Notes under the pieces: model-generated
Database searches by the model: none
Seen by the model: only the letters and a program-made list of their open reading frames with translations
Told to the model about the DNA's origin: nothing
NCBI RefSeq assembly: GCF_014490665.1
Contig: NZ_CP061038.1
Span: forward strand, 310,001 to 374,000
DNA length: 64,000 nucleotides
From: Sphingomonas alpina
GTDB lineage: Bacteria; Pseudomonadota; Alphaproteobacteria; Sphingomonadales; Sphingomonadaceae
Direction: 5' to 3'
Made by a program: the position numbers and the translations under genes
Shown here: positions 1 to 64,000 of the stretch, one piece after another
Layout: every line of letters begins with the position of its first letter
How positions within the stretch are numbered: the first letter of the stretch is position 1

Positions 1-2
1 TC

Positions 3-956
3 ACCGCGAAGATCATCCTCGTTGCGACCGGCGCGACGCCGTCGGTGCCGGATTGCCCGGGGCATGAACATGGCATCACCTCGAACGAGGCGTTCCATCT
101 CGACGCGGTGCCGAAGCGCATCCTGATCGCGGGCGCGGGCTATATCGCCAATGAATTCGCCGGCATCTTCCATCAACTCGGGGCGCACGTCATCCTGATC
201 AACCGCACCGACGTGATTCTGCGCGGCTATGACGAATCGATCCGCGACCGCTTGCTGCAGATCTCGATGATGAAGGGGATCGAGTTCCGCTTCCATGCCG
301 CGTTCGAGGGCATCAGCAAGGAAAAGAATGGCTGTCTGACGGTCAGCATGTCGAACCATGAACCGGTCACGGTCGATGCGGTGATGTTCGCCACCGGGCG
401 CGATCCCAATACCAAGGGGCTCGGCCTGGACAGCGCGGGCGTCGAGACCGACGACAAGGGCGCGATCAAGGTCGATGAGGACAATCGCTCGACCTGCCCG
501 AGCATCTATGCGGTCGGTGACGTCACCAACCGCGTGCAGCTGACCCCGGTCGCGATCCGCGAGGGCCAGGCCTTTGCCGACACGATCTTCGGCAACAAGC
601 CGACCCGGGTCGATTATGACTGCATCCCCTCCGCGGTATTCAGCCACCCGCCCATGGCGGGCGTCGGCATGACCGAGAGCCAGGCGAAGAACAAGCTCGG
701 CTCATGCAAGGTCTACACCTCGGACTTCCGGCCGATGAAGAATGTGCTCGCCGGCCGCAACGAACGCGCGCTCTACAAGATGGTCTGCGACAGCGAGACG
801 GGGAAAGTGCTCGGCCTGCACATGATCGGGCCCGACGCCCCGGAAATCCTGCAGGCGGCCGCAGTTGCGGTGAAGGCGGGCCTGACCAAGGACGCTTTCG
901 ACCAGACGGTGGCGCTGCATCCGTCGATGGCGGAGGAACTGGTGTTGATGCGGTAG
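3..956 (+). CDS. gor: Glutathione-disulfide reductase, C-terminal part (cut by window edge)
   Basis: FAD/NADPH flavoprotein that reduces glutathione disulfide in the cytoplasm. The reading frame is already open at base 3, so the FAD-binding N-terminus and the redox-active disulfide lie outside the window and 317 residues remain. Visible are the end of the FAD domain (ILVATG), the NADPH Rossmann motif GAGYIANEFAG, the second FAD-contact motif (YAVGDVTNRVQLTPVA), and a C-terminal dimerisation domain ending HPSMAEELV. That end carries the His-Glu pair that acts as general acid in this family. Trypanothione or mycothione reductase is possible in principle, but the alphaproteobacterial context favours glutathione reductase. 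A strong hairpin terminator follows 40 bases downstream. Confidence 0.93.
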   Translation, partial: TAKIILVATGATPSVPDCPGHEHGITSNEAFHLDAVPKRILIAGAGYIANEFAGIFHQLGAHVILINRTDVILRGYDESIRDRLLQISMMKGIEFRFHAAFEGISKEKNGCLTVSMSNHEPVTVDAVMFATGRDPNTKGLGLDSAGVETDDKGAIKVDEDNRSTCPSIYAVGDVTNRVQLTPVAIREGQAFADTIFGNKPTRVDYDCIPSAVFSHPPMAGVGMTESQAKNKLGSCKVYTSDFRPMKNVLAGRNERALYKMVCDSETGKVLGLHMIGPDAPEILQAAAVAVKAGLTKDAFDQTVALHPSMAEELVLMR

Positions 957-995
957 GACAGGAGTTTCTGGCCGCGAGAATTACATCACCGGCAC

Positions 996-1037
996 AAAAA
1001 AGGCCGCCATCCCGGTTGGGATGGCGGCCAATTTTTT
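996..1037. terminator. Bidirectional rho-independent terminator
   Basis: A perfect 12-bp stem (1002-1013 with 1018-1029, loop GGTT) is flanked by six A on the left and six T on the right. It can therefore terminate both converging genes, gor from the left and the TonB-dependent receptor from the right. Confidence 0.9.
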
Positions 1038-1051
1038 GTCCGGTCAGACGA

Positions 1052-3550
1052 TCAGAATTCGACGTGAACGCTGCCGAGCACCGTGCGGGGATAGCCGACC
1101 GAGAAGTTCGGGTTGGCCGCAGCGTTGATCTGCGTCGAGATGTTGCCGAAATAGAATTCGTTGAACAGGTTTTTCACGTTCAACTGAAGGTACGTCTTTT
1201 CCAGGCCGAAATCGCTCAGCTTGAGCCGCGCATCGAGATCGACCAGCATGTAAGCTGGTGCCACCACATCATTGACGTCGGTAGCGAAGCGCTTGTCGAC
1301 CCACTTTACAGTGGTACCCAGATCGACTGGGCCAGCCTTGATCAGCGCCCGGCCACCGACCTGCCACTCCGGCGTTTCGGTGACGCGCTTGCCCTTGGTC
1401 GGAGCAAAGACTGACGTCGCGCCGGACCCGCTGAGCAGAACATTGTCCTTCAACTCGGCATGGATGTAGGAACCAAAGGCAGTGATCGACGCCCAGTCGG
1501 TCGGCTTCACCGTTACGGTCGCATCGACGCCATAGCTGTCGACCTTGCCGACATTGCGATCGAGCGAGATGCCCTGATCGAAATCGTATGAGGTAACAAT
1601 CCGGTTCTTATAAGTGATGTACCAGGCGGTCGCCTGAGCCTGCACCCGGCTGTTCGTCATGCGCACACCCAGGTCGAAAGAGTCGGTCTTTTCCGGCTGC
1701 ACATCGACGAAGGGCGAACGATAGAGATTATCAGTACGCGGTGCCGAGAAACCCTTTGCGTAGCTGGCGAAGACATTCACGCTGTCACTGAACTTGTACA
1801 TCAGGCCGGCGCTAGGCAGAACCGCGTTATAATTATACGTCTTCTTGAAAGGCGCATAATAAGGCGTTGGTCCGGATGACGGAACCAGACCGCCGGGCGC
1901 GATAATCTGCGAGGCCGGGAAGGTTTCGCTGGTGCAATAGGCGAAGCCGCTACCACGGGCTTCGGTAAAGCAGCGATTCTCCAGCTGGCGCTTGAAGAAC
2001 GGCGCACGCACGCCGATCTGGACGGTCAGTGCATCATTCAGGAATTTGCCGACATATTCGCCCGAGATTTGGTTGAGCAGAGCGATCGACAGGCGATTGC
2101 GCTGCTGAATCTGATAGCCATCCGCCGTAAGCACCGGACGGGCATCGCCACGGCCACCGAACACGCTTTCGGGAAGACCGGTCTGGGTCAGATATCCCCA
2201 TTCGCCAGTCTGCCGATGATGACCACGCTCATAGGTATAGGCGATGCGGACGCGGTTCTGATCGTTGATATCGTAGATCAGCGATGCCGTCCCGGTGATG
2301 CGGTTGGTGTTGGTGTTGTTTGGTGTGAAGAACCGCACCGTATCCAGATAATCACCATCGCCGTTGAAATCGACACCGGGAGCGCCAGGCGTGCCGCCGC
2401 GAGCACGAGCCGAATTCTCAGCCAGTGTCGTGCTGCCGCCGCCATTGGCGAGCACATATTGATATGCGGCATCCGTCGTCAGCAGGAGCTTGTCTGTCAG
2501 CGTGAAGCGCGAATTGAAGCGCACATTGCCGGTGTTCGTCGGGTTGATACGCACGGCATAGAAATTGGAACATGCGGCGGCGGCTCCAGCGCCATCGTTC
2601 TGCGCGCCTGGACCCCGAACCGGACGAGCGCAAATCGCATCATTTTCGAAATTGTTGATGATGTCCTGCTGGGCGTGGTTGAAGTCGCTCAGATCAATCG
2701 GATTGGCTGGAGTGGCAGCTGCAGCGGCTGGGATTCTCGTCGCGCCGAACAATGTGCGGAGGTCATTAACGCCTGGGTTGCGATAGAAGTTGTTGCGGTT
2801 CTTGTTAAAGTGACCCGAGAGACGAAGGAAGTCACCATTGCTGCCAAGCGGCTGATAAATGCTGACGTTATACTGTTCTTTCTCGTTCCGGCCCGGGCCC
2901 TTGAATTTATCGTTCCGTGCCATGCTGGCGGACGCCAGGGCCTTGGTGCCGAATGAAGTCAATTCGCCGGTCTGGACCATGCCGAAGATACGCATGAAGT
3001 CATTCTGGCCCGCGGAGCCGACCAGCATTGCGCCGAATTTGTCGCTCGGGGTGATGGTCTTATAGTTGATCGTTCCGCCAGCGGCGCTCGCGGTCGGGCT
3101 GTCGATATCGGTCGCGCCGAGATTGACGTTGACCTCCTGGATCACCTCCGGATCGAGCGTCTGGTTCGAATAGACCGCATAGTTGCCGGTATCGTTCAGC
3201 GGGAAGCCGTCCCAGGTCAACGACACGCGGTTGCCGTCAAATCCGCGAATGCGGACATTGCCGCCCGCCGAACCGAACGGATCGCTCTGGGTGAAGTTCA
3301 CCCCGGGGATGATGTTGAGCGCATCAAGCACGGTGTTGCCCGGCACGCTGCGATTGATGATATCGTTGGTCAAGATTTGACGCGCCTTGGGCGAATCAGG
3401 AATGACAATTCCTTCAACACCGCGCGCGGTGCTGGCGGTAACGACGATGTCGTCTTCGCCAAATTCGGTCGAACCGGTCGACTGCGCGTACGCGGCGCCC
3501 GGAATCATCAGGGCGGCAACAGCCACGCCCATGAATAGGTTGTTTCGCAT
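1052..3550 (-). CDS. TonB-dependent outer-membrane receptor
   Basis: Ligand-gated outer-membrane porin energised by TonB-ExbBD. The start at 3550 is chosen because GGGGA lies about 7-11 bases before it and the protein then opens with a clean signal peptide (MRNNLFMGVAVAALMI...AYAQS). An upstream in-frame ATG at 3595 would bury that signal. The 832-residue protein has a short TonB-box-like segment (DDIVVTAS), a plug domain at about residues 35-170 (SVPGNTVLDALNIIPGV, GGNVRIRGFDGNRV), and a long beta-barrel ending in an aromatic-rich strand (GYPRTVLGSVHVEF). No neighbouring gene reveals the ligand. It is transcribed alone and shares a terminator with gor. Confidence 0.93.
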   Translation of the reverse strand: MRNNLFMGVAVAALMIPGAAYAQSTGSTEFGEDDIVVTASTARGVEGIVIPDSPKARQILTNDIINRSVPGNTVLDALNIIPGVNFTQSDPFGSAGGNVRIRGFDGNRVSLTWDGFPLNDTGNYAVYSNQTLDPEVIQEVNVNLGATDIDSPTASAAGGTINYKTITPSDKFGAMLVGSAGQNDFMRIFGMVQTGELTSFGTKALASASMARNDKFKGPGRNEKEQYNVSIYQPLGSNGDFLRLSGHFNKNRNNFYRNPGVNDLRTLFGATRIPAAAAATPANPIDLSDFNHAQQDIINNFENDAICARPVRGPGAQNDGAGAAAACSNFYAVRINPTNTGNVRFNSRFTLTDKLLLTTDAAYQYVLANGGGSTTLAENSARARGGTPGAPGVDFNGDGDYLDTVRFFTPNNTNTNRITGTASLIYDINDQNRVRIAYTYERGHHRQTGEWGYLTQTGLPESVFGGRGDARPVLTADGYQIQQRNRLSIALLNQISGEYVGKFLNDALTVQIGVRAPFFKRQLENRCFTEARGSGFAYCTSETFPASQIIAPGGLVPSSGPTPYYAPFKKTYNYNAVLPSAGLMYKFSDSVNVFASYAKGFSAPRTDNLYRSPFVDVQPEKTDSFDLGVRMTNSRVQAQATAWYITYKNRIVTSYDFDQGISLDRNVGKVDSYGVDATVTVKPTDWASITAFGSYIHAELKDNVLLSGSGATSVFAPTKGKRVTETPEWQVGGRALIKAGPVDLGTTVKWVDKRFATDVNDVVAPAYMLVDLDARLKLSDFGLEKTYLQLNVKNLFNEFYFGNISTQINAAANPNFSVGYPRTVLGSVHVEF

Positions 3551-3712
3551 GTTTATGTTCCCCTTCGAGCTTCGTGCTCTGATCAGACGGCTCACTGTCC
3601 GTTACCGGGCGCCCTGCACGCCGATTATTTCGGATAGATGACATCGGGGTACTTACGCCAGACCCCCGGAGATTCATTTCATGGTGCGTTGCAAAAAAGC
3701 ATCACTGCCCGG

Positions 3713-5800
<2,088 letters not shown>

Positions 5801-5885
5801 CTACCGGAGGGGCCGGGGGGCAATCAAGCGGCTTTGATTCAAACCGGGATTGGTTCGCGAAACGGTGGAGCGTCAAATGCCCCGA

Positions 5886-5965
5886 CCCCGTTCGTTTCGA
5901 GCGCAGTCGAGAAACATGTTCCGAGCGCCAGGGCCGGTTCTCGACTGCGCTCGAAACGAACGGGG
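5886..5965. repeat. Inverted repeat with perfect 28-bp arms
   Basis: Left arm 5886-5913 and right arm 5938-5965 are exact reverse complements around a 24-base loop. The core is TTTCGAGCGCAGTCGAGAA. It looks like an intergenic repetitive palindrome of the REP type. Position between ligA and the small gene downstream makes an mRNA 3'-end or supercoiling role possible, but nothing here proves one. Confidence 0.85.
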
Positions 5966-5992
5966 GTTTAACGGAATGCGGGGCCGGAGACG

Positions 5993-6197
5993 CTAATCGT
6001 CGTCTTCGCCGGCCAGCGCCTTGGCTTCTTCGTTGACGGAGCGGCGTTCGGCGGTCTTTTTCGGCGCGAGTCGCCATTTCGTCCCATGCTTTTGCAGCGC
6101 GCAGCCAGCGCGAACGGACATTGTCGAGGGTCGCGGAATCGGCGTCGGCCTCAGCCTGACGTGCGCGATCGCGATAGAACAGTGCGGTGGTATTCGT
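5993..6197 (-). pseudogene. Broken small gene: ACG in place of ATG plus a one-base frameshift
   Basis: A helical, charged peptide can be read from 6197: TNTTALFYRDRARQ, then SATLDNVRSRWLRAA, then KAWDEMATRAEK. After the run GAAAAAG near 6058 the coherent sequence moves to the next frame (TAERRSVNEEAKALAGEDDD, stop at 5993). Deleting one A of the run restores one frame of 67 codons. The first codon is ACG, placed 7 bases after AGGAG exactly where an ATG would be expected. Two lesions suggest a decaying gene. A sequencing error in the run plus real ACG initiation is the alternative. Function unknown. Confidence 0.55.
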
Positions 6198-6230
6198 AGG
6201 GTGTCTCCTCGGGGTTCCGGGTGAAAGCGC

Positions 6231-6258
6231 GCGGGCGCCGGACGAATCCGGCGCCCGC
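6231..6258 (-). terminator. Hairpin terminator downstream of the cold-shock gene
   Basis: A perfect 11-bp GC stem (6231-6241 with 6248-6258, loop ACGAAT) begins 8 bases after the cold-shock stop codon. On the minus strand it is followed by GCGCGCTTTC, so the T run is weak. Confidence 0.6.
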
Positions 6259-6265
6259 GTGTCAA

Positions 6266-6472
6266 TCACGCAGAAGCGAGGTTCACAGCGGACATCTTGC
6301 CGCGACGATCCTGCTCGAGCTCGTACGAAACGCGCTGCTCCTTATCGAGCGTGCGCATGCCGGCTGCTTCAACGGCACTGATATGGACAAAGGCGTCGTT
6401 CCCGCCACCTTCAGGCGCGATGAAGCCATAGCCCTTGTCGGCGTTGAAGAATTTTACGGTGCCGATCGGCAT
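6266..6472 (-). CDS. Cold-shock protein (CspA family)
   Basis: Single-stranded nucleic-acid-binding OB fold of 68 residues. RNP1 (DKGYGFIAP) and RNP2 (DAFVHISAV) are both present, and the protein starts MPIGTVKFFN as is typical. The start at 6472 has AAGGA eight bases upstream. A longer reading to 6604 adds only a low-complexity extension that the family lacks. The long untranslated leader upstream is common for cold-inducible csp genes, so temperature-dependent control of this mRNA is an inference. Confidence 0.95.
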   Translation of the reverse strand: MPIGTVKFFNADKGYGFIAPEGGGNDAFVHISAVEAAGMRTLDKEQRVSYELEQDRRGKMSAVNLASA

Positions 6473-6906
6473 AGGTATTTCCTTGGGTAGACGGAGCCGG
6501 GAAGAAAAACCGAAAGCACCGTCCGGCCCCGGCCGGTGCATCTCGAAGGCGGTCGCGTCAGTCGCCCGATGGGGCGAAGACGTTGCGAAATGGATGTTGG
6601 CCAAGTGGCGTTTCGAGGTCCAACGGTCAGCTCCGAAGCTTAAAACAAGCGGGAGCGCGAAGGTCTCTCAGTCGTGCGATGCTTGTGGGCAATTTCGCGC
6701 GATGAGAGAGCTATAGCATGGTTTTGTGGAATTGTCGCATCGTTTAACTCTGGGTTTAACTCTGGCCCTATTGTCGCCTTGTCGCCGCGTAATACCGGCA
6801 TGTCGTGCGCACCGGCGACAGCGTCCAGCGCTGGCGCGTTGTTGTTGCAGGCGGCGAGCTTTCCCGAAAGCCACCGACTCAAGGCGCACCGATTCGGCGC
6901 TACCTG

Positions 6907-7009
6907 CTTCCCCGGCAAAGGCCGGGGCCCGGTGGGTGAGCATTTGTTGGCCTGCGCTTCGCGTTGTTACCTCGGCCTTCTCGACTGGGCCCCGGCCTTC
7001 GCCGGGAAG
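6907..7009. repeat. Inverted repeat, GGCCGGGGCC family
   Basis: Near-perfect 23-bp arms at 6907-6930 and 6987-7009 (CCCCGGC-A-AAGGCCGGGGCCC against its complement). The same family recurs with perfect arms at 42925-43025. This copy lies in the roughly 850-base stretch 6473-7325, which has no convincing gene. The rest of that stretch holds only the palindrome at 7099 and the leader of the two-component operon. Confidence 0.8.
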
Positions 7010-7098
7010 CCGCAAAGGTGGATCGCATCAACTGGATTTGGTTTTAGTATCTGAAATACAAGGATATTATACCCTTACGCTAACGCGGCGGCGGCAGG

Positions 7099-7128
7099 AG
7101 ATATGGTACATTCCGGTGTAACATATCT
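7099..7128. promoter_or_regulatory. 30-bp palindromic element, copy A
   Basis: Imperfect palindrome with half-sites AGATATGGTACA and TGTAACATATCT around TTCCGG. It is 29/30 identical to copy B at 24164 and matches the reverse complement of copy C at 61361. A GATTCAA block follows 25 bases later, and the spacing is the same in copy B. It sits about 200 bases upstream of the response-regulator start, so an operator is possible. A short open frame from 7103 (MVHSGVTYLPAVLLPAVIQ) runs through it, so a small coding element is the other reading. Confidence 0.6.
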
Positions 7129-7325
7129 TCCGGCAGTGCTGCTGCCGGCGGTGATTCAAGCGCTGTCCAGGGTCGGGCATATCATCACCTGCCGGACAGA
7201 TACCGGCGCCGGGATTGCTGCAGCCGCCGGCGCAATGGTCTCGCACTCCACGCGATCTCCACAATTCTGTGAAAACATTGTCGGACGGCACTAAGCCGCT
7301 TGTTGACGAAGGAGTTTGGCCGGCT

Positions 7326-8018
7326 GTGGAAAACGCGTTGATTCTGATCGTCGAGGACGAACCCGAAATCGCGCGGATCCTGCAATCCTATCTGGAGCGC
7401 GATGGTTTCCGTACCGTTTGCGCCGGCGATGGCGAGATCGCACTGACTCACCTCAAGACGCTGCGGCCCGATCTCGTGCTGCTCGATATCGGCCTGCCGC
7501 GGCGCGACGGTTTTTCGGTGCTCACCGAAATCCGCGGCCGGGAGAATACACCGGTGATCATGACGACGGCGCGGGCGGAGGATCTCGACAAGCTGTCGGC
7601 CTTGCGCATCGGCGCGGACGATTATGTGGTGAAGCCGTTCAACCCGATGGAGGTGGTGGCGCGGGTCAAGGCGGTGTTGCGCCGAACCCGGGGAGAGGAT
7701 TTCGGCCACCCCGTGTTGCGCGTCGATACGCTGGAGGTGGATACGGAAAATTACCGGGCGTCGGTCGCACGGGGCGGCGACCGCCTGGTTTTGGACCTTA
7801 CCCTGACGGAGTACCGGCTGCTCGCCCATCTCGCCCGCGCACCGCGTCGCGTCTTCACGCGGGGGGACCTGGTCGACGCATGCCTTCCCGAAAGCAACGC
7901 TCTGGAGCGCACCGTCGACAGCCATGTCAGCAATCTCCGCCGCAAGCTCGATCGGGCCGGTGCGGCTGGATTGTGCGTGGTGGTGCGGGGCGTGGGATAC
8001 AGGCTGATGGCATCATGA
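7326..8018 (+). CDS. OmpR/PhoB-type response regulator, BaeR-like
   Basis: DNA-binding output half of a two-component system, 230 residues. The receiver domain shows the acidic pair in VEDEPEIA, the phospho-acceptor Asp in DLVLLDIGLP, the Thr/Ser switch (VIMTTA) and Lys in DDYVVKPFNP. The winged-helix effector follows at about residue 130 (LTEYRLLAHLARAPRRVFTRGDLV, VDSHVSNLRRKLDRAG). The GTG at 7326 is taken as start because AAGGAG lies at 7309-7314 and the receiver begins at once. It overlaps the kinase gene by ATGA, so the two are translationally coupled. The closest familiar pair is BaeSR of envelope stress; the stimulus here is unknown. Confidence 0.9.
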   Translation: MENALILIVEDEPEIARILQSYLERDGFRTVCAGDGEIALTHLKTLRPDLVLLDIGLPRRDGFSVLTEIRGRENTPVIMTTARAEDLDKLSALRIGADDYVVKPFNPMEVVARVKAVLRRTRGEDFGHPVLRVDTLEVDTENYRASVARGGDRLVLDLTLTEYRLLAHLARAPRRVFTRGDLVDACLPESNALERTVDSHVSNLRRKLDRAGAAGLCVVVRGVGYRLMAS

Positions 8019-9205
8019 CCGAGCCCCCGATCCGACGCCGCCGTTGGCGACGCTGGCCGCTTTCACGTCAGATCGCGATCGTCCTGGCGGGCGCCGTGCT
8101 GATGAATGCCGTCCTGTTCGTGGTGACGATGACCATTTTCGTCTCAATCGAAGAGCAGCGGATCGAGCGGACACTCTCACCGGCAGCGACCCGCGCGCTC
8201 AGGGCGTCGGAGGCGAGCCGCCTGCCGCGAACCGAGGATCTTGCCGCCTATCTCCGGGAAACCCGGGGTATGGAAGACCTGGTCGACGAACGGATCAATA
8301 CCGCGCTTGCGCTCTTCACGCTGCTCGCTGCCACTGCAGGATTCGCACTCGGATATGTCCTGCTCGGCCGCCTTGGCCGCGGTCTCAACAATGTCGCCCA
8401 TGCCGCGCGACGCGTCGCGGAGGGCGACCTGTCGGCTCAGGCATCCGCGCCGAAATGGGCCTCGCGCGAGGAATATCAGCTCGCGTCCGATTTCAACGCG
8501 ATGTCCCGCTCGCTGCAGCGGGCGGAGCGCGAACTGGCCGAAAGCACCGCTGCGGTGGCGCATGAGCTGCGCACGCCGCTGACCATATTGCGGGGGCGCC
8601 TGCACGGCATCGAGGACGGCGTCTTTCCCGGCGGACCGGAGGAAATGCGTGGCCTGCTCTTCCAGGTCGAAGGGCTGGGCCGCCTGATCGACGATCTGCA
8701 GACGCTCAACCTGGCCAAGTCCAACCGCATGCTGCTCGACCTGGTGGCGGTCGACCTGTCGGAACAGGTCGAGCATGTCCTGGCCGTGGTCAGGCCGGAT
8801 CTGGAAGCCGCCGGCCTCGACCCCGTGCTTGATCTGGTTCCCGCCGTGGTGGTCGCCGATGGCGGCAGGCTGCGCCAGGCGATCAGCGCGGTGCTCAACA
8901 ATGCCCAGCGCTATGCTGCGCAGAGCGGTGTGCTGCGCATCCATACCAGGATCGAAGAGGACGATGGGGTGCTGGAGATCGTCGATCACGGACCGGGCCT
9001 GCCGCCCGGGACCAGCGAGCTCGCCTTTGACCGTTTCTGGCGCGCCGAGGGATCGCGTGCGCGCCATAGCGGCGGCACCGGCCTAGGCCTCGCGATCGTG
9101 CGCGTCATCGTCGAAGCCCATGGCGGGAGCGCGACCCTGGAAAGCCATGATGGCGGCGGCACGGTCTTCACCATGCGGTTGCCGCGCGCGGGCCGCTCCA
9201 CATGA
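8015..9205 (+). CDS. Sensor histidine kinase, BaeS-like
   Basis: Inner-membrane kinase of 396 residues that should phosphorylate the regulator encoded just upstream. Two membrane segments (about residues 18-45 and 105-125, ALFTLLAATAGFALGYVLL) bracket a very short periplasmic loop. HAMP follows, then the H-box AAVAHELRTPLTILRG and the ATPase N, G1 and G2 boxes (VLNNAQRYA, DHGPGLPPG, GGTGLGLAIV). The small sensor loop of about 60 residues suggests sensing at or in the membrane, not of a bound ligand. The start ATG overlaps the stop of the regulator by four bases. Confidence 0.92.
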   Translation: MTEPPIRRRRWRRWPLSRQIAIVLAGAVLMNAVLFVVTMTIFVSIEEQRIERTLSPAATRALRASEASRLPRTEDLAAYLRETRGMEDLVDERINTALALFTLLAATAGFALGYVLLGRLGRGLNNVAHAARRVAEGDLSAQASAPKWASREEYQLASDFNAMSRSLQRAERELAESTAAVAHELRTPLTILRGRLHGIEDGVFPGGPEEMRGLLFQVEGLGRLIDDLQTLNLAKSNRMLLDLVAVDLSEQVEHVLAVVRPDLEAAGLDPVLDLVPAVVVADGGRLRQAISAVLNNAQRYAAQSGVLRIHTRIEEDDGVLEIVDHGPGLPPGTSELAFDRFWRAEGSRARHSGGTGLGLAIVRVIVEAHGGSATLESHDGGGTVFTMRLPRAGRST

Positions 9206-9301
9206 TCTCTACACGATACTGATCCGACCTCCACAATTGCGCTGGATATCCCTGTCCATCGGCCGGCGTGTGTTTCGGCCGCACTGTCATCAGGGAGATA
9301 C

Positions 9302-9916
9302 ATGATGAAGACGACGCTTTCGCTCCTGGCCATTGCGGCACTCGCGCTGCCAATCACCGCTCAAGCGCAGGAGCAGGATGGGGCATCGCCCTTCAACGGC
9401 GCGCATGCCACGGTCGAAATCGGCCGCGCCGACACCAAGGCGCGTCAGAACGGCGCCCCGGTATCGAACCGTGGCGAGAGCAAGGCCGGCCTTGCCAAGA
9501 TCCGCGGCGCGATCGGTTATGACGCGGCGCTTGGTTCCAACTTCCTGATCGGCGCGGAAGCCGGCATCGGCACCGGCGGGCGCTCGGTCAAGCAGCGCTC
9601 GCTTCTGGGCGGCACCTACCGGGTTCGCCCCGGGATCACCTATGATCTCACCGCGCGTGCGGGTGTGATGCCGGTGAAAAGCCTGCTGATCTATGGGCGG
9701 GGCGGCTATCGCTGGCTGCGCAACAAGGAAGAGATCACCGGTCAGGTGACCGGCAACGGAGTCTACAAGCACACCGATGGCGGCTGGACCTATGGCGCCG
9801 GCGTGGAGCTTGCCCTGACATCGTCCTTCTCGCTGCGCGGCGAGTATAACCGGACCAATTTCGACAAGAATCTGCGCCAGAACCGGCTGTCGCTGGGCGG
9901 ATCCTTCCGCTTCTGA
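9302..9916 (+). CDS. Small outer-membrane beta-barrel protein
   Basis: A 204-residue exported protein with a signal peptide (MMKTTLSLLAIAALALPITAQAQ) and alternating hydrophobic strands ending LSLGGSFRF. The terminal aromatic is the signature for BamA-mediated insertion. The family resembles the opacity/OmpA-barrel superfamily with eight predicted strands. AGGGAG precedes two adjacent ATG codons; the second, at 9305, has the better spacing. It follows the two-component operon by 96 bases in the same direction, so it may be a target or a passenger of that system. A hairpin terminator follows. Confidence 0.8.
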   Translation: MMKTTLSLLAIAALALPITAQAQEQDGASPFNGAHATVEIGRADTKARQNGAPVSNRGESKAGLAKIRGAIGYDAALGSNFLIGAEAGIGTGGRSVKQRSLLGGTYRVRPGITYDLTARAGVMPVKSLLIYGRGGYRWLRNKEEITGQVTGNGVYKHTDGGWTYGAGVELALTSSFSLRGEYNRTNFDKNLRQNRLSLGGSFRF

Positions 9917-9931
9917 GCCGATCAATGAATC

Positions 9932-9957
9932 CCTGGCGCGCAGCGTTGCGCGCCAGG
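9932..9957 (+). terminator. Hairpin terminator after the barrel gene
   Basis: An 11-bp stem (CCTGGCGCGCA at 9932-9942 with its complement at 9947-9957, loop GCGT) is followed by CGTTTCT. It lies between the converging barrel gene and recN, and may serve both. Confidence 0.75.
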
Positions 9958-9962
9958 CGTTT

Positions 9963-11627
9963 CTATGCGGTTTCCAGCAATCGGTCGGCCTGCGCGCGGG
10001 CCTCGTCGGTGATCCGCGCACCGGAGAGCATCCGGGCGATTTCCTCGCGCCGTGCCGCATCGTCGAGCACAATCACGCCGGTGCGCGTGACGATGCCGTC
10101 ATGGCTTTTCGCAATGAGCAGGTGATGGCCGCCGCGCGCCGCGACCTGCGGGCTATGCGTGACGACCAGCAACTGGGTGCCGCCCGCCAGCCGGGCGAGC
10201 CGCTCGCCGATCGCGCTCGCCACTGCGCCGCCGACGCCGCGGTCGATCTCGTCGAAGATCATCGTTGCCGCGCCGCCCTCTTCGGCCAGCGCGACTTTCA
10301 GCGCGAGGATGAAGCGCGACAATTCGCCCCCGCTGGCGATCTTGGTCAGCGCGGCGAATGGCGCTCCGGGGTTGGTGGAGATTTCGAACTCGACCCGGTC
10401 CTTGCCCGCCGCGCCCCAGCTTTCGGCGGCGAGCGGGGCGATCGCGGTGCGGAAGCGCGCCGCGTCGAGCTTCAGGGGAGCGAGTTCGCCCTTCACCGCT
10501 GCGTCGAGCCGCGCCGCCGCCTCGATGCGCCGCGCGGTCAGTACGTCCGCTTCCGTGTCATAGGTCTTCGCCGCTTCGGCCAGCGCGCGTTCCAGCGCGG
10601 CGATCCCCGCGCCGCCGCTTTCGATCCGATCCAGCCTTGCGGCCAGTTCTTCGGTCAGCGCGGCGAGATCGTCGGGCTGTACCCGGTGCTTGCGGGCCAG
10701 CGCGCGCAGGTCGAACAGCCGTGTCTCGTCTTCTTCCAGCCGCGCCGGATCGAATGCCAGCGCGACCGCCGCCTCATCGACCTTGTCCTGCGCCTCGGCA
10801 CCTTCGGTGATCGCACGGTCGATTGCCGCCAGCGCTTCGCCCAGCGCCTCATGGTCTTCACCGACGCGTTCGAGAATACGCGCGGCCTGGCGCAATCGGG
10901 CCAGCCCGCCATCCGACCCTTCGAGCAGGTCGGCGATCGCTCGAAGGTCGTCCGCGATCTTCTCGCCGCGCTGCATGCCGGCGCGGCGCGTGGCGAGAAT
11001 CTCCTCTTCGCCGGTTTCGGGGGCGAAGGCGGTCAGTTCGGCGACTGCGTGCTCGAGCCATTCCCGGTCGCGTTCCTGGATGTGGAGTTCGGCGCGTGCC
11101 GTGGCCAGTTCGCTTTCCGCCGCGCGCCAGGTGCGATGCGCGCGGGCCGCCGGCCCGCTATCGATCCGTCCGAATGCGTCGAGCAGCGCGCGGTGACCGC
11201 TCGGGGCGAGCAGGCCGCGATCGTCGTGCTGGCCATGGATCTCGACCAGATGGGTGCCGAGTTCGCGCAGCAGGCCGGCAGAGGCGGGCTGATCGTTGAT
11301 GAAGGCGCGGCTACCCCCATCCGCCTTGACGATACGGCGAATGATGAGCGGTTCGCCGGAATCGATGTCGAGGCCGTTTTCGTTCAGCAATGCCGCGATC
11401 GGGCCATCCCGATGCGGCGTATCGAAGCTTGCGGTGACCACGGCCTGCGCCGTGCCGTGTCGCACCAGCGCGGTATCGCCGCGCGCGCCCAGCGCCAGGC
11501 CAAGTGCATCGAGCAGGATGGATTTGCCGGCGCCGGTCTCTCCGGTGAGCACGCCGAGCCCGTCATGGAACTCCAGGTCGAGTGCCTCGATCAGCACGAC
11601 ATCACGGATGGAGAGCGCGGTCAGCAT
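9963..11627 (-). CDS. recN: DNA repair protein RecN
   Basis: SMC-like ATPase that gathers double-strand break ends for recombination. The 554 residues match the family. The Walker A motif (GVLTGETGAGKSILLDAL) is near residue 30, followed by a long coiled-coil arm of charged heptads (about 150-380), the ABC signature (ASGGELSRFILALK) and Walker B (MIFDEIDRGVGG) with the H-loop (LLVVTHSPQVAA). It is directly upstream of nothing on its strand and follows bamD by 82 bases. Co-transcription of bamD and recN is plausible and common in this group. No LexA box is evident. Confidence 0.96.
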   Translation of the reverse strand: MLTALSIRDVVLIEALDLEFHDGLGVLTGETGAGKSILLDALGLALGARGDTALVRHGTAQAVVTASFDTPHRDGPIAALLNENGLDIDSGEPLIIRRIVKADGGSRAFINDQPASAGLLRELGTHLVEIHGQHDDRGLLAPSGHRALLDAFGRIDSGPAARAHRTWRAAESELATARAELHIQERDREWLEHAVAELTAFAPETGEEEILATRRAGMQRGEKIADDLRAIADLLEGSDGGLARLRQAARILERVGEDHEALGEALAAIDRAITEGAEAQDKVDEAAVALAFDPARLEEDETRLFDLRALARKHRVQPDDLAALTEELAARLDRIESGGAGIAALERALAEAAKTYDTEADVLTARRIEAAARLDAAVKGELAPLKLDAARFRTAIAPLAAESWGAAGKDRVEFEISTNPGAPFAALTKIASGGELSRFILALKVALAEEGGAATMIFDEIDRGVGGAVASAIGERLARLAGGTQLLVVTHSPQVAARGGHHLLIAKSHDGIVTRTGVIVLDDAARREEIARMLSGARITDEARAQADRLLETA

Positions 11628-11709
11628 GGTTCCGTGCCGCCCTTAACCGAAATTCCGGTGTTCTGGAATTGTTCTTTGCGCGACCGGCCGCGACACCGGC
11701 CGCGCAGCG

Positions 11710-12630
11710 TCAGTTGCCGCTCGGGCTGCTGTTGGACGAGGCGGGGGCCTTTTCGTCCTTTGGCGCGACCGCGTTGGACCCCGGCAGGGTCGGTTTCGCG
11801 CCGGGCAGGCCCAATGGGATGATCTGTTCGCCCTTGGCGATCGGCGTCATCGCGACGGCGGGATGATCGCCGATCAGCTTGTACGCGCGCTCGTACCAGT
11901 CGGAACCGGGATAGTTCGCGCCAAGCACTGCGGCCGCCTTTTTCGCTTCATCGGGCACGCCGAGTGCGAGATACGTCTCGGTCAGCCGCATCAACGCCTC
12001 GGGCGTGTGCGTGGTCGTCTGATACTCATCGACCACCTTGCGGAAGCGCAGAGTCGCGCCGAGCCACTGACCGCGCGATTCGTAGAATCGCCCGATCTCC
12101 ATTTCCTTGCCGGCGAGATGGTCGCGGACCAGATCGATCTTGAGCCGCGCATCGGAGGCATAGCGCGTATTGGGATAGCGCCGCGTCAGCTCGCCGAGCG
12201 AATCGAGTGCCTGCTGGGTGATCTTCTGGTCGCGGGTCACGTCGCTGATCTGCTCGTAATAGCCGAGCGCGATCAGGTAATAGGCATAAGGTGCGTCGCG
12301 GTTGCCGGGATGAACCGACAGGAAGCGCTGCGACGACTGGATCGAGCTGGTGTAATCCTTGCTCAGATAATTGCTGAACGAACTCATCAGCTGCGCGCGC
12401 CGTGCCCATATCGAATAGGGGTGCTGGCGCTCGACTTCGTCGAACAGCGCCGCGGCCTCCTTGTAACGGCCCTGATCGAGCCGCTTCTTCGCCGCGGAAT
12501 ACAGCGTACCCACGTCGCGCGCGACATAGGGAACGTCGTTCTTGCCGCGATTGCGGGCGCAACCGGCGATCGGAAGCGCCAGCGCGGCGATGAGCGCAAG
12601 CGCTAGCGGACGGGACATTGAGATACGCAT
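11710..12630 (-). CDS. bamD: Outer-membrane assembly lipoprotein BamD
   Basis: TPR lipoprotein that partners BamA in folding barrels into the outer membrane. The lipobox is LPIAGC, so the mature protein begins at Cys about 22. TPR-like repeats follow (YKEAAALFDEVERQHPYSIW, SSIQSSQRFLSVHPGNRDAP, LGELTRRYPNTRYASDARLK). The start at 12630 is supported by AAGGG about eight bases upstream; ATG at 12618 is the alternative. The C-terminal 60 residues are Pro/Ala/Ser-rich and less conserved. The gene sits upstream of recN on the same strand and divergent from the isomerase gene. Confidence 0.95.
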   Translation of the reverse strand: MRISMSRPLALALIAALALPIAGCARNRGKNDVPYVARDVGTLYSAAKKRLDQGRYKEAAALFDEVERQHPYSIWARRAQLMSSFSNYLSKDYTSSIQSSQRFLSVHPGNRDAPYAYYLIALGYYEQISDVTRDQKITQQALDSLGELTRRYPNTRYASDARLKIDLVRDHLAGKEMEIGRFYESRGQWLGATLRFRKVVDEYQTTTHTPEALMRLTETYLALGVPDEAKKAAAVLGANYPGSDWYERAYKLIGDHPAVAMTPIAKGEQIIPLGLPGAKPTLPGSNAVAPKDEKAPASSNSSPSGN

Positions 12631-12757
12631 CGCGGCTACCCTTAGCCCAGCCCGCGGCGCGCTCACAATGTTTTTTGGCGTGGCGCGTGGCGGGATCGCG
12701 TGGCGGGATTTGTGCGTTGCAGCTATGCCAGCTCGGCACACCGGAAGGATTCGATAC

Positions 12758-13582
12758 ATGACCGCGACCTTGCTCACCACGCGCCGGGTGGAAAAGCCTT
12801 GGGGCCGCCATAAACTCTGGCCGGGCTTCCCCGATCCGGCGGCCGCCGACGCGCCGATCGGCGAAGTGTGGTTCGAGGCGCCGGACCCCGAAGGCGCCGA
12901 TCTGCTGATCAAATATCTCTTCACTTCCGAAAAACTGTCGGTGCAGGTCCATCCCGACGACGCCCAGGCCCAGGCGCGGGGCCTGCCGCGCGGCAAGGAC
13001 GAATGCTGGGTCGTGCTGGCCGCCGAACCCGAGTCGACGATCGCGCTCGGCACGCTCGAGCCGATGTCGAAGGAAGAGCTGAGGCAATCCGCACTCGACG
13101 GGTCGATCGAGCACAAGCTCGACTGGAAACCGGTCAAGGCGGGCGATTTCTATTATTCGGCGAGCGGCACGATCCACGCGATCGGGGCCGGCATCACGGT
13201 GATCGAAACGCAGCAGAATTCGGACACGACCTATCGCCTGTATGACTATGGCCGCCCGCGCGAACTGCATCTCGACGATGGCGTCGACGTGTCCAATGCC
13301 GTGCCCTATGTCGCGCCAGGCGCGCCGGGCCGGGTCGCGGACGACCGCATTCTCCTGGTCGAAGGGCCGAAATTCGTGCTCGAACGCTGGCCGGGCGGCA
13401 CGCGCTCGGTCGAATTGCCGGCCGGTGTGTCGGGCTGGCTCATCCCGGTAACCGGTGACGGGACGGCCGGCGGTGTCGCGTGGCAGGCGGGCGAGTGCCT
13501 GATGCTCGAAGGGACGACGGAGATCGTGGCGTCGGCCGGCAGCGATCTGCTGTTCGCCTATCCGGGTGACAGAAGGATCTGA
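12758..13582 (+). CDS. manA: Class I mannose-6-phosphate isomerase
   Basis: Zinc enzyme interconverting mannose-6-phosphate and fructose-6-phosphate, feeding GDP-mannose and exopolysaccharide synthesis. The cupin fold shows the zinc-binding QVHPDD and the later AGDFYYSASGTIHAIG and IETQQNSDTTYRLYD motifs. At 274 residues it is the short bacterial form. The ATG at 12758 is preceded by GGAAGGAT, and an earlier in-frame start would overlap the bamD leader. A sugar-polymer glycosyltransferase lies next in the same direction, which suits a supply role. Confidence 0.9.
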   Translation: MTATLLTTRRVEKPWGRHKLWPGFPDPAAADAPIGEVWFEAPDPEGADLLIKYLFTSEKLSVQVHPDDAQAQARGLPRGKDECWVVLAAEPESTIALGTLEPMSKEELRQSALDGSIEHKLDWKPVKAGDFYYSASGTIHAIGAGITVIETQQNSDTTYRLYDYGRPRELHLDDGVDVSNAVPYVAPGAPGRVADDRILLVEGPKFVLERWPGGTRSVELPAGVSGWLIPVTGDGTAGGVAWQAGECLMLEGTTEIVASAGSDLLFAYPGDRRI

Positions 13583-13648
13583 GCCGCGGGCGGATCTGAC
13601 GGACAAGAAGGGTCAAAGTAACCTTCGCTCGGTATAGCGGCATCCGCC

Positions 13649-14854
13649 ATGCTTCGTGTCCTGACCCTTTCGACCCTGTTCCCCGATGTTTCGCGCCCCA
13701 ATTTCGGCGTGTTCGTCGAGCGCCAGACTCTGGGCCTCGCCGCGCATCCGGAGGTCGAGCTGCGGCTGGTCGCGCCGGTCGGCCTGCCGCCCTGGCCGCT
13801 CGCCACGCTGGCGCATTACCGGCCGCTTGCCGCACTGCCCCGGCGAGAAATGTGGAAGGGACTCGACGCCTGGCGCCCGAGGTTCGCGACGATCCCGGGC
13901 ACCAGAGGGCGCTTCCATGTCGCCGCGCTGGTGCGCGGTCTGACGCCGCTGCTGACCGAAATACGTCGCGATTTCCCCTTCGACGTGATCGATGCCGAAT
14001 TCTTCTTTCCCGATGGTCCCGCCGCGGTGGCGCTCGGTCGGCATTTCGACGTGCCGGTGTCGATCAAGGCGCGCGGAGCGGACGTGCATCATTGGGGCAT
14101 GGCTCCCGCGACCAGCGGTCAGGTCGTCGCTGCGGGAAAGCAGGCGCAGGGCATGCTTGCCGTGTCGCAGGCGATGAAGGCGGACATGGTGGCGCTCGGC
14201 CTGCCGGCGGACCGGATTCGCGTGCACAGCACCGGAGTCGATCTCGGCCGCTTCGCGCCGCGCGATCGTGCCGCGGGCAAAGCGGCGCTCGGCGTTGCCG
14301 GCCCGCTGGTCGTGTCGCTCGGCGCGCTGATCCCGCGCAAGGGGCATGACATCGTACTGCGCGCGGTCGAGTCGTTGCCGGGCGTGTCGCTGCTGATCGC
14401 GGGGGAGGGGCCCGAACGGGCGGCGCTGGAGGCACAGATCGCGCGGGCCGGTATCGGCGACCGGGCCCGCCTGCTCGGCGGCGTGCCGCATGCCGATCTG
14501 CCCGCCTTGCTCGCCGCCGCCGACATGATGGCGCTCGCATCCTCGTCGGAGGGGCTTGCCAATGCCTGGGTCGAGGCGCTCGCCTGCGGTACACCGGTGG
14601 TCATCACCGATGCCGGTGGCGCGCGCGAGGTGGTAACAACGCCAGCCGCCGGCCGGATCGTGCCGCGCGAGGCGGCCGCCTTCGCCGCGGCGATCGCCGA
14701 CCTGCTCGCCGCCCCGGTGCCGCGCGACGAAACGCGAAACGCGGCGGCGCGCTTCACCTGGGAAGCGAACACCGCCGCGCTCTATGATCACCTATCGGAG
14801 CTGGCGACTCATTTCCGCGTCTTCCACGGAATACCGCGCCACTCCGCCGCCTGA
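13649..14854 (+). CDS. GT4-family glycosyltransferase
   Basis: Retaining GT-B glycosyltransferase of 401 residues. The N-terminal domain has FPDVSRPNFGVFVERQ, common to this group. The C-terminal nucleotide-sugar domain includes VVSLGALIPRKGHDIVLRAV and LPALLAAADMMALASSSEGL, then ANAWVEALACGTPVVITDAGGAREVV, which contains the E-x7-E motif. Acceptor and donor are not evident. With manA 66 bases upstream, a role in mannose-containing surface polysaccharide is a reasonable inference. Its last 46 bases overlap the 3' end of the convergent hydrolase gene. Confidence 0.88.
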   Translation: MLRVLTLSTLFPDVSRPNFGVFVERQTLGLAAHPEVELRLVAPVGLPPWPLATLAHYRPLAALPRREMWKGLDAWRPRFATIPGTRGRFHVAALVRGLTPLLTEIRRDFPFDVIDAEFFFPDGPAAVALGRHFDVPVSIKARGADVHHWGMAPATSGQVVAAGKQAQGMLAVSQAMKADMVALGLPADRIRVHSTGVDLGRFAPRDRAAGKAALGVAGPLVVSLGALIPRKGHDIVLRAVESLPGVSLLIAGEGPERAALEAQIARAGIGDRARLLGGVPHADLPALLAAADMMALASSSEGLANAWVEALACGTPVVITDAGGAREVVTTPAAGRIVPREAAAFAAAIADLLAAPVPRDETRNAAARFTWEANTAALYDHLSELATHFRVFHGIPRHSAA

Positions 14855-16044
14855 CGGTCGGCGAGCGTTACCAGGTCGCCCATCTCGACCGGCATGTCGA
14901 TCAGGTGCAGACCCCAGTCCTTGAGCAGCTGGCCGCCGACCACCACGTCGCCGACGATCGTGTCGGTGCGCGCATCCTTCGGATCGGCATTCACCGTTAC
15001 CGCGAGATAGTCGAAGCCGTCCTTCGACACGCATTCGGCCGAAATCAGGCCGGGCACTTTCACGAAGCTGGTCGTGACCGGCGCACCGCTGCTGCTCCAG
15101 GGGCCCATCGTATCGCTGCCGAATCCGGCACCCTTTGCGCCGAGAATCGCGTTGGTGACCGCCTTGCCGCCGGCAAGCGCTGCCGGGTTGGTGCAGCCGA
15201 CCGACTGGCCGGCGGTCGCGACCTTGCCGAAGCGGCTTCCGGCGGGCGGCGGCGAATCGGCGCGGAAAGTGACGTAGCTGACGACGCAGCGATATTGCCC
15301 ATCGGCGCGGCACAGCGGCATCCTTTTCAGGTCGCCGCCGACCACCTGACCGGTCGGCACCGCGACATTGGTGCCGATCAGCATCGCCGAGATGACGTTC
15401 TTCATCACCAGCGGCTTGGTCTCGATTTCCCTGGCGATCAGCTCCTTCAGGATGCCGGCGCCCTGGCTATGGCCGATCAGCACCACGCCGCGGCCATTAT
15501 TGTCGCGCGCGAGATAATCGTCCCACGCCGCCTTCACATCGGCATAGGCCATGGCGCGGTCCATTGCGGTCGGCTTGCCCTGCATCAGGGCCTGCAGCGC
15601 GGTCAGCGTGACCTGGCGATAAAGCGGCGCATAGACCCGGCACTTCTGGGTGAAGCGCGCGGCCTGGAATGCCGCGACATTCTTCTCCTCGGTGCCCGCG
15701 GTCATGTCGCTGTTGGGCGACGGATCGAGCGATACGGTGGGATAGACGTAGAAACAGTCGAACGGGATCTGCAGGTCGGGCTTGAACTTCTCGATCTTCT
15801 GCTTGCCGTCGGCGCGGATCACCGTGACGTCCTGATTGGCGGCGCAGGCGTCGGCTCGGCCCGGCCGGCACAGCCAGCTCGCATCCTGCTTGTAGTCGGG
15901 GGCGGGCGAGGGGCTGGCCGGCGCGGGCGGCGGCGGTGGATTGATCAACGCCGGCGGCGCGTTCCCGGGCGTTGGCGGTGAGGTCGTCTGGGCAGCGGCG
16001 GGTGTTGCGATCAGGGCAAGCAGTAGCGCGGTGGACTTCATCAT
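14809..16044 (-). CDS. Secreted DUF3089 alpha/beta-hydrolase-like protein
   Basis: A 411-residue exported protein: signal peptide to about residue 19 (ATPAAAQ), a proline-rich linker (residues 22-48), then a DUF3089 domain. The segment PFDCFYVYPTVSLDPSPNSD is characteristic, and the nucleophile elbow is GHSQGAG. Two ATG codons lie at 16044 and 16041 behind AGGGAGGGA; the second has better spacing. DUF3089 proteins resemble lipases, but the substrate is unknown. The C-terminus overlaps the opposing glycosyltransferase end by 46 bases. Confidence 0.85.
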   Translation of the reverse strand: MMKSTALLLALIATPAAAQTTSPPTPGNAPPALINPPPPPAPASPSPAPDYKQDASWLCRPGRADACAANQDVTVIRADGKQKIEKFKPDLQIPFDCFYVYPTVSLDPSPNSDMTAGTEEKNVAAFQAARFTQKCRVYAPLYRQVTLTALQALMQGKPTAMDRAMAYADVKAAWDDYLARDNNGRGVVLIGHSQGAGILKELIAREIETKPLVMKNVISAMLIGTNVAVPTGQVVGGDLKRMPLCRADGQYRCVVSYVTFRADSPPPAGSRFGKVATAGQSVGCTNPAALAGGKAVTNAILGAKGAGFGSDTMGPWSSSGAPVTTSFVKVPGLISAECVSKDGFDYLAVTVNADPKDARTDTIVGDVVVGGQLLKDWGLHLIDMPVEMGDLVTLADRQAAEWRGIPWKTRK

Positions 16045-16130
16045 TCCCTCCCTCTTTTGCGATCATCTAGCGCGGTCGGCGCGCTTGCGTCGAGAGGGTG
16101 CGTGCGACGTTCGCAGGCGGAATATGACCG

Positions 16131-16502
16131 TCAGGCGAGGGGATAGAGCGCCGCGCCGATCCAGCGGCCTTCGCCGCGCAGCACAGCCCAGGCGCGGGCG
16201 GCGGCGCGGCTGTCCATCGCCTCGATGCCAAGACCGCGCGCCTCGATCGCCCGGACCAGGGAGACGGGCGGGCGGATCAGCGACGGGCCCGTGCCGAGCA
16301 GCAGGAATTCCGGCGGCGGATCGAGCGCCAGCAGCGGTTCGAGATCGGCGATGGTCAGCTCGGCGACCGCCGGCGGGGTCCAGCCATCGGCGCGTACCGG
16401 GGTGATGAGCAGCGCGGCATAGACGCCGTCGTCGATCTTGAAGCCGCCAGCCGAAAAGCCCGAGATCATCGGGCCATCGGTCCTGGCCTTTTCCATTTTC
16501 AT
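16131..16502 (-). CDS. Mth938-like domain protein (DUF498/NDUFAF3 family)
   Basis: A 123-residue cytoplasmic protein of the Mth938 fold (IDDGVYAALLITPVRADGW; EFLLLGTGPSLIRPP; LGIEAMDSRAAARAW). The family includes the mitochondrial complex I assembly factor NDUFAF3, but its bacterial function is not settled. Its ATG follows the secF stop with no gap, so it is translationally linked to the Sec export operon. That neighbourhood is recurrent in alphaproteobacteria and hints at a membrane-protein biogenesis role. Confidence 0.88.
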   Translation of the reverse strand: MKMEKARTDGPMISGFSAGGFKIDDGVYAALLITPVRADGWTPPAVAELTIADLEPLLALDPPPEFLLLGTGPSLIRPPVSLVRAIEARGLGIEAMDSRAAARAWAVLRGEGRWIGAALYPLA

Positions 16503-17474
16503 TCAGGGGCGATCTTTGGGGCCGACCCGCTCCGCGGTCTGGGGTGCCGTCGGCGCATCGGGCTTGTTCGGGTCTGCGCGCAGGCCAAGCGAGATCAGCA
16601 GCGACGACGAGACATAGATCGACGAATAGGTCCCGACGAAGATGCCGAGGATCATCGCCGCGGTGAAGCCGCGCAGCACATGGCCGCCAAAGGCAAGCAG
16701 CGCGCCAAGCGCAAGCAGGATGGTCAGCGAGGTCATCACGGTCCGCGGCAGCGTTTCGTTGACCGACAGATCGATGATGCCGGGCATGTCCATCTTGCGA
16801 TAGCGGCGCATATTCTCGCGGATGCGGTCGTCGATGACGATCTTGTCGTTGATCGAATAGCCGATGATGGTCAGCACCGCCGCGACGATGTTGAGGTCGA
16901 ATTCAAGCTGGGTAAGCGCGAAGAAGCCGAGCGTCATGAGCAGATCGTGGACGATCGCGACGACGGTCGACACGCCGAACTGCCATTCGAAGCGGAAGAT
17001 CGCGAACAGGCCGATGCCGAGCACCGCCAGCACCACGGCGAGCACGCCGTTGCGGATCAGCTCGTCCGACACCTTGCCCGACACGGTCGAATAGCGCGAG
17101 AAGGTGGCGCCGGGGAATTGCGTCGCCAGCGCGGTCTCGACCTTCTTGACCACGGCGTTGGTCGCGCCTTCATCGGCGCTCGCCACCACCGGCAGGCGAA
17201 TGGTCAAGGTCCTGGCATCGCCGAACTGCTGCAACGTCGCATCGCCGACACCGAGCTTGTCGACCGCTTCGCGCACCTTGTTGAGGTCCGGGTCGGTGGC
17301 GAATTTTTCCTCGATCATCAGGCCGCCGACGAAATCGACGCCGAAGTTCAGGCCCTTGGCCCAGACCAGGCCGACCGCGGCGAGCGACAGCGCCATGGTC
17401 AGCGCGAACGCCCATTTGCGCAGGGATACGAACGGCAGGTTCGTATTGTCGGGAACGAGTTTCAGAAGGCGCAT
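16503..17474 (-). CDS. secF: Protein translocase subunit SecF
   Basis: Six-helix RND-type membrane protein that works with SecD to pull proteins through SecYEG using the proton gradient. The 323 residues include the first helix (ALTMALSLAAVGLVW), the GVDFVGG motif with periplasmic P1-like domain, and the conserved block TIIGYSINDKIVIDDRIRE that marks SecF helices 4-5. It begins 13 bases after secD ends. Confidence 0.97.
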   Translation of the reverse strand: MRLLKLVPDNTNLPFVSLRKWAFALTMALSLAAVGLVWAKGLNFGVDFVGGLMIEEKFATDPDLNKVREAVDKLGVGDATLQQFGDARTLTIRLPVVASADEGATNAVVKKVETALATQFPGATFSRYSTVSGKVSDELIRNGVLAVVLAVLGIGLFAIFRFEWQFGVSTVVAIVHDLLMTLGFFALTQLEFDLNIVAAVLTIIGYSINDKIVIDDRIRENMRRYRKMDMPGIIDLSVNETLPRTVMTSLTILLALGALLAFGGHVLRGFTAAMILGIFVGTYSSIYVSSSLLISLGLRADPNKPDAPTAPQTAERVGPKDRP

Positions 17475-17487
17475 GAGTTTTCGCCGA

Positions 17488-19089
17488 TCAAATATTGATG
17501 TCGGTCGGCCGCGCCTTGCGCAGCCAGAGCGCGACCATCATTCGCGTGAAGGTGACGGCGGTGAACACCGAGGTGGCGATGCCGATCAGCAGCACGACCG
17601 CGAAGCCCTTCACCGGGCCCGAGCCGAGCAGCAACATGATGATGCCCGAAATGGCGTGAGTCACATTGGCCTCGAAGATCGTCCGGCTCGCTTCCTTGTA
17701 GCCGAGCTCGACTGCCTGGACGACGTTGCGCCCGCGGCGCCGTTCCTCGCGGATGCGTTCGTTGATCAGCACGTTGGCGTCGACCGCGGTACCGATGGTC
17801 AGCACGAAGCCGGCGATGCCGGGCAGGGTCAGCGTGCCGTTGAGCAATGCCAGCACCCCGACGATGACGACCACGTTGATCACCACGGCGAGGTTCGCAT
17901 AGACGCCAAACCGGCCATAGGTCAGCAGCATGAACACGACCACCGCGGTGACCGCGATGACCGAGGCGAGAATGCCGGCGCGGATCGATTCCTTGCCGAG
18001 ATCGGGGCCGACGGTCGATTCCTCGACCACCTTCAGCGCGACCGGCAGCTTGCCCGAGCGCAGCGCGATGGCGAGCTGCGTGGCGGATTCGACCGTGAAG
18101 CTGCCCGAGATGCTCGCGGTGCCGCCCAGGATCGGTTCGTTGATGTTGGGGGCGGAGATCACCTTCTTGTCGAGGATGATCGCAAAGGGCTTGCCGACAT
18201 TGGCCTGGGTCAGGTTGGCGAAGCGCCGCCCGCCCTGGCTGTCGAAGGTGATGACGACTTCGGGTTCGTTGGTCTGCTGGTTGAACGACTGGCGTGCGTC
18301 GGTCAGCTGGTCGCCCATGATAGTCGGCGAACGCCTGACCGCGATGACCGGCGCGCCCTGCGGGTTGTTCGGATAGGGCAGGACGATGCTGCCGATCGGC
18401 GCATTGCCCTTGGCGATCTGCGCCGGATCGGCGGTCAGGTCGACCAGCTTGAATTCGAGCTCGGCGGTTTCACCGAGCAGTTTCTTCAGGGCATCGGGAT
18501 TTTGCAGGCCGGGGACCTGCACGACGATGCGGTTGCTGCCCTGGCGCACGATGGTCGGTTCGCGCGTGCCGAGTTCGTCGATGCGCTTGCGCACCACTTC
18601 GGTCGCGTCACCCATCGCCTGGTCGACCGCGGCCTTCAGCCCGGCATCGGTCGGCTTCATCACGATGCGGCTTGAATCGACGACGTTCAGGTCCCAGTCG
18701 CGCTGGCCGGTCATGCCGACCCCGGCCGTGAGCTTGTTGAGCACTTCGCGCGCGGCGTCGAGCTTGGTCACGTCGCGCAGCATGAAGCTCAGCGTGCCGT
18801 CACGCGTCGAGATATCGCCGATCTCGATTCGCGGTGAGGCCCGGCGCATTTCCGTCGCGACCTGCTCGCGCATCAGCTCGACGCGCTTCGTCGCGATGTC
18901 CTTGGTATCGGCCTCGAGCAGCAGATAGGAACCGCCGGCCAGATCGAGACCGAGATTGATCCGCGGGTGCGGGAACTTGCCCCAGGAGTTGGTGGTGCTT
19001 TCGGGGAGAAAGCTCGGAACGGCGAGCAGCATCAGCGCCACCAGAAAGGCGACGATCGACGTTACTTTCCAGCGCGGAAAATCCAGCAT
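17488..19089 (-). CDS. secD: Protein translocase subunit SecD
   Basis: Large RND-like partner of SecF, 533 residues. The N-terminal helix is followed by the D1 motif (INLGLDLAGGSYLLLEAD), a large periplasmic head, then five helices with GIAGFVLTIGTAVDANVLINERIREE, the proton-path block. The periplasmic region is shorter than in E. coli, as expected for alphaproteobacteria. It lies between yajC, four bases upstream, and secF. Confidence 0.97.
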   Translation of the reverse strand: MLDFPRWKVTSIVAFLVALMLLAVPSFLPESTTNSWGKFPHPRINLGLDLAGGSYLLLEADTKDIATKRVELMREQVATEMRRASPRIEIGDISTRDGTLSFMLRDVTKLDAAREVLNKLTAGVGMTGQRDWDLNVVDSSRIVMKPTDAGLKAAVDQAMGDATEVVRKRIDELGTREPTIVRQGSNRIVVQVPGLQNPDALKKLLGETAELEFKLVDLTADPAQIAKGNAPIGSIVLPYPNNPQGAPVIAVRRSPTIMGDQLTDARQSFNQQTNEPEVVITFDSQGGRRFANLTQANVGKPFAIILDKKVISAPNINEPILGGTASISGSFTVESATQLAIALRSGKLPVALKVVEESTVGPDLGKESIRAGILASVIAVTAVVVFMLLTYGRFGVYANLAVVINVVVIVGVLALLNGTLTLPGIAGFVLTIGTAVDANVLINERIREERRRGRNVVQAVELGYKEASRTIFEANVTHAISGIIMLLLGSGPVKGFAVVLLIGIATSVFTAVTFTRMMVALWLRKARPTDINI

Positions 19090-19093
19090 GGTG

Positions 19094-19432
19094 TCAGTCG
19101 TTCGCCGGCTTGGCGGTGCCCGGGCCGGTCACGTCGGTGAGCGTTGCCTTGACCACGCGGACCTTGACCGTCGGGGCGATCTCGACCTCGACGAAGCGGT
19201 CCTCGACCTTGGTCACCTTGCCCAGGATGCCGCCGGCGGTGACCACCGAATCGCCCTTCTTGACCGCCTCGACCGATGCCTGGAGCGCCTTCATGCGGCG
19301 TTGCTGCGGGCGGATCATCAGGAAATAGAACACGATGAAGACGAGAAACAGCGGTGCGAGGCTGAGGAATGAGCCAATGCCGCTATTGGCGGCGGCGCCG
19401 GCGGTCTGGGCATAGGCGGAGGGGATGAACAT
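19094..19432 (-). CDS. yajC: Preprotein translocase subunit YajC
   Basis: Single-span auxiliary subunit of the SecDF complex, 112 residues. The helix FLSLAPLFLVFIVFYFLMIRP is followed by the family motif QQRRMKALQASVEAVKKGD and a small basic domain (VVTAGGILGKVTKVEDRFVEVEI). It is the first gene of the yajC-secD-secF-Mth938 operon. The 154 bases between it and the tRNA should carry the operon promoter, though no box is convincing by eye. Confidence 0.95.
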   Translation of the reverse strand: MFIPSAYAQTAGAAANSGIGSFLSLAPLFLVFIVFYFLMIRPQQRRMKALQASVEAVKKGDSVVTAGGILGKVTKVEDRFVEVEIAPTVKVRVVKATLTDVTGPGTAKPAND

Positions 19433-19586
19433 GGGTCTACCTGAATCGCGGGATGGCGGGACGGAGGCCCCGCGCTACAAGGGCCGGGCGCTATCATCAT
19501 CACCGGGGACGCGCAACATTCGTGGTGCCGGGCGACACAGGCGCTTGCATCCTGCGCCACACCCGCATAGACGCGCTCGCCTCGGT

Positions 19587-19663
19587 CGGGGCGTAGCGCA
19601 GCCTGGTAGCGCATCACACTGGGGGTGTGGGGGTCGCAGGTTCGAATCCTGTCGCCCCGACCA
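19587..19663 (+). tRNA. tRNA-Pro (anticodon GGG), CCA encoded
   Basis: A 77-base cloverleaf: acceptor CGGGGCG pairs CGCCCCG; D stem GCGC/GCGC; anticodon stem TCACA/TGTGG with loop CTGGGGG, giving anticodon GGG for CCC/CCU codons; T arm GCAGG-TTCGAAT-CCTGT; and an encoded ACCA end. It is the boundary between the Sec operon and the accessory region to its right. Confidence 0.97.
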
Positions 19664-19688
19664 AGATTTCCACATCAGTATATGGTTG

Positions 19689-19710
19689 GCCAGCGCCGCA
19701 AGGCGCTGGC
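19689..19710 (+). terminator. Stem-loop with GCAA tetraloop after the tRNA
   Basis: A perfect 9-bp stem (GCCAGCGCC with GGCGCTGGC) is closed by the GNRA loop GCAA, 25 bases past the tRNA end. No clean T run follows, so it may act in tRNA 3' processing or termination. Confidence 0.55.
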
Positions 19711-19776
19711 GCTCGCTTGCTTTCAGACCAAAAGTAGATCGTAAGCTGGGCCGGGGTTCCAACGCTTTTGGGACGG

Positions 19777-20322
19777 CTATGCAGCCTGCTTCTGAATCAG
19801 TTCATACACAGCGCGCACGTCGGCGATGCGAATGAATTGCGGCGTCTGATCGAAGGTCGGCTGCCAGATGCCGAAATTGCCGCCATTGAACCAGTTTCCC
19901 GACGCTCCAAACCGTATCGTTCCGGTGCCGTCTGATCGTTCGTCAAACTCAAGTGCGGGCAATCGCTTTATATCGATCGATTTCGACGTCGAGCTTCTCC
20001 CTCGCTTGCAGATAAGGATGCGGCGATCCGTTACCAAATAAGCAAGGTTGCCACGAATCCGCATATCCAGCCAAAAGCGCCCGACTGTTATGTAAAGGCC
20101 CGCAACCAGGAAGGGCAGGCCAAAAAGTTTGAATGGCAGGTCCGCGCCATTCCCGTCGATCGCCCAAACGCTGACGTTCCAAAACAGTGCGAAGCCACCC
20201 CACAGCAAGCTGAACGGGATGAGGAATGCTTCGACAGGCCGGAGAATGATGCCGGTGCCTGGCTTGCCTTCCCATAACACTCGCTCGTGTGGAAGAAGTT
20301 GCCCGGTCAAGCTGTCCGACAT
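19777..20322 (-). CDS. PH-domain-like membrane protein
   Basis: A 181-residue protein with an N-terminal cytoplasmic segment ([15 protein letters not shown]), two adjacent membrane helices (about 30-50 and 63-85) and a C-terminal bacterial PH-like domain ([18 protein letters not shown]). That order is typical of the YdbS/YdbT type, a family of unknown function. The ATG at 20322 is chosen because GAGGA precedes it at 5-base spacing; upstream codons give a poor leader. It is the first gene of the accessory stretch and transcribed toward the tRNA. Confidence 0.7.
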
Positions 20323-20475
20323 TGCATTCCTCGACATTCCCTGAAGGTGCTCTGCCATCGCGTAGCGCCAATAAGCAGGCGTAACAACGCCTGGCGCCCG
20401 AAGGCGCGAGGCGCTGCGCGGCCTCAAGAATTACGGGATTTTGGGGACACAATATTAATTAGCAATATTGCGCTC

Positions 20476-21432
20476 CTATAGTCCCGGCTCGTGATGATCT
20501 GGCCGCGCAACCCGCGTAAGCGCATGATCTCGTGCGAGATGTTGAGGAAGCGCAATGCCCCATGCGAGCCCAAGTCGCCGCAGAAACACGATAAAAACAT
20601 AGCCCCAGTCGCTCTGGCCGGGATAGAGGCCGATCCGCGCCGACCCGGGATAAGCGTGATGGTTGTTGTGCCACGCCTCGCCCATGGTGGGGATGGCGGC
20701 CCATGGGACATCATGCGCCTGCACGCCGGCTTCGTTGACCAGCCAGCTCTGCGGCCCCTTGCGATGGGCGAGATGTCCAACGAACCAATGTCCGGTGACC
20801 GAGGCACTGACCCGCACGCAGACGCCCCAGACGACCCAGCTCCAGCCGCCGCCGGCAAAGAGGATCAGCGCGATCGGAAGTTGCTGTGCCATCCAGGTGG
20901 CTTCGAGAAACCGATAAAAGCGGTCGCGCCCGACATCGCCGAGATCAAAGGCTGGTGGCCGCGTCAGAACCAGCCGGCAATGGAGTTGCCACCATCCATC
21001 GATCAGCATCGGTTTCCGATGAGCCAGATAGTCGTGGCAATCAGGCTGGCGTTGCGCCCAGTCTCGCAGATCGTGCGTCCGGATCATCCAGAACGGCCCG
21101 CTCATCCCGACGCAAGTACCGGCCCATACGAGACTGCGCTCCAGCCAGAGGGGGCATTCGAAGCTGCGGTGGATGAGCCGCCGATGAAAGCCGACGCTGT
21201 GCCCAAGGAGCAATGTGCCTCCCGTCAACGTCACAAAAACAAGCAACGCGCTGAGGCTGAACAGCTGCGGCGCGAACACCATCGAGGCCGCAAGCATGCC
21301 GCCATTCCACAGCGAATGGATCGGGTCCCAGCGAACCACGCCATCAACGGGATCGCATCCCGGTACTTCGATCAGGGTGTTGACCTCGCATCGGTCAGAG
21401 TGGGGGCATCGGTCGGGTTCGGATGTCATCAT
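20476..21432 (-). CDS. Membrane fatty-acid desaturase (acyl-CoA desaturase family)
   Basis: Di-iron membrane desaturase of 318 residues, likely inserting a double bond in membrane acyl chains. Hydrophobic segments lie at about 45-90 and 185-215. Histidine box 1 is HSVGFHRRLIH and box 3 is HNNHHAYPGSAR. The usual middle box (H-x-x-H-H) is replaced by THDLRDWAQ, so one iron ligand set may differ. SD GGAG precedes two ATG codons at 21432 and 21429. It is divergent from an ArsR regulator with paired operator-like repeats between them, which predicts repression. Confidence 0.82.
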   Translation of the reverse strand: MMTSEPDRCPHSDRCEVNTLIEVPGCDPVDGVVRWDPIHSLWNGGMLAASMVFAPQLFSLSALLVFVTLTGGTLLLGHSVGFHRRLIHRSFECPLWLERSLVWAGTCVGMSGPFWMIRTHDLRDWAQRQPDCHDYLAHRKPMLIDGWWQLHCRLVLTRPPAFDLGDVGRDRFYRFLEATWMAQQLPIALILFAGGGWSWVVWGVCVRVSASVTGHWFVGHLAHRKGPQSWLVNEAGVQAHDVPWAAIPTMGEAWHNNHHAYPGSARIGLYPGQSDWGYVFIVFLRRLGLAWGIALPQHLARDHALTRVARPDHHEPGL

Positions 21433-21446
21433 AATCTCCGAGGTAA

Positions 21447-21505
21447 TTAGCTTATTGCTTAATTACCTGCCGCGCCCCTTGTCAAGCAGTTAGCTTATCC
21501 CTTAA
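21447..21505. promoter_or_regulatory. Paired operator-like direct repeats between desaturase and ArsR gene
   Basis: TTAGCTTATTGCTTAA (21447-21462) and TTAGCTTATCCCTTAA (21490-21505) match at 14 of 16 bases and start 43 bases apart, about four helical turns. The second ends at the base before the ArsR ATG. The AT-rich sites stand out from the local GC-rich background and are the obvious binding sites for the ArsR protein. Confidence 0.7.
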
Positions 21506-21835
21506 ATGATCCGCATGCAGAAGGTTTTCGAAGCGCTCGCCTCCACGCCCCGCCGCAAGATTCTCGCGTACCTCGCGCACACGGAACTCAACGCCGGGGA
21601 GATCGCGTCGCGGTTTGAAATGTCGAAGCCGGCGGTGTCGCAGCATCTCTCCGTTCTGGAAAATGCTGGCCTCGTGAAGAGCGAGAAGCGTGGACAATTT
21701 GTCTATTATCAATTGGTGCCGGACAATCTGGTCAACACACTGAGCTCTTACGCGCAGGAAGTCTGCCCTGTGTCCCGGCCTCTCAAGGCTGAAAGTGCGG
21801 CGATCGCGCGAGAACGTGGGCAACCAAAGAAATAG
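21506..21835 (+). CDS. ArsR/SmtB-family transcriptional regulator
   Basis: Winged-helix repressor of 109 residues (KVFEALASTPRRKILAYLAH; recognition helix EMSKPAVSQHLSVLENAGLV; wing KSEKRGQFVYYQLV). It lacks the Cys-Val-Cys metal motif of ArsR proper and resembles SdpR-like members. The ATG at 21506 abuts the second operator repeat without a visible SD, so the transcript may be leaderless; ATG at 21515 is an alternative. Likely target is the divergent desaturase and its own promoter. Confidence 0.88.
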   Translation: MIRMQKVFEALASTPRRKILAYLAHTELNAGEIASRFEMSKPAVSQHLSVLENAGLVKSEKRGQFVYYQLVPDNLVNTLSSYAQEVCPVSRPLKAESAAIARERGQPKK

Positions 21836-22057
21836 ATGCGATTATGATGGCCGGCATAGGGTTTACGGTGAATCGCTACTCCCACAGTCACGCCCGCACC
21901 TGAAGATGTGGGGCGCTGTACAATCTGTGAAAGTCGTGATTAGCGGGCGTTGCGCCGATAGTAGCGCCACCGCTTGAATACTTGAACGGCCCCACCGATG
22001 ATCTGCGTGGCTGACAGTATCAGCAGTCCGGCAAAAAAGAACATGACGCAATTAACG

Positions 22058-22336
22058 CTATGTCATGAGCCAGCGAATCCGCACCCGGATCGGGCTTGGG
22101 TAATAAGCGCATAATTGCAAAAAGATGATTAACGACAGGCAGATGCCAGCGCCACCAATAGCAAGCCTGGTCTTTGGCGCTTTCATTCGCAGGCGTTCTC
22201 GTGCCGAGAATGTAACGAGCAGGGTGACCATCAGGAACGGCAAAAAAATGACGTCGTGGATCGTCCATGTGGTCCAGCTCATTCGCGTTGTGTCCCCGTA
22301 ATTCGCGCCCCAATCTCGATGCGAACAATCCTGCAT
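22058..22336 (-). CDS. Small hypothetical membrane protein
   Basis: A 92-residue frame with two hydrophobic spans (FLPFLMVTLLVTFSA and LAIGGAGICLSLIIFLQLCAYY) separated by a basic loop. That is the expected pattern for a two-helix inner-membrane protein. The alternative start at 22282 (MSWTTWTIHD) has no good SD either. No family recognised. The 220 bases between it and the ArsR gene hold no convincing gene. Confidence 0.4.
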   Translation of the reverse strand: MQDCSHRDWGANYGDTTRMSWTTWTIHDVIFLPFLMVTLLVTFSARERLRMKAPKTRLAIGGAGICLSLIIFLQLCAYYPSPIRVRIRWLMT

Positions 22337-22396
22337 AGTACCGCAAGCACAAAGGCATTCGTTTCAATGGGCTCGACTGTCGGCGGGGGCGATCAT

Positions 22397-22723
22397 TCAC
22401 TTTGGCGGATCAGGAACCCGCTCGCCATTGCGCAGCGGCTCCCAGCATTCCTTCCTCCAATCCAGAAACGCCAGGCTGGACGAATTTCCGCCGGCCAGAT
22501 CGTAGCCAAGGCGCAGAATGACCGCACTATCATCGTGCCAAAAATAATCGGCGGCAGTCCAACCGGGCGGACGGTTCTTCTCATAGTCCTCATAAAAATC
22601 AGACAGGTGTTTTTCTGCTTCCTCAAGTGAGTAGCCGAACCCTGTCGAGAGTTCGCGGGCCAGCCTGTTAACCAGCCGGTCGAAATATTCATCCTTCTCA
22701 TCGGCGGGCAAGGAGAGCGTCAT
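22397..22723 (-). CDS. Hypothetical acidic soluble protein
   Basis: A 108-residue protein without signal or membrane span, rich in Asp/Glu and aromatic residues (HLSDFYEDYEKNRPPGW, YFWHDDSAVILRLGYDLAGG). Not recognised. It lies beside an Imm11 immunity gene on the same strand; small acidic proteins in such clusters are often immunity proteins, so that role is possible but unproven. Confidence 0.55.
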   Translation of the reverse strand: MTLSLPADEKDEYFDRLVNRLARELSTGFGYSLEEAEKHLSDFYEDYEKNRPPGWTAADYFWHDDSAVILRLGYDLAGGNSSSLAFLDWRKECWEPLRNGERVPDPPK

Positions 22724-22856
22724 GGCAACCTGTAGCTTTCAATGTTTGCCGTATTTTCAAAGCGATTGAGCGACGGGCGGAGCGTAATACGATGCACAGG
22801 AGTTCCGCATCCCAGTAATCACCTGATCTGCCGTAATTTTTATGATTGGGGGTGCT

Positions 22857-23531
22857 TTACACTTCTTCGACATGCTGTGAGCGGCCTAACCCATCGCAGG
22901 GGAGGTCATACCCCCTGAAGCCGTTTTCTATCAAAAACTGCCCAAGCTCCTGGCCCAAAAAGAACCGTTGAAGCCGCAAATCATACCAAAGCGCCTTGCC
23001 GGATATCATGGATTTCCTGACCGCGATCCTTGTCCTGCTATCGAAATTGCTGCGGTAATAATACCAGCCAGGGTGCTGATCGGGCTTCGGACGATATTCA
23101 TAAACGTCCGCACAATGCTCAAGCGCAATGGCGTCGACCCGGTTGCATATGTGCATAAGCCAGCGCGATTTATCGACCGTCCCGTCCTCCAGAAGCACTT
23201 CCATGGGAAAGAATTGGTGAACGCCGGGCTCAAATCGTTCCACGGCGTCCTTGAAGCGCGAGCTCGCACCGGCGGGGGGTGAATGGTCGGGAAGGGGGCC
23301 AACCGAGTGGACAACCGACGTGACGAGCGGAAAGGCGGGTGATTCTGGATATGGGATGCCGGATGGTCCGCCGAATTGCCAGACATGGTCGGGATGTTCG
23401 GGCGGCAGCGCTTCCAGCGGCTGGCGCTGCTTTGCCCGGACGGTTTTCAACCAATCCTTTGATCGTTCATCCCATTCGAGGGTCGGGCAATCCTCGATAA
23501 GAATACTGTCGCATCGCAGCCAGGCCATCAT
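22857..23531 (-). CDS. Imm11/DUF1629-family immunity protein
   Basis: A 224-residue soluble protein matching the Imm11 (MXAN_0049, DUF1629) pattern: FKDAVERFEPGVHQFFPMEVLLEDGT, then SRWLMHICNRVDAI, and a C-terminal segment WYDLRLQRFFLGQELGQFLIENGFRG. Family members neutralise toxins of polymorphic secretion systems. No toxin, Rhs or VgrG gene is visible in the window, so this is an orphan or acquired immunity gene. Two ATG codons at 23531/23528 are possible starts. Confidence 0.75.
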   Translation of the reverse strand: MMAWLRCDSILIEDCPTLEWDERSKDWLKTVRAKQRQPLEALPPEHPDHVWQFGGPSGIPYPESPAFPLVTSVVHSVGPLPDHSPPAGASSRFKDAVERFEPGVHQFFPMEVLLEDGTVDKSRWLMHICNRVDAIALEHCADVYEYRPKPDQHPGWYYYRSNFDSRTRIAVRKSMISGKALWYDLRLQRFFLGQELGQFLIENGFRGYDLPCDGLGRSQHVEEV

Positions 23532-23566
23532 CCGTCTCCGTCAGGCAGATTCGCGAGGTGACGCCG

Positions 23567-23992
23567 TCAACCCTGTTTCCAGCGCTTGAGGCTGGCAATA
23601 CCTGACGCGGTGAAGGCGGCGAGGTGAATGAACAGAGCAAGCATTAAATACCCGGTCGCCGTTAGCAATGCGAAGCCATCGATCATGCTGTCACCCAACA
23701 CGCCAGCCTCACGAAAATACAGAGATTTCCCCAACCCGAACATAGCGATCGCCGACGGAATGAAAATCAGGTGCAGGAGCCAGCCTGCCTGAATCCGTTG
23801 CGCTATCACCCAGACAAAGGCCGACGAGGCGATCGGGCCAAGCGAAGCAATAAGCCAGCCTATGACCCCGAGCGCGGTGATCCCTCCAGCATATTGATAT
23901 ACAAAAATCGTCGAGTTGATCGTGGTAACCGCAGTCAGTAGCGTCATGCCCGCTATGCCGGCGCCATAAGCAACGAATCCGAGCCGTTTCAT
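23567..23992 (-). CDS. Hypothetical four-helix membrane protein
   Basis: About 141 residues from ATG 23992 (an upstream GTG at 24025 would add 11). Four hydrophobic segments: GFVAYGAGIAGMTLLTAVT, ALGVIGWLIASLGPIASSAF, LLHLIFIPSAIAMFGLG and GYLMLALFIHLAAFTASG. No family recognised. It stands 35 bases upstream of the Imm11 gene on the same strand, so the two may be co-transcribed. Confidence 0.55.
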   Translation of the reverse strand: MKRLGFVAYGAGIAGMTLLTAVTTINSTIFVYQYAGGITALGVIGWLIASLGPIASSAFVWVIAQRIQAGWLLHLIFIPSAIAMFGLGKSLYFREAGVLGDSMIDGFALLTATGYLMLALFIHLAAFTASGIASLKRWKQG

Positions 23993-24163
23993 CTCAGCAA
24001 CATCACCGCATGGGTGTGTTTCCACAAGCGAGATTACGGCGCCAGTTTACTCAACTCCTGAACTCATAGAATGCACCGCTTACGCGATCGCTTGCCAGGT
24101 GAGCTTAAATATCATTTATATTCAAATAGATACCTGGTAATTCGCCGCACGCCCTGTTGCCAG

Positions 24164-24193
24164 AGATATGGTACAATCCGGTGTAACATATCT
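24164..24193. promoter_or_regulatory. 30-bp palindromic element, copy B
   Basis: AGATATGGTACA and TGTAACATATCT flank ATCCGG. It differs from copy A by one base. GATTCAA again begins 25 bases after its end. It lies 62 bases before the terminase-like gene. A 37-codon open frame from 24168 (MVQSGVTYLPRPLLRASIQ) parallels the frame in copy A. Confidence 0.6.
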
Positions 24194-24255
24194 CCCCCGA
24201 CCTTTGTTGCGAGCCTCGATTCAAACCCCATGCAGACCCGGTTATCGCAGGCAGC

Positions 24256-24744
24256 ATGGAAACCCGTCCCTCGACCTTTGACCCCGATTATGTCCGCCAG
24301 GCACGCGAGCTTTACGCCGAGGGTCTGACCGATCGCGAGCTGGCCGCAGCCTTCGGCGTCTGTCGCATGACGATCTTCCGCTGGCGCGCCGCTTATCCCG
24401 AGTTCGCCGAGGCGACCCGGCTCGGCAAGGAGGTCGCGGATGACCGCGTGGAGCGCGCGCTGTACGAGCGCGCGATTGGCTATGAGGAGGAAGCGGTCAG
24501 CGTCTATCACCCGGCCGGCACCGAAGAACCGGTGATCGTGCGCTACAAGCGCGAGGTGCGCCCAGATGCCGCCGCCGCACTGCAGTGGATGCGCGCCCGC
24601 CGCCCCGGACTCTGGGCACGACCGACCCCGCCGCCTGAGAAGGATAAGAATTGGGCCGAAGAACTCCGCAAGGCGGCGGCCCGGGTCGCCAACCGGAAAT
24701 CGCCGGAATCTCACGAGGCGCTGCGCTATCATGCCCGAGAATAA
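24256..24744 (+). CDS. Phage terminase small subunit-like protein
   Basis: A 162-residue protein with an N-terminal helix-turn-helix (ARELYAEGLTDRELAAAFGV, CRMTIFRWRAAYPEF) as used by terminase small subunits to bind phage packaging sites. The middle block (VERALYERAIGYEEEAVSVY) and the DAAAALQWMRARRPGLW end are also typical. Its stop overlaps the start of a large-subunit fragment by 14 bases, the usual phage arrangement. It looks intact, but no other phage gene survives nearby, so it is a prophage relic. Confidence 0.75.
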   Translation: METRPSTFDPDYVRQARELYAEGLTDRELAAAFGVCRMTIFRWRAAYPEFAEATRLGKEVADDRVERALYERAIGYEEEAVSVYHPAGTEEPVIVRYKREVRPDAAAALQWMRARRPGLWARPTPPPEKDKNWAEELRKAAARVANRKSPESHEALRYHARE

Positions 24745-24900
24745 TCCCGCGGCCGACGCCGCGCTGAAGGGCGTGACCGGACTGCGCAAATGGCAGCGCG
24801 AGGTGATGACCGCGATCCATGAGCATCTCAAAGATCCCGCGCCTCGGGCCACGGCATCGGCAAGTCCGCGCTGATCGCGATGCTAAACCACAAGCTGCGC
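24731..24900 (+). pseudogene. Terminase large subunit, 5' fragment
   Basis: From ATG 24731 the frame reads GLRKWQREVMTAIHEHLKDP, the N-terminus of a phage packaging ATPase. Near 24840 the frame is lost, and the Walker A peptide ASGHGIGKSALIAML continues in another frame, which indicates a small deletion. After about 24885 the gene ends in a GC-rich repeat block. Only about 50 residues of an enzyme normally over 450 remain, so it is inactive. Confidence 0.7.
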
Positions 24901-24904
24901 TTCC

Positions 24905-25032
24905 CTCTCTTGTGCCCCCGCGAAGGAGTGTAGGGTTGAACATGCCCCGCATGTTCAAAGGATCGTCCGGGGGACGATCCGACCCGACACTAGCACAGAC
25001 TGTGTCCCCGCCTTCGCGGGGACACAGAAGGG
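24905..25032. repeat. Nested hairpin repeat block that truncates the terminase fragment
   Basis: Outer inverted arms GTGCCCCCGCGAAGG and CCTTCGCGGGGACAC enclose two smaller palindromes (TTGAACATGccccgCATGTTCAA and GGATCGTCCgggGGACGATCC). Each inner stem is 9-10 bp. It looks like an inserted intergenic repeat unit. Confidence 0.7.
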
Positions 25033-25055
25033 GGAAGTACTCAGAATGCATTATG

Positions 25056-25210
25056 TTCGCGCAGAGGCGCGGAGGACGCAGAGAGGATGTGCTCCACGGC
25101 ACGGCTAATCTGCGATGATCAGCCCGCCCATAAAGCGGCGACTTGCGGCAGCGCGACGACCGCGCCGCAAAAAAACTTCGCGCCTCCGCGGCTCCGCGTG
25201 AACCCTCTTT
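25056..25210. repeat. Imperfect inverted repeat pair upstream of uxaC
   Basis: GCAGAGGCGCGGAGG (from 25061) and CCTCCGCGGCTCCGCG (from 25183) form imperfect inverted arms of about 30 bp about 120 bases apart. The rest of 24900-25402 holds no supportable gene. No SD or promoter is clear for uxaC, so the repeats may have displaced its original leader. Confidence 0.6.
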
Positions 25211-25402
25211 CTGCAACGGCCACGCGGTTCGATTCAACATTGTTCGCCCCGCACGATCGCGGCAAGGATCCAAACCGCCCCTCAAGCCCAGACCCATTTG
25301 CTACCCGCCGATCTTTGCGGTTGCCGCCTGTGCCCATCTCGTCGCACTTGGCGGTATCCACCGCATCCCGCCCCGCCATCAACCGCTCGAGCCGATCCGC
25401 CC

Positions 25403-26815
25403 ATGACGCCATTGCATCTCCACCCCGACCGCCTGTTCCCGGCCGATCCGCGCACCCGCGACATCGCGCGCAACCTGTTCGCGGGGATTCGCGACCTGCC
25501 GATCGTCAGCCCGCACGGCCATACCGATCCGGCCTGGTTCGCCGGCAACGCGCCGTTCCCCGATCCGGCGAACCTGCTGATCGTACCCGACCATTATGTT
25601 CTGCGCATGCTGAAGAGCCAGGGCGTGCCGCTCGAGGCGCTCGGCGTGCCGACGCTCGACGGCTCGCCGTTCGAGACCGATCCGCGTGCGATCTGGCGGC
25701 GGTTCGCGCAGCAGTATCCGCTGTTCCGCGGCACGCCGTCGCGGCTGTGGCTCGACTATGTCTTTGCCGAGGTCTTCGGCATCGACGTGCGGCTGGAGGC
25801 GGCCACCGCCGATCTTTATTACGACCGGATCGCAGCGGCGCTGGCGACCGAGGCGTTCCGACCGCGCAGCCTGTTCGAACGGTTCGGGATCGAGGTCATC
25901 GCGACCACCGAGGGCGCGCTCGACACGCTCGACCATCACCGCGCGATCGGCGACAGCGGCTGGGCCGGGCGCGTCGTCACCGCCTATCGTCCCGATGCGG
26001 TGACCGATCCCGATGCGGTCGATTTCACGGCGAACATCGACCGGTTCGGCGCGCTTGCCGGCGAGGATGTGTCGAGCTTTGCCGGCTATTTGCGCGCGCA
26101 CCAGTCGCGCCGCGCCTTTTTCCGATCGATGGGCGCGACCTCGACCGATCATGGCCATCCCGGCGCCACCACCGCCGACCTCAGCGCTGCCGATGCCGAG
26201 GCATTGTACCGGAAAGCGCGCGCCGGCCGTGCGACCGCCGTCGAGGCCGAATTGTTCCGTGGCCAGATGCTCACCGAAATGGCGCGGATGAGCATCGAGG
26301 ACGGCATGGTGATGCAGCTCCATCCCGGCGTCCATCGCAGCCACAACCCGCACGTGCTGGCGCGCTTCGGGCGCGACAAGGGCGGCGACATCCCGCTTGC
26401 CGGATCGTTTGTCGATGCGCTGAAGCCGTTGCTCGACGCGCATGGCTCCGATCCGCGCCTGACGCTGATCCTCTTCACGCTCGACGAGACGACCTATTCC
26501 CGCGAACTCGCGCCGCTCGCCGGTCATTACCCCGCGCTGCGCATCGGCCCGCCTTGGTGGTTTCATGACAGTCCGGAAGGGATGCGCCGCTTTCGCGAAC
26601 AGACCACCGAGACCGCCGGCTTCTATAATGGCGTCGGCTTCAACGACGATACCCGCGCATTCCTGTCGATCCCGGCGCGGCACGATGTCGCGCGGCGGAT
26701 GGATTGCGGCTTCCTCGCGCAACTCGTCGCCGAGCACCGGATCGACGAGGACGAGGCGCATGAGGTCGCACGCGCGCTGACCTATGATCTGGTCAAACAG
26801 GCGTATAGATTGTGA
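25403..26815 (+). CDS. uxaC: Glucuronate isomerase UxaC
   Basis: Amidohydrolase-fold enzyme of 470 residues converting D-glucuronate to fructuronate (and galacturonate to tagaturonate). Markers are LPIVSPHGHTDPAWF with the metal-binding His pair, LWLDYVFAEVFGI, GATSTDHGHPGA, GMVMQLHPGVHRSHN and ARHDVARRMDCGFLA. ATG 25403 is chosen because it starts the conserved region; no SD is visible. It overlaps the downstream reductase by GTGA, forming a two-gene hexuronate operon. Confidence 0.94.
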   Translation: MTPLHLHPDRLFPADPRTRDIARNLFAGIRDLPIVSPHGHTDPAWFAGNAPFPDPANLLIVPDHYVLRMLKSQGVPLEALGVPTLDGSPFETDPRAIWRRFAQQYPLFRGTPSRLWLDYVFAEVFGIDVRLEAATADLYYDRIAAALATEAFRPRSLFERFGIEVIATTEGALDTLDHHRAIGDSGWAGRVVTAYRPDAVTDPDAVDFTANIDRFGALAGEDVSSFAGYLRAHQSRRAFFRSMGATSTDHGHPGATTADLSAADAEALYRKARAGRATAVEAELFRGQMLTEMARMSIEDGMVMQLHPGVHRSHNPHVLARFGRDKGGDIPLAGSFVDALKPLLDAHGSDPRLTLILFTLDETTYSRELAPLAGHYPALRIGPPWWFHDSPEGMRRFREQTTETAGFYNGVGFNDDTRAFLSIPARHDVARRMDCGFLAQLVAEHRIDEDEAHEVARALTYDLVKQAYRL

Positions 26816-28221
26816 CGCGCCTGTCTACCGCCACATTGCCCGGGCTGCGGGCCGGCATCGAACGCCCGCGCTACGACCGTGCCGGGGTCAGGACGGGGGT
26901 CGTCCATCTCGGCATCGGCGCCTTTCACCGCGCGCATCAGGCGTTCTTTTTCGAGCATGCCCTGAACGCCGGGGACTTGCGCTGGGGTGTGACCGGCGCG
27001 TCACTGCGGTCGCCGGCGGCGCACGAGGCATTGGCGCCGCAGGACGGACTCTATTCGGTCGTCACGCGTGACGGGGCGGACGAGCGGGTGCAGGTCGTCG
27101 GCGCGGTACGCGATGTGCTGGTCGCGCCGCAGGATCCGGCGGCACTGGTGGCAAGACTCGCCGCGCGCGACACGCATATCGTCACGCTGACCATCACCGA
27201 GAAAGGCTATGCGTCCAGTGCGTCGGACTCCGCCGCCGGCTATCTCGCTGCCGCACTCGCGCAGCGCCGGGCGAACGGTATCGATCCCTTCACCGCCATC
27301 TCGTGCGACAATCTTTCCGACAATGGCGGCCGCCTGAAACAGGCGGTGCTGGCCGCCGTGCCGAAGGGCGACCTGGCGCTTGCCGACTGGATCGAGCACC
27401 AGGTCGCTTTCCCCTCGTCGATGGTCGACCGCATCGTTCCCGCAACGCTGGAGGACGATATTGCCCGCCTCACGGCCCGGATCGGGGTCGAGGACCGCGC
27501 GATGGTCAAGACCGAACCGTTCCGGCAATGGGTGATCGAGGATCGCTTCAGCGGCCCGCGCCCCGATCTCTCGGCGGCGGGCGTCCAGCTCACCGCCGAC
27601 GTTGCGCCATGGGAGGAAGCCAAGCTCCGCCTGCTCAACGGGTCGCATTCCGCGATCGCCTATCTGGGCGGCCTGGCCGGCATCGACTTTGTGCATGAGG
27701 TGATTGCACTCCCCGCCGCGCGCGCGCTGGTCGAAACGCTGATGGACGAAACGGCGGCAACGCTGGCCCCGCCGCCCGGGCTGGACCTTCCCGCCTATCG
27801 GGCGGCGCTGCTGGCCCGCTTCGCCAACCCGGCGCTGCAGCATCGCACGCGCCAGATCGCGATGGATGGATCGCAGAAATTGCCGCAGCGGCTGCTCGCG
27901 CCGATCCTGGCGCGGCTCGATCGCGGGCGTGCCGCGCCGGCGCTGACCCTGGCGGTGGCGGCGTGGATGGCCTGGACCGGCGGACGCAATGATCTCGGCG
28001 CGGTGCATGGGGTCGAGGACCCGCTGGCGATGGTGATCGCCGATGCGCTGGGCAATGCCACTGCCCCGGAAGATCGCGTGGCGGCATTGCTTTCATTGCG
28101 GCAGATATTCCCGGCGCGCCTTGCCGATGAACAGGCCTTTCGAAAGGCGCTGATCGCCGATCTGGCACTGCTGCAGGATCAGGGCGCACGCGCCGCTTTT
28201 GAGCGCTTTTCGGGGCGGTAG
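26812..28221 (+). CDS. uxuB: Mannitol dehydrogenase-family reductase, probably fructuronate reductase
   Basis: NAD-dependent long-chain polyol dehydrogenase, 469 residues, starting with GTG that overlaps the uxaC stop by four bases. Present are the Rossmann segment VVHLGIGAFHRAHQAFFFEH, the SCDNLSDNGG block, the FPSSMVDRIVPAT signature, and the catalytic Lys region WEEAKLRLLNGSHSAIAYLG. Coupling to UxaC makes fructuronate to mannonate the likely reaction; tagaturonate reductase or mannitol dehydrogenase activity cannot be excluded. Mannonate dehydratase (uxuA) is not in the window. Confidence 0.9.
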   Translation: MTRLSTATLPGLRAGIERPRYDRAGVRTGVVHLGIGAFHRAHQAFFFEHALNAGDLRWGVTGASLRSPAAHEALAPQDGLYSVVTRDGADERVQVVGAVRDVLVAPQDPAALVARLAARDTHIVTLTITEKGYASSASDSAAGYLAAALAQRRANGIDPFTAISCDNLSDNGGRLKQAVLAAVPKGDLALADWIEHQVAFPSSMVDRIVPATLEDDIARLTARIGVEDRAMVKTEPFRQWVIEDRFSGPRPDLSAAGVQLTADVAPWEEAKLRLLNGSHSAIAYLGGLAGIDFVHEVIALPAARALVETLMDETAATLAPPPGLDLPAYRAALLARFANPALQHRTRQIAMDGSQKLPQRLLAPILARLDRGRAAPALTLAVAAWMAWTGGRNDLGAVHGVEDPLAMVIADALGNATAPEDRVAALLSLRQIFPARLADEQAFRKALIADLALLQDQGARAAFERFSGR

Positions 28222-28323
28222 AGGGGTTTCGAGTTGCGTTGATCCAACTTCCTTTCCTTCGCCCTGAGCCCGAACGGGGGAGGTAATTCCGCCAAGCGTA
28301 AGGCGCGCCGGCTCGCAATCCAT

Positions 28324-28752
28324 TCACGGCATGCGGGTGACCTGGATATGCACCGCCTGCCACCGCCCCTTGATGCGGCGGAACGTGTCGGAAAAGCGGA
28401 AGCGGCTGGTGAATGCCTTGCCGCCGGACGTTCCTTTCAACAGCGTTTCCGCGCCGACGATCCCGGCATCGGGACCGAGCTGCGTCACCGTCCGGTCGAT
28501 GAGGACGACGGGCTCGAAACTGTCATCCGCCCCGGACCACCCCTCGATGAAATCGCGCTTGCCAAGCCGTTTGCCCGACCCGTCGATAAACACCAGATCA
28601 TCGGACACCATCCTGGTCAGTGCCGCGCCATCCTTGGTCAGCTGCGCCTTGTCGAACGCGTCGGCGAAGGCGATCAGTGTGTCCTGCCCGGCCGGCGCCG
28701 CAGCGACAGGCGTGGCGATCGCCAGGGCCAGCATCATGATCGGCAGTCTCAT
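28324..28752 (-). CDS. Exported SnoaL/NTF2-like protein (DUF4440 type)
   Basis: A 142-residue protein with signal peptide (MMLALAIATPVAAAPAG) and a cone-shaped NTF2-like fold: FADAFDKAQLTKDGAALTRM, then DDLVFIDGSGKRLGKRDF, then FSDTFRRIKGRWQAVHIQVT. The start at 28752 has AGGAG seven bases upstream; ATG 28758 lies too close to it. Last gene of a minus-strand set with a DUF1579-like protein and cytochrome P460. Role unknown. Confidence 0.78.
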   Translation of the reverse strand: MRLPIMMLALAIATPVAAAPAGQDTLIAFADAFDKAQLTKDGAALTRMVSDDLVFIDGSGKRLGKRDFIEGWSGADDSFEPVVLIDRTVTQLGPDAGIVGAETLLKGTSGGKAFTSRFRFSDTFRRIKGRWQAVHIQVTRMP

Positions 28753-28781
28753 CTTCATTCTCCTGATCCCCTGTCGCAGCA

Positions 28782-29372
28782 TCAGTCCGCCCGCCTGAAA
28801 TCGGAAATCCAGTTCACTTCCCAGGTCTTCCCGGCATCGCCGGAGAAGGACTGCTCGATCCTGAAGCCCTTGTCGACCACCGGAGAGAAGATGAAGCGCA
28901 CGAAGATCTGGCGGTCGCCGAGCATATCCTGATTGTAGAATTCGCCACGCCCCCTGGCATCGAACCCGCCGATCATTGCCGGCGTGATCGCACCGTCCCT
29001 GGCATTGGCCCAGCTGATCTTCCATTGCCGTGATGCCGGGTCGTAGAGCCTGAGGCTCAGCCCCTGGATTTTTCCACCGGGCCCGGAAACGCTCAGCTCG
29101 CCGAGATTGGCGTTGCCGTCCCACACTTTGCGGACCACCGATGTGCCGTCATATTCGATCCATTCGGTCGATCCGGTCAGCGGGCGGAGGCGGCGCGAGA
29201 TATGGGCGGTCCAGGTGCCGAACTCGAAATCGAAATCGCGCGCGCCGTCGCGCAGGGCGGGCATGGACTGACCGGCGGGCCGTTCCGCTGGAGTGGGGGA
29301 CTGGGCCTGGCCGAGGCCGGGCTGAAAGGCGATCGCGCCGGCGACCAGCGTCAGAAATGCGATGTTGATCAT
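28782..29372 (-). CDS. Exported DUF1579-like protein
   Basis: A 196-residue secreted protein. The signal peptide is followed by DGARDFDFEFGTWTAHISRR, LSLRLYDPASRQWKISWANA and a C-terminal strand ending WISDFRRAD. This is the lipocalin-like DUF1579 layout. The ATG at 29372 is preceded by AGGAAG. It lies 29 bases after cytochrome P460 on the same strand. Function unknown. Confidence 0.75.
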   Translation of the reverse strand: MINIAFLTLVAGAIAFQPGLGQAQSPTPAERPAGQSMPALRDGARDFDFEFGTWTAHISRRLRPLTGSTEWIEYDGTSVVRKVWDGNANLGELSVSGPGGKIQGLSLRLYDPASRQWKISWANARDGAITPAMIGGFDARGRGEFYNQDMLGDRQIFVRFIFSPVVDKGFRIEQSFSGDAGKTWEVNWISDFRRAD

Positions 29373-29401
29373 TGCTGTTCTTCCTGGCGTGACGCTGCCG
29401 G

Positions 29402-29869
29402 TCACGGATCGACGAAGTTGCTGAAGACATGATCGCGCTTGGCGGTCTCGTGACATGCGGCGCAGACCTTGACCGCCTGATCGCCGGTCACGCTGATCTT
29501 GGTGCGGCTGTCCCCGTCGAATTCGACGAAGCGCCAGCCGCCGTGCCGTTTCTCCATCACATCGACCAGTTTGCGTGTGGTCGGATCGATCGTGCCGGGC
29601 CCGGTCTTCACATCGTGAACGTCGAACACCAGGACCGATCCGAGCGGAAACGTGCCGGTGCGATATCCGGTCATGGCGCGGTCGTTGGCATAGATATAAT
29701 GGATGCCGCCGTAGCGCGGAAAGCCGGGATTGCCCTCGCCGATATAGCCGCTCGAAATATGCTGCCATTTGCGGAAATTTGCCGGATAGGCAATTTCCGG
29801 CTCCTGGGTGGAACGCGCCGTGGCGACGGTCGCGACGGCAGCGAGCGCGATAATGCCGAGCAATTTCAT
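29402..29869 (-). CDS. Cytochrome P460-family periplasmic c-type cytochrome
   Basis: A 155-residue exported haem protein. A signal peptide (MKLLGIIALAAVATVATA) is followed by the P460 segment YPANFRKWQHISSGYIGEG, GGIHYIYANDRAM, GTFPLGSVLVFDVHD, and one haem attachment site CAACH near the C-terminus. P460 enzymes of ammonia oxidisers act on hydroxylamine through a Lys-haem crosslink; most relatives in heterotrophs are uncharacterised. First gene of a three-gene set of small exported proteins. Confidence 0.88.
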   Translation of the reverse strand: MKLLGIIALAAVATVATARSTQEPEIAYPANFRKWQHISSGYIGEGNPGFPRYGGIHYIYANDRAMTGYRTGTFPLGSVLVFDVHDVKTGPGTIDPTTRKLVDVMEKRHGGWRFVEFDGDSRTKISVTGDQAVKVCAACHETAKRDHVFSNFVDP

Positions 29870-29879
29870 GACCGTCGGT

Positions 29880-30125
29880 GTGCGGCACGGGGTGACGGGC
29901 GACAACAGCCACTTGCCGCCGATTTGACCTGACCACTTTGCGCCGAACGGATTTTCCGCTCGTGCTGACGACCTCCATGTCGCTGTTCCATCAGCCAAAA
30001 GTGCATTTTGCGCCCGGCCGCCGGGTCATGCGCGTCCAAAGTGGACTGATACAAATCCCCGGAGGTGGAGCTTGTTGGTGGTGATCGTCCGCCCGAGACC
30101 TTCCGCTCGATCGGGAAGGTCTCAG
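29880..30125. other. Gene-free stretch with possible IS21-type end repeats
   Basis: The 360 bases between cytochrome P460 and the barrel gene contain no credible frame. They hold spaced copies of CCACTT/CAAAGTGG-like blocks (CCACTTGCCGCC, CCACTTTGCGCC, AAAAGTGCATTTTG, CCAAAGTGGACTG), the style of multiple terminal repeats in IS21 elements. A hairpin at 30095-30123 (10-bp stem GAGACCTTCC) follows. No transposase remains, so the assignment is tentative. Confidence 0.3.
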
Positions 30126-30230
30126 CCATGATGGAACACGACAGGACGGGGAAGGTCGGGGCGTGACCGGCCAGGGTTCGAACGCAAGCGCCGGGATGGC
30201 GCCCGGCCACCGCGATGCGATGGGCGCGCC

Positions 30231-31199
30231 ATGACCGGATGGCCGAGACTATTTCTGTGCTTCGTGACCGCGGGCCTGTGCCAGGCGCCGGCACTGGCGC
30301 AGGATCTGCCGGTCGCGCCGGCGACGGCGCTGCCGGAACGTCAGCCGCTCGATCAGGCGTGGTGGACCGGTCCGATGCTGGCCAATTCGGCGGGGGCGCT
30401 GCCGCGCGGCCATGCGCTGATCGAAACCTATGTCTTCGACCGGATCACCGCCACGTCGCACGGGTTCGGGTCGCTCACGTACATGCTCTATGGCGTGACC
30501 GACACGCTGACCATGGGCGTGAAGCCGTCCTTCGGTTTCAACGCGATCAAGCAGGGCCGCAACGGCTCCGGCGTCGCGATGGGCGACCTTACCTTGTCGG
30601 CGCAGTACCGGCTGGCCTCGTTCGATGCGGAGCGATCAACCCCCGCGGTTGCGCTCTCGGTGCAATATTCGCTGCCGACCGGAAAGCATGACCGGCTCGG
30701 CGACCGGCCGGCCGACGGGCTGGGGAGTGGCGCTCACACCACCACCGTCTCGGTTTATGCGCAGCAGTATTTCTGGTTGCCGAACGGTCGTATCTTTCGC
30801 GCCCGGCTCAATGCTTCGACCGCGTTTTCCGATCATGCGACGCTCACCGATGTCAGCGTCTACGGCACACGGGACGGGTTTCGCGGCCGCGCCCGGCCGG
30901 GGCAATCGTTCAGCCTCGGTGTCTCGGGCGAATACAGCCTGACGCGCAGCTGGGTGCTGGCGCTCGACCTGATCTACAGTCACGACAATCCGACCCGCGT
31001 ACAAGGGTTCGACATTCGCGACGTCGGCAACCCGGTTCGCTACCGCTCCGGGGCGAGCGACGGGTTCGCGATCGCACCGGCGATCGAATATAGCTGGAAG
31101 CCCAATCTCGGCGTGCTGCTCGGCACGCGCTTCGTTCCCAAAGGGCATAACGTCACCGCATCGATCACCCCGGCGGTGGCGATCAACTACGTCTATTGA
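30231..31199 (+). CDS. Outer-membrane channel-like protein (MetA-pathway/phenol-type barrel)
   Basis: A 322-residue exported protein. A signal peptide (FLCFVTAGLCQAPALAQ) precedes a barrel with strands TYVFDRITATSHGFGSLTYMLYGVTDTLTMGV, VALSVQYSLPTGKHDRLGDR and a terminal strand ITPAVAINYVY. The pattern fits the PF13557 (Phenol_MetA_deg) outer-membrane group, often annotated as transporters for aromatics or metals. The ligand is unknown. Its end overlaps the convergent MocR gene by 7 bases. Confidence 0.72.
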   Translation: MTGWPRLFLCFVTAGLCQAPALAQDLPVAPATALPERQPLDQAWWTGPMLANSAGALPRGHALIETYVFDRITATSHGFGSLTYMLYGVTDTLTMGVKPSFGFNAIKQGRNGSGVAMGDLTLSAQYRLASFDAERSTPAVALSVQYSLPTGKHDRLGDRPADGLGSGAHTTTVSVYAQQYFWLPNGRIFRARLNASTAFSDHATLTDVSVYGTRDGFRGRARPGQSFSLGVSGEYSLTRSWVLALDLIYSHDNPTRVQGFDIRDVGNPVRYRSGASDGFAIAPAIEYSWKPNLGVLLGTRFVPKGHNVTASITPAVAINYVY

Positions 31200-32734
31200 T
31201 CCGCGACCTCGCGCATCGTCCGCTGCACCAGCGCCATCGCGCGGCGGATCGTCGCGTCGTCCATCGACCCCAGCCCGAACACCAGCCCGGCCTTGCCCGC
31301 GGGGCCGAGATAATAACGCTTCAGGCTGCGGATCTGGACATTGCGCCGCAACAGCGTAGCGGCCACCGCATCGACATCGATCGCGCCGTTGGACATCGCC
31401 GTCACATGCTGGCCATAGGAGGATTCGATCGGCTCGAGCCACCCGGCGAAATCCTCGCGCAGCAGGTCGAGCAGCAATTGCCGGCGGTCGCCATAGACGC
31501 GCCGCATCCGGCTGATGTGCCGCGTCAGATGACCGCCGGCGATGAAGCCGGTCATCGCCGCCTGGGCGGGCAGTGAGCAGGGACCGTCGATGCAGATCTT
31601 GGCAGTCACCAGCACGCTCTTCGCCCAGGACGGCGGCAGAATGAAACCAAGCCGGATATTGGGTAGAGTCGATTTGGAGAAAGTGCCGACATAGAAGACG
31701 ACATCGTCCTCGTCGGCGGTCTTCAGCGCCTGGATCGGCCCGCCCTTGGCGCGGAACTCGCCATCATAATCATCCTCGATGATGATCGCGCCGCGCGCAC
31801 GCGCGAACCGGATCAGCGCCGCGCGGCGTTCCTTCGATAAGGTCGATCCGAGCGGGAACTGGTGCGACGGGCTGACGCAGATGATGTCGACATCGGCCGG
31901 CAGCGATTCCACCATCATGCCATCGCCATCGACCGCGATCGGGCAGAGCCGGGCGCCGGCCGCCGCAAAGGGAATGCGCGTCGGCGTATAGCCCGGGTCC
32001 TCGACCGCAACGACGGTCCGGCCCGGATCGACCAGGATGCGCGCCAGCAGGTCGAACGCCTGTTGCGTGCCGCTGGTGACGACCAGGTCATCGGCATGGC
32101 AGGCGATTGCGCGCATCACCGACAAATGCATCGACACTGCCGATCGCAGATCTGGGTCGCCTTGCGGATGGCCATAGTTGAACGGCGCCCGCTCGAACGC
32201 GCGGACCTTCTGCGCCGAGACGCGGCGCCAGATGGCGAACGGAAAATGCTCCAGGTCGACCAGGCCGGGACGGAAATCGAAGCGCTCTGGATAGTGCGCC
32301 ACGTCCGCCGCCTGGACGGTTCCGTCATCGAAAAAACCGAAGGCCGATGTCACATCGGGTCGGAACCAGAAGGGGTTGAGGCGATGGTCCGCTTCGGCAT
32401 CCGGCGATCGTGCCGCATGCGCGGCCGGCAGCCGGTCGGCGACATAGGTCCCCGAACCGTGCCGCGCAGTCAGATATCCTTCGCCCAGCAATTGATCATA
32501 GATGCTCACGATCGTGGTGCGCGCCATGCCGAACAGGGCTGCCGACTTGCGGCTCGACGGCAATTGACTGCCCGGCTTCAACCGCCCGTCGAGAATGGCC
32601 GCCTTGAGCTGTTCTTGGAGGTGACGCGACCGGTGCGGCGTGTCCGCCGTTCCCATATCCAGCTCGACTTCGAAAATCGCCACACCCAATCGCCCCGATT
32701 TCACCGTGCCGAACGCCCGGGCAGTCAACGCCAT
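31193..32734 (-). CDS. MocR/PdxR-type GntR regulator with aminotransferase domain
   Basis: A 513-residue fusion: an N-terminal GntR winged helix (HLQEQLKAAILDGRLKPGSQLPSSRKSAALFGMARTTIV) and a fold-type I aminotransferase domain. The PLP-binding Lys lies in YVGTFSKSTLPNIRLGF, with the Asp in VAVEDPGYTP. Such proteins sense PLP or its adducts and control vitamin B6, taurine or GABA genes. No such gene adjoins here, so the target is open. ATG 32734 lacks a clear SD. The 222 bases to the S9 gene show nothing else. Confidence 0.88.
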   Translation of the reverse strand: MALTARAFGTVKSGRLGVAIFEVELDMGTADTPHRSRHLQEQLKAAILDGRLKPGSQLPSSRKSAALFGMARTTIVSIYDQLLGEGYLTARHGSGTYVADRLPAAHAARSPDAEADHRLNPFWFRPDVTSAFGFFDDGTVQAADVAHYPERFDFRPGLVDLEHFPFAIWRRVSAQKVRAFERAPFNYGHPQGDPDLRSAVSMHLSVMRAIACHADDLVVTSGTQQAFDLLARILVDPGRTVVAVEDPGYTPTRIPFAAAGARLCPIAVDGDGMMVESLPADVDIICVSPSHQFPLGSTLSKERRAALIRFARARGAIIIEDDYDGEFRAKGGPIQALKTADEDDVVFYVGTFSKSTLPNIRLGFILPPSWAKSVLVTAKICIDGPCSLPAQAAMTGFIAGGHLTRHISRMRRVYGDRRQLLLDLLREDFAGWLEPIESSYGQHVTAMSNGAIDVDAVAATLLRRNVQIRSLKRYYLGPAGKAGLVFGLGSMDDATIRRAMALVQRTMREVADQ

Positions 32735-32956
32735 GGGGCGACGAAATTCAATGCCCAGCTTCGGTCCGGCCCTGAACCCCAGCCTTGAACCCCGGCGCTG
32801 AGCCTAGCTCTGGGCTCCGGTCTTGAGCCATCCGCTGGCCGGCAGGATCGCGAATGTTGCCGGCGGTACGGCACAAGTCTGAACTTCCGCGCGCAGTCGC
32901 TTGCCTTCGGCCGGCAATTCGCCATTGTCCGCCAACCCAGCCGATGGAGTCATCCT

Positions 32957-35020
32957 TTGCGCATTCCCTTTGCTCTCGCTCTGCTTCTCACCACCGCGCC
33001 GGTCGCCGCACAGACTCAGTCGCCCGCACCCGCGCCCGATGGTCCGTCTCGCGCCTTTACCGGGTCCGACCTGTTCGGCCTGTCGATCGCCGCCGATCCG
33101 CAGATCAGCCCTGATGGCCGCACCATCGTCTATGTCCGGCGCACCGGCGATGTGATGACCGATCGGATGCAGTCGTCGCTCTGGCTGATCGACGTCGCCA
33201 CTGGGCGCCAGTCGCCGTTCGCAACGCAGGGATCGAGCCCGCGCTGGTCGCCCGACGGCACGCGCATCGCCTATGCCGCCGCCGATGGCGATCGCGGCCA
33301 GCTCTTCGTCCGCTGGATCGCGACCGGCGCCAGCGCGCGCGTGACCAGCCTGCCCGGCGATCCGAGCGCGCTCGCCTGGTCGCCCGACGGCACCCGGCTT
33401 GCCTATACCGCAACCGTGGCTGGGGAGGGGACGAAGCTCGGCAGCGCGCCGCCCAAGCCGGAGGGTGCCAAATGGGCCGAACCGCTCGAAGTGATCGACC
33501 GCGTCACCTACCGCGCCGACGGGCCCGGCTATATCAAGCCCGGCTATGACCATGTCTTTGTCGTCGCGGCGGATGGCGGTGCGGCGCGCCAGCTGACTTT
33601 TGGCCGGTTCGACGATGGCGGGCCGCTGTCCTGGACTCCCGATGGTGCCAGCCTGTTGTTCGCCGCGATCCGCGGGCCAAAGGCCGAGCGTGAGGTGATG
33701 AATTCGGATGTCATCGCGGTCGATGTCGCGACCGGCACGCTGCGCACCCTGACCAGTCGCGACGGCCCGGATGCGAGCCCGCGCATCTCGCCCGACGGCG
33801 CGCATGTCGCCTGGCTCGGCTTCGACGATACCCGGCGCAGTTATGAGAATACGCAACTCTATATCGGCGACCGCAACGCCACGTCGCCGCGCTCGCTCAC
33901 CGCGTCGCTCGACCGCAGCATCGAGGATGCGGTGTGGGCTGCCGATAGCCGCAGCCTCTATGCCAGCTATGACGATCATGGGCAGCGCCGTGTCGTGCGC
34001 ATCGGAGTCGATGGACGGGTCACCACGCTGGCCGACAATGTCTGGGGCGGGGGACTCGACCGGCCCTATACTGGCGGCGACTTCTCGGTCTCGCGCGGTG
34101 GCACCATCGCCTATACCGGCGGCGATGCGTCGGCGCCCGCCGATGTCTGGGTGACGACCGGTGGCAAACCGCGCCGCCTGACCAATCTCAATGCGGTGCT
34201 GACCGGCGCGAAGGCGCTGGCGCCGACCCGCAAGCTGAGCGTCACCGCACCCGATGGCCGCGCGATCGATGCCTGGATCGCGACTCCGCCGGGCCGTGCG
34301 CCGGGGCAGCGCGTGCCGCTGATCCTCGAAATCCATGGCGGGCCCAACAGCGCCTATGGCCCGGGTTTCGCGACCGATATGCAGCTCTATGCCGCGCATG
34401 GCTATGCGGTGCTGTGGACCAACCCGCGCGGTTCGACGTCCTATGGTGCGGAGTTCGCCAATCTGATCGACAAGAATTACCCGTCGGCGGACTATGACGA
34501 CCTGATGGCGGCAGTCGATGCGGCGATCGCCGACGGCACCGCCGATCCCGACAATCTGTTCGTCACCGGCGGGTCGGGCGGGGGCGTGCTGACGGCGTGG
34601 ATCGTCGGCAAGAACAATCGCTTCAAGGCGGCTGCGACACAGAAGCCGGTGATCAACTGGATCAGCGAGGCGCTGACCATGGACGCGACTCTGTTCACCT
34701 CGCGCTACTGGTTCAGCAAGCTGCCCTGGGAGGATCCGATGAGCTATTGGGCGCGCTCGCCGCTCAGCCTGGTCGGCAATGTGAAGACTCCGACCCTGGT
34801 GGTGGTCGGCAGCGACGATTACCGCACGCCGGTCAGCGAATCCGAGCAATATTATGCCGCGCTGCAGATCGCCGGCGTGCCGACCGCCTTGGTCAAGGTG
34901 CCCGGCGCCGGCCATGGCAGCATTGCTGCCCGGCCGTCCCAGTCCGCCGCCAAGGCCTCGGCGATCCTCGCCTGGTTCGACCGCTATCGCAAGGCGGCGC
35001 CCGCGACGGCGGCGCAATAG
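32957..35020 (+). CDS. Exported S9-family peptidase (acylaminoacyl/dipeptidyl type)
   Basis: Serine peptidase of 687 residues with a signal peptide (IPFALALLLTTAPVAAQ), a seven-bladed propeller with WD40-like PD40 repeats (ISPDGRTIVYVRR, SPDGTRIAYAAADGD, LSWTPDGASLLFA), and a C-terminal alpha/beta-hydrolase domain. The nucleophile lies in FVTGGSGGGVLTAW and the catalytic His in PGAGHGSIA. TTG at 32957 is the start, supported by GGAG seven bases upstream. It precedes the rut genes by about 100 bases, but no functional link is known. Confidence 0.9.
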   Translation: MRIPFALALLLTTAPVAAQTQSPAPAPDGPSRAFTGSDLFGLSIAADPQISPDGRTIVYVRRTGDVMTDRMQSSLWLIDVATGRQSPFATQGSSPRWSPDGTRIAYAAADGDRGQLFVRWIATGASARVTSLPGDPSALAWSPDGTRLAYTATVAGEGTKLGSAPPKPEGAKWAEPLEVIDRVTYRADGPGYIKPGYDHVFVVAADGGAARQLTFGRFDDGGPLSWTPDGASLLFAAIRGPKAEREVMNSDVIAVDVATGTLRTLTSRDGPDASPRISPDGAHVAWLGFDDTRRSYENTQLYIGDRNATSPRSLTASLDRSIEDAVWAADSRSLYASYDDHGQRRVVRIGVDGRVTTLADNVWGGGLDRPYTGGDFSVSRGGTIAYTGGDASAPADVWVTTGGKPRRLTNLNAVLTGAKALAPTRKLSVTAPDGRAIDAWIATPPGRAPGQRVPLILEIHGGPNSAYGPGFATDMQLYAAHGYAVLWTNPRGSTSYGAEFANLIDKNYPSADYDDLMAAVDAAIADGTADPDNLFVTGGSGGGVLTAWIVGKNNRFKAAATQKPVINWISEALTMDATLFTSRYWFSKLPWEDPMSYWARSPLSLVGNVKTPTLVVVGSDDYRTPVSESEQYYAALQIAGVPTALVKVPGAGHGSIAARPSQSAAKASAILAWFDRYRKAAPATAAQ

Positions 35021-35116
35021 GCCGGATCGGCGCCAAGGGGGGTGGCAACGCCTCGCCCCTTGCGGGAGAGCGCTGCGCCCGTCACACTTGGCCGCTTCGA
35101 CTGTAACGAGGTGCCG

Positions 35117-35878
35117 ATGTCCGCAAACACGACCGTGAATTCGTCCCCGGCGGTCGAGGGCAAGCGCTACGTCACCTTGCCTGCGCGGCCCGAGCCGCTG
35201 CGCGTCGCGGTCGATGAAACCGCGATCGTCGTGATCGACATGCAGAACGCCTATGCCTCGCCCGGTGGTTATGTCGATCTTGCCGGCTTCGACATCTCCG
35301 GTGCGGCGGGCGCGATCGACCGGGTCGCGGCGGTGCTCGACACCGCGCGCAAAGCCGGTGTGCAGATCGTCTATCTGCAGAATGGCTGGGACCCGGACTA
35401 TGCCGAAGCCGGCGGCCCCGGCTCGCCCAACTGGCATAAGTCCAACGCGCTGAAGACGATGCGTGCACGGCCCGAATTGCACGGGCAATTGCTCGCGCGC
35501 GGCGGCTGGGATTACGAGATCGTCGATGCGCTGACCCCGCAACCGGGCGATCTTCGCGTGCACAAGACGCGCTATTCCGCCTTCTTCAACTCGCAACTCG
35601 ATAGCACGCTGCGCGCGCGCGGCATCCGCAACATCGTGTTCGTCGGCATCGCCACCAATGTCTGCGTCGAAAGCACGCTGCGCGACGGCTTCCATCTCGA
35701 ATATTTCGGCGTGATGCTGGAGGATGCGACGCATCATCTCGGGCCGGACTATCTCCAGGCTGCGACCGTCTACAATGTCGAGAAATTCTTCGGCTGGGTT
35801 TCGACCGTGCCCGATTTCTGCGGCACGTTCGGGCAGATTGCCGACAGCGACCCAGCTACCACCATCCGTTCGCCCTGA
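35117..35878 (+). CDS. rutB: Ureidoacrylate/peroxyureidoacrylate amidohydrolase RutB
   Basis: Isochorismatase-fold cysteine hydrolase that cleaves the product of RutA in pyrimidine ring breakdown. Of 253 residues, the catalytic Asp lies in [18 protein letters not shown], the Lys in [14 protein letters not shown], and the Cys in [17 protein letters not shown]. The segment [26 protein letters not shown] is RutB-specific. Start ATG 35117 follows GAGG. Its last codons lie inside an inverted repeat, so the repeat may have replaced the original end. First gene of the reduced rut operon. Confidence 0.93.
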
Positions 35879-35977
35879 GCTTGTCGGGCCGAAGGCGGCC
35901 TTAGGCCAACGGCTGTTCTTCTTCTCCGCAGATGTTGAGAAGAAAGAACGGTGCTTCGACAAGCTCAGCACGAACGG
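35866..35977. repeat. Inverted repeat spanning the rutB end and rutB-rutC gap
   Basis: Arms CCGTTCG-cc-CTGAGCTTGTCG (35866-35886) and CGACAAGCTCAGCACGAACGG (35957-35977) match at 19 of 21 positions. Inside is a second hairpin (GTTCTTCTTCTC with GAGAAGAAAGAAC). It includes the rutB stop codon and could form a strong mRNA structure inside the operon. Confidence 0.8.
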
Positions 35978-35993
35978 AAGATAGGAAGACCAT

Positions 35994-36377
35994 ATGCCCT
36001 TTACCCCGATCAACCCGCCGCAATTCCCCACCCCGATCGCACCCTATTCGGCCGGCGCCAGGGCAGGGAACACCGTCTATGTCTCGGGCGTGCTCGCGCT
36101 CGGCGAAGGCGGCGCGGTGCTGCATGTCGGTGATGCCGCGGCGCAGACCCGCCATATCCTCGACGTCATCAAGATCACGCTTGAGGCCGGCGGCGCGACG
36201 CTCGAGGACGTGGCGATGAACCATATCTTCCTCAAGGATCTGGCCGATTACGCCGCCTTCAATGCGGTCTATGCCGAATATTTCCCGGGTGCGAAGCCGG
36301 CGCGCTATTGCATCCGGTGCGATCTGGTGAAGCCCGATTGCCTGGTCGAAATCGCCAGCGTGGCGCACGTTTCGTGA
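35994..36377 (+). CDS. rutC: RutC, RidA-family aminoacrylate deaminase
   Basis: Trimeric YjgF/RidA protein of 127 residues, expected to act on aminoacrylate or peracrylate intermediates of pyrimidine catabolism. The start [21 protein letters not shown] is RutC-like. The family motif with the Arg is [16 protein letters not shown], and [21 protein letters not shown] is also diagnostic. It is 22 bases upstream of rutD. Confidence 0.92.
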
Positions 36378-36399
36378 CGCAGCCCGCGAGGGGGCACTG

Positions 36400-37175
36400 A
36401 TGGCCGAGGCCGCGGGTCTTTATTACGAAACCCATGGTTCACCGGGTGCGCCGCCGCTCATCCTGTCGTCGGGCATGGGCGGATCGGCAAGTTACTGGCG
36501 CCCGAACATTGCCGCGCTGGCGGAGCATTTCCACGTCATCGCCTATGATCATCGCGGCACCGGACGCTCGGATCGAACGGTCACGCCGCGCATCGAAAGC
36601 ATCGGCGACGATATGCTCGTATTGATGGATGCGCTGAATATCCCGAGTGCCTCGATCATGGGGCACGCCATTGGCGGCATGGGCGGTCTCACGCTCGCGC
36701 TCGATGCGCCGGCACGGGTCGATCGGCTGGTGGTGGTCAATGGCTGGGGGCAGCCCGATCCCTATACCGCGCGCTGTTTCGACACGCGGCTGAGCCTGCT
36801 GCGTCATGGCGGCGTGCGCGACTATGTCCACGCCCAGCCGATCTTTCTCTATCCGCCGCAATGGATCTCCGATCATCACGCCGAACTGGAGCAGGAAGAG
36901 GCCGCGCATATCGCAGCCTTCCCCAAGGAAATGGTCGAGCAGCGTATCCTCGAAGCGGTGCGCTTCGACGTGATCGACCGCTTGGCGGAACTGATCGTGC
37001 CGACGCTTTTGCTCGCGAGCGAGGATGACGGACTGGTCCCGCCCGGCTGCTCGAAACGTCTCGGCGAAGCCATTCCCGGCGCCCGGCTCGAAACCATGAA
37101 ATCGGGGGGCACGCGTGCAACGTGACTGATCCCGATACTTTCGACACACTCATTCTCGATTTTCTGAGGAGCTAA
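36400..37175 (+). pseudogene. rutD: RutD alpha/beta hydrolase, frameshifted near the 3' end
   Basis: Reads as RutD (aminoacrylate hydrolysis) from MAEAAGLYYETHGSPGAP through the nucleophile-elbow position GHAIGG, which has Ala for Ser as I recall for other RutD proteins, to LETMKSGG near 37110. There the run of six G at 37104-37109 puts the frame out and a stop follows at 37125. The next frame continues GGHACNVTDPDTFDTLILDFLRS, stop at 37175, exactly the expected end with the catalytic His. One more G restores the gene. A read error in the run is a real alternative to inactivation. Confidence 0.85.
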
Positions 37176-37178
37176 GCC

Positions 37179-38243
37179 ATGCAGGTCGGAGTCTTCGTCC
37201 CCATCAACAATAATGGCTGGCTGATCAGCGAGAACGCGCCGCAATATATGCCGAGCTTCGATCTCAACAAGCAGATCGCCCAGAGCGCGGAGAAGCATGG
37301 GCTCGATTTCCTGCTCTCGATGATCAAGCTGCGCGGCTTTGGCGGCAAGACCGAATTCTGGGAATATGGCCTGGAAAGCTTCACGCTGATGGCCGGCCTC
37401 GCTGCGGTGACCGAGAAGATCAAGATCTACGCGACCTGCCCGACCCTGGTCATCCCGCCCGCCTTTGCCGCGCGGATGTGCAACACGATCGATTCGATCA
37501 GCCATGGGCGCTTCGGGCTGAACCTGATCACCGGGTGGCAACGGCCCGAATATAGCCAAATGGGTTTGTGGCCTGGCGATGAGCATTTCCGCAACCGCTA
37601 TCAGATGCTTGATGAATATGCTCAGATTCTCCGTGAGTTATGGGAAACCGGCCGAAGCGATCTGAAGGGCCAATATTACCAGATGGACGATTGTCTCGTC
37701 CGCCCCAAGCCCGAAGGTGATATGAAGATCATCTGTGCGGGCAGCTCGGACGAAGGGCTCGCCTTCTCGGCCAAATGGGCGGATTACGCTTTCTGCCTCG
37801 GCAAGGGCGTCAACACGCCGACCGCTTTCTCTTCGAACAATGCACGCCTCGCCGCTGCGACTGCGAAGACCGGACGCGACGTGTCGATCTTCGTGCTGGT
37901 GATGATCATCGCCGACGAAACCGACGAAGCGGCGATGGCGAAGTGGAAAAGCTATAATGACGGCGTCGATATCGACGCGATCTCCTGGCTCGCCGAACAG
38001 GGGGCGGCCGACAAGCACAACGCCTCCACCAATGTCCGCCAGCTCGCCGCACCGGAGGGTGCGGTCAATATCAACATGGGTACTTTGGTCGGCAGCTACA
38101 AAAGCGTCGCGCGAATGCTCGACGAGATGGCGGAAGTGCCCAATACCGGCGGTGTGCTGCTGACCTTCGACGATTTCGTCGAAGGAGTGGAGGCGTTCGG
38201 CACGCGGATTCAACCGCTGATGAAGAGCCGGAATAAGGGGTAG
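37179..38243 (+). CDS. rutA: Pyrimidine oxygenase RutA
   Basis: FMNH2-dependent luciferase-like monooxygenase that opens the uracil/thymine ring, 354 residues. Present are [29 protein letters not shown] at the N-terminus, [20 protein letters not shown], and [26 protein letters not shown] lies 8 bases upstream of the ATG. RutA needs reduced flavin, normally from RutF, which is not in the window. It closes the operon rutB-C-D-A. Confidence 0.96.
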
Positions 38244-38303
38244 GCCCCCCGTCATCCATAGGGGCTTCCCTTTTTAAAAAGGGGCAGAGATGAGGAGCAA
38301 CCG

Positions 38304-39197
38304 ATGTCGATCTGGATCAAGCTATTGATCGTCATTGCTGTGATCGGATTGACCCTCGGCCTGGTCCTGTTCTTCGCCTCACCGCCGGCCGTGCTCAATT
38401 TCATCAATTCGCACACGCCCGGCGACAGCAACGCTGAAAAGGTCGCAAACGGCATCCCATATGGCGCGGAGCCGGCGCAGAAGCTCGATGTGTGGGCACC
38501 GAAGGACCGTGCCGAGGCAACTCCATTGCCCGTCGTGATCTTCTATTATGGCGGTGGCTGGGTGAAGGGGTCGCGCGGTGAATATGGCTTTGCCGGCCGC
38601 GCCTTTGCCGCGCAGGGCTTTATCGCGGTCGTCCCGGATTATCGGCTGGTGCCGGGCGTGCGCTTCCCGGTGTTCGTCCAGGACAGCGCGCTGGCGGTCA
38701 AATGGGTGCGTGACAATATCGCGCGCTATGGCGGCGATCCCAAGCGGATCACGCTGTCGGGACATTCGGCCGGCGCGTACAACGCGGCTATGGTCGCGCT
38801 CGACCGGCACTGGCTGGCCGATATCGGCGTCGATCCCGGCATCGTCCGCGCCGCCGCGTTGCTCGCGGGGCCCTATGACTTCTATCCGTTCGACAAGCCG
38901 CGCAGCATCGCTGCGATGAGCCATTGGCCGCGCCCGCTGGAAACTCAGCCGATCCAGTTCGCCCGCGCCGATGCTCCGCCCTTATGGCTCGCGGCGGGCA
39001 CGGCCGATGACGTGGTGCAGCCCTATAATGCCGAACACCTGGCAAGGAAGCTGCAAGGGCTGGGCGCGCCGGTGACGCTGCGGCTCTATCCCGGCAAGAG
39101 CCACAACGACCTGGTCATGGGTCTGTCAAAACCGTTTCGCGGCCGCGCGCCGACGCTGCGGGAAAGCAGTGATTTCCTGAAGGCGAATTCGCGCTAG
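38304..39197 (+). CDS. Membrane-anchored alpha/beta hydrolase (carboxylesterase type)
   Basis: A 297-residue enzyme with an N-terminal membrane anchor (LLIVIAVIGLTLGLVLFFA) and an esterase/HSL-like domain: the oxyanion motif YYGGGWVKGSRGEYGFAG, the nucleophile elbow LSGHSAGAYNAA, an Asp region LAAGTADDVVQPYNAE and the His in YPGKSHNDLV. Substrate unknown. It follows rutA in the same direction across a short palindrome (CCCTTTTTAAAAAGGGG) and may be co-transcribed. Confidence 0.85.
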   Translation: MSIWIKLLIVIAVIGLTLGLVLFFASPPAVLNFINSHTPGDSNAEKVANGIPYGAEPAQKLDVWAPKDRAEATPLPVVIFYYGGGWVKGSRGEYGFAGRAFAAQGFIAVVPDYRLVPGVRFPVFVQDSALAVKWVRDNIARYGGDPKRITLSGHSAGAYNAAMVALDRHWLADIGVDPGIVRAAALLAGPYDFYPFDKPRSIAAMSHWPRPLETQPIQFARADAPPLWLAAGTADDVVQPYNAEHLARKLQGLGAPVTLRLYPGKSHNDLVMGLSKPFRGRAPTLRESSDFLKANSR

Positions 39198-39285
39198 CTC
39201 GGCCTCGCCCGGACGCGATGGCCCCGGAAACGATTTTCCGAAAAACGATTCAATATCGAAACCGGTTCATGGCAGCACAGTGCCA

Positions 39286-39330
39286 GACGAAACGCGGTTG
39301 GGCGTTTCGTCCGCTCTTTCTCATGACTGG
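39286..39330 (+). other. Stem-loop with conserved CGCTCTTT-nn-CATGACTGG tail, copy 1
   Basis: A perfect 10-bp stem (GACGAAACGC at 39286-39295 with 39302-39311, loop GGTTGG) is followed at once by CGCTCTTTctCATGACTGG. The same tail follows a stem of different sequence at 45294-45343. Both lie within about 90 bases of a stop codon on the plus strand. Possibilities are a termination/3'-end element or a structured RNA. Confidence 0.5.
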
Positions 39331-39348
39331 AAATCTGCAATGCCGGTG

Positions 39349-39538
39349 CTGGCTGTTCCGGTGAAAACAGCCAGCATCGCTGGCTGTTACCTGGCTGTTA
39401 TGCTGGCTGATACCTGGCTGTTATTCGATAACAGCCAGCCATGCACAAATGATTGAAAATAAACCAAAATCTTGCCGAAAAATCCGACTTAACAGCCAGC
39501 AAAAAAACAGTTTCGCGATAACAGCCAGGAACAGCCAG
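39349..39538. repeat. Array of ten CTGGCTGTT / AACAGCCAG motifs
   Basis: Plus-orientation copies begin at 39349, 39380, 39391, 39403 (one mismatch, CTGGCTGAT) and 39414. Minus-orientation copies begin at 39366, 39430, 39491, 39520 and 39530. Four adjacent copies have 11-12 base periodicity. 39414-39438 is a perfect palindrome with 11-bp arms. An AT-rich stretch (39439-39490) splits the array. It lies between the 3' ends of convergent genes in a 395-base gap with no gene of its own. Confidence 0.75.
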
Positions 39539-39592
39539 CGAAGCGGTGCAAATGATGCAGGTAGAGCGCCGTGCGTCCGGCCGGACGTCGGC

Positions 39593-40783
39593 CTAGTTCG
39601 CCGACGCTGCCAGCTTGCTCGTGTCGATCGCGGCCACGGCCGCTTTCAGCGTCGCGATATCGGTGACATTGCCTTCGGCGGTGACAAGGAAGCGGCTCCC
39701 GGCCATGGTCTCATACTTGCCGCGCTTATCGGTGGTATCCCATTTCTCGGTCACCATTGCGCCGCCGACCATCTCGGTCTTTTCGTAACCGGTCGAGGTC
39801 TGCTTGCTCGACTGGACATTCAATGCCCCGCCGAGCGTCGCAAGCGATCCGAGCGCCGCCATATCGGCGACCGACAAGGTGAATTGCTGGTCGCCCGCGC
39901 TATACTTGCCTTCGGCCCGGCTGCCGCCGATGCCGGCCGCGCCGCCGCTGGTTGATTCCGTGTCGCCACGCGTAAAGCCGGCGACCGATGCCGGGAGCAG
40001 CGCCTGCAACGTGGCCGCTGGCACCGCGTTGGTCTTGCCGCTGGCGGCGTCGGCCTGCATCCGCGCGCCCGCAGCCTCCATCTTCTTGCTGGCTTCCTCG
40101 AGCTTGCCGAGATCGAGCTTGCCGACGCCGGGAACCTCCATGGTACCGCTCGTCGTTCCAGCACTGGCGCTGATCAATGGCCGAGCGACCTGTGAAGAAA
40201 TCGCCGCCGCAACCCCGCCAATGATGAGGTACACGACCACGGTAACCACCATGGTGACGATGACATAGGGCACGGCCTTATCGGCAGGCGCTTTCATCAG
40301 CTTCGGCAGGCCGATCCACAGCAGGTACAGGCTGTACAGGCCGAGCAGGCCGAGGAACGTGAGTGCCGGAACGATCTGGAATATACCGGCCAGCCAGCCC
40401 GCGGTCGCGCTGAATGCCGCGACCTTCAGCGCAGATACCGGATTCTTGGTCGCGCCGAAGCTTGGCGCGAGCGCATCGATGATCAGCGCCAGCACATAGG
40501 TGCCGGCCAGCGCCAATGCATAGCCGATCACCGCCGTGGTCAGCGCGCTGGTGATCGATGGGCGATAGGTGATGCCGAAAGCCCCATAGCCGAACACCAA
40601 TGATCCGATCAGCCCAGCCACCGGGCCGATTGCCGCGAGCGGCACCACCCAGCCGGTGAAGATGCCCTTGACCGTCATCGGCTCGCTGTCGATGCGGTCC
40701 CATTCCGCCGCCGGTGTCAGCAACAATCGCTTGATCCGGTTCACCATGCCTGCGGGTTCATTGTCTGGAAGCTGTGTCGCCAT
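39593..40783 (-). CDS. Yip1-domain integral membrane protein
   Basis: About 396 residues. Five hydrophobic segments span residues 40-215 (IFTGWVVPLAAIGPVAGLIG, AVIGYALALAGTYVLALIID, LAGIFQIVPALTFLGLLGLY, VIVTMVVTVVVYLIIGGVAA), preceded by MVNRIKRLLLTPAAEWDRI, the N-terminal signature of bacterial YIP1 proteins. A soluble C-terminal half of about 190 residues, rich in Ser/Gly/Thr, looks like a surface or periplasmic domain (SVADMAALGSLATLGGALNV). Function unknown. Divergent from hslV. Confidence 0.8.
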   Translation of the reverse strand: MATQLPDNEPAGMVNRIKRLLLTPAAEWDRIDSEPMTVKGIFTGWVVPLAAIGPVAGLIGSLVFGYGAFGITYRPSITSALTTAVIGYALALAGTYVLALIIDALAPSFGATKNPVSALKVAAFSATAGWLAGIFQIVPALTFLGLLGLYSLYLLWIGLPKLMKAPADKAVPYVIVTMVVTVVVYLIIGGVAAAISSQVARPLISASAGTTSGTMEVPGVGKLDLGKLEEASKKMEAAGARMQADAASGKTNAVPAATLQALLPASVAGFTRGDTESTSGGAAGIGGSRAEGKYSAGDQQFTLSVADMAALGSLATLGGALNVQSSKQTSTGYEKTEMVGGAMVTEKWDTTDKRGKYETMAGSRFLVTAEGNVTDIATLKAAVAAIDTSKLAASAN

Positions 40784-40796
40784 GATCGACCCCCTG

Positions 40797-40835
40797 TCGG
40801 TTTCATTCAAAACGTCGGTTTCATTCAAAACGTCG
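40797..40835. repeat. 18-bp perfect tandem duplication in the Yip1 gene leader
   Basis: The unit TCGGTTTCATTCAAAACG is present twice head to tail, just upstream of the Yip1-protein start and between it and hslV. Read through in frame it would encode a doubled DVLNET, but the ATG at 40783 lies inside it, so it is leader DNA. It may double a regulatory site. Boundaries are good to about one base. Confidence 0.7.
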
Positions 40836-40944
40836 GATTTTCCCAAAACAGATGCTATCGGCATTCCCGGCGAAAGATAGGATCAAGGCGACATTCGCGG
40901 CTTGTCGATTGCGCGAACGCCAAACGCCTCCCATATCCGCCGCC

Positions 40945-41493
40945 ATGAGCGATACCATGACGTGGCACGGCACGACAATTCTCTCCGTGCGCCGGAACGG
41001 CAAAGTCGTCGTCGCGGGCGATGGCCAGGTCTCGATGGGCCAGACCGTGATGAAACCCAATGCGAAGAAGGTCCGCCGCCTTGGCGACGGGTCGGTGATC
41101 GGCGGCTTTGCCGGTGCGACCGCCGATGCCTTCACCTTGTTCGAACGCCTCGAACGCAAGCTCGAACAGCATCATGGGCAATTGCTCCGTGCCGCGGTCG
41201 AACTGGCCAAGGACTGGCGCACCGACAAATATCTCCGCAACCTGGAGGCGATGATGATCGTCGCCGACAAGGAAGTGACGCTGATCCTGACCGGCAATGG
41301 CGATGTGCTTGAGCCGGAGGCCGGCGTCGCGGCGATCGGGTCGGGCGGCAACTATGCCCTCGCCGCCGCTCGCGCGCTGGTCGATTACGAACAGGATGCC
41401 GAGACGATCTGCCGCAAGGCGATGGCGATTGCGGCTGAGGTCTGCGTTTACACCAATGACCGGCTGACCGTGGAAACGCTGGAGACGGCCTGA
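40945..41493 (+). CDS. hslV: ATP-dependent protease subunit HslV
   Basis: Proteasome-like peptidase of 182 residues, forming a dodecamer capped by HslU. The catalytic Thr lies in [23 protein letters not shown] after an eight- or nine-residue propeptide, the normal alphaproteobacterial form. [17 protein letters not shown] and [17 protein letters not shown] follow. The ATG at 40945 fits the family start; upstream in-frame codons overlap the intergenic region. Probably heat-shock controlled, although no sigma-32 box is clear by eye. Confidence 0.96.
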
Positions 41494-41500
41494 TCTTCTT

Positions 41501-41610
41501 CCCCTCCCGCTTGCGGGAGGGGATTGAGGGGTGGGCTCCCGATCTCCCCCAACACTGACTTATCGGGTGAGCGCGAGCCCACCCCCGGCCCCTCCCGCCA
41601 GCGGGAGGGG
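41501..41610. repeat. Paired hairpins between hslV and hslU
   Basis: Two nearly identical stem-loops, CCCCTCCCGC-TT-GCGGGAGGGG (41501-41522) and CCCCTCCCGC-CA-GCGGGAGGGG (41589-41610), are enclosed with GTGGGCT/AGCCCAC arms. This is the usual two-hairpin layout of an intergenic repetitive palindrome. Inside an hslVU transcript it could change the protease to ATPase ratio. Confidence 0.85.
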
Positions 41611-41623
41611 AGAAGAGAGAAAA

Positions 41624-42919
41624 ATGAACGACGCACTGACACCCAAAGCCATTGTCGCCGCACTCGACGAGCACATCATCGGCCAGCGCGACGCCAAGCG
41701 CGCGGTTGCCGTCGCACTGCGCAACCGCTGGCGCCGCCAACGCCTCGGCGCCGATCTGCGCGACGAGGTTTCCCCCAAGAACATCCTGATGATCGGCCCC
41801 ACCGGTTGCGGCAAGACCGAGATCAGCCGCCGTCTCGCCAAGCTCGCCGATGCCCCGTTCATCAAGGTGGAGGCGACCAAGTTCACTGAAGTCGGCTATG
41901 TCGGCCGCGATGTGGAGCAGATCGCGCGCGACCTGGTCGAGGAGGCGGTACGGCTCGAAAAGGAACGCCGCCGCATCGCGGTAAAGGACAAGGCCGAAGA
42001 AGCGGCGATGGTCCGCCTGCTCGACGCACTGACCGGCAAGGGCGCCAGCGAGGCGACGCGCGAGGCGTTCCGCCAGCGCATGGCCGACGGGCATCTCGAC
42101 AATACCGAGATCGAGATTGAGCTCGAGGCGCAGGCGCAGATGCCGTTCGAAGTGCCCGGCCAGATGGGCATGATCAATTTGAGCGAGATGATGGGCAAGG
42201 CGCTGGGCGGCAATCAGCTCAAGCGCCGCAAGCTCACCGTGCCCAATGCATGGGAGAAGCTGGTCGAGGAAGAGGCCGACAAAAGGCTCGACCAGGAAGA
42301 GGTCAGCCGCACGGCGCTCGCCGATGCCGAGGCCAATGGCATCGTGTTCCTTGACGAGATCGACAAGATCGCGGTCAGCGAACAGCGCGGCGGGGCGAGC
42401 GTCAGCCGTGAGGGCGTGCAGCGCGACCTGTTGCCGCTGATCGAGGGCACCACGGTCGCGACCAAATATGGGCCGATGAAAACCGACCATATCCTGTTCA
42501 TCGCCAGCGGCGCTTTCCATGTCGCGAAGCCCAGCGACCTGCTGCCCGAACTGCAGGGCCGCCTGCCGATCCGGGTCGAGCTGAAGGCGCTGACCGAGGC
42601 GGATTTCGTCGCGATCCTGAGCGACACCAAAGCGTCGCTGCCGCAGCAATACAAGGCGCTGATCGCGACCGAGGGCGTGACCGTCAACTTCACCGAGGAC
42701 GGCATCGCCGCCGTCGCGAAGATCGCCGCGGAAGTGAATGGCGAGATCGAGAATATCGGTGCGCGCCGGCTGCAGACGGTGATGGAGAAACTGCTCGAGG
42801 AAGTGAGTTTCACCGCTGAGGATCGTGGTGGCGAGACCGTGGTGGTCGACGCCGCCTATGTCGAGAGCCAGCTGGCGAGCATCGCGCGCAATACGGATCT
42901 CAGCCGCTTCGTGCTTTGA
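41624..42919 (+). CDS. hslU: ATP-dependent protease ATPase subunit HslU
   Basis: AAA+ unfoldase, 431 residues, that feeds substrates to HslV. In order: the N-terminal [26 protein letters not shown], Walker A ([13 protein letters not shown]), the pore motif [10 protein letters not shown], the intermediate domain (about 110-240), Walker B ([11 protein letters not shown]), the sensor region, and the C-terminal tail [20 protein letters not shown], which docks into HslV. The ATG at 41624 is preceded by a GAGAGA-rich leader directly behind the hairpin repeat. Confidence 0.97.
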
Positions 42920-42924
42920 GCTGC

Positions 42925-43025
42925 TCCCCGGCGAAGGCCGGGGCCCAGTTGAGGAACAAGTGGTAGTCAGGCGCCGGCCCTCATTACCTCTGCCATCGCA
43001 ACTGGGCCCCGGCCTTCGCCGGGGA
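42925..43025. repeat. Inverted repeat with perfect 27-bp arms, GGCCGGGGCC family
   Basis: Arms 42925-42951 and 42999-43025 are exact complements (core CCCCGGCGAAGGCCGGGGCC), loop 47 bases. Same family as 6907-7009. It starts 6 bases after the hslU stop and ends about 75 bases before the next gene, so it could serve as 3' structure for hslU. Confidence 0.88.
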
Positions 43026-43101
43026 ACATGTTTGTCAGCGGCGCTTCCGCTTTCCCGATCCCCACGCTAGCCTCCCGCAAATTCCGCATCGGGAGTCGTT
43101 C

Positions 43102-45219
43102 GTGAAGCATCCATTTGTCGCACTGAGTCTGGCCGCCGCCCTCACGTCCCCCGCCATCGCACAGGACGCATCCAAGCCCCCCGTCGCCGCGAAGAAGCCG
43201 CATGAGATCAAGGCGCCGTTCGGGGCCACCCGCCAGGACGACTATTATTGGCTGCGCGACGACACGCGCAAAAACCCTGACATGCTCGCCTATATCAAGG
43301 CCGAGAATGATTATGCCGACACCATCCTCGCGCCGACCAAGAAGCTGCAGGATACGATCTACAATGAGGTTATCGGGCGCATCAAACAGGATGACAGCTC
43401 GGTTCCTTATCTGAAGAACGGCTATTATTATTATACGCGCTTCGACACTGGCGCCGATTATCCGGTCGCCGCGCGGCGCAAGGGCAGCATGGACGCGCCG
43501 GAGGAAGTGCTGCTCGACCAGCCGAAGCTCGCGGCGGGCAAGGGCTTCTTCCAGACCGCCTCACGCACTGTCAGCCCCGACAACACACTGCTCGCCTGGG
43601 CCGAAGACACCGTGGGCCGGCGCCAATATGTGCTCAAGGTGAAGAATATCGCGACCGGCGAACTGCTCGCCGACACGGTTCCGAACGTCGAGGCCAATCT
43701 CGTCTGGGGCGACGACAACAGGACCATCTTCTATATCGAGAAGGACCCGATCACGCTGCTGAGCAAGCGGGTCAAGGCGCACGTCCTGGGTACGCCCGCC
43801 TCGGCCGATCGGCTGGTTTATGAGGAGAAGGACGACAGCTTCTATATGGGGCTGGGACGCACATCCGATGACGCTTATGTCTGCATCACGCTGCAAAGCA
43901 CGGTCAGCAACGAACAGCGCTGCGCCGGTGCCAAAGCGCCGACCGACTTTGCCGTCCTCGCGCCGCGCGAGCGCGACGTCCGCTACGATGCGGACCATAT
44001 CGATGGCCGCTGGATCGTGCGCACCGACTGGAAGGCGCCCAATTATCGTCTGATGACCGTCGCGGATGCGAAGGCCAACGGCACGCGCGCCGTCTGGGCC
44101 GATCTCGTACCGGTCGACCCGGCGGTCTTCATCGAAGGTTTCAAGCCGTTCCACGGTTTCCTGGCGATCGAGGAACGATCGGGCGGCAACAAAAGGCTGC
44201 GCATGCTCGCCAATGCCGGCAAGAGCAGCTTCGTCAACTCCGACGAGCCCGCCTATGCGATGGCGATCGACGTCAATGAGGAAACCGACACGCCCTGGCT
44301 GCGCTATACCTATAATTCGCTGACCACGCCGACCACCACCTATGAGGTGAATGCCACCACCGGCGAACGCCGCGTGCTCAAGGTGCAGCCCGTGCCGGGA
44401 TACGACGCGACCCGATATGTCACCGAACGCGTGTGGGTGCCGGCGCGCGACGGCACCAAAGTGCCGGTCAGCCTGGTCTATAAGAAAGGCTTTAAGAAGG
44501 ACGGCACCGCCGCGATGTTGCAATATGGCTATGGCAGCTATGGCGCGTCGATGGATCCGGGCTTCTCGATCCAGACCGTCAGCCTGCTCGATCGCGGCAT
44601 GGTCTATGCTCTGGCGCATATCCGCGGCGGACAGGAAATGGGCCGCAAATGGTATGACGACGGCCATTTGATGAACAAGAAGAACAGCTTCACCGACTTC
44701 ATCGATGTCACCCGCTACCTTGTCGCGCACAAATATGCCGCCAAGGGCCGGGTTGCCGCCCTGGGCGGTAGCGCCGGCGGGCTGCTGATGGGCGCGGTCG
44801 CCAATATGGCGCCGGGCGACTATCGCGCAATCGTCGCGCAGGTGCCGTTCGTTGATGTGGTGACGACGATGCTCGACGCCAGCATCCCGCTGACCACCAA
44901 CGAATATGACGAATGGGGCAATCCGGCGAAGAAGCCGGCCTATGATTATATGCTGAGCTATTCGCCCTATGACCAAGTCAAGGCACAGGCCTATCCGGCG
45001 TTGTTCGTGGGCACCGGCCTGTGGGATTCGCAGGTGCAATATTATGAACCGGCGAAATGGGTCGCAAAGCTGCGCGCAACTGCCACAAGCACATATCCGC
45101 TGGTGTTCCGCACCAATATGGAGGCTGGGCATGGCGGCAAATCCGGCCGCTTCCAGCGCTATCGCGACTCCGCCGAATATAATGCGTTCATGCTCACCCA
45201 GCTGGGCGTGACGCCTTAG
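43102..45219 (+). CDS. Exported oligopeptidase B-like S9A peptidase
   Basis: Serine peptidase of 705 residues with a signal peptide (VALSLAAALTSPAIAQ). The N-terminal PHEIKAPFGATRQDDYYWLRDDTR is the oligopeptidase B/prolyl oligopeptidase hallmark. A beta-propeller follows, and then the catalytic domain: AHIRGGQEMGRKWYDDGH, the nucleophile in ALGGSAGGLLMGAV, and the His in MEAGHGGKSGRF. The GTG start at 43102 has GGGAG six bases upstream. Export is unusual against the cytoplasmic E. coli PtrB, but common in this group. Monocistronic. Confidence 0.92.
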   Translation: MKHPFVALSLAAALTSPAIAQDASKPPVAAKKPHEIKAPFGATRQDDYYWLRDDTRKNPDMLAYIKAENDYADTILAPTKKLQDTIYNEVIGRIKQDDSSVPYLKNGYYYYTRFDTGADYPVAARRKGSMDAPEEVLLDQPKLAAGKGFFQTASRTVSPDNTLLAWAEDTVGRRQYVLKVKNIATGELLADTVPNVEANLVWGDDNRTIFYIEKDPITLLSKRVKAHVLGTPASADRLVYEEKDDSFYMGLGRTSDDAYVCITLQSTVSNEQRCAGAKAPTDFAVLAPRERDVRYDADHIDGRWIVRTDWKAPNYRLMTVADAKANGTRAVWADLVPVDPAVFIEGFKPFHGFLAIEERSGGNKRLRMLANAGKSSFVNSDEPAYAMAIDVNEETDTPWLRYTYNSLTTPTTTYEVNATTGERRVLKVQPVPGYDATRYVTERVWVPARDGTKVPVSLVYKKGFKKDGTAAMLQYGYGSYGASMDPGFSIQTVSLLDRGMVYALAHIRGGQEMGRKWYDDGHLMNKKNSFTDFIDVTRYLVAHKYAAKGRVAALGGSAGGLLMGAVANMAPGDYRAIVAQVPFVDVVTTMLDASIPLTTNEYDEWGNPAKKPAYDYMLSYSPYDQVKAQAYPALFVGTGLWDSQVQYYEPAKWVAKLRATATSTYPLVFRTNMEAGHGGKSGRFQRYRDSAEYNAFMLTQLGVTP

Positions 45220-45293
45220 GATCGGTCGACATTCAGCGATGGGCGCGTTGAGCCGATGCTGATTCGGCGCGGTCATGAATCATGAAAGGTGGT

Positions 45294-45343
45294 GGCGGGC
45301 GAGAGGCCATGCGGTCTCCCGCCCCGCTCTTTGACATGACTGG
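45294..45343 (+). other. Stem-loop with conserved CGCTCTTT-nn-CATGACTGG tail, copy 2
   Basis: GGCGG/CCGCC and GAGA/TCTC pair with a two-base bulge around a GGCCATGCGG loop, then CGCTCTTTgaCATGACTGG follows. The tail matches copy 1 at 39312-39330 except two bases, while the stem sequence is unrelated. It lies 75 bases after the oligopeptidase stop. GGTCGACATTCAG at 45224-45236, just after the stop, recurs after the GMC gene at 60919. Confidence 0.5.
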
Positions 45344-45405
45344 AAAAAACCTCGTCCTGCTCGCCGACTGTTTCAGCGGCCCAGCCCGACTGAATGGCGA
45401 TGGCG

Positions 45406-45795
45406 CTAATTCCCGGGTTTCTCATAGGGCACGAAATCGCCGAGCCGGCATGTCGGGCCGCGAATGCCTGAACTGCGATCGACCATATCGAATGTGTCGC
45501 CCCTGCAGACCTGGCTGCCGAACAGTTTGAATACCGGAATGCTGTCGGACCTCATGCCCGAACAGGCATAGGCCAGGGTGTTGACCCAGTAACGCCGCTC
45601 GGACTGGCGATACACCAGTGTGCGGTCGCCGATGAATTGCGGACTGCCGAGCTGAATATCGTCCAGGCACTGCTTCGGCGCGCCGGCAACGCGGCCGGCC
45701 AGCGTCTTGGCGAGTTCGGCGTCACTCTCCGCGCGGCTATCGGCGGTGGTAGCGCAGGCAACCAGCGCTAGTGGGGCGAGCAACAAGATACGCAT
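45406..45795 (-). CDS. Small hypothetical lipoprotein
   Basis: A 129-residue protein with signal peptide and lipobox (LLAPLALVAC), then a soluble domain with paired Cys (GAPKQCLDDI, AYACSGMRS, SQVCRGDTF, GPTCRLGDF) that probably form disulfides. ATG 45795 is taken because GGAG lies seven bases upstream; ATG 45801 is too close. No family recognised. It faces the oligopeptidase gene across a 186-base gap. Confidence 0.7.
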   Translation of the reverse strand: MRILLLAPLALVACATTADSRAESDAELAKTLAGRVAGAPKQCLDDIQLGSPQFIGDRTLVYRQSERRYWVNTLAYACSGMRSDSIPVFKLFGSQVCRGDTFDMVDRSSGIRGPTCRLGDFVPYEKPGN

Positions 45796-45840
45796 GGCCA
45801 TTCTCCGTGACTCCGATTGCCCCGGCCCGTCATAGCAGAA

Positions 45841-46575
45841 TCAGCCGCGAAACGCATCCTTGGCAGCTCGTCGATCGGCCAGTTCCTCGGCAGATGAGGC
45901 GCGTAGAAAGGGGTTGGTCGCTTGTTCCAGTGCGATCGTCGTCGGCACGGTCGGTTCACCCGACGCGCGCGCCGCATCGACGCTCACCATGCGTTCGATG
46001 ATCGCCGCATTGCCCGGTTCGGCGGCGCGCGCGAAGCGGCCGTTCGACTGGGTATATTCATGCGCGCAATAGACGATCGTCGCCGCCGGCAGGGCTGCGA
46101 GGCGTTGCATATTGGCGAACATCTGCGCGGCATCGCCCTCGAACAACCGGCCGCAGCCCATTGCGAACAGCGTGTCCCCGGTGAAGACGATCGCGTCACC
46201 AGGGAAATGGAAAGTGATGTGCCCGGCGGTATGTCCCGGTGTTTCCAGCACCGTCGCGACATGCCCGCCGAGCGTCACCGTATCGCCTTCACCGACCGCG
46301 ACGTCGAGCGTCGGGATGCGCGCGGCTTCCGCTGCTGGACCGGTCACCACGGCGCCATGCGCTTCCTTGATCGCGGCATTGCCGCCGGTGTGGTCGGGGT
46401 GCCAATGCGTGTTCCAGATCGCCCCGATCCGCCACCCGCGCCTGTCCGCTTCGGCCAGCACCGGCGCTGCCTCGGCGGGGTCGACGACCATCGTCTCATC
46501 CGAAACCGGGTCATGGACCAGCCAGATATAATTGTCGCTCAGCGCCGTGACGCGCACGATTTCGAGGTCGGTCAT
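45841..46575 (-). CDS. gloB: Hydroxyacylglutathione hydrolase (glyoxalase II)
   Basis: Metallo-beta-lactamase-fold enzyme, 244 residues, that hydrolyses S-lactoylglutathione to D-lactate. The dinuclear metal site is NTHWHPDHTGG with the later ETPGHTAGHITFHFP, FTGDTLFAMGCGRLFEGDA and YCAHEYTQSNGRFA motifs. The N-terminus YIWLVHDPVSDETMVVDP is characteristic. Its start overlaps the upstream gene by four bases. Together with the VOC protein two genes upstream it forms a glyoxalase operon. Confidence 0.94.
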   Translation of the reverse strand: MTDLEIVRVTALSDNYIWLVHDPVSDETMVVDPAEAAPVLAEADRRGWRIGAIWNTHWHPDHTGGNAAIKEAHGAVVTGPAAEAARIPTLDVAVGEGDTVTLGGHVATVLETPGHTAGHITFHFPGDAIVFTGDTLFAMGCGRLFEGDAAQMFANMQRLAALPAATIVYCAHEYTQSNGRFARAAEPGNAAIIERMVSVDAARASGEPTVPTTIALEQATNPFLRASSAEELADRRAAKDAFRG

Positions 46576-47624
46576 GAATGGCTCCGATAATTAAGCGCCG
46601 CGCTGCCGAGGCGGCGCGTAACATCGCCGGCCGACTCGGCGCGGGCATGCGTCACGCCGTCACCGGCCCAAAGCGGGGAGAAATCGCCGCGCCCCTCGCT
46701 TTCCGCCTTGGCGCGCAGTGGTGCAAGCGCGGCGCTGGCATAGGGGAAGGGCGGGGCAAGATCGCTGATCGGGCCGAGCGCATCGGTCAGCCGGTTGCGC
46801 AGTCCGCCCGCCACACCACCGCTGAACAGGTTCGTGGCAATCAGGTCGCCCGGATAGGCCGTCTCGATCCGCCGGCGATGCACCGCGCTGGTCCATGCCT
46901 CGGGCGTCAGCAGATAGGCAGTGCCGACCTGTATCGCGGCGGCGCCATTCGCCATCGCGGCCGAAACGCCTATCGCATCGGCAATCCCGCCGGCCGCGAT
47001 CACCGGCACGTCGACCGCCGCGACGATCTCCGGCAGGATTTCTTCAAGTGGCCGGGAGCGATATCCGTCAAGGAAATATCCCGCATGACCGCCGGCCTCC
47101 CGGCCTTGCACGATGATTGCGTCACAGCCTTGCGCCGCCAGATGATGCGCCTCGGCCAATGTCGTCGCATTGCCGAAAATCAGCGTCCCCATGGCACGCA
47201 CCCGCGCAAGCAGCGCCTCGTCGGGCAGGCCGAAGTGGAAGCTGACGATCTCCGGTCGCGCTTGTTCGACTGCCTCAGCCATTGCTGCATCGAACGGCCG
47301 CCGCAGTGGTGGAGATCCGGTCGGCGGTGCGACGCCCTCCTCGGCATAAAAGGGCGCGAGTGTGGTGCGCCACACCGTCTCGTCCGGCTGCGGGCCGAGC
47401 GTGTGACAAAAGAAATTGAGGTTGAGCGGTCCGGTGGCCGCGGCGCGGATCGCCGCCACTTCAATCCCTACTGTCGCAGCGTCGAGCACCGCGCAGGCGA
47501 GCGACCCGACCCCGCCCGCGCCGATCGCCGCGATCGCCAGCTCTCGCCCGGCGAAATTGGCCATCGGCGCCTGGACGATCGGCAATCGTGCGCCGGTCAA
47601 TTCCAGAAGGCCGGCGGCAGTCAT
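46572..47624 (-). CDS. Nitronate monooxygenase-like FMN enzyme
   Basis: TIM-barrel flavoprotein of 350 residues related to 2-nitropropane dioxygenase. Present are RLPIVQAPMANFAGRELAIA at the N-terminus, the FMN-phosphate site VIAAGGIADAIGVSAAMANGAAAIQVGTAYL, GCDAIIVQGREAGGHAG with the catalytic-region His, and VSFHFGLPDEA. Members oxidise alkyl nitronates, but many act as uncharacterised NAD(P)H:quinone or ene reductases. ATG 47624 lies one base after the stop of the VOC gene, and its stop overlaps gloB, so it sits between the two glyoxalases. Confidence 0.85.
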   Translation of the reverse strand: MTAAGLLELTGARLPIVQAPMANFAGRELAIAAIGAGGVGSLACAVLDAATVGIEVAAIRAAATGPLNLNFFCHTLGPQPDETVWRTTLAPFYAEEGVAPPTGSPPLRRPFDAAMAEAVEQARPEIVSFHFGLPDEALLARVRAMGTLIFGNATTLAEAHHLAAQGCDAIIVQGREAGGHAGYFLDGYRSRPLEEILPEIVAAVDVPVIAAGGIADAIGVSAAMANGAAAIQVGTAYLLTPEAWTSAVHRRRIETAYPGDLIATNLFSGGVAGGLRNRLTDALGPISDLAPPFPYASAALAPLRAKAESEGRGDFSPLWAGDGVTHARAESAGDVTRRLGSAALNYRSHS

Positions 47625-47625
47625 C

Positions 47626-48039
47626 TTACCACTCACCGGTGTTCGGCATTGAGACCCAGGGCTCGGCCGGCGGCAGCACACCGTCCTGCAGCAATTCGAC
47701 CGAGATATTGTCGGGCGTACGCACGAACGCCATGTGCCCGTCGCGCGGCGGGCGATTGATCGTCACCCCGGCGTCCATCAACCGCTGGCAGGTTTCGTAG
47801 ATATTATCGACGCGATAGGCGAGGTGACCGAAATTGCGCCCGCCCGAATAGTCCTCCGGGTCCCAGTTATGCGTCAGTTCGACTTGCGCATCCTCATCGC
47901 CGGGGGCGGCGAGGAAGATCAGCGTGAAGCGCCCCTTCTCGCTGTCCATCCGCCGCACTTCCTTCAGCCCGAGCAGGTTGAAGAACGTCACCGTCGCATC
48001 CGGATCGGTCACGCGGATCATGGTGTGGAGATATTTCAC
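47626..48039 (-). CDS. VOC-family protein, probable lactoylglutathione lyase (glyoxalase I)
   Basis: Two-module vicinal-oxygen-chelate enzyme, 137 residues. [19 protein letters not shown] gives the first metal His region. [31 protein letters not shown] gives the Glu/His ligands, and [14 protein letters not shown] the last Glu. These match glyoxalase I. The start is GTG 48039, with CAGGAGC upstream. Co-transcription with gloB supports a methylglyoxal role. Confidence 0.88.
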
Positions 48040-48147
48040 AAGGGCTGCTCCTGCTGGCGTCGCCCCCCAGATAGGGCGCGCGCAGGCATCCCGCAATTTG
48101 GCCCCTGCGATTCCGGCGAGAATCGAGCTGTAGATTCAGCGAGAGAT

Positions 48148-48927
48148 TCAGGGAGTGATGGGCGGAGCGAACTGCATCAGCGCGGCCTTGGCGGCGATTC
48201 CAGCGTCACCCTGGGGGGCGATCGACACGGCCTGGTTCCAGGCGGCCTTGGCGCCCGCTTCGTCGCCGGCGAGCGCAGCGATGTTCCCCGCCTCGAGCTG
48301 CACCGAGGCATCGTCCCCCGACCGCCGCAGCGCCTCGGCAATATCCTTCTTCGCGCGCGGCAGGTCGTCCATGCGCCGCGCCAGCGTCGCCGAGAGCAGC
48401 CAGGCCAGCGGATCGGCGGCGGCATCGACCACCGCCTGGTCGAGATCGCTACGCGCGCCGGCCAGATCCTTGCTCGCGACCTGCGCCCGCGCACGGTCGA
48501 GATACGCCTCGCCCCGCTGCAGCCCGGTCAACGTGCCCGCCGCCAAAGCCGCGTCGAGCGCGGCGCGCGCCTTGCCCGGATCCTTGGCAGCAAGCCAGGC
48601 ATTGCCGCCTTGCGCCCAGTAAAGCGCCGCACGCCGGTCCTTGGCGAGCTCGGCCGCGCGGGCCGCGCCCTCGAATTCGGCCGCTGCGGCGCCCCATTTC
48701 TCGGTGTTGGTATAGGCGATGCCCAGGCATTGCTGCGCCAGGAACCCACCGCCTGCCAATTGCCAGCGACCGGCTTCCTCGGCGGCGGCATCCGGATTCT
48801 TGGTCGCCTGGTCGAGGCAGCGCGCGGAGCGCTCCTCGGCCGTGGAGGGCGGACCCGCCAGCGGAACTGCAGGAGGCTGGACAGCAGGAGACTGGGCGGT
48901 GGCGAGCAACAGCAGGGGCAGGATCAT
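48148..48927 (-). CDS. Exported TPR-repeat protein
   Basis: A 259-residue protein with an N-terminal signal (ILPLLLLATAQ), a proline-rich linker and at least four TPR-like helices pairs (GIAYTNTEKWGAAAAEFEGA, GKARAALDAALAAGTLTG, AGARSDLDQAVVDAAADPLA, AGDEAGAKAAWNQAVSIAP). It should act as a periplasmic scaffold; its partner is unknown. Its ATG overlaps the stop of the upstream hydrolase gene by four bases. Confidence 0.8.
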   Translation of the reverse strand: MILPLLLLATAQSPAVQPPAVPLAGPPSTAEERSARCLDQATKNPDAAAEEAGRWQLAGGGFLAQQCLGIAYTNTEKWGAAAAEFEGAARAAELAKDRRAALYWAQGGNAWLAAKDPGKARAALDAALAAGTLTGLQRGEAYLDRARAQVASKDLAGARSDLDQAVVDAAADPLAWLLSATLARRMDDLPRAKKDIAEALRRSGDDASVQLEAGNIAALAGDEAGAKAAWNQAVSIAPQGDAGIAAKAALMQFAPPITP

Positions 48928-49652
48928 AGGCGCGATATCACATCCTCGACCGCCTTGATCAGCAGCGCGATATCAGCGTCGCGCGACAGGCGGTGGTCGC
49001 CATCCTTGATCAACAGCGTCTGCACATCGGCTGAACGGATCAGCTCGGCAAGCCGTGCGGTGCGTGTCCAGGGCACGTCGCGATCGGACTGACCCTGCAA
49101 CAGCCGCACCGGGCAATCGACCGCAATCGCGCCGAACATCAGCCGGTTCGCCTCGCCCGAATTCCAGAACGCGGCAGTGGTGACGGTCGGCTGGTCCGAA
49201 TAGGGCGACACGCGCGAAACCTTGCCGCCCGACAGGATCGCCAGCTTCTCGTCGGTGGTGAAGCCCCAGTCGGTGAAATCTGGTGCAGGAGCGACGCCGA
49301 TCAGCCCTGCCACCAGCTCGGGCCGGTCGCGCGCCACCAGCAGCATGATCCATCCGCCCATCGACGACCCGACCAGCACAGCGGGGCCATTGGCCAGTTG
49401 CTCGATCATCGACAGGGCATCGTCGCGCCATCCGGCCAGCGTCTGGTCTTCGAACGCGCCTTCACTCTGCCCGCAGCCGCCATAATCGAAACGCAGGAAC
49501 GCGCGTCCGCTTGCCTTTGCCCATGCCTCCAGCGCCAGCGCCTTGGCCCCAGTCATGTCGGAGGCATAGCCTGGCAGGAACACCGTCATCGGGCCGGTGC
49601 CTTCGGTCAGATAATAAGCGAGCGCGGGGCGAGGTGGGGCGGGGGCATTCAT
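48924..49652 (-). CDS. Alpha/beta hydrolase, ABHD10/thioesterase-like
   Basis: A 242-residue cytoplasmic hydrolase. The oxyanion motif TVFLPGYASDMTGAKALALE, the FDYGGCGQSEGAF block, and the nucleophile elbow VGSSMGGWIML resemble ABHD10 and bacterial acyl-protein thioesterases. Asp lies in LQGQSDRDVPW and His in KDGDHRLSR. Substrate not known. It is translationally coupled to the TPR protein gene. Confidence 0.83.
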   Translation of the reverse strand: MNAPAPPRPALAYYLTEGTGPMTVFLPGYASDMTGAKALALEAWAKASGRAFLRFDYGGCGQSEGAFEDQTLAGWRDDALSMIEQLANGPAVLVGSSMGGWIMLLVARDRPELVAGLIGVAPAPDFTDWGFTTDEKLAILSGGKVSRVSPYSDQPTVTTAAFWNSGEANRLMFGAIAVDCPVRLLQGQSDRDVPWTRTARLAELIRSADVQTLLIKDGDHRLSRDADIALLIKAVEDVISRL

Positions 49653-49759
49653 GCGGTGCCCCTTAGAGGATGTCGCGGGCGAATTGAATTCCCTTATCCC
49701 TGGTCACACGCGGGATTTGTCTCGAAAAGGGTCCTCGGCCGAGTGCTCATTGCTCGAGG

Positions 49760-50956
49760 TTACACACGCGTGACGGCATAATGCTCCTGAAGTAAGCTGA
49801 CGACTGCCTCGCTGTGCGTCGCATCGCGCGCTTCGAACATGACTTCGAGACGTGCCGCCTGAACGTTCGGCGCCGTGAACAGGCGGTGGTGCGATACCTC
49901 GATGATGTTCGCACCGGCCTGGCCGATGCGAGTCGCGATCTCGCCCAGAACGCCGGGCCGGTCCGGAATGTCGAGCACGAGCCGCATGATTCGTCCGTCG
50001 CGGATCATGACTCGCTGCAGCACATTGGCCAGCGCCCGATTGTCGATGTTCGCACCGCAAATCGGGATGCCGACCCGGCGGCCCCGGAACAGCTCCGGGT
50101 GCGCCAGCAGCGCAGCGACGCCAGCTGCGCCCGCGCCTTCGGCAACGATCTTGACCTCTTCCGCGAGCAGGGCGATCGCGTTCTCGATCACATGCTCGGG
50201 GACAGTGATCACCTGTTTCACCAATTGCCGGGCGATCTCGATCGGGCGGCGTCCGACGTCGCGCACGGCGATCCCCTCGGCGATGGTGCTCCCGCCGACA
50301 CTCACCGGATCACCGCCCAGTTCCTGGGCCATGGCGGCATAGCTTTCCACCTCGACACCAAAGACATCGATCTTTCGTCCGGCACCCTGCGCGGCAAGCG
50401 CCGATCCTGCCAATAATCCGCCACCGCCCACAGGAATGGCGAGCGTGTCGAGCTCAGGCACATCCTCGATCAGTTCGAGCGCGAGCGTGCCCTGGCCGGC
50501 GATGATCGCGTCATCGTCATAAGGATGAATGAAAACGAGACCCTGATTCTCCGCACAGGCTCGTGCATGCGCGGCCGCATCGGCGAGCGTGGCGCCGTGC
50601 AGCACGACCTCGGCGCCCCATTTGGACGTCCGCGTCACCTTGGTCGCCGGGGTAAAGGCCGGCATTACGATCACCGCGCGAATATCGAGAAGTGCAGCAT
50701 GCCGCGCGACGGCCTGGGCATGATTGCCCGCCGACATCGCAACCACCCCGGCAGCGCGCTCCTCCGGCGTCAGCAGCGCGAGACGATTGGCGGCGCCACG
50801 TTCCTTGAAAGCGCCGGTGACCTGCAGCGTATCAAGCTTCAGCCATACATCCGCGCCGGTCAGCCGGCTGATCGCATCGCTGCGGACGACCGGCGTGCGT
50901 ACGACTTTTCCGGCAATCCGCTCGGCGGCAGCTCTTACGTCATCAAAACCAATCAT
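49760..50956 (-). CDS. Threonine ammonia-lyase with ACT domain
   Basis: PLP enzyme that deaminates threonine to 2-oxobutyrate, 398 residues. The PLP Lys is in LQVTGAFKERGAANRLAL, the Asn contact in VAMSAGNHAQAVA, and the glycine loop in IPVGGGGLLAGSAL. The last 75 residues form an ACT regulatory domain (LVLDIPDRPGVLGEIATRIGQ). The one-ACT form of about 400 residues is the TdcB/IlvA short class, so control by isoleucine, valine or AMP is possible. Confidence 0.93.
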   Translation of the reverse strand: MIGFDDVRAAAERIAGKVVRTPVVRSDAISRLTGADVWLKLDTLQVTGAFKERGAANRLALLTPEERAAGVVAMSAGNHAQAVARHAALLDIRAVIVMPAFTPATKVTRTSKWGAEVVLHGATLADAAAHARACAENQGLVFIHPYDDDAIIAGQGTLALELIEDVPELDTLAIPVGGGGLLAGSALAAQGAGRKIDVFGVEVESYAAMAQELGGDPVSVGGSTIAEGIAVRDVGRRPIEIARQLVKQVITVPEHVIENAIALLAEEVKIVAEGAGAAGVAALLAHPELFRGRRVGIPICGANIDNRALANVLQRVMIRDGRIMRLVLDIPDRPGVLGEIATRIGQAGANIIEVSHHRLFTAPNVQAARLEVMFEARDATHSEAVVSLLQEHYAVTRV

Positions 50957-51006
50957 CAGCCGCCTGCTCCCGCTCCAGCCCCATCTCGCTGCCTGCCATA
51001 GCGGCG

Positions 51007-51942
51007 TCAGCGCGCGTCGGCGAACCCCTTCAATGCGGTCATGAATGCCTCGGGCTGATCGAGCATCACGAAATGCGCGGCATCGCCGATATCGACATAG
51101 CTGACGCTAGGCGCGGCCTTGTACACGCCCTGATACAGCGCATCGGCGCGCACCTTGGGAATGCCGGTATCGGACCAGGGATAGAGGATGGTCAGCGGCG
51201 TCCGGATCGTGGCCAGATCGGGGCGCAGGTCAGTGGTCAGATCCTCGTACAGCGCCTGGCCGCTGACGCGCGAATCCGCCGCCAGAATCCATGCCTTTAC
51301 CTTGGCGCGCGATTCCGGCTTCAGCGCCAGGCCATTGGCGGTCCGCTCGGCATTGGCTTCATTGACCGGCTTGCCATAGGCGGCGGCCATCTGGTCGCGG
51401 ATCATCTTCGCTTGCGGTTCCATCGCCGCGACCGTCGCATTCGGATTGAAGATCAGCCCGACATAGGGAAGCGAATCCACGATTAGCGCTCGAGAGACGT
51501 CGCCGGAATGCGCCTTGGCCATCATCAGCGCGACCAGCCCGCCCATCGAATGACCGACCATCGGTGCGCTGCCGATCTTCTCCTTGGTGATAAAGGCATT
51601 CAGATCCTCGACAATCCCGTCGAGCATGCCGGGCTTCAGGTTGCCGCGCGGATCGTCGCCAGCAAAGCCGTTGACCTGCACCAGATAGACGCGGTGTGTC
51701 TTGGCCAGTTCGGGCGCCACGCCATCCCATACGGCCCGCGGGCTGGACAGGCCGGGGATCAGGAAGATGGCAGGACCCTTGCCGCTTGCCTGGATCGAGA
51801 TGTGTTCCATCTGCGTCATGGCTGGAACAACCTGGGCCGAGGTGCTGGCTACCGGAGTCCGGGCACGGCCGGCGCCGGGGTGCAGGATGACCAGCATCAA
51901 GACGGCACTGGCGAGAATACGGGCTTTGAAATGAGTGATCAC
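51007..51942 (-). CDS. Exported alpha/beta hydrolase
   Basis: A 311-residue protein with signal peptide (ILASAVLMLVILHPGAGRA), an alpha/beta-hydrolase domain (AIFLIPGLSSPRAVWDGVA, nucleophile in MVGHSMGGLVALMMA, His in DIGDAAHFVMLDQPE). The GTG start at 51942 lies one base after the XRE stop, with GGAAG upstream, so it is translated with the regulator. Substrate not known; lactonase or esterase are typical for such sequences. Confidence 0.83.
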   Translation of the reverse strand: MITHFKARILASAVLMLVILHPGAGRARTPVASTSAQVVPAMTQMEHISIQASGKGPAIFLIPGLSSPRAVWDGVAPELAKTHRVYLVQVNGFAGDDPRGNLKPGMLDGIVEDLNAFITKEKIGSAPMVGHSMGGLVALMMAKAHSGDVSRALIVDSLPYVGLIFNPNATVAAMEPQAKMIRDQMAAAYGKPVNEANAERTANGLALKPESRAKVKAWILAADSRVSGQALYEDLTTDLRPDLATIRTPLTILYPWSDTGIPKVRADALYQGVYKAAPSVSYVDIGDAAHFVMLDQPEAFMTALKGFADAR

Positions 51943-51943
51943 G

Positions 51944-52147
51944 TCATGCTTCCTTTGACGGGCTGGTGAAAATGTCTTCGATGGCGAGGTCGAACAGTTC
52001 GGCGATCTTGAAGGCAAGCGGCAGCGAGGGATCGTAGCGCCCGGTCTCGATCGCATTGACGCTCTGGCGGGAAACCTCGAGCCGGTCGGCGAGATCTCCT
52101 TGGCTCCAGTCGCGTTCGGCACGCAGCACCTTGAGGCGGTTCTTCAT
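51944..52147 (-). CDS. XRE-family helix-turn-helix regulator
   Basis: A 67-residue minimal Cro/C1-type repressor: MKNRLKVLRAERDWSQGDLA, recognition helix VSRQSVNAIETGRYDPS, tail LAFKIAELFDLAIEDIF. Members of this short group pair with small membrane proteins, as here. Its start overlaps the membrane-protein stop by ATGA. Probable autorepressor of the operon through the inverted repeat at 52586-52613. Confidence 0.9.
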   Translation of the reverse strand: MKNRLKVLRAERDWSQGDLADRLEVSRQSVNAIETGRYDPSLPLAFKIAELFDLAIEDIFTSPSKEA

Positions 52148-52551
52148 GTCTCGCGCCCGATCGCCAGCCTGTTGACCAGCGCGCCGATGCCGATGCCGGC
52201 AAACCACAGCACGGCCGTGTAATAGGCATAGACATGCGGCACGAGCCCGAAATTCTCCAGAAAGCCCCAGGCGGTGGTGACGCTGAGCGCGAAGCCGGTC
52301 GCGATCAGCAATTGGCGGACGAACCGGTCACGCAGATATTCGTCGGTTTCCTCAATCAGATAGCGGCCGATGATCATGAAGATCGCGATCTGTGGCACCG
52401 CGGGGAGGATGGCGACGAGATAGGCAAGGGGGCCATGGACCGCACCACGGGAGAAGAGCGCAACAGCGGCGAACAGCAATGCCGCATATCCCAGGCTGAG
52501 CCAGATGACGCGGCGATTGTAGCGTTTGATGGCGGGGCTTGCGCCGAACAT
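52144..52551 (-). CDS. Four-helix membrane protein paired with XRE regulator
   Basis: About 135 residues with four membrane segments (VIWLSLGYAALLFAAVALFS, GPLAYLVAILPAVPQIAIFM, LLIATGFALSVTTAWGFLEN, AVLWFAGIGIGALVNRLAI) and a central charged loop IGRYLIEETDEYLRDRFVR. No functional family recognised. ATG 52551 is chosen over 52692 because the promoter-like element lies between them. First gene of a membrane protein-XRE-hydrolase operon. Confidence 0.75.
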   Translation of the reverse strand: MFGASPAIKRYNRRVIWLSLGYAALLFAAVALFSRGAVHGPLAYLVAILPAVPQIAIFMIIGRYLIEETDEYLRDRFVRQLLIATGFALSVTTAWGFLENFGLVPHVYAYYTAVLWFAGIGIGALVNRLAIGRET

Positions 52552-52585
52552 GGGTAAAGGTCCCTTTCGAATCTGGAAAGCATCC

Positions 52586-52613
52586 TTTACAGAAAGGACA
52601 TCTTTTCTGTCAA
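52586..52613 (-). promoter_or_regulatory. Promoter with overlapping inverted repeat for the XRE operon
   Basis: On the minus strand TTGACA (52608-52613) and TGTAAA (52586-52591) are 16 bases apart. The arms ACAGAAA and TTTCTGT (52589-52595, 52604-52610) overlap both boxes. Binding of the XRE protein there would block RNA polymerase. It lies about 35 bases upstream of the membrane-protein ATG. Confidence 0.6.
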
Positions 52614-52750
52614 CTCTCCTTTCCATATTGGATGGGAGTCTTGTCAGGATGCCAACGTCGAAATCGCCATAGCTGCCCTGTCCGGCGTTCATAACTGACT
52701 GCTATACAAAGCTCGTGGCTGGCCGCCTGCGCCAAATGAGGGAGCTTTCG

Positions 52751-53206
52751 ATGCACACCGTCCGTGGCGATTTGCTGGCGCTGGCCTGCGAGGGTGAATT
52801 CGATGTGATCGTCCATGGCTGCAACTGCCAATGTCAGATGGGCAAGGGCATCGCTCTGGCGATCAAGCGACAATTTCCCGCGGCTTACGCAGCCGATCTG
52901 GAAACGGAGAAGGGAAGCCGGGAGAAGCTCGGCAGCTTTTCCGCTGCCAAGGTCGAACAAGACGGCCATTCATTCATCATCGTCAACGCCTACACCCAGT
53001 TTCACTGGAGAGGTGCAGGGATGAAGGCCGATTACGACGCCATCCGTCACGTCATGCGGGCAATTGCCTTGCAGTTCCGCGATTGCCGGATTGGCTATCC
53101 GAAGATTGGGGCGGGTCTGGCCGGTGGCGACTGGTCCGTTATCAGCGCCATAATAGACTCGGAACTGGACGGCCTGAATCACACCTATGTGGAGTTCTCA
53201 CCCTGA
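52751..53206 (+). CDS. Macro-domain protein
   Basis: A 151-residue stand-alone macro domain that should bind ADP-ribose or its 1''-phosphate: VRGDLLALACEGEFDVIVHGCNCQCQMGKGIALAIK, then FIIVNAYTQFHWRG and RIGYPKIGAGLAGGDWSVIS. The Cys-rich GCNCQCQMGKGIA loop resembles the Poa1p/phosphatase branch. ATG 52751 has GGAG eight bases upstream. It is divergent from the XRE operon. Roles in ADP-ribosylation reversal or tRNA-splicing by-product removal are inferred from the family. Confidence 0.88.
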   Translation: MHTVRGDLLALACEGEFDVIVHGCNCQCQMGKGIALAIKRQFPAAYAADLETEKGSREKLGSFSAAKVEQDGHSFIIVNAYTQFHWRGAGMKADYDAIRHVMRAIALQFRDCRIGYPKIGAGLAGGDWSVISAIIDSELDGLNHTYVEFSP

Positions 53207-53267
53207 GATAGGGGCGTCGCGCCCTGTCCGGGACAGGGTGGCAGGACAGCGCCGGGGAATCTTGAAA

Positions 53268-53522
53268 TCAGATGACGTATTCGACCGTCGTCATCTGGGC
53301 CTGAGCCGCGCGTGCCGCGCCGCGCTTGGCGACGAGCACCTCGTGCAATTCCTTCACTGCGTCGCTGCCTGCGGTCTTGAACGCGAAGGGCAGCCAGGCA
53401 TGGATCATGCAACCGAGCCCGCCGCACACCATCCGGAAACCGAAGCGCGATGCGACCCCGAAATGCTCGCCGAAACTCTCACCGACTGACTCAGGATGAT
53501 CGAGAAACAGACGGCGGAACAT
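53268..53522 (-). CDS. DUF6356-family protein
   Basis: An 84-residue protein beginning FRRLFLDHPESVGESFGEHFGVASRFGFRM, with a membrane-associated central segment and a C-terminal helix KELHEVLVAKRGAAR. This layout is the DUF6356 type found in alphaproteobacteria; function unknown. ATG 53522 has AAGAGG upstream. A 55-base gap separates it from the Mur ligase gene on the same strand. Confidence 0.75.
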   Translation of the reverse strand: MFRRLFLDHPESVGESFGEHFGVASRFGFRMVCGGLGCMIHAWLPFAFKTAGSDAVKELHEVLVAKRGAARAAQAQMTTVEYVI

Positions 53523-53576
53523 GGGCGAACCTCTTCGTTGCGGATGGCCGACCTCTATCATGGCCGGGGCTTGCTG

Positions 53577-54977
53577 TCAGCCTTTGGCGGCAATTCGTGT
53601 CAGCATTTCGGCGGCAAGCTGGCTCAGCGTATCGTCGCGCGCGCCCATGATGACGATGCGGTCGCCCGCCTGCGCCCGGTCGGCCAACGATGCCGCAGCC
53701 GCTGCGCGGTCGGCGATATGCAGCGCGTTGCCGCCACCGGCCACCACATCGGCGATGATGTCGGCGCTGGTCACTTCACGTACCACCGTGCCACCCTGAT
53801 AGACCGGGTCGGGCAGCACGAGCAGGTCGTCGGTGCGTAATTTCTTCACGAACATCGCGACCAGCTCGGCGCGCATCACCTTGAGCGGGCCATAGCCGTG
53901 CGGCTGGAACAGAAGCAGCAGCCGCCCGGGAAAGGCGTGCAGCGTGTCGAGCGTGGCGGCGATCTTGTCCGGGTTGTGGCCAAAATCGTCGATCACGGCG
54001 ACACCGCCAGCCTCGCCGACCAGTTCGAAGCGCCGCTTGAGTCCGGTGAAACCTTCGATCGCGGCGATCGCCTCGGTCAGCGGCACGCCCGCCGCGGTGG
54101 CAGCGCCGATCGCGGCCAGTGCGTTGGAGACATTGTGGCGGCCGGGTACCGACAGCCGCACACTGTGCCGCGATCCGCCGGTGACCAGGTCGAAGCCGAT
54201 TGCAAAGGGTTCGGGTACAAGCTTCTCGGCCATCAGGTCGGCCGGCACATCGATCGCGAAGGTTGTCATCCGCGCCGGATCGAGTGTCGCGGTCAGCGCT
54301 GCCGTCTCGGCATCGCCGATATTGACCAGCGTGGTTGCCGCCTTGCCGGCAAAGTCGCCGAACAGGGTGCGCAGTTCCTCCAGCGACTTGTGATCGAGGC
54401 TGACATTGTTGAGCACCGCGATGCGCGGATGATAGAGCGCGATCGACCCGTCGCTCTCGTCCACCTCGCTGACGAACGCCGCCCCGCCCCCCACCAATGC
54501 GCTGGCGAACGGTGCGTCGGGGCCGGCGAAATTCTTCATCACCGCACCGTTCATCACCGTCGGGTCGCGTCCACAGGCATGCAGAATCCAGCCGATCATG
54601 CCTGTCACGGTCGATTTGCCGCTGGTCCCGGCGACGCCGATCGGCAACGCGCTTGCGTTGAACAGGCTGGCGAGCAATTCCGCCCGGCTCATTCGCGGCG
54701 CGCCGATCCGGTCAGCCGCGACGATATCGGCGACGGTCGCTTCGACCGCGGCGGAGGCGATGACGATCTGGTCGGCGCTGGTAACGCCGCTGCCGTCCTG
54801 CGGGAACAGCGCGACGCCTCTGGTGCGCAGGTCGGCGAACTTGGCCGGCAGCCGTGCCTGATCCAGCGTCCGGTCCGACCCGGCGACGATCGCACCGCGC
54901 CCGGCCAGGATCATCGCCAGTGGCATCATGCCGCTGCCGCCGATCCCGACGAAGAAGTAGGATTTGCCGTTATGCAT
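53577..54977 (-). CDS. Mur-ligase family protein, MurC/Mpl-like
   Basis: A 466-residue ATP-dependent ligase: N-terminal Rossmann ([20 protein letters not shown]), ATP P-loop ([19 protein letters not shown]), middle Mur motifs ([29 protein letters not shown]) and the C-terminal domain ([14 protein letters not shown]). It may join L-alanine (MurC) or recycled tripeptide (Mpl) to UDP-MurNAc. Divergence from an LD-carboxypeptidase gene 62 bases away favours the recycling function. It differs from main murC in that no mur-fts cluster is near. Confidence 0.85.
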
Positions 54978-55039
54978 TGCGTCGCGCTATCGGCAATGCG
55001 CCAAAGGGGCAAGTTGTGGAAAGGGAGCCGGGACAGCTC

Positions 55040-55861
55040 ATGCGGATTGGCGTTGTCGCCCCGGCGGGACGGATCGACGAAGTGGTGGCGGCGCGCGCGA
55101 TGGCGTTCGCGGCGATCGCCTATCCGTCGGTCGACCTGATTTTCCACCCGCAATGCTATCGTACCGATGGCGGGCATTTCGCCGGTCCGGACTCAGCGCG
55201 TGCCGCGGCTTTTCTCGAATACGCCAACGACCCGGCGATCGATGCCTTGTGGTTCGCGCGGGGCGGCTATGGCTCGAACCGCATTCTTGCCGATGTGATC
55301 CCCAACCTCGGCCCCGCCGCCAAGACCAAAAGCTATGCCGGCTTTTCCGACATGGGCTTCATCCTTGGCGCGCTCTATGCGCGGCGCATCGGCAAGCCGG
55401 TCCATGCGCCGATGGTCTCAAGCATCAACAACAGCAATGGCGGTGACGCCGTGATCGCGCGCACGCTCAGCTGGCTGGTCGACAAGGACCGCCGCTGGCT
55501 CGAGCCGAGTCTCGGCAAACAGCCGACCGTCGCGTTCAACCTGTCGATCCTCAACAATCTGCTCGGCACGCAGTGGATGCCCGACCTGACCGATCATGTG
55601 CTGATGATCGAGGAAGTGTCGGAAGCGCTCTACCGCGTTGATCGCATGCTGTTCCAGATGGCCAATGCGACCCAGCTGAAGGGCATTGCCGGAGTCCGGC
55701 TCGGCGCGATCAGCGACGTGACACCCAACACGCCGGAGTTCGCCGAAACTCCCCAACAGATGATCGAACGCTGGTGCAAGGACATGAAGGTGCCGTTCCT
55801 TGGGTCCGCCGATATCGGGCATGTGCGCACCAACAAGGTGGTGCCGTTCGGCTTGGTATAG
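55040..55861 (+). CDS. ldcA: LD-carboxypeptidase (S66 family)
   Basis: A serine peptidase of 273 residues that removes terminal D-Ala from murein tetrapeptides during recycling. Present are RIGVVAPAGRIDEVV, the nucleophile loop WFARGGYGSNRIL, YAGFSDMGFILGALYARRIG, NLSILNNLLGT and FGSADIGH-like LGSADIGHVRTNKVVPFG. Family members start at MRIGVVAP-like sequence, so ATG 55040 is used; GTG 55016 with AAGGGG upstream is a fair alternative. Divergent with the Mur ligase. Confidence 0.92.
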   Translation: MRIGVVAPAGRIDEVVAARAMAFAAIAYPSVDLIFHPQCYRTDGGHFAGPDSARAAAFLEYANDPAIDALWFARGGYGSNRILADVIPNLGPAAKTKSYAGFSDMGFILGALYARRIGKPVHAPMVSSINNSNGGDAVIARTLSWLVDKDRRWLEPSLGKQPTVAFNLSILNNLLGTQWMPDLTDHVLMIEEVSEALYRVDRMLFQMANATQLKGIAGVRLGAISDVTPNTPEFAETPQQMIERWCKDMKVPFLGSADIGHVRTNKVVPFGLV

Positions 55862-55870
55862 GGGGCGAAG

Positions 55871-56353
55871 ATGCGAATGATGACGGTCGGAATCGGGGCT
55901 GCGGGCCTGTTGGCTCTTGCCGCTTCCAGCGCCGTTGCCGAACCGGCCTTGCCCAAGGGCGCCTATATTCTGCCGGGGTCGGCCGTCCCGAAAATACTGC
56001 GGCAATGCTCGCGTAGCGCACCGAAGATCGGTGAAGGCAGTTGGCAGCCCCAGGCCGCCGGTATCCGCGAGCTGGAGGCTGCACTTCCCGGAGAGTTGCG
56101 TAAACGAAGCTCCGGCGAGTCGTCACATTGGCAAAACCTGCTGCGTGATTGGCGGCGGCAATATGTCGGCATCGTTCGTGGAGGGCGGCGCTATATCTAT
56201 GGCAGTTTCGCGCAGGACGATTCTTCGAGCATCGCCTTCGACTGGCAGCGGGAGCCCATGCAGGTCTGCGACGGTGGCGTCAGCTTTTTCGGGGTCGAAT
56301 ATGATGTTGCGCGCCGTCGCTTCACCCATGTCGCGTTCAATGGACCCTATTAG
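55871..56353 (+). CDS. Hypothetical secreted protein
   Basis: A 160-residue protein with a signal peptide (VGIGAAGLLALAASSAVAEP) and a soluble domain with two Cys (LRQCSRSAP, MQVCDGG) and the segment RRQYVGIVRGGRRYIYGSF. It starts 9 bases after ldcA, with GGGGGCG upstream, and may be part of that transcript. Not recognised. Its stop overlaps the end of the convergent MarR gene by four bases. Confidence 0.72.
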   Translation: MRMMTVGIGAAGLLALAASSAVAEPALPKGAYILPGSAVPKILRQCSRSAPKIGEGSWQPQAAGIRELEAALPGELRKRSSGESSHWQNLLRDWRRQYVGIVRGGRRYIYGSFAQDDSSSIAFDWQREPMQVCDGGVSFFGVEYDVARRRFTHVAFNGPY

Positions 56354-56784
56354 GATTCGCTGATCGGTTCGGCCGGTTGTTCGGCGAGCCGGTCGAGCAG
56401 CTCCGCAGCCAGGCGCAGCATCGCACGCTCGGCCGGAGTAAGGCGCTCGGTCATCGCCTGCGCGAGCCAGAGATTCTGCCGGTGGGCGTCGCGCCGAATC
56501 AGCTCGGAACCCGCGGCGGTGATCTCGATCTCGATCTGACGACGGTCCCTCTCGCCCTGGCGGCGGGTGATGAAACCCAGTTCATCGAGGTCGGCGATGA
56601 TCCGGGTGAGCGACTGCGGCTGCAGCCGTTCGAGCGCGGCAAGGTCGGTCGCCGTCAGCGGCCCATCGGCTCGCAAGAGCCTGCCCAATACGCTCAGCTT
56701 GGCGGCGCTGACTCCGTGATCGACGCGCAGGCTCCGCATGCGCCGCGCAAAGTCCGACAGGCTACGCCGGATTGGGTTGGCCAT
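56350..56784 (-). CDS. MarR-family transcriptional regulator
   Basis: Dimeric winged-helix protein of 144 residues: RRMRSLRVDHGVSAAKLSVLGRLL, recognition helix DLAALERLQPQSLTRIIADLDELG, wing FITRRQGERDRRQIEIEIT, and C-terminal dimer helices. The start at 56784 lies 30 bases after the glycosyltransferase stop and inside a perfect palindrome, so autoregulation is likely. An upstream ATG at 56844 would overlap the glycosyltransferase gene. Confidence 0.88.
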   Translation of the reverse strand: MANPIRRSLSDFARRMRSLRVDHGVSAAKLSVLGRLLRADGPLTATDLAALERLQPQSLTRIIADLDELGFITRRQGERDRRQIEIEITAAGSELIRRDAHRQNLWLAQAMTERLTPAERAMLRLAAELLDRLAEQPAEPISES

Positions 56785-56794
56785 ATCATATGGC
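56780..56794. promoter_or_regulatory. Palindrome over the MarR start codon
   Basis: GCCATAT-C-ATATGGC is a perfect 15-base palindrome that includes the MarR start codon. MarR proteins bind palindromes of this size, so it is a candidate operator, although it could be simply translational context. Confidence 0.45.
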
Positions 56795-56813
56795 TCCGGA
56801 AGCATATCCCTAT

Positions 56814-58382
56814 TCATGCACCGTACCGCTTGAACCCGTCCCATGCATTGGTGAACCCTCCCCGAAGCCCGTGGCAGACCATGATCGGCCGATCCCGTTC
56901 ATAGGGCATTGCCAGCGGCACCCCGAAAACGCCGGCGATCCGCGCGCTGCGGCAAAGACGCCGCCAGCGTTCCGGATCGCCATTGATGACGATGATGACG
57001 CTACCGTCATAGCCGCGCGGTCCCCAGAGGAAATACTGATTGTCGCCACTGATCGCCGGCGGCAGGCCAAGCCCGCGCCCATGAACGTCGATCGCGGCCG
57101 CTTCGCCATAATTGTTCGCGAAGATCGCCGCATGCCCGCGCTCGGCCGGCGGCAGCGACCGGTACACCGCCGCGACCTGGTGCGCGAGCGCGCGCCAGCC
57201 GAGCTCGTCGGAGAAGACTTGAGTCAAGGGCGCGCCGATCGCTGCTTTCTCATCGGGTGCCGGGCGCAAATGGCTGTGCTCCAACAGGCGAAGCAAGGCG
57301 GGCGGATCGAGCAGCGGGAAGACGATCGGCGCCACGAGCGCGAAATTGGCAATAGCGGCCGCCATCCAGAGGCCGGCCGCCCAGCGCCACAGTCGCGCGC
57401 AGGCCACCGCGCCCACTACGAACATGCTCGGATAGGCGGCGAACAGATAATAGTCCTTGCCGCCGGTGGCGAGATTGATCGCGGTGGCGCCGACGAACGC
57501 GATCGACAGGAATCGGAGGGGTTTCAGTCGCTCGGACGCGAAGGGTGCGACGATCCCGGTCACCCATAAAGGCGCGAGGACCAGATTAAGCGCCAATATC
57601 TGTCCGATCTCGAAACGCACCGGGCCGCCGGTGATCACGCCCTGGGTATGATGAGCGATGATGGCGAGGAAGGGCCAGTCATTGACTGCCTGCCAGATCA
57701 GGCTCGGTGCAGCGATCGCAACGGCGATCAGCATCGCTGTCCAGGTTTCGCGCCAGCCTAGCAACCGGCGAGCGGGCGTCAGCAGCACCCCCAGGGCCAG
57801 CGGCACCAGCCACATCACGATGCCGTATTTGGCCTGCATCGAAAGACCGGCGACCAGTCCGGCCCAGAGCAGCGCGCGCCGATCTTCGCGCAGCACGGCG
57901 CGGGCGATCAGATACGCGCACCCCGTCCAGGCGATCGGCTCGAAAGTCGCGGTGGTCAGGAGCGTGGTCGTGCCGGCAAGTCCCGGCGCCGAAGCGGCGG
58001 CGATCGCGGCAATCACTGCCGCACTCCGATTGCCTCCGATCAGTCGGGCAAAAGCGGCGCAGAGCGGGATCAGAGCCACAGCGGCCATCACCGCCGGCAG
58101 GCGCAACAGCCAGACACTGGGGCCGAACAGCTGAGTCGCGGCGGCGATCAGCGGAACAAGTGGCGGCTGGTCGGCATAGCCAAAGGCCGGGTGCCGGCCA
58201 CAGGCGAGGAAATAGAGCTCGTTGCGCATCATGTCATAGCGCCCCGCGGTCGCCAGATGCAGCGCCGCCGTGACGGCGATCGCGATCCAGATCAGGACAC
58301 GATCGGAAGCGGGCGTGCGCCATGGCAACAGGCGGAACGACTGAAGCGGCTCCGGATGGGGCAAGTGATTCGATACGCTCAT
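56814..58382 (-). CDS. GT39-type (PMT/ArnT-like) membrane glycosyltransferase
   Basis: A 522-residue membrane protein of GT-C fold. The first loop carries the catalytic acid region DMMRNELYFLACGRHPAFGYADQPPLVPLIA, which matches the D/E-containing PMT_2 motif. About ten hydrophobic helices follow (to residue 370), then a soluble domain of about 140 residues. It transfers a sugar from a polyprenyl-phosphate donor to lipid or protein, not determined here. The start at 58382 is inside a 17-bp direct repeat. Confidence 0.85.
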   Translation of the reverse strand: MSVSNHLPHPEPLQSFRLLPWRTPASDRVLIWIAIAVTAALHLATAGRYDMMRNELYFLACGRHPAFGYADQPPLVPLIAAATQLFGPSVWLLRLPAVMAAVALIPLCAAFARLIGGNRSAAVIAAIAAASAPGLAGTTTLLTTATFEPIAWTGCAYLIARAVLREDRRALLWAGLVAGLSMQAKYGIVMWLVPLALGVLLTPARRLLGWRETWTAMLIAVAIAAPSLIWQAVNDWPFLAIIAHHTQGVITGGPVRFEIGQILALNLVLAPLWVTGIVAPFASERLKPLRFLSIAFVGATAINLATGGKDYYLFAAYPSMFVVGAVACARLWRWAAGLWMAAAIANFALVAPIVFPLLDPPALLRLLEHSHLRPAPDEKAAIGAPLTQVFSDELGWRALAHQVAAVYRSLPPAERGHAAIFANNYGEAAAIDVHGRGLGLPPAISGDNQYFLWGPRGYDGSVIIVINGDPERWRRLCRSARIAGVFGVPLAMPYERDRPIMVCHGLRGGFTNAWDGFKRYGA

Positions 58383-58482
58383 GCGTATTAAATATCACAT
58401 ATGGACACAGCGCAGTAGAGATTTTATCAAAGAGAATCGGGAGTGGATCGCTGAATTAATATCTGCATGCGTATTAAATATC
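58380..58482. repeat. 17-bp direct repeat CATGCGTATTAAATATC in a divergent promoter region
   Basis: The unit lies at 58380-58396 and 58466-58482, 86 bases apart. The first contains the start codon of the glycosyltransferase. The second puts an ATG in the same relative place but leads to a short frame only. The region is AT-rich for this chromosome. It may be an upstream duplication of the leader or two operator sites. Confidence 0.65.
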
Positions 58483-58524
58483 CCTGATATCTGGATGAGT
58501 TGTAACATCGGAAGGATACACGTC

Positions 58525-58794
58525 ATGGCAGGGCAGAGTTTCGAGAGTGAAATTATGTCGGAGGCGTTCTTCCGAGATTGCTCTCTTGCGCGATCGACGT
58601 TCGACGATGCCGACCTGTCGGAATGCGTCTTCTCGAACGTCAATCTCCGCGACGCACGCTTCACCGATGTCAACCTGGCCGGCGTATCGATTTACGACGC
58701 CAATATCGAAGGGCTGACGATTTTAGGCCATGATGTCGCAGCCCTTATCCGAGCCGAACTGGCGCGCAGCGATTCCGGTCGCTCCGTCAGATAG
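58525..58794 (+). CDS. Pentapeptide-repeat protein
   Basis: An 89-residue protein with about seven A(D/N)LxX-type repeats: DCSLARSTFDDADLSECVFS, NVNLRDARFTDVNLAG, SIYDANIEGLTI, forming a short right-handed beta-helix. The C-terminal VAALIRAELARSD is helical. ATG 58525 is favoured by GGAAGGA eight bases upstream; a longer reading to 58381 crosses the repeat region. Role unknown; larger family members mimic DNA. Confidence 0.8.
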   Translation: MAGQSFESEIMSEAFFRDCSLARSTFDDADLSECVFSNVNLRDARFTDVNLAGVSIYDANIEGLTILGHDVAALIRAELARSDSGRSVR

Positions 58795-58922
58795 ATGCGG
58801 CGGGGTCCAATCAGAACAACCGCCGCAATGGCTCCGATTATCCTGCGCACCGGCAAGTCTCCGCTCGCCGCCGTCTATGTCGCACGCTAGGTTCGCGCCC
58901 GGGACCATTCGGGGGCAACCAG

Positions 58923-60914
58923 ATGCGAACACCGTTCAATCCGCTTCAGGCGGCTATTCTAAAGGCATTGACCGAGGCGCTGTTCCACGGCGTCGATATG
59001 CGCATCACGTCCGCTCAGGTCGTTGCCAATCTGCAGCATCAGTTCGGTATGTTCGAGGGCAACAAGCCGAAGGAGATCGGCCTCAGCCTCTATCTGGTCT
59101 GCTTCCTGCTGGGTGGCCCGTTCTTCCTGCTGTTCGGTCCCGCTTGGGGCGCCAAGCGTGTGGCGAAGCGGCTTGCGCGGTCGCAGAATAATCTGATGCA
59201 GGATCTCGCCCGCATCCGGGGTGTCATCTATGCCGGCTATTATGGTCATTGGGTCGGTGCGGTCGAAGAGGATAATGACGACAATCCGGTGCTGAACGCG
59301 ATCGGTTTCGAATTGCCGCACCAGCGCATCCGCGGGACCGGCGAGGTGCCGATCAGGCTGTTTCCCGGGCGCGATCTCGCGCATGACGATGTGCTCGCGC
59401 CGAACGAGGCACCCGATACGGTCGGGGTCATCGTGATCGGTTCGGGCGCCGGCGGCGCGGTCGCCGCTGCCAATCTCGCGCAGCATCATGACGTGCTGGT
59501 GATCGAGGCTGGAGCGCACTATCCCTCCGCCGCGATCACGCATGAAGAACGCCGCATGACTGCGCGGCTCTTCGTCGACGGCGGTCTGCAGACCAGCCGC
59601 GACCACGACATTGTCATTTTTCAGGGACATTGTGTCGGCGGCTCGACCGTCATCAACAATGGCATCGCCTTGCGTGTGAAGCAGGCGGGCATGACCCATC
59701 CGCAGGCCAATGACGTGTTTGCCAACTGGGCCGCGCTTGGCGCTCCGGTCGATGCAGAGCGCTTCAATGCCGCTTATCATGCGGTCGAGAAGCGGCTCGG
59801 CGTCGAGCCGATCGATCAGAAGAGCGGCCGCAACAATGGCACGCATCTGCTCAATGGTTGGGCGGCGCATGCCGCCGCGAGCAGCGATCCGATGGATGCG
59901 GCATCGCCGGCGCTGTGGTTCAGCAAGAATTACGGGCCGCGCGAGCTCAATGCCGATTGTGCCTATTGCGGTTATTGCAACACCGGCTGCCCCTATGGCC
60001 GCAAGCAAGGCATGGCGCAGTCCTTCCTGATTGACGCCAGGTCGTCGGGCGCAAAAATCCTGATGCAGACCAAGGTCGAGAAGATCATCTGGGCTGAATC
60101 CGATCTCGATGGGCGACGCGTCGCGACCGGCGTCGAGGTGCTACAGCCCGACGGCAGCCGCCGTACGATCAGGGCCACCAAGGGCGTCGTCGTCGCCGCC
60201 GGCACGATGGCGTCGAGCCGGATCCTCGACAAGAGCGGCATCGAAGGCACCGGGGAGGGCATCTCGCTCAATATCGCCTGTCCGGTGGTCGCGCTGATGC
60301 CCGGAACGATGCGGGCGTGGGACGAGGATCAGATGGCGACCTATGTCGATCGTGGCGACTTCCTGCTCGAATCGCATTTCCAGCCGCCGATGAGCATGTC
60401 GACCTTGATGCCGGGCTGGTTCGGCGATCATGCCGGGCGCATGCTTAACTATAGCCGTCTGGCGTCCGCAGGCATCCTCTTCCCGGCCGATCGGCAGGGA
60501 AGGCTGATCGGCGGCAAGCTTCATTTCAAGCTGCGCGACGATGTCGAACTGCCGCTGCTGCGCCGTGCACTCGCCACGCTCACCCGGGTGCATTTCGCGG
60601 CGGGCGCGGAGGAAGTCTATCCGGCGCTCACGCGCGGGCCGATCTTGCGCAAGGGTGACGATATCGACCTGTTCTACGAACAGGGTATCCGTGAAGCGGA
60701 CGACGTCACGCTGTCCAGTTCGCACCCTCAGGGCGGCAATGGGCGCAACGCCGACCCGGAAAAAGGCGTGGTCGATCTCGATTGCCGCGTCCATGGCACC
60801 GCCAATGTGCTGGTTACCGACGCCAGCACCTTTACCAGCTGCATTCGCGTCAACGCGCAACTCACTACCATGGCGATGTCGCATTATGCCACGGCGGGAA
60901 ATCCGTTCGTATAG
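58923..60914 (+). CDS. GMC oxidoreductase with N-terminal extension and Cys-rich motif
   Basis: FAD-dependent alcohol oxidase/dehydrogenase, 663 residues. About 160 N-terminal residues with a hydrophobic hairpin (YLVCFLLGGPFFLLFGPAW) precede the FAD domain (GVIVIGSGAGGAVAAANLAQ). GMC motif GHCVGGSTVINNGIALR follows, and the C-terminal DASTFTSCIRVNAQLTTMAM. At about residue 345 there is CAYCGYCNTGCPYG, spaced C-x2-C-x2-C-x3-C as in ferredoxins. Closest relatives by layout are long-chain alcohol oxidases. The leader of 128 bases upstream holds no gene. Confidence 0.87.
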   Translation: MRTPFNPLQAAILKALTEALFHGVDMRITSAQVVANLQHQFGMFEGNKPKEIGLSLYLVCFLLGGPFFLLFGPAWGAKRVAKRLARSQNNLMQDLARIRGVIYAGYYGHWVGAVEEDNDDNPVLNAIGFELPHQRIRGTGEVPIRLFPGRDLAHDDVLAPNEAPDTVGVIVIGSGAGGAVAAANLAQHHDVLVIEAGAHYPSAAITHEERRMTARLFVDGGLQTSRDHDIVIFQGHCVGGSTVINNGIALRVKQAGMTHPQANDVFANWAALGAPVDAERFNAAYHAVEKRLGVEPIDQKSGRNNGTHLLNGWAAHAAASSDPMDAASPALWFSKNYGPRELNADCAYCGYCNTGCPYGRKQGMAQSFLIDARSSGAKILMQTKVEKIIWAESDLDGRRVATGVEVLQPDGSRRTIRATKGVVVAAGTMASSRILDKSGIEGTGEGISLNIACPVVALMPGTMRAWDEDQMATYVDRGDFLLESHFQPPMSMSTLMPGWFGDHAGRMLNYSRLASAGILFPADRQGRLIGGKLHFKLRDDVELPLLRRALATLTRVHFAAGAEEVYPALTRGPILRKGDDIDLFYEQGIREADDVTLSSSHPQGGNGRNADPEKGVVDLDCRVHGTANVLVTDASTFTSCIRVNAQLTTMAMSHYATAGNPFV

Positions 60915-60915
60915 A

Positions 60916-61181
60916 GCGGGTCGACATTCAGGTTTGGGGAGTTCGCTTTTCGAAATATTTCGTCACCCGGAACAAGTCGATACTCCCTTTAAGATAAGTA
61001 AGCTTGTGTCCCCGCGAAGGCGGGGACCCAGTCTGGGCTCCCGCCTGCGCGGGAGCACAAGGAAGAGGCAATCGCTCTCGACTATGCCAATCCCCTGGTC
61101 GAAGGGAATAAGCACCGAAAAGCCCGGAGTGGCGGCAGGGGCAGGCGATGAATTCTCTACAAAACTGAATGTTGATCCCGC
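60916..61181. repeat. MITE-like interval with inverted ends
   Basis: The left end, 60916-60939, has GCGGGTCGACATTCAGGTTT. The right end, 61157-61181, is its imperfect complement (AAAACTGAATGTTGATCCCGC). They are inverted ends of about 24 bases, 266 bases apart, with a paired-hairpin repeat inside. It begins two bases after the GMC stop codon. No ORF of note inside. Confidence 0.5.
61008..61056. repeat. Two adjacent GC hairpins
   Basis: GTCCCCGC-GAAG-GCGGGGAC (61008-61027) and GCTCCCGC-CTGC-GCGGGAGC (61037-61056) with CCCAG/CTGGG between them. Same layout as other intergenic palindromes of this chromosome. Confidence 0.8.
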
Positions 61182-61360
61182 CCAGTATGAGCGCGCGATG
61201 AGACAGCCGCAGCGGCTGGGCATGCGCCGATGGCGCTGCGGTTCTGTTCTTCGACAATCAGAAAGAGCGTGCCGAAAACAAGCCCGGCAAGTGATGACAT
61301 GCGCGATCCCGGGTGATGGTTGAATCGTCGCCGGCAACAGGACTGCGGGAGGGCGGCGAG

Positions 61361-61390
61361 AGATATGTTACACCCTATTGTACCATATTC
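61361..61390. promoter_or_regulatory. 30-bp palindromic element, copy C (inverted)
   Basis: Its reverse complement matches copy B at 26 of 30 bases. Downstream similarity with copy A continues on the minus strand: GATTCAA (61326-61320) and a stretch ending GTCATCACTTGCCGG against ATCATCACCTGCCGG in A. The copy-A peptide frame is here broken by a TAG and a 10-base insertion. No minus-strand gene follows before the GMC gene. The 61182-61563 gap holds nothing else. Confidence 0.55.
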
Positions 61391-61563
61391 CGGCGCGAAG
61401 CAGGCGGGCCACGCTGCCGATCGGGCCGAACTGCATGTTTATTGGGATACAGCAATGGGTTGGCGGCGCTACATCGCGATTTCTGGTATCCATCAATTTC
61501 GATAAATTCTCGCTCAGCTATCCATGGAATTGATAGCTGGGCCATCGACGTAGCGAATCCGCG

Positions 61564-63045
61564 CTAGATCACGCGTTCCGCTTCCAGTTCCCATGCCGCA
61601 TCGGGCACGCGTCCATGGCGCGTGCGCAGGCGTGCTTCGGCCATGGCGAGGCGATCGACCGCCAGGTCGAGTTCTGTCTCGGGCAAGGTGAAGGGCAGGC
61701 GGACAAAGCGTTCGAACGCGCCATTCACCCCGAAGCGCGGGCCGGGCGCGATGCGCAGCGACAGGCTTTGCGTCATGGCGGCCAGTGCCGATGCTTCCGG
61801 GCGCGGCATCTCGGCCCAGAGCGTGAAACCCCCCGCAGGTACCGGCACCCGCCAGTGCGGCAAAGCCTCATGGAGCCGCGCGATCAGATGGTCGCGACGG
61901 ACACGAACATCCTTTCTGTCACCATCTCCCCGGATGCTGCCGTCGAGCAGCGCGGCGACCGCCAGTTGATCCATGACCGGGGTTGCCAGGTCGAGCGTCG
62001 AGCGGATGCGGCCAAGCGCGACGATCGTCTGTGGATCGGCGCGCAGCCAGCCGATCCGCAGGCCACCCCAGAAGCGCTTGCTGGCCGATCCGATGCTGAT
62101 CACCGTGTCGCCATGCGGGTCGTGCGCCGCCACGGGCGGCGGCGCCGGCTGGTCGAGCGTGACCGCCGCCATCGTCTCGTCGATCACCAGCGGGGTATGG
62201 GTCGCTCGTGCCGCCCGCACCAGGGCGGCGCGCGTGTCCGGATCCATGACCCGGCCGGTGGGGTTGTGGAAATCGGCGATGATATAGGCGAACCGTGGTC
62301 CGGTTTGGCGAAGGGCTGTGAAGATCGCGTCGATGTCCCAGCCGGTCGTGGGAAGTCCGACCGGTACCGCGACACAATTCTGTTTCAGGATTGCGGCGAT
62401 CGCGTTGTGATAGGTCGGATGGTCGACGACGATGCGGTCGCCCGGTCCGGCGAGCAAACGCAGCAGCAAAGCAAGGCCATGCTGCGCGCCGCTGGTGACC
62501 AGGATCTGGCCGGGCGTCGTCGGGCAGCCGCGCGCGGTATAATCGGCTGCGATCGCCCGCCTCAGGCGCTGGATGCCGAACACTTCATAGCCAAGGCCGG
62601 ACAGAAAAGCGGGCATCTGGCTCAACGCCTGTTCATAGGCATACCAGATGGTTTGCGGTGCGGGCAGTGCGGCATTGGTCCAGTCGATCACGTCCGGGCC
62701 GTGTTCGTCCGGGCTCGGTTCTTCGAGCAGCGCGTCCGCATCGGGCGTGGCGCCATGCCCGACGCCCGGGAGTCGCGTGACGCTGCCCGATCCTTGCCGG
62801 CTCAGCAGATAGCCCTCGTCGCGCAGCAGCTCGAACGCCGCGGCGATGGTGGTGCGACTGACGCCCAGCACCCGCGCCAGGTCGCGCTCGCCGCCGATAC
62901 GCACGCCAAGGCCGATACGGCCATCCAGGATCAGCAAGCGCAGCGCGCGGGCAAGCTGGCGATAGGTGGGGCCGCCGCCCGTCTCGCTGCGCCACACCCC
63001 GAGCTGGCGAGCGAGTGAGATTGGGCTGAGCGAGTTGACATCCAT
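61564..63045 (-). CDS. MocR-type regulator, YczR-like
   Basis: A 493-residue GntR/aminotransferase fusion. Winged helix: RQLARALRLLILDGRIGLGVRIGGERDLARVLGVSRTTIAAAFELL. Aminotransferase domain with the PLP Lys in SIGSASKRFWGGLRIGWL and the Asn-Pro loop ADFHNPTGRVMD. ATG 63045 is chosen over TTG 63054. It is divergent from a YczE-type membrane gene, the arrangement known for B. subtilis yczR-yczE. GCCAAT/ATTGGC half-sites lie in the 51-base gap. Confidence 0.9.
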   Translation of the reverse strand: MDVNSLSPISLARQLGVWRSETGGGPTYRQLARALRLLILDGRIGLGVRIGGERDLARVLGVSRTTIAAAFELLRDEGYLLSRQGSGSVTRLPGVGHGATPDADALLEEPSPDEHGPDVIDWTNAALPAPQTIWYAYEQALSQMPAFLSGLGYEVFGIQRLRRAIAADYTARGCPTTPGQILVTSGAQHGLALLLRLLAGPGDRIVVDHPTYHNAIAAILKQNCVAVPVGLPTTGWDIDAIFTALRQTGPRFAYIIADFHNPTGRVMDPDTRAALVRAARATHTPLVIDETMAAVTLDQPAPPPVAAHDPHGDTVISIGSASKRFWGGLRIGWLRADPQTIVALGRIRSTLDLATPVMDQLAVAALLDGSIRGDGDRKDVRVRRDHLIARLHEALPHWRVPVPAGGFTLWAEMPRPEASALAAMTQSLSLRIAPGPRFGVNGAFERFVRLPFTLPETELDLAVDRLAMAEARLRTRHGRVPDAAWELEAERVI

Positions 63046-63096
63046 AAGAGCCAATATCTTTTAATTGGCCCTCAAAAACAATGCCTATCCTGGCTA

Positions 63097-63726
63097 TTGG
63101 CATTGCCCATGATGAAACAACGCCTTTTCCAGCTCCTGTGGGGCCTATCGCTTTACGGTTTCGCCATGGCGCTGATGTTGCGCGCCAATCTCGGACTCGA
63201 TCCCTGGGATGTGCTGCATCAGGGACTGGCGCCGCAGATCGGGCTCAGCTTCGGCATGACCGTCAACGCGGTCGGGCTGCTGGTGCTGCTATTGTGGATT
63301 CCACTTTGGCAGCGTCCCGGGATCGGCACTGTGCTCAACATCCTGATCATCGGCACGGTGGTCGACCTGTCGCTGCTGATTCTGCCGACGCCGGAGGGCT
63401 ATGTTGCGCGCTTCGCCTTCCTGATCGTCGGGATCGTGCTGAACGGCATTGCTGGCGGCGCCTATATTGGTGCGGGACTCGGCGCCGGCCCGCGCGACGG
63501 CCTGATGACCGGTATCGCGGCACGATTTGGCTGGCCGATCAAGATCGTCCGGACTGCGATCGAGCTGACGGTCCTGGCGGTCGGCTGGCTGATGGGCGGC
63601 ACCGTCGGCATCGGCACCGTGCTGTATGCCGTGACGATCGGCTGGGTGGTGCATTACGCGCTCCCGTTCTTCACCCTGACCCGCAAGGAGCCCGCCGCCG
63701 AACTGGCTGTCCCCGCCGAGCAATAG
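63097..63726 (+). CDS. YczE/YyaS/YitT-family membrane protein
   Basis: A 209-residue protein with five or six membrane helices. The opening LWGLSLYGFAMALMLRANLGLDPWDVLHQGLA is the YczE signature; VLNGIAGGAYIGAGLGAGPRDGLMTGI follows. Function unknown; B. subtilis YczE affects bacillaene production. Two ATG codons at 63097/63100. Controlled by the divergent MocR protein in all likelihood. Confidence 0.88.
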   Translation: MALPMMKQRLFQLLWGLSLYGFAMALMLRANLGLDPWDVLHQGLAPQIGLSFGMTVNAVGLLVLLLWIPLWQRPGIGTVLNILIIGTVVDLSLLILPTPEGYVARFAFLIVGIVLNGIAGGAYIGAGLGAGPRDGLMTGIAARFGWPIKIVRTAIELTVLAVGWLMGGTVGIGTVLYAVTIGWVVHYALPFFTLTRKEPAAELAVPAEQ

Positions 63727-63856
63727 CGCGCCGGGCCGATGATCCGGCTCGATCGCACAACCTGTTGCCGCAAAGGCGATCGATCGGACGGTATTCCGGC
63801 TTCCAACCGACCGCCATGACCGTCATGCCGCGGGTACAGGGATTTTGGGGGCGAGG

Positions 63857-64000
63857 ATGAAGACGAGCTGGATGGCGGCCTTGCTTGCGGCCGCCCTGTT
63901 GCCCGGCTGTACGGTGCCGGTCGTGGCCGAGACGGCCGAGGGGCAGCCTTACGAATTGAAGGATACCCAGGTCTGGACGGTGCCCGATCCCGCCACTGGC
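63857..64000 (+). CDS. Lipoprotein, N-terminal part (cut by window edge)
   Basis: A frame of 48 codons open to the window end. A signal peptide with lipobox LLPGC (cleavage before Cys 19) is followed by TVPVVAETAEGQPYELKDTQ and VWTVPDPATG. The ATG at 63857 follows GGGGGCGAGG. The VWTVPDPATG phrase is like the start of an esterase domain, but too little is present to name it. Confidence 0.7.
   Translation, partial: MKTSWMAALLAAALLPGCTVPVVAETAEGQPYELKDTQVWTVPDPATG

Follow-up and report, generated by a model that had tools for sequence, protein, structure and literature searches.

Dispersed palindromes of Sphingomonas chromosomes as putative recognition sites of a resident, phage-derived terminase small subunit

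The 64,000-bp stretch analysed here (the window; C1:310001-374000 of the 5,197,460-base Sphingomonas alpina genome, labelled G000) carries three copies of a 30-bp palindrome, one of them shortly before a gene for a terminase small-subunit-like protein. Is this a mobile element, a leader-peptide gene, a regulator's operator, or the recognition site of the protein encoded beside it? The copies lie at 7099..7128 (copy A, + strand), 24164..24193 (copy B, + strand) and 61361..61390 (copy C, - strand, opposite in orientation to A and B). All three had been reported in a first-pass annotation, and scanning the window with AGATATGKTACA-N6-TGTAMCATATCT at up to three mismatches gives these three matches, with none in 100 shuffles of the window. 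The reported identity of A and B (29/30) is confirmed; that of B and C (26/30) is obtained once C is reverse-complemented but not as read, since C lies inverted. It was also correct that the motif GATTCAA follows at offsets of 25 (A), 25 (B) and 35 bases (C), being inverted in C as TTGAATC on the opposite side.

Three copies is the right number for the window but not for the genome. The core ATATGNNACA-N6-TGTNNCATAT has 43 exact and four one-mismatch sites in G000, 47 in all, versus none for the same pattern read backwards as a control; the consensus search that the annotation had proposed, in case its three copies stood alone at chance level, thus returned many more than three. Among 295 Sphingomonas genomes, sites of this type (ATATG type, up to one mismatch) number 47 in G000, 38 in strain ERG5, nine in G653, six in So64.6b, one each in G622 and G680, and zero in the other 289; the four genomes with at least six sites are all among the 12 of the 295 that have the terminase small-subunit gene terS. 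(Per-genome terS counts from this genus scan are "at least" values, up to 12 candidates having been scored per genome.) The exact palindrome is absent from 396 other genomes sampled from the family, and copy A had no match in a plasmid collection. Our alignment comprises the 47 G000 copies and 36 of the 38 from ERG5; C48 and C57, which lie at the ends of contigs, were left out. In it, 77 of 83 copies lie outside ORFs as called by a simple GC3 rule. Of the 66 copies with neighbours called on both sides, 29 are flanked by convergent genes, 31 by tandem genes and six by divergent genes (raw counts without a genome-wide baseline). Tandem arrays are seen for some copies, with repeat steps of 57, 81 or 112 bp. 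The proposal of a dispersed mini-element was therefore right in substance: the copies are scattered, mostly extragenic and partly different between species.

A leader-peptide gene had also been proposed, from an open frame running across the palindrome. The ATG of that frame is built into the palindrome itself and is in place in 76 of the 83 copies. From it to the next stop the median is 38 codons versus 27 in shuffled controls, and runs of at least 20 codons (58/76, versus 60% in controls) are in mild excess. Despite this excess of open length the frames are not conserved, and GATTCAA falls in all three of them (offset modulo 3, 21/16/15 in the 52 copies in which it was found), so we rejected both the peptide and the frame as a gene. 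An RNA hairpin is disfavoured because the inner arm bases are often unpaired in G000 (as GG/CG in 15 of 47 copies); an Rfam search of the window matched only a tRNA, with no known structured RNA at the palindromes. A Xer/dif-like site was considered and set aside, since in each arm the conserved bases are at the end opposite to that expected of one.

Read in the direction of terS, the consensus runs from an AT-rich end with an IHF-type core, across about 43-46 bp, to the palindrome, then mostly 25-45 bp to GATTCAA and a variable module; many copies lack one or more of these parts. The IHF-type core of the consensus is TATCAGATACTTA on the other strand, and exact cores were scored as WATCARNNNNTTR, which we take to be the IHF consensus. 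Such predicted sites occur in 23 of 47 G000 copies and 15 of the 35 ERG5 copies taken into this test, against shuffle means of 0.26 and 0.16. All have one orientation, never the reverse; in 30 of 38 cases the distance to the palindrome start is 68-72 bp, and none is on the other flank in these 47 and 35 copies. The exact core is missing from the remaining 24 G000 and 20 ERG5 copies, all three window copies included. At the IHF-type position copy A has an AT-rich stretch (7043..7072, - strand) that is only a degenerate match to the family consensus, and copy B one (24102..24137, - strand) without the exact core; copy C has an extended AT-side module (61391..61561, - strand), common to a subgroup of copies and likewise lacking the exact core at the usual place. 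Counted from the palindrome start, AT-side similarity extends for 84-108 bp in 21 of 47 copies, less far or further in the others. On the other side, TTGAATC lies within 80 bp of the palindrome in 17/47 G000 and 29/36 ERG5 copies. A short module of about 140-200 bp is found in copy A (7153..7208, + strand, with GATTCAA at 7153-7159) and copy C (61209..61326, - strand, ending in TTGAATC at 61320-61326); a second module class ends near +345 to +369 (four ERG5 copies), and a third is terS with or without the large-subunit gene terL, as in copy B, whose GATTCAA is at 24218..24224 (+ strand).

The copy B core starts 90 bp 5' of the start codon of terS (24256..24744, + strand), which encodes a 162-aa protein with helix CRM. 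This protein matches Pfam HTH_23 and the PHROG terminase small subunit (E=3.1e-29); its predicted structure (mean pLDDT 78) has the Sf6 terminase small subunit as its first three fold matches, at probabilities of 0.95-0.99 and E-values of only 0.035 or worse. With an HTH, an oligomerisation region and, at other loci, an adjacent terL, TerS has the features by which a small subunit is recognised. G000 has six full-length terS paralogues and one fragment, and the palindrome core lies 89-91 bp 5' of the ATG in all six; upstream of the fragment there is none. Across 44 terS loci the upstream palindrome is of the ATATG type in 16, of a TGTCAG type in eight, of a CCCTGTT type in three and none of these in 17, 12 of which are G652, G653 and G658 loci with diverged TerS. 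GATTCAA is upstream in 39 of the 44.

At position 2116288 of G000, terS is followed by an intact terL. The product matches the PHROG terminase large subunit (E=2.7e-39) and, as a predicted model, the fold of Sf6 gp2 (E=1.6e-16); Pfam Terminase_6C gives 0.028, below cut-off. Residues G80-S86, D184-E185, D309, D363, D466 and D469, which we take to be its motif and catalytic residues, are invariant in a 24-row alignment. ATPase, RNase-H-like nuclease fold and catalytic residues identify it as a large subunit. At the remaining G000 terS copies terL is truncated or absent; terL remnants lie at window copy B (24731..24885, + strand; a broken gene, given as description only), 1654792 and 932392. In the loci read, intact-length terS-terL pairs number one each in G000, ERG5, QA11 (G537), G536, G680, G652 and G653, three in So64.6b and none in five G658 loci, and terS adjoins terL in eight of the genomes. 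One pair has the same neighbours in three species (G000, So64.6b and ERG5), namely DUF481, M20-peptidase and AstA-like genes. A second So64.6b pair adjoins lepA, where G000 keeps a partial terL, and the third adjoins a response-regulator gene that in ERG5 has a palindrome beside it. Ten neighbour proteins at six terL loci include nine that match ordinary cellular families and one that matches nothing; no capsid or portal protein was recognised among them. By the Nei-Gojobori method (own script), dN/dS is 0.06-0.35 among 13 terS copies, those without terL included, and 0.05-0.40 among nine terL copies (0.15-0.19 between G000, So64.6b and ERG5); by these estimates the tested copies of both genes are under purifying selection. 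Another terL lineage, diverged from the first (about 70%), is intact in G000 at 3572287 (L114 2995-4506) and in So64.6b (L113 4001-5494), with no terS in either fetched locus.

If TerS recognises the palindrome before its gene, other palindromes in that place should be dispersed too. This prediction held. Two further palindromes, chosen by their place before terS, were searched for in 20 genomes. AATGTCAG-N8-CTGACATT (up to two mismatches) has 29 sites in G680, 13 in G653 and six each in G536 and G537, with 0-2 in the other 16; TTCCCTGTT-N2-12-AACAGGGAA (exact) has 24, 29, 18 and 20 in the same four, one in G652 and none in the other 15. The CCCTGTT family has an AT-rich stretch between two palindromes; the exact IHF core occurs in 3 of 19 cases, against a shuffle mean of 0.19, and two of these 3 come from orthologous loci.

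Palindrome type also tracks TerS type. The helix CVRTIYRW is found at all eight TGTCAG loci and at none of the other 36 terS loci, and the three CCCTGTT loci carry other helices. On the terS side, each of the 16 ATATG-type loci has either CC or AA as its inner dinucleotide, which appears to track TerS residue 38, the second residue of the predicted recognition helix (37-46). Residue 38 is Ser in nine genes, all with CC (9/9), and Met (2) or Thr (2) at the four AA sites; the exceptions are L108 (Thr), which is CC, and the partial genes L111 (Asn) and L112 (Val), scored as CC. L111 has two candidate palindromes, of which the outer (CC) was scored and the inner reads TT; L110 has a shifted N-terminus. 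A one-sided Fisher test gives p=0.019 for these 16 genes, ignoring ancestry, although several are orthologues or close paralogues. Between L063 and L064, whose sites differ as the rule predicts, the proteins have 10 differences over 162 residues; four fall among the first 75 residues (17, 36, 38 and 59).

The reading that we favour, at a probability of about 0.6, is that the palindromes are dispersed cognate recognition sites of a phage-derived TerS that is resident, together with TerL, in some Sphingomonas chromosomes. It draws on the 47 sites against none in the control, the fixed-distance site at six of six full-length terS genes, the dispersal of the two palindromes predicted from terS position, the tracking by residue 38 and CVRTIYRW, the excess of IHF cores, the purifying selection, the pair that is syntenic in three species, and the TerS and TerL assignments. 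Counted against it are the 17 of 44 terS loci without any of the three palindromes, the helix-rule exceptions just named, the many copies without GATTCAA or the IHF core, and viral relatives that lack the site (see below). Mechanistically, a TerS dimer would read the two half-sites, as the covariation suggests, and IHF may bind and bend the AT-rich site some 45 bp away, to judge from its consensus, single orientation and spacing. By analogy with lambda cosB, TerS and IHF might then build a cos-like complex for TerL, an ATPase-nuclease, to load on. GATTCAA is, by position alone, a candidate nicking site (cosN). Older terS-terL units would mostly have decayed to terS-only or site-only copies, the site being retained while its specificity shifted along with TerS.

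The site itself differs between G000 and ERG5. Arm 1 has TT in 34 of 36 ERG5 copies; in G000 it has GG in 31, TT in 15 and GT in one. For fourteen G000 loci the corresponding place in ERG5 was identified by a match on one flank or both, and at eight of these both genomes carry a site (317101, 748419, 1212862, 2070615, 2204464, 3277024, 3300352 and 3812053; three rest on one near flank). There ERG5 has TT at all eight and G000 has GG at five, in a set that is biased towards conservation because most members, 3277024 excepted, were picked up in G000 and in ERG5 by one and the same pattern. The ERG5 element at the place syntenic to copy A is L231. At the other six loci no site was found in the ERG5 stretches scanned (up to three mismatches, spacers 3-11), which were hand-picked and for 759957 and 287681 covered only part of the gap. 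QA11 and G536, a 95-96% identical pair, have most sites in common. This, with dS of 0.39-0.84 among the six G000 terS genes, weakens the idea of a recent transposition burst. Integron-like cassette exchange was also considered and set aside, resting as it does on two cases in which a glycerol-3-phosphate acyltransferase gene (PF02660) adjoins the palindrome, in G000 at 287681 (L017 802-1449) and in QA11 (L194 2291-2953); the gene is absent from L207, the G536 counterpart of L194.

Could the copies instead form a MITE-like transposon family, with ordinary termini, an unknown transposase and terS-terL as cargo? Several size classes share one core, as such a family would have. At 1225353, the only clean empty site, G000 has 468 bp and ERG5 just 11 bp, and in some of the QA11/G536 loci (L188-L217) the start of homology coincides with the palindrome (L119/L122, L200/L214) or with GATTCAA (L188/L209), an AT-rich motif keeping the same distance on both unrelated flanks. 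By eye, however, the empty site shows no target duplication, no terminal inverted repeats were recognised, and the terS paralogues of G000 are old and constrained, which together make a transposon improbable. About equally improbable is the explanation that the copies are neutral relics of old prophages or satellites in which terS-terL was carried; it is suggested by the phage-type TerS and TerL and by the three terL remnants. Against it stand the selection on terS copies that have no terL, the site core that is kept while its inner bases shift, and the cellular families to which nine of the ten neighbours of terL belong. Viral genomes themselves give little sign of the arrangement: 80 viral loci with TerS relatives were kept, and the 31 inspected have no upstream GATTCAA and, one lone half-site apart, none of the three palindromes, while generic palindromes scoring at least 9 are found in 0/31 versus 15/44 chromosomal terS loci. 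(One viral locus with terS and terL relatives, L318, has the near-match GATTCAT.) The site was therefore not simply inherited from known phages.

The strongest rival, though decidedly unlikely, is that a RAYT (Y1 transposase) encoded elsewhere in the genome moves the copies as an ordinary REP/REPIN family, their link to terS being incidental. The likeness is considerable: our copies are dispersed, extragenic, palindromic, genome-specific and partly tandem or paired, with the same palindrome beside the linked gene, as in PMC3116915; the RAYT transposases described there are the one enzyme class for which a gene cognate to dispersed palindromes is described. Palindrome and gene are proposed to co-evolve over the long term, and RAYTs are described as single copies (PMC3116915, PMC3733652). 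Here, in contrast, the linked gene is a multicopy terminase small-subunit gene, not a Y1 transposase gene, and the element has an IHF-type core. Judged by eye in the aligned copies, the stem base is mostly GGAG/CTC, and no GTAG or CGTC tag is recognisable as a family feature (one copy, L247, reads GTAG). An incidental link would not readily account for six of six full-length terS genes with the site at a fixed distance, for the other palindromes predicted from terS and also dispersed, or for a site that tracks the TerS helix. The operator of a transcription factor, TerS-like or other, with the copies as its regulon, would fit the palindromic half-sites, the HTH protein and the site 5' of terS in the direction of transcription. 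When the first-pass annotation named a regulator's operator, it was right in part: a protein very likely binds here, but the candidate binder is a terminase small subunit, and the gene context is mostly not divergent. Because of that context (29 of 66 resolved copies between convergent genes, only six divergent) a regulon is disfavoured, and terL and an IHF core would be unexpected in a simple one; we regard it as highly improbable.

Recognition by TerS would have its nearest parallel in lambda, where TerS HTH dimers dock on R sites joined by IHF bending within the 120-bp cosB (PMC4669245). An HTH TerS with a putative recognition sequence and an IHF-type site directly 5' of terS-terL resembles that arrangement, but the IHF core here is beside one palindrome and not, as in lambda, between two R sites. 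The sites are, moreover, chromosomal, in tens of copies per genome and simpler in layout, with no cosN known. The RIB/BIME elements of E. coli (treated by Boccard and Prentki 1993), dispersed repeats with IHF sites at the ends of transcription units, are similar in pairing repeats with IHF sites and different in sequence, and we know of no terminase link for them. Phage-inducible chromosomal islands have their own terS and pac or cos site, with TerL possibly supplied from elsewhere. They share with our family a terS with its own site; here, in contrast, no island genes were seen around the copies, the sites are single and dispersed, and terS-only units are about 0.6 kb. We know of no system in which a resident terminase goes together with tens of dispersed cognate sites; a search of one open-access library (subscription papers being outside its scope) found nothing like it.

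What might such sites do? Tentatively, we suggest that they are dispersed points at which packaging or cleavage starts, so helping adjacent DNA to move between cells. TerS/TerL-assisted spread of the element within the genome seems less probable, and another chromosomal, defence or decoy function, or no present role, are each unlikely. The fuller picture, a speculative one, would be a domesticated packaging enzyme: TerS and IHF would mark tens of cos-like sites, TerL would act there, flanking DNA would be packaged or exchanged between cells, and TerS specificity and the sites would co-evolve genome-wide. If so, phage packaging machinery can turn into a resident chromosomal system, a terminase-based counterpart of REP/RAYT. 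The natural TerS-site pairs would serve for reading a TerS recognition code, and the purpose of dispersed bacterial palindromes becomes testable in named strains (ERG5, So64.6b, QA11).

Some features around the window copies are of a different kind. Synteny with ERG5 (87% over 12.6 kb) ends at window position 19669, just past a tRNA gene (19587-19669), and resumes on another contig from 25300; the intervening segment, with copy B and terS, looks like a tRNA-linked island and also holds a gene for an Imm11-family immunity protein (22857-23531). At 24927-24987 there is another dispersed repeat, with 94-96% matches at about five scattered ERG5 places. Beside copy A, at 6903-7006, lies a different repeat again (ccccggc..gccgggg type), with several partial ERG5 matches at query positions 304-412.
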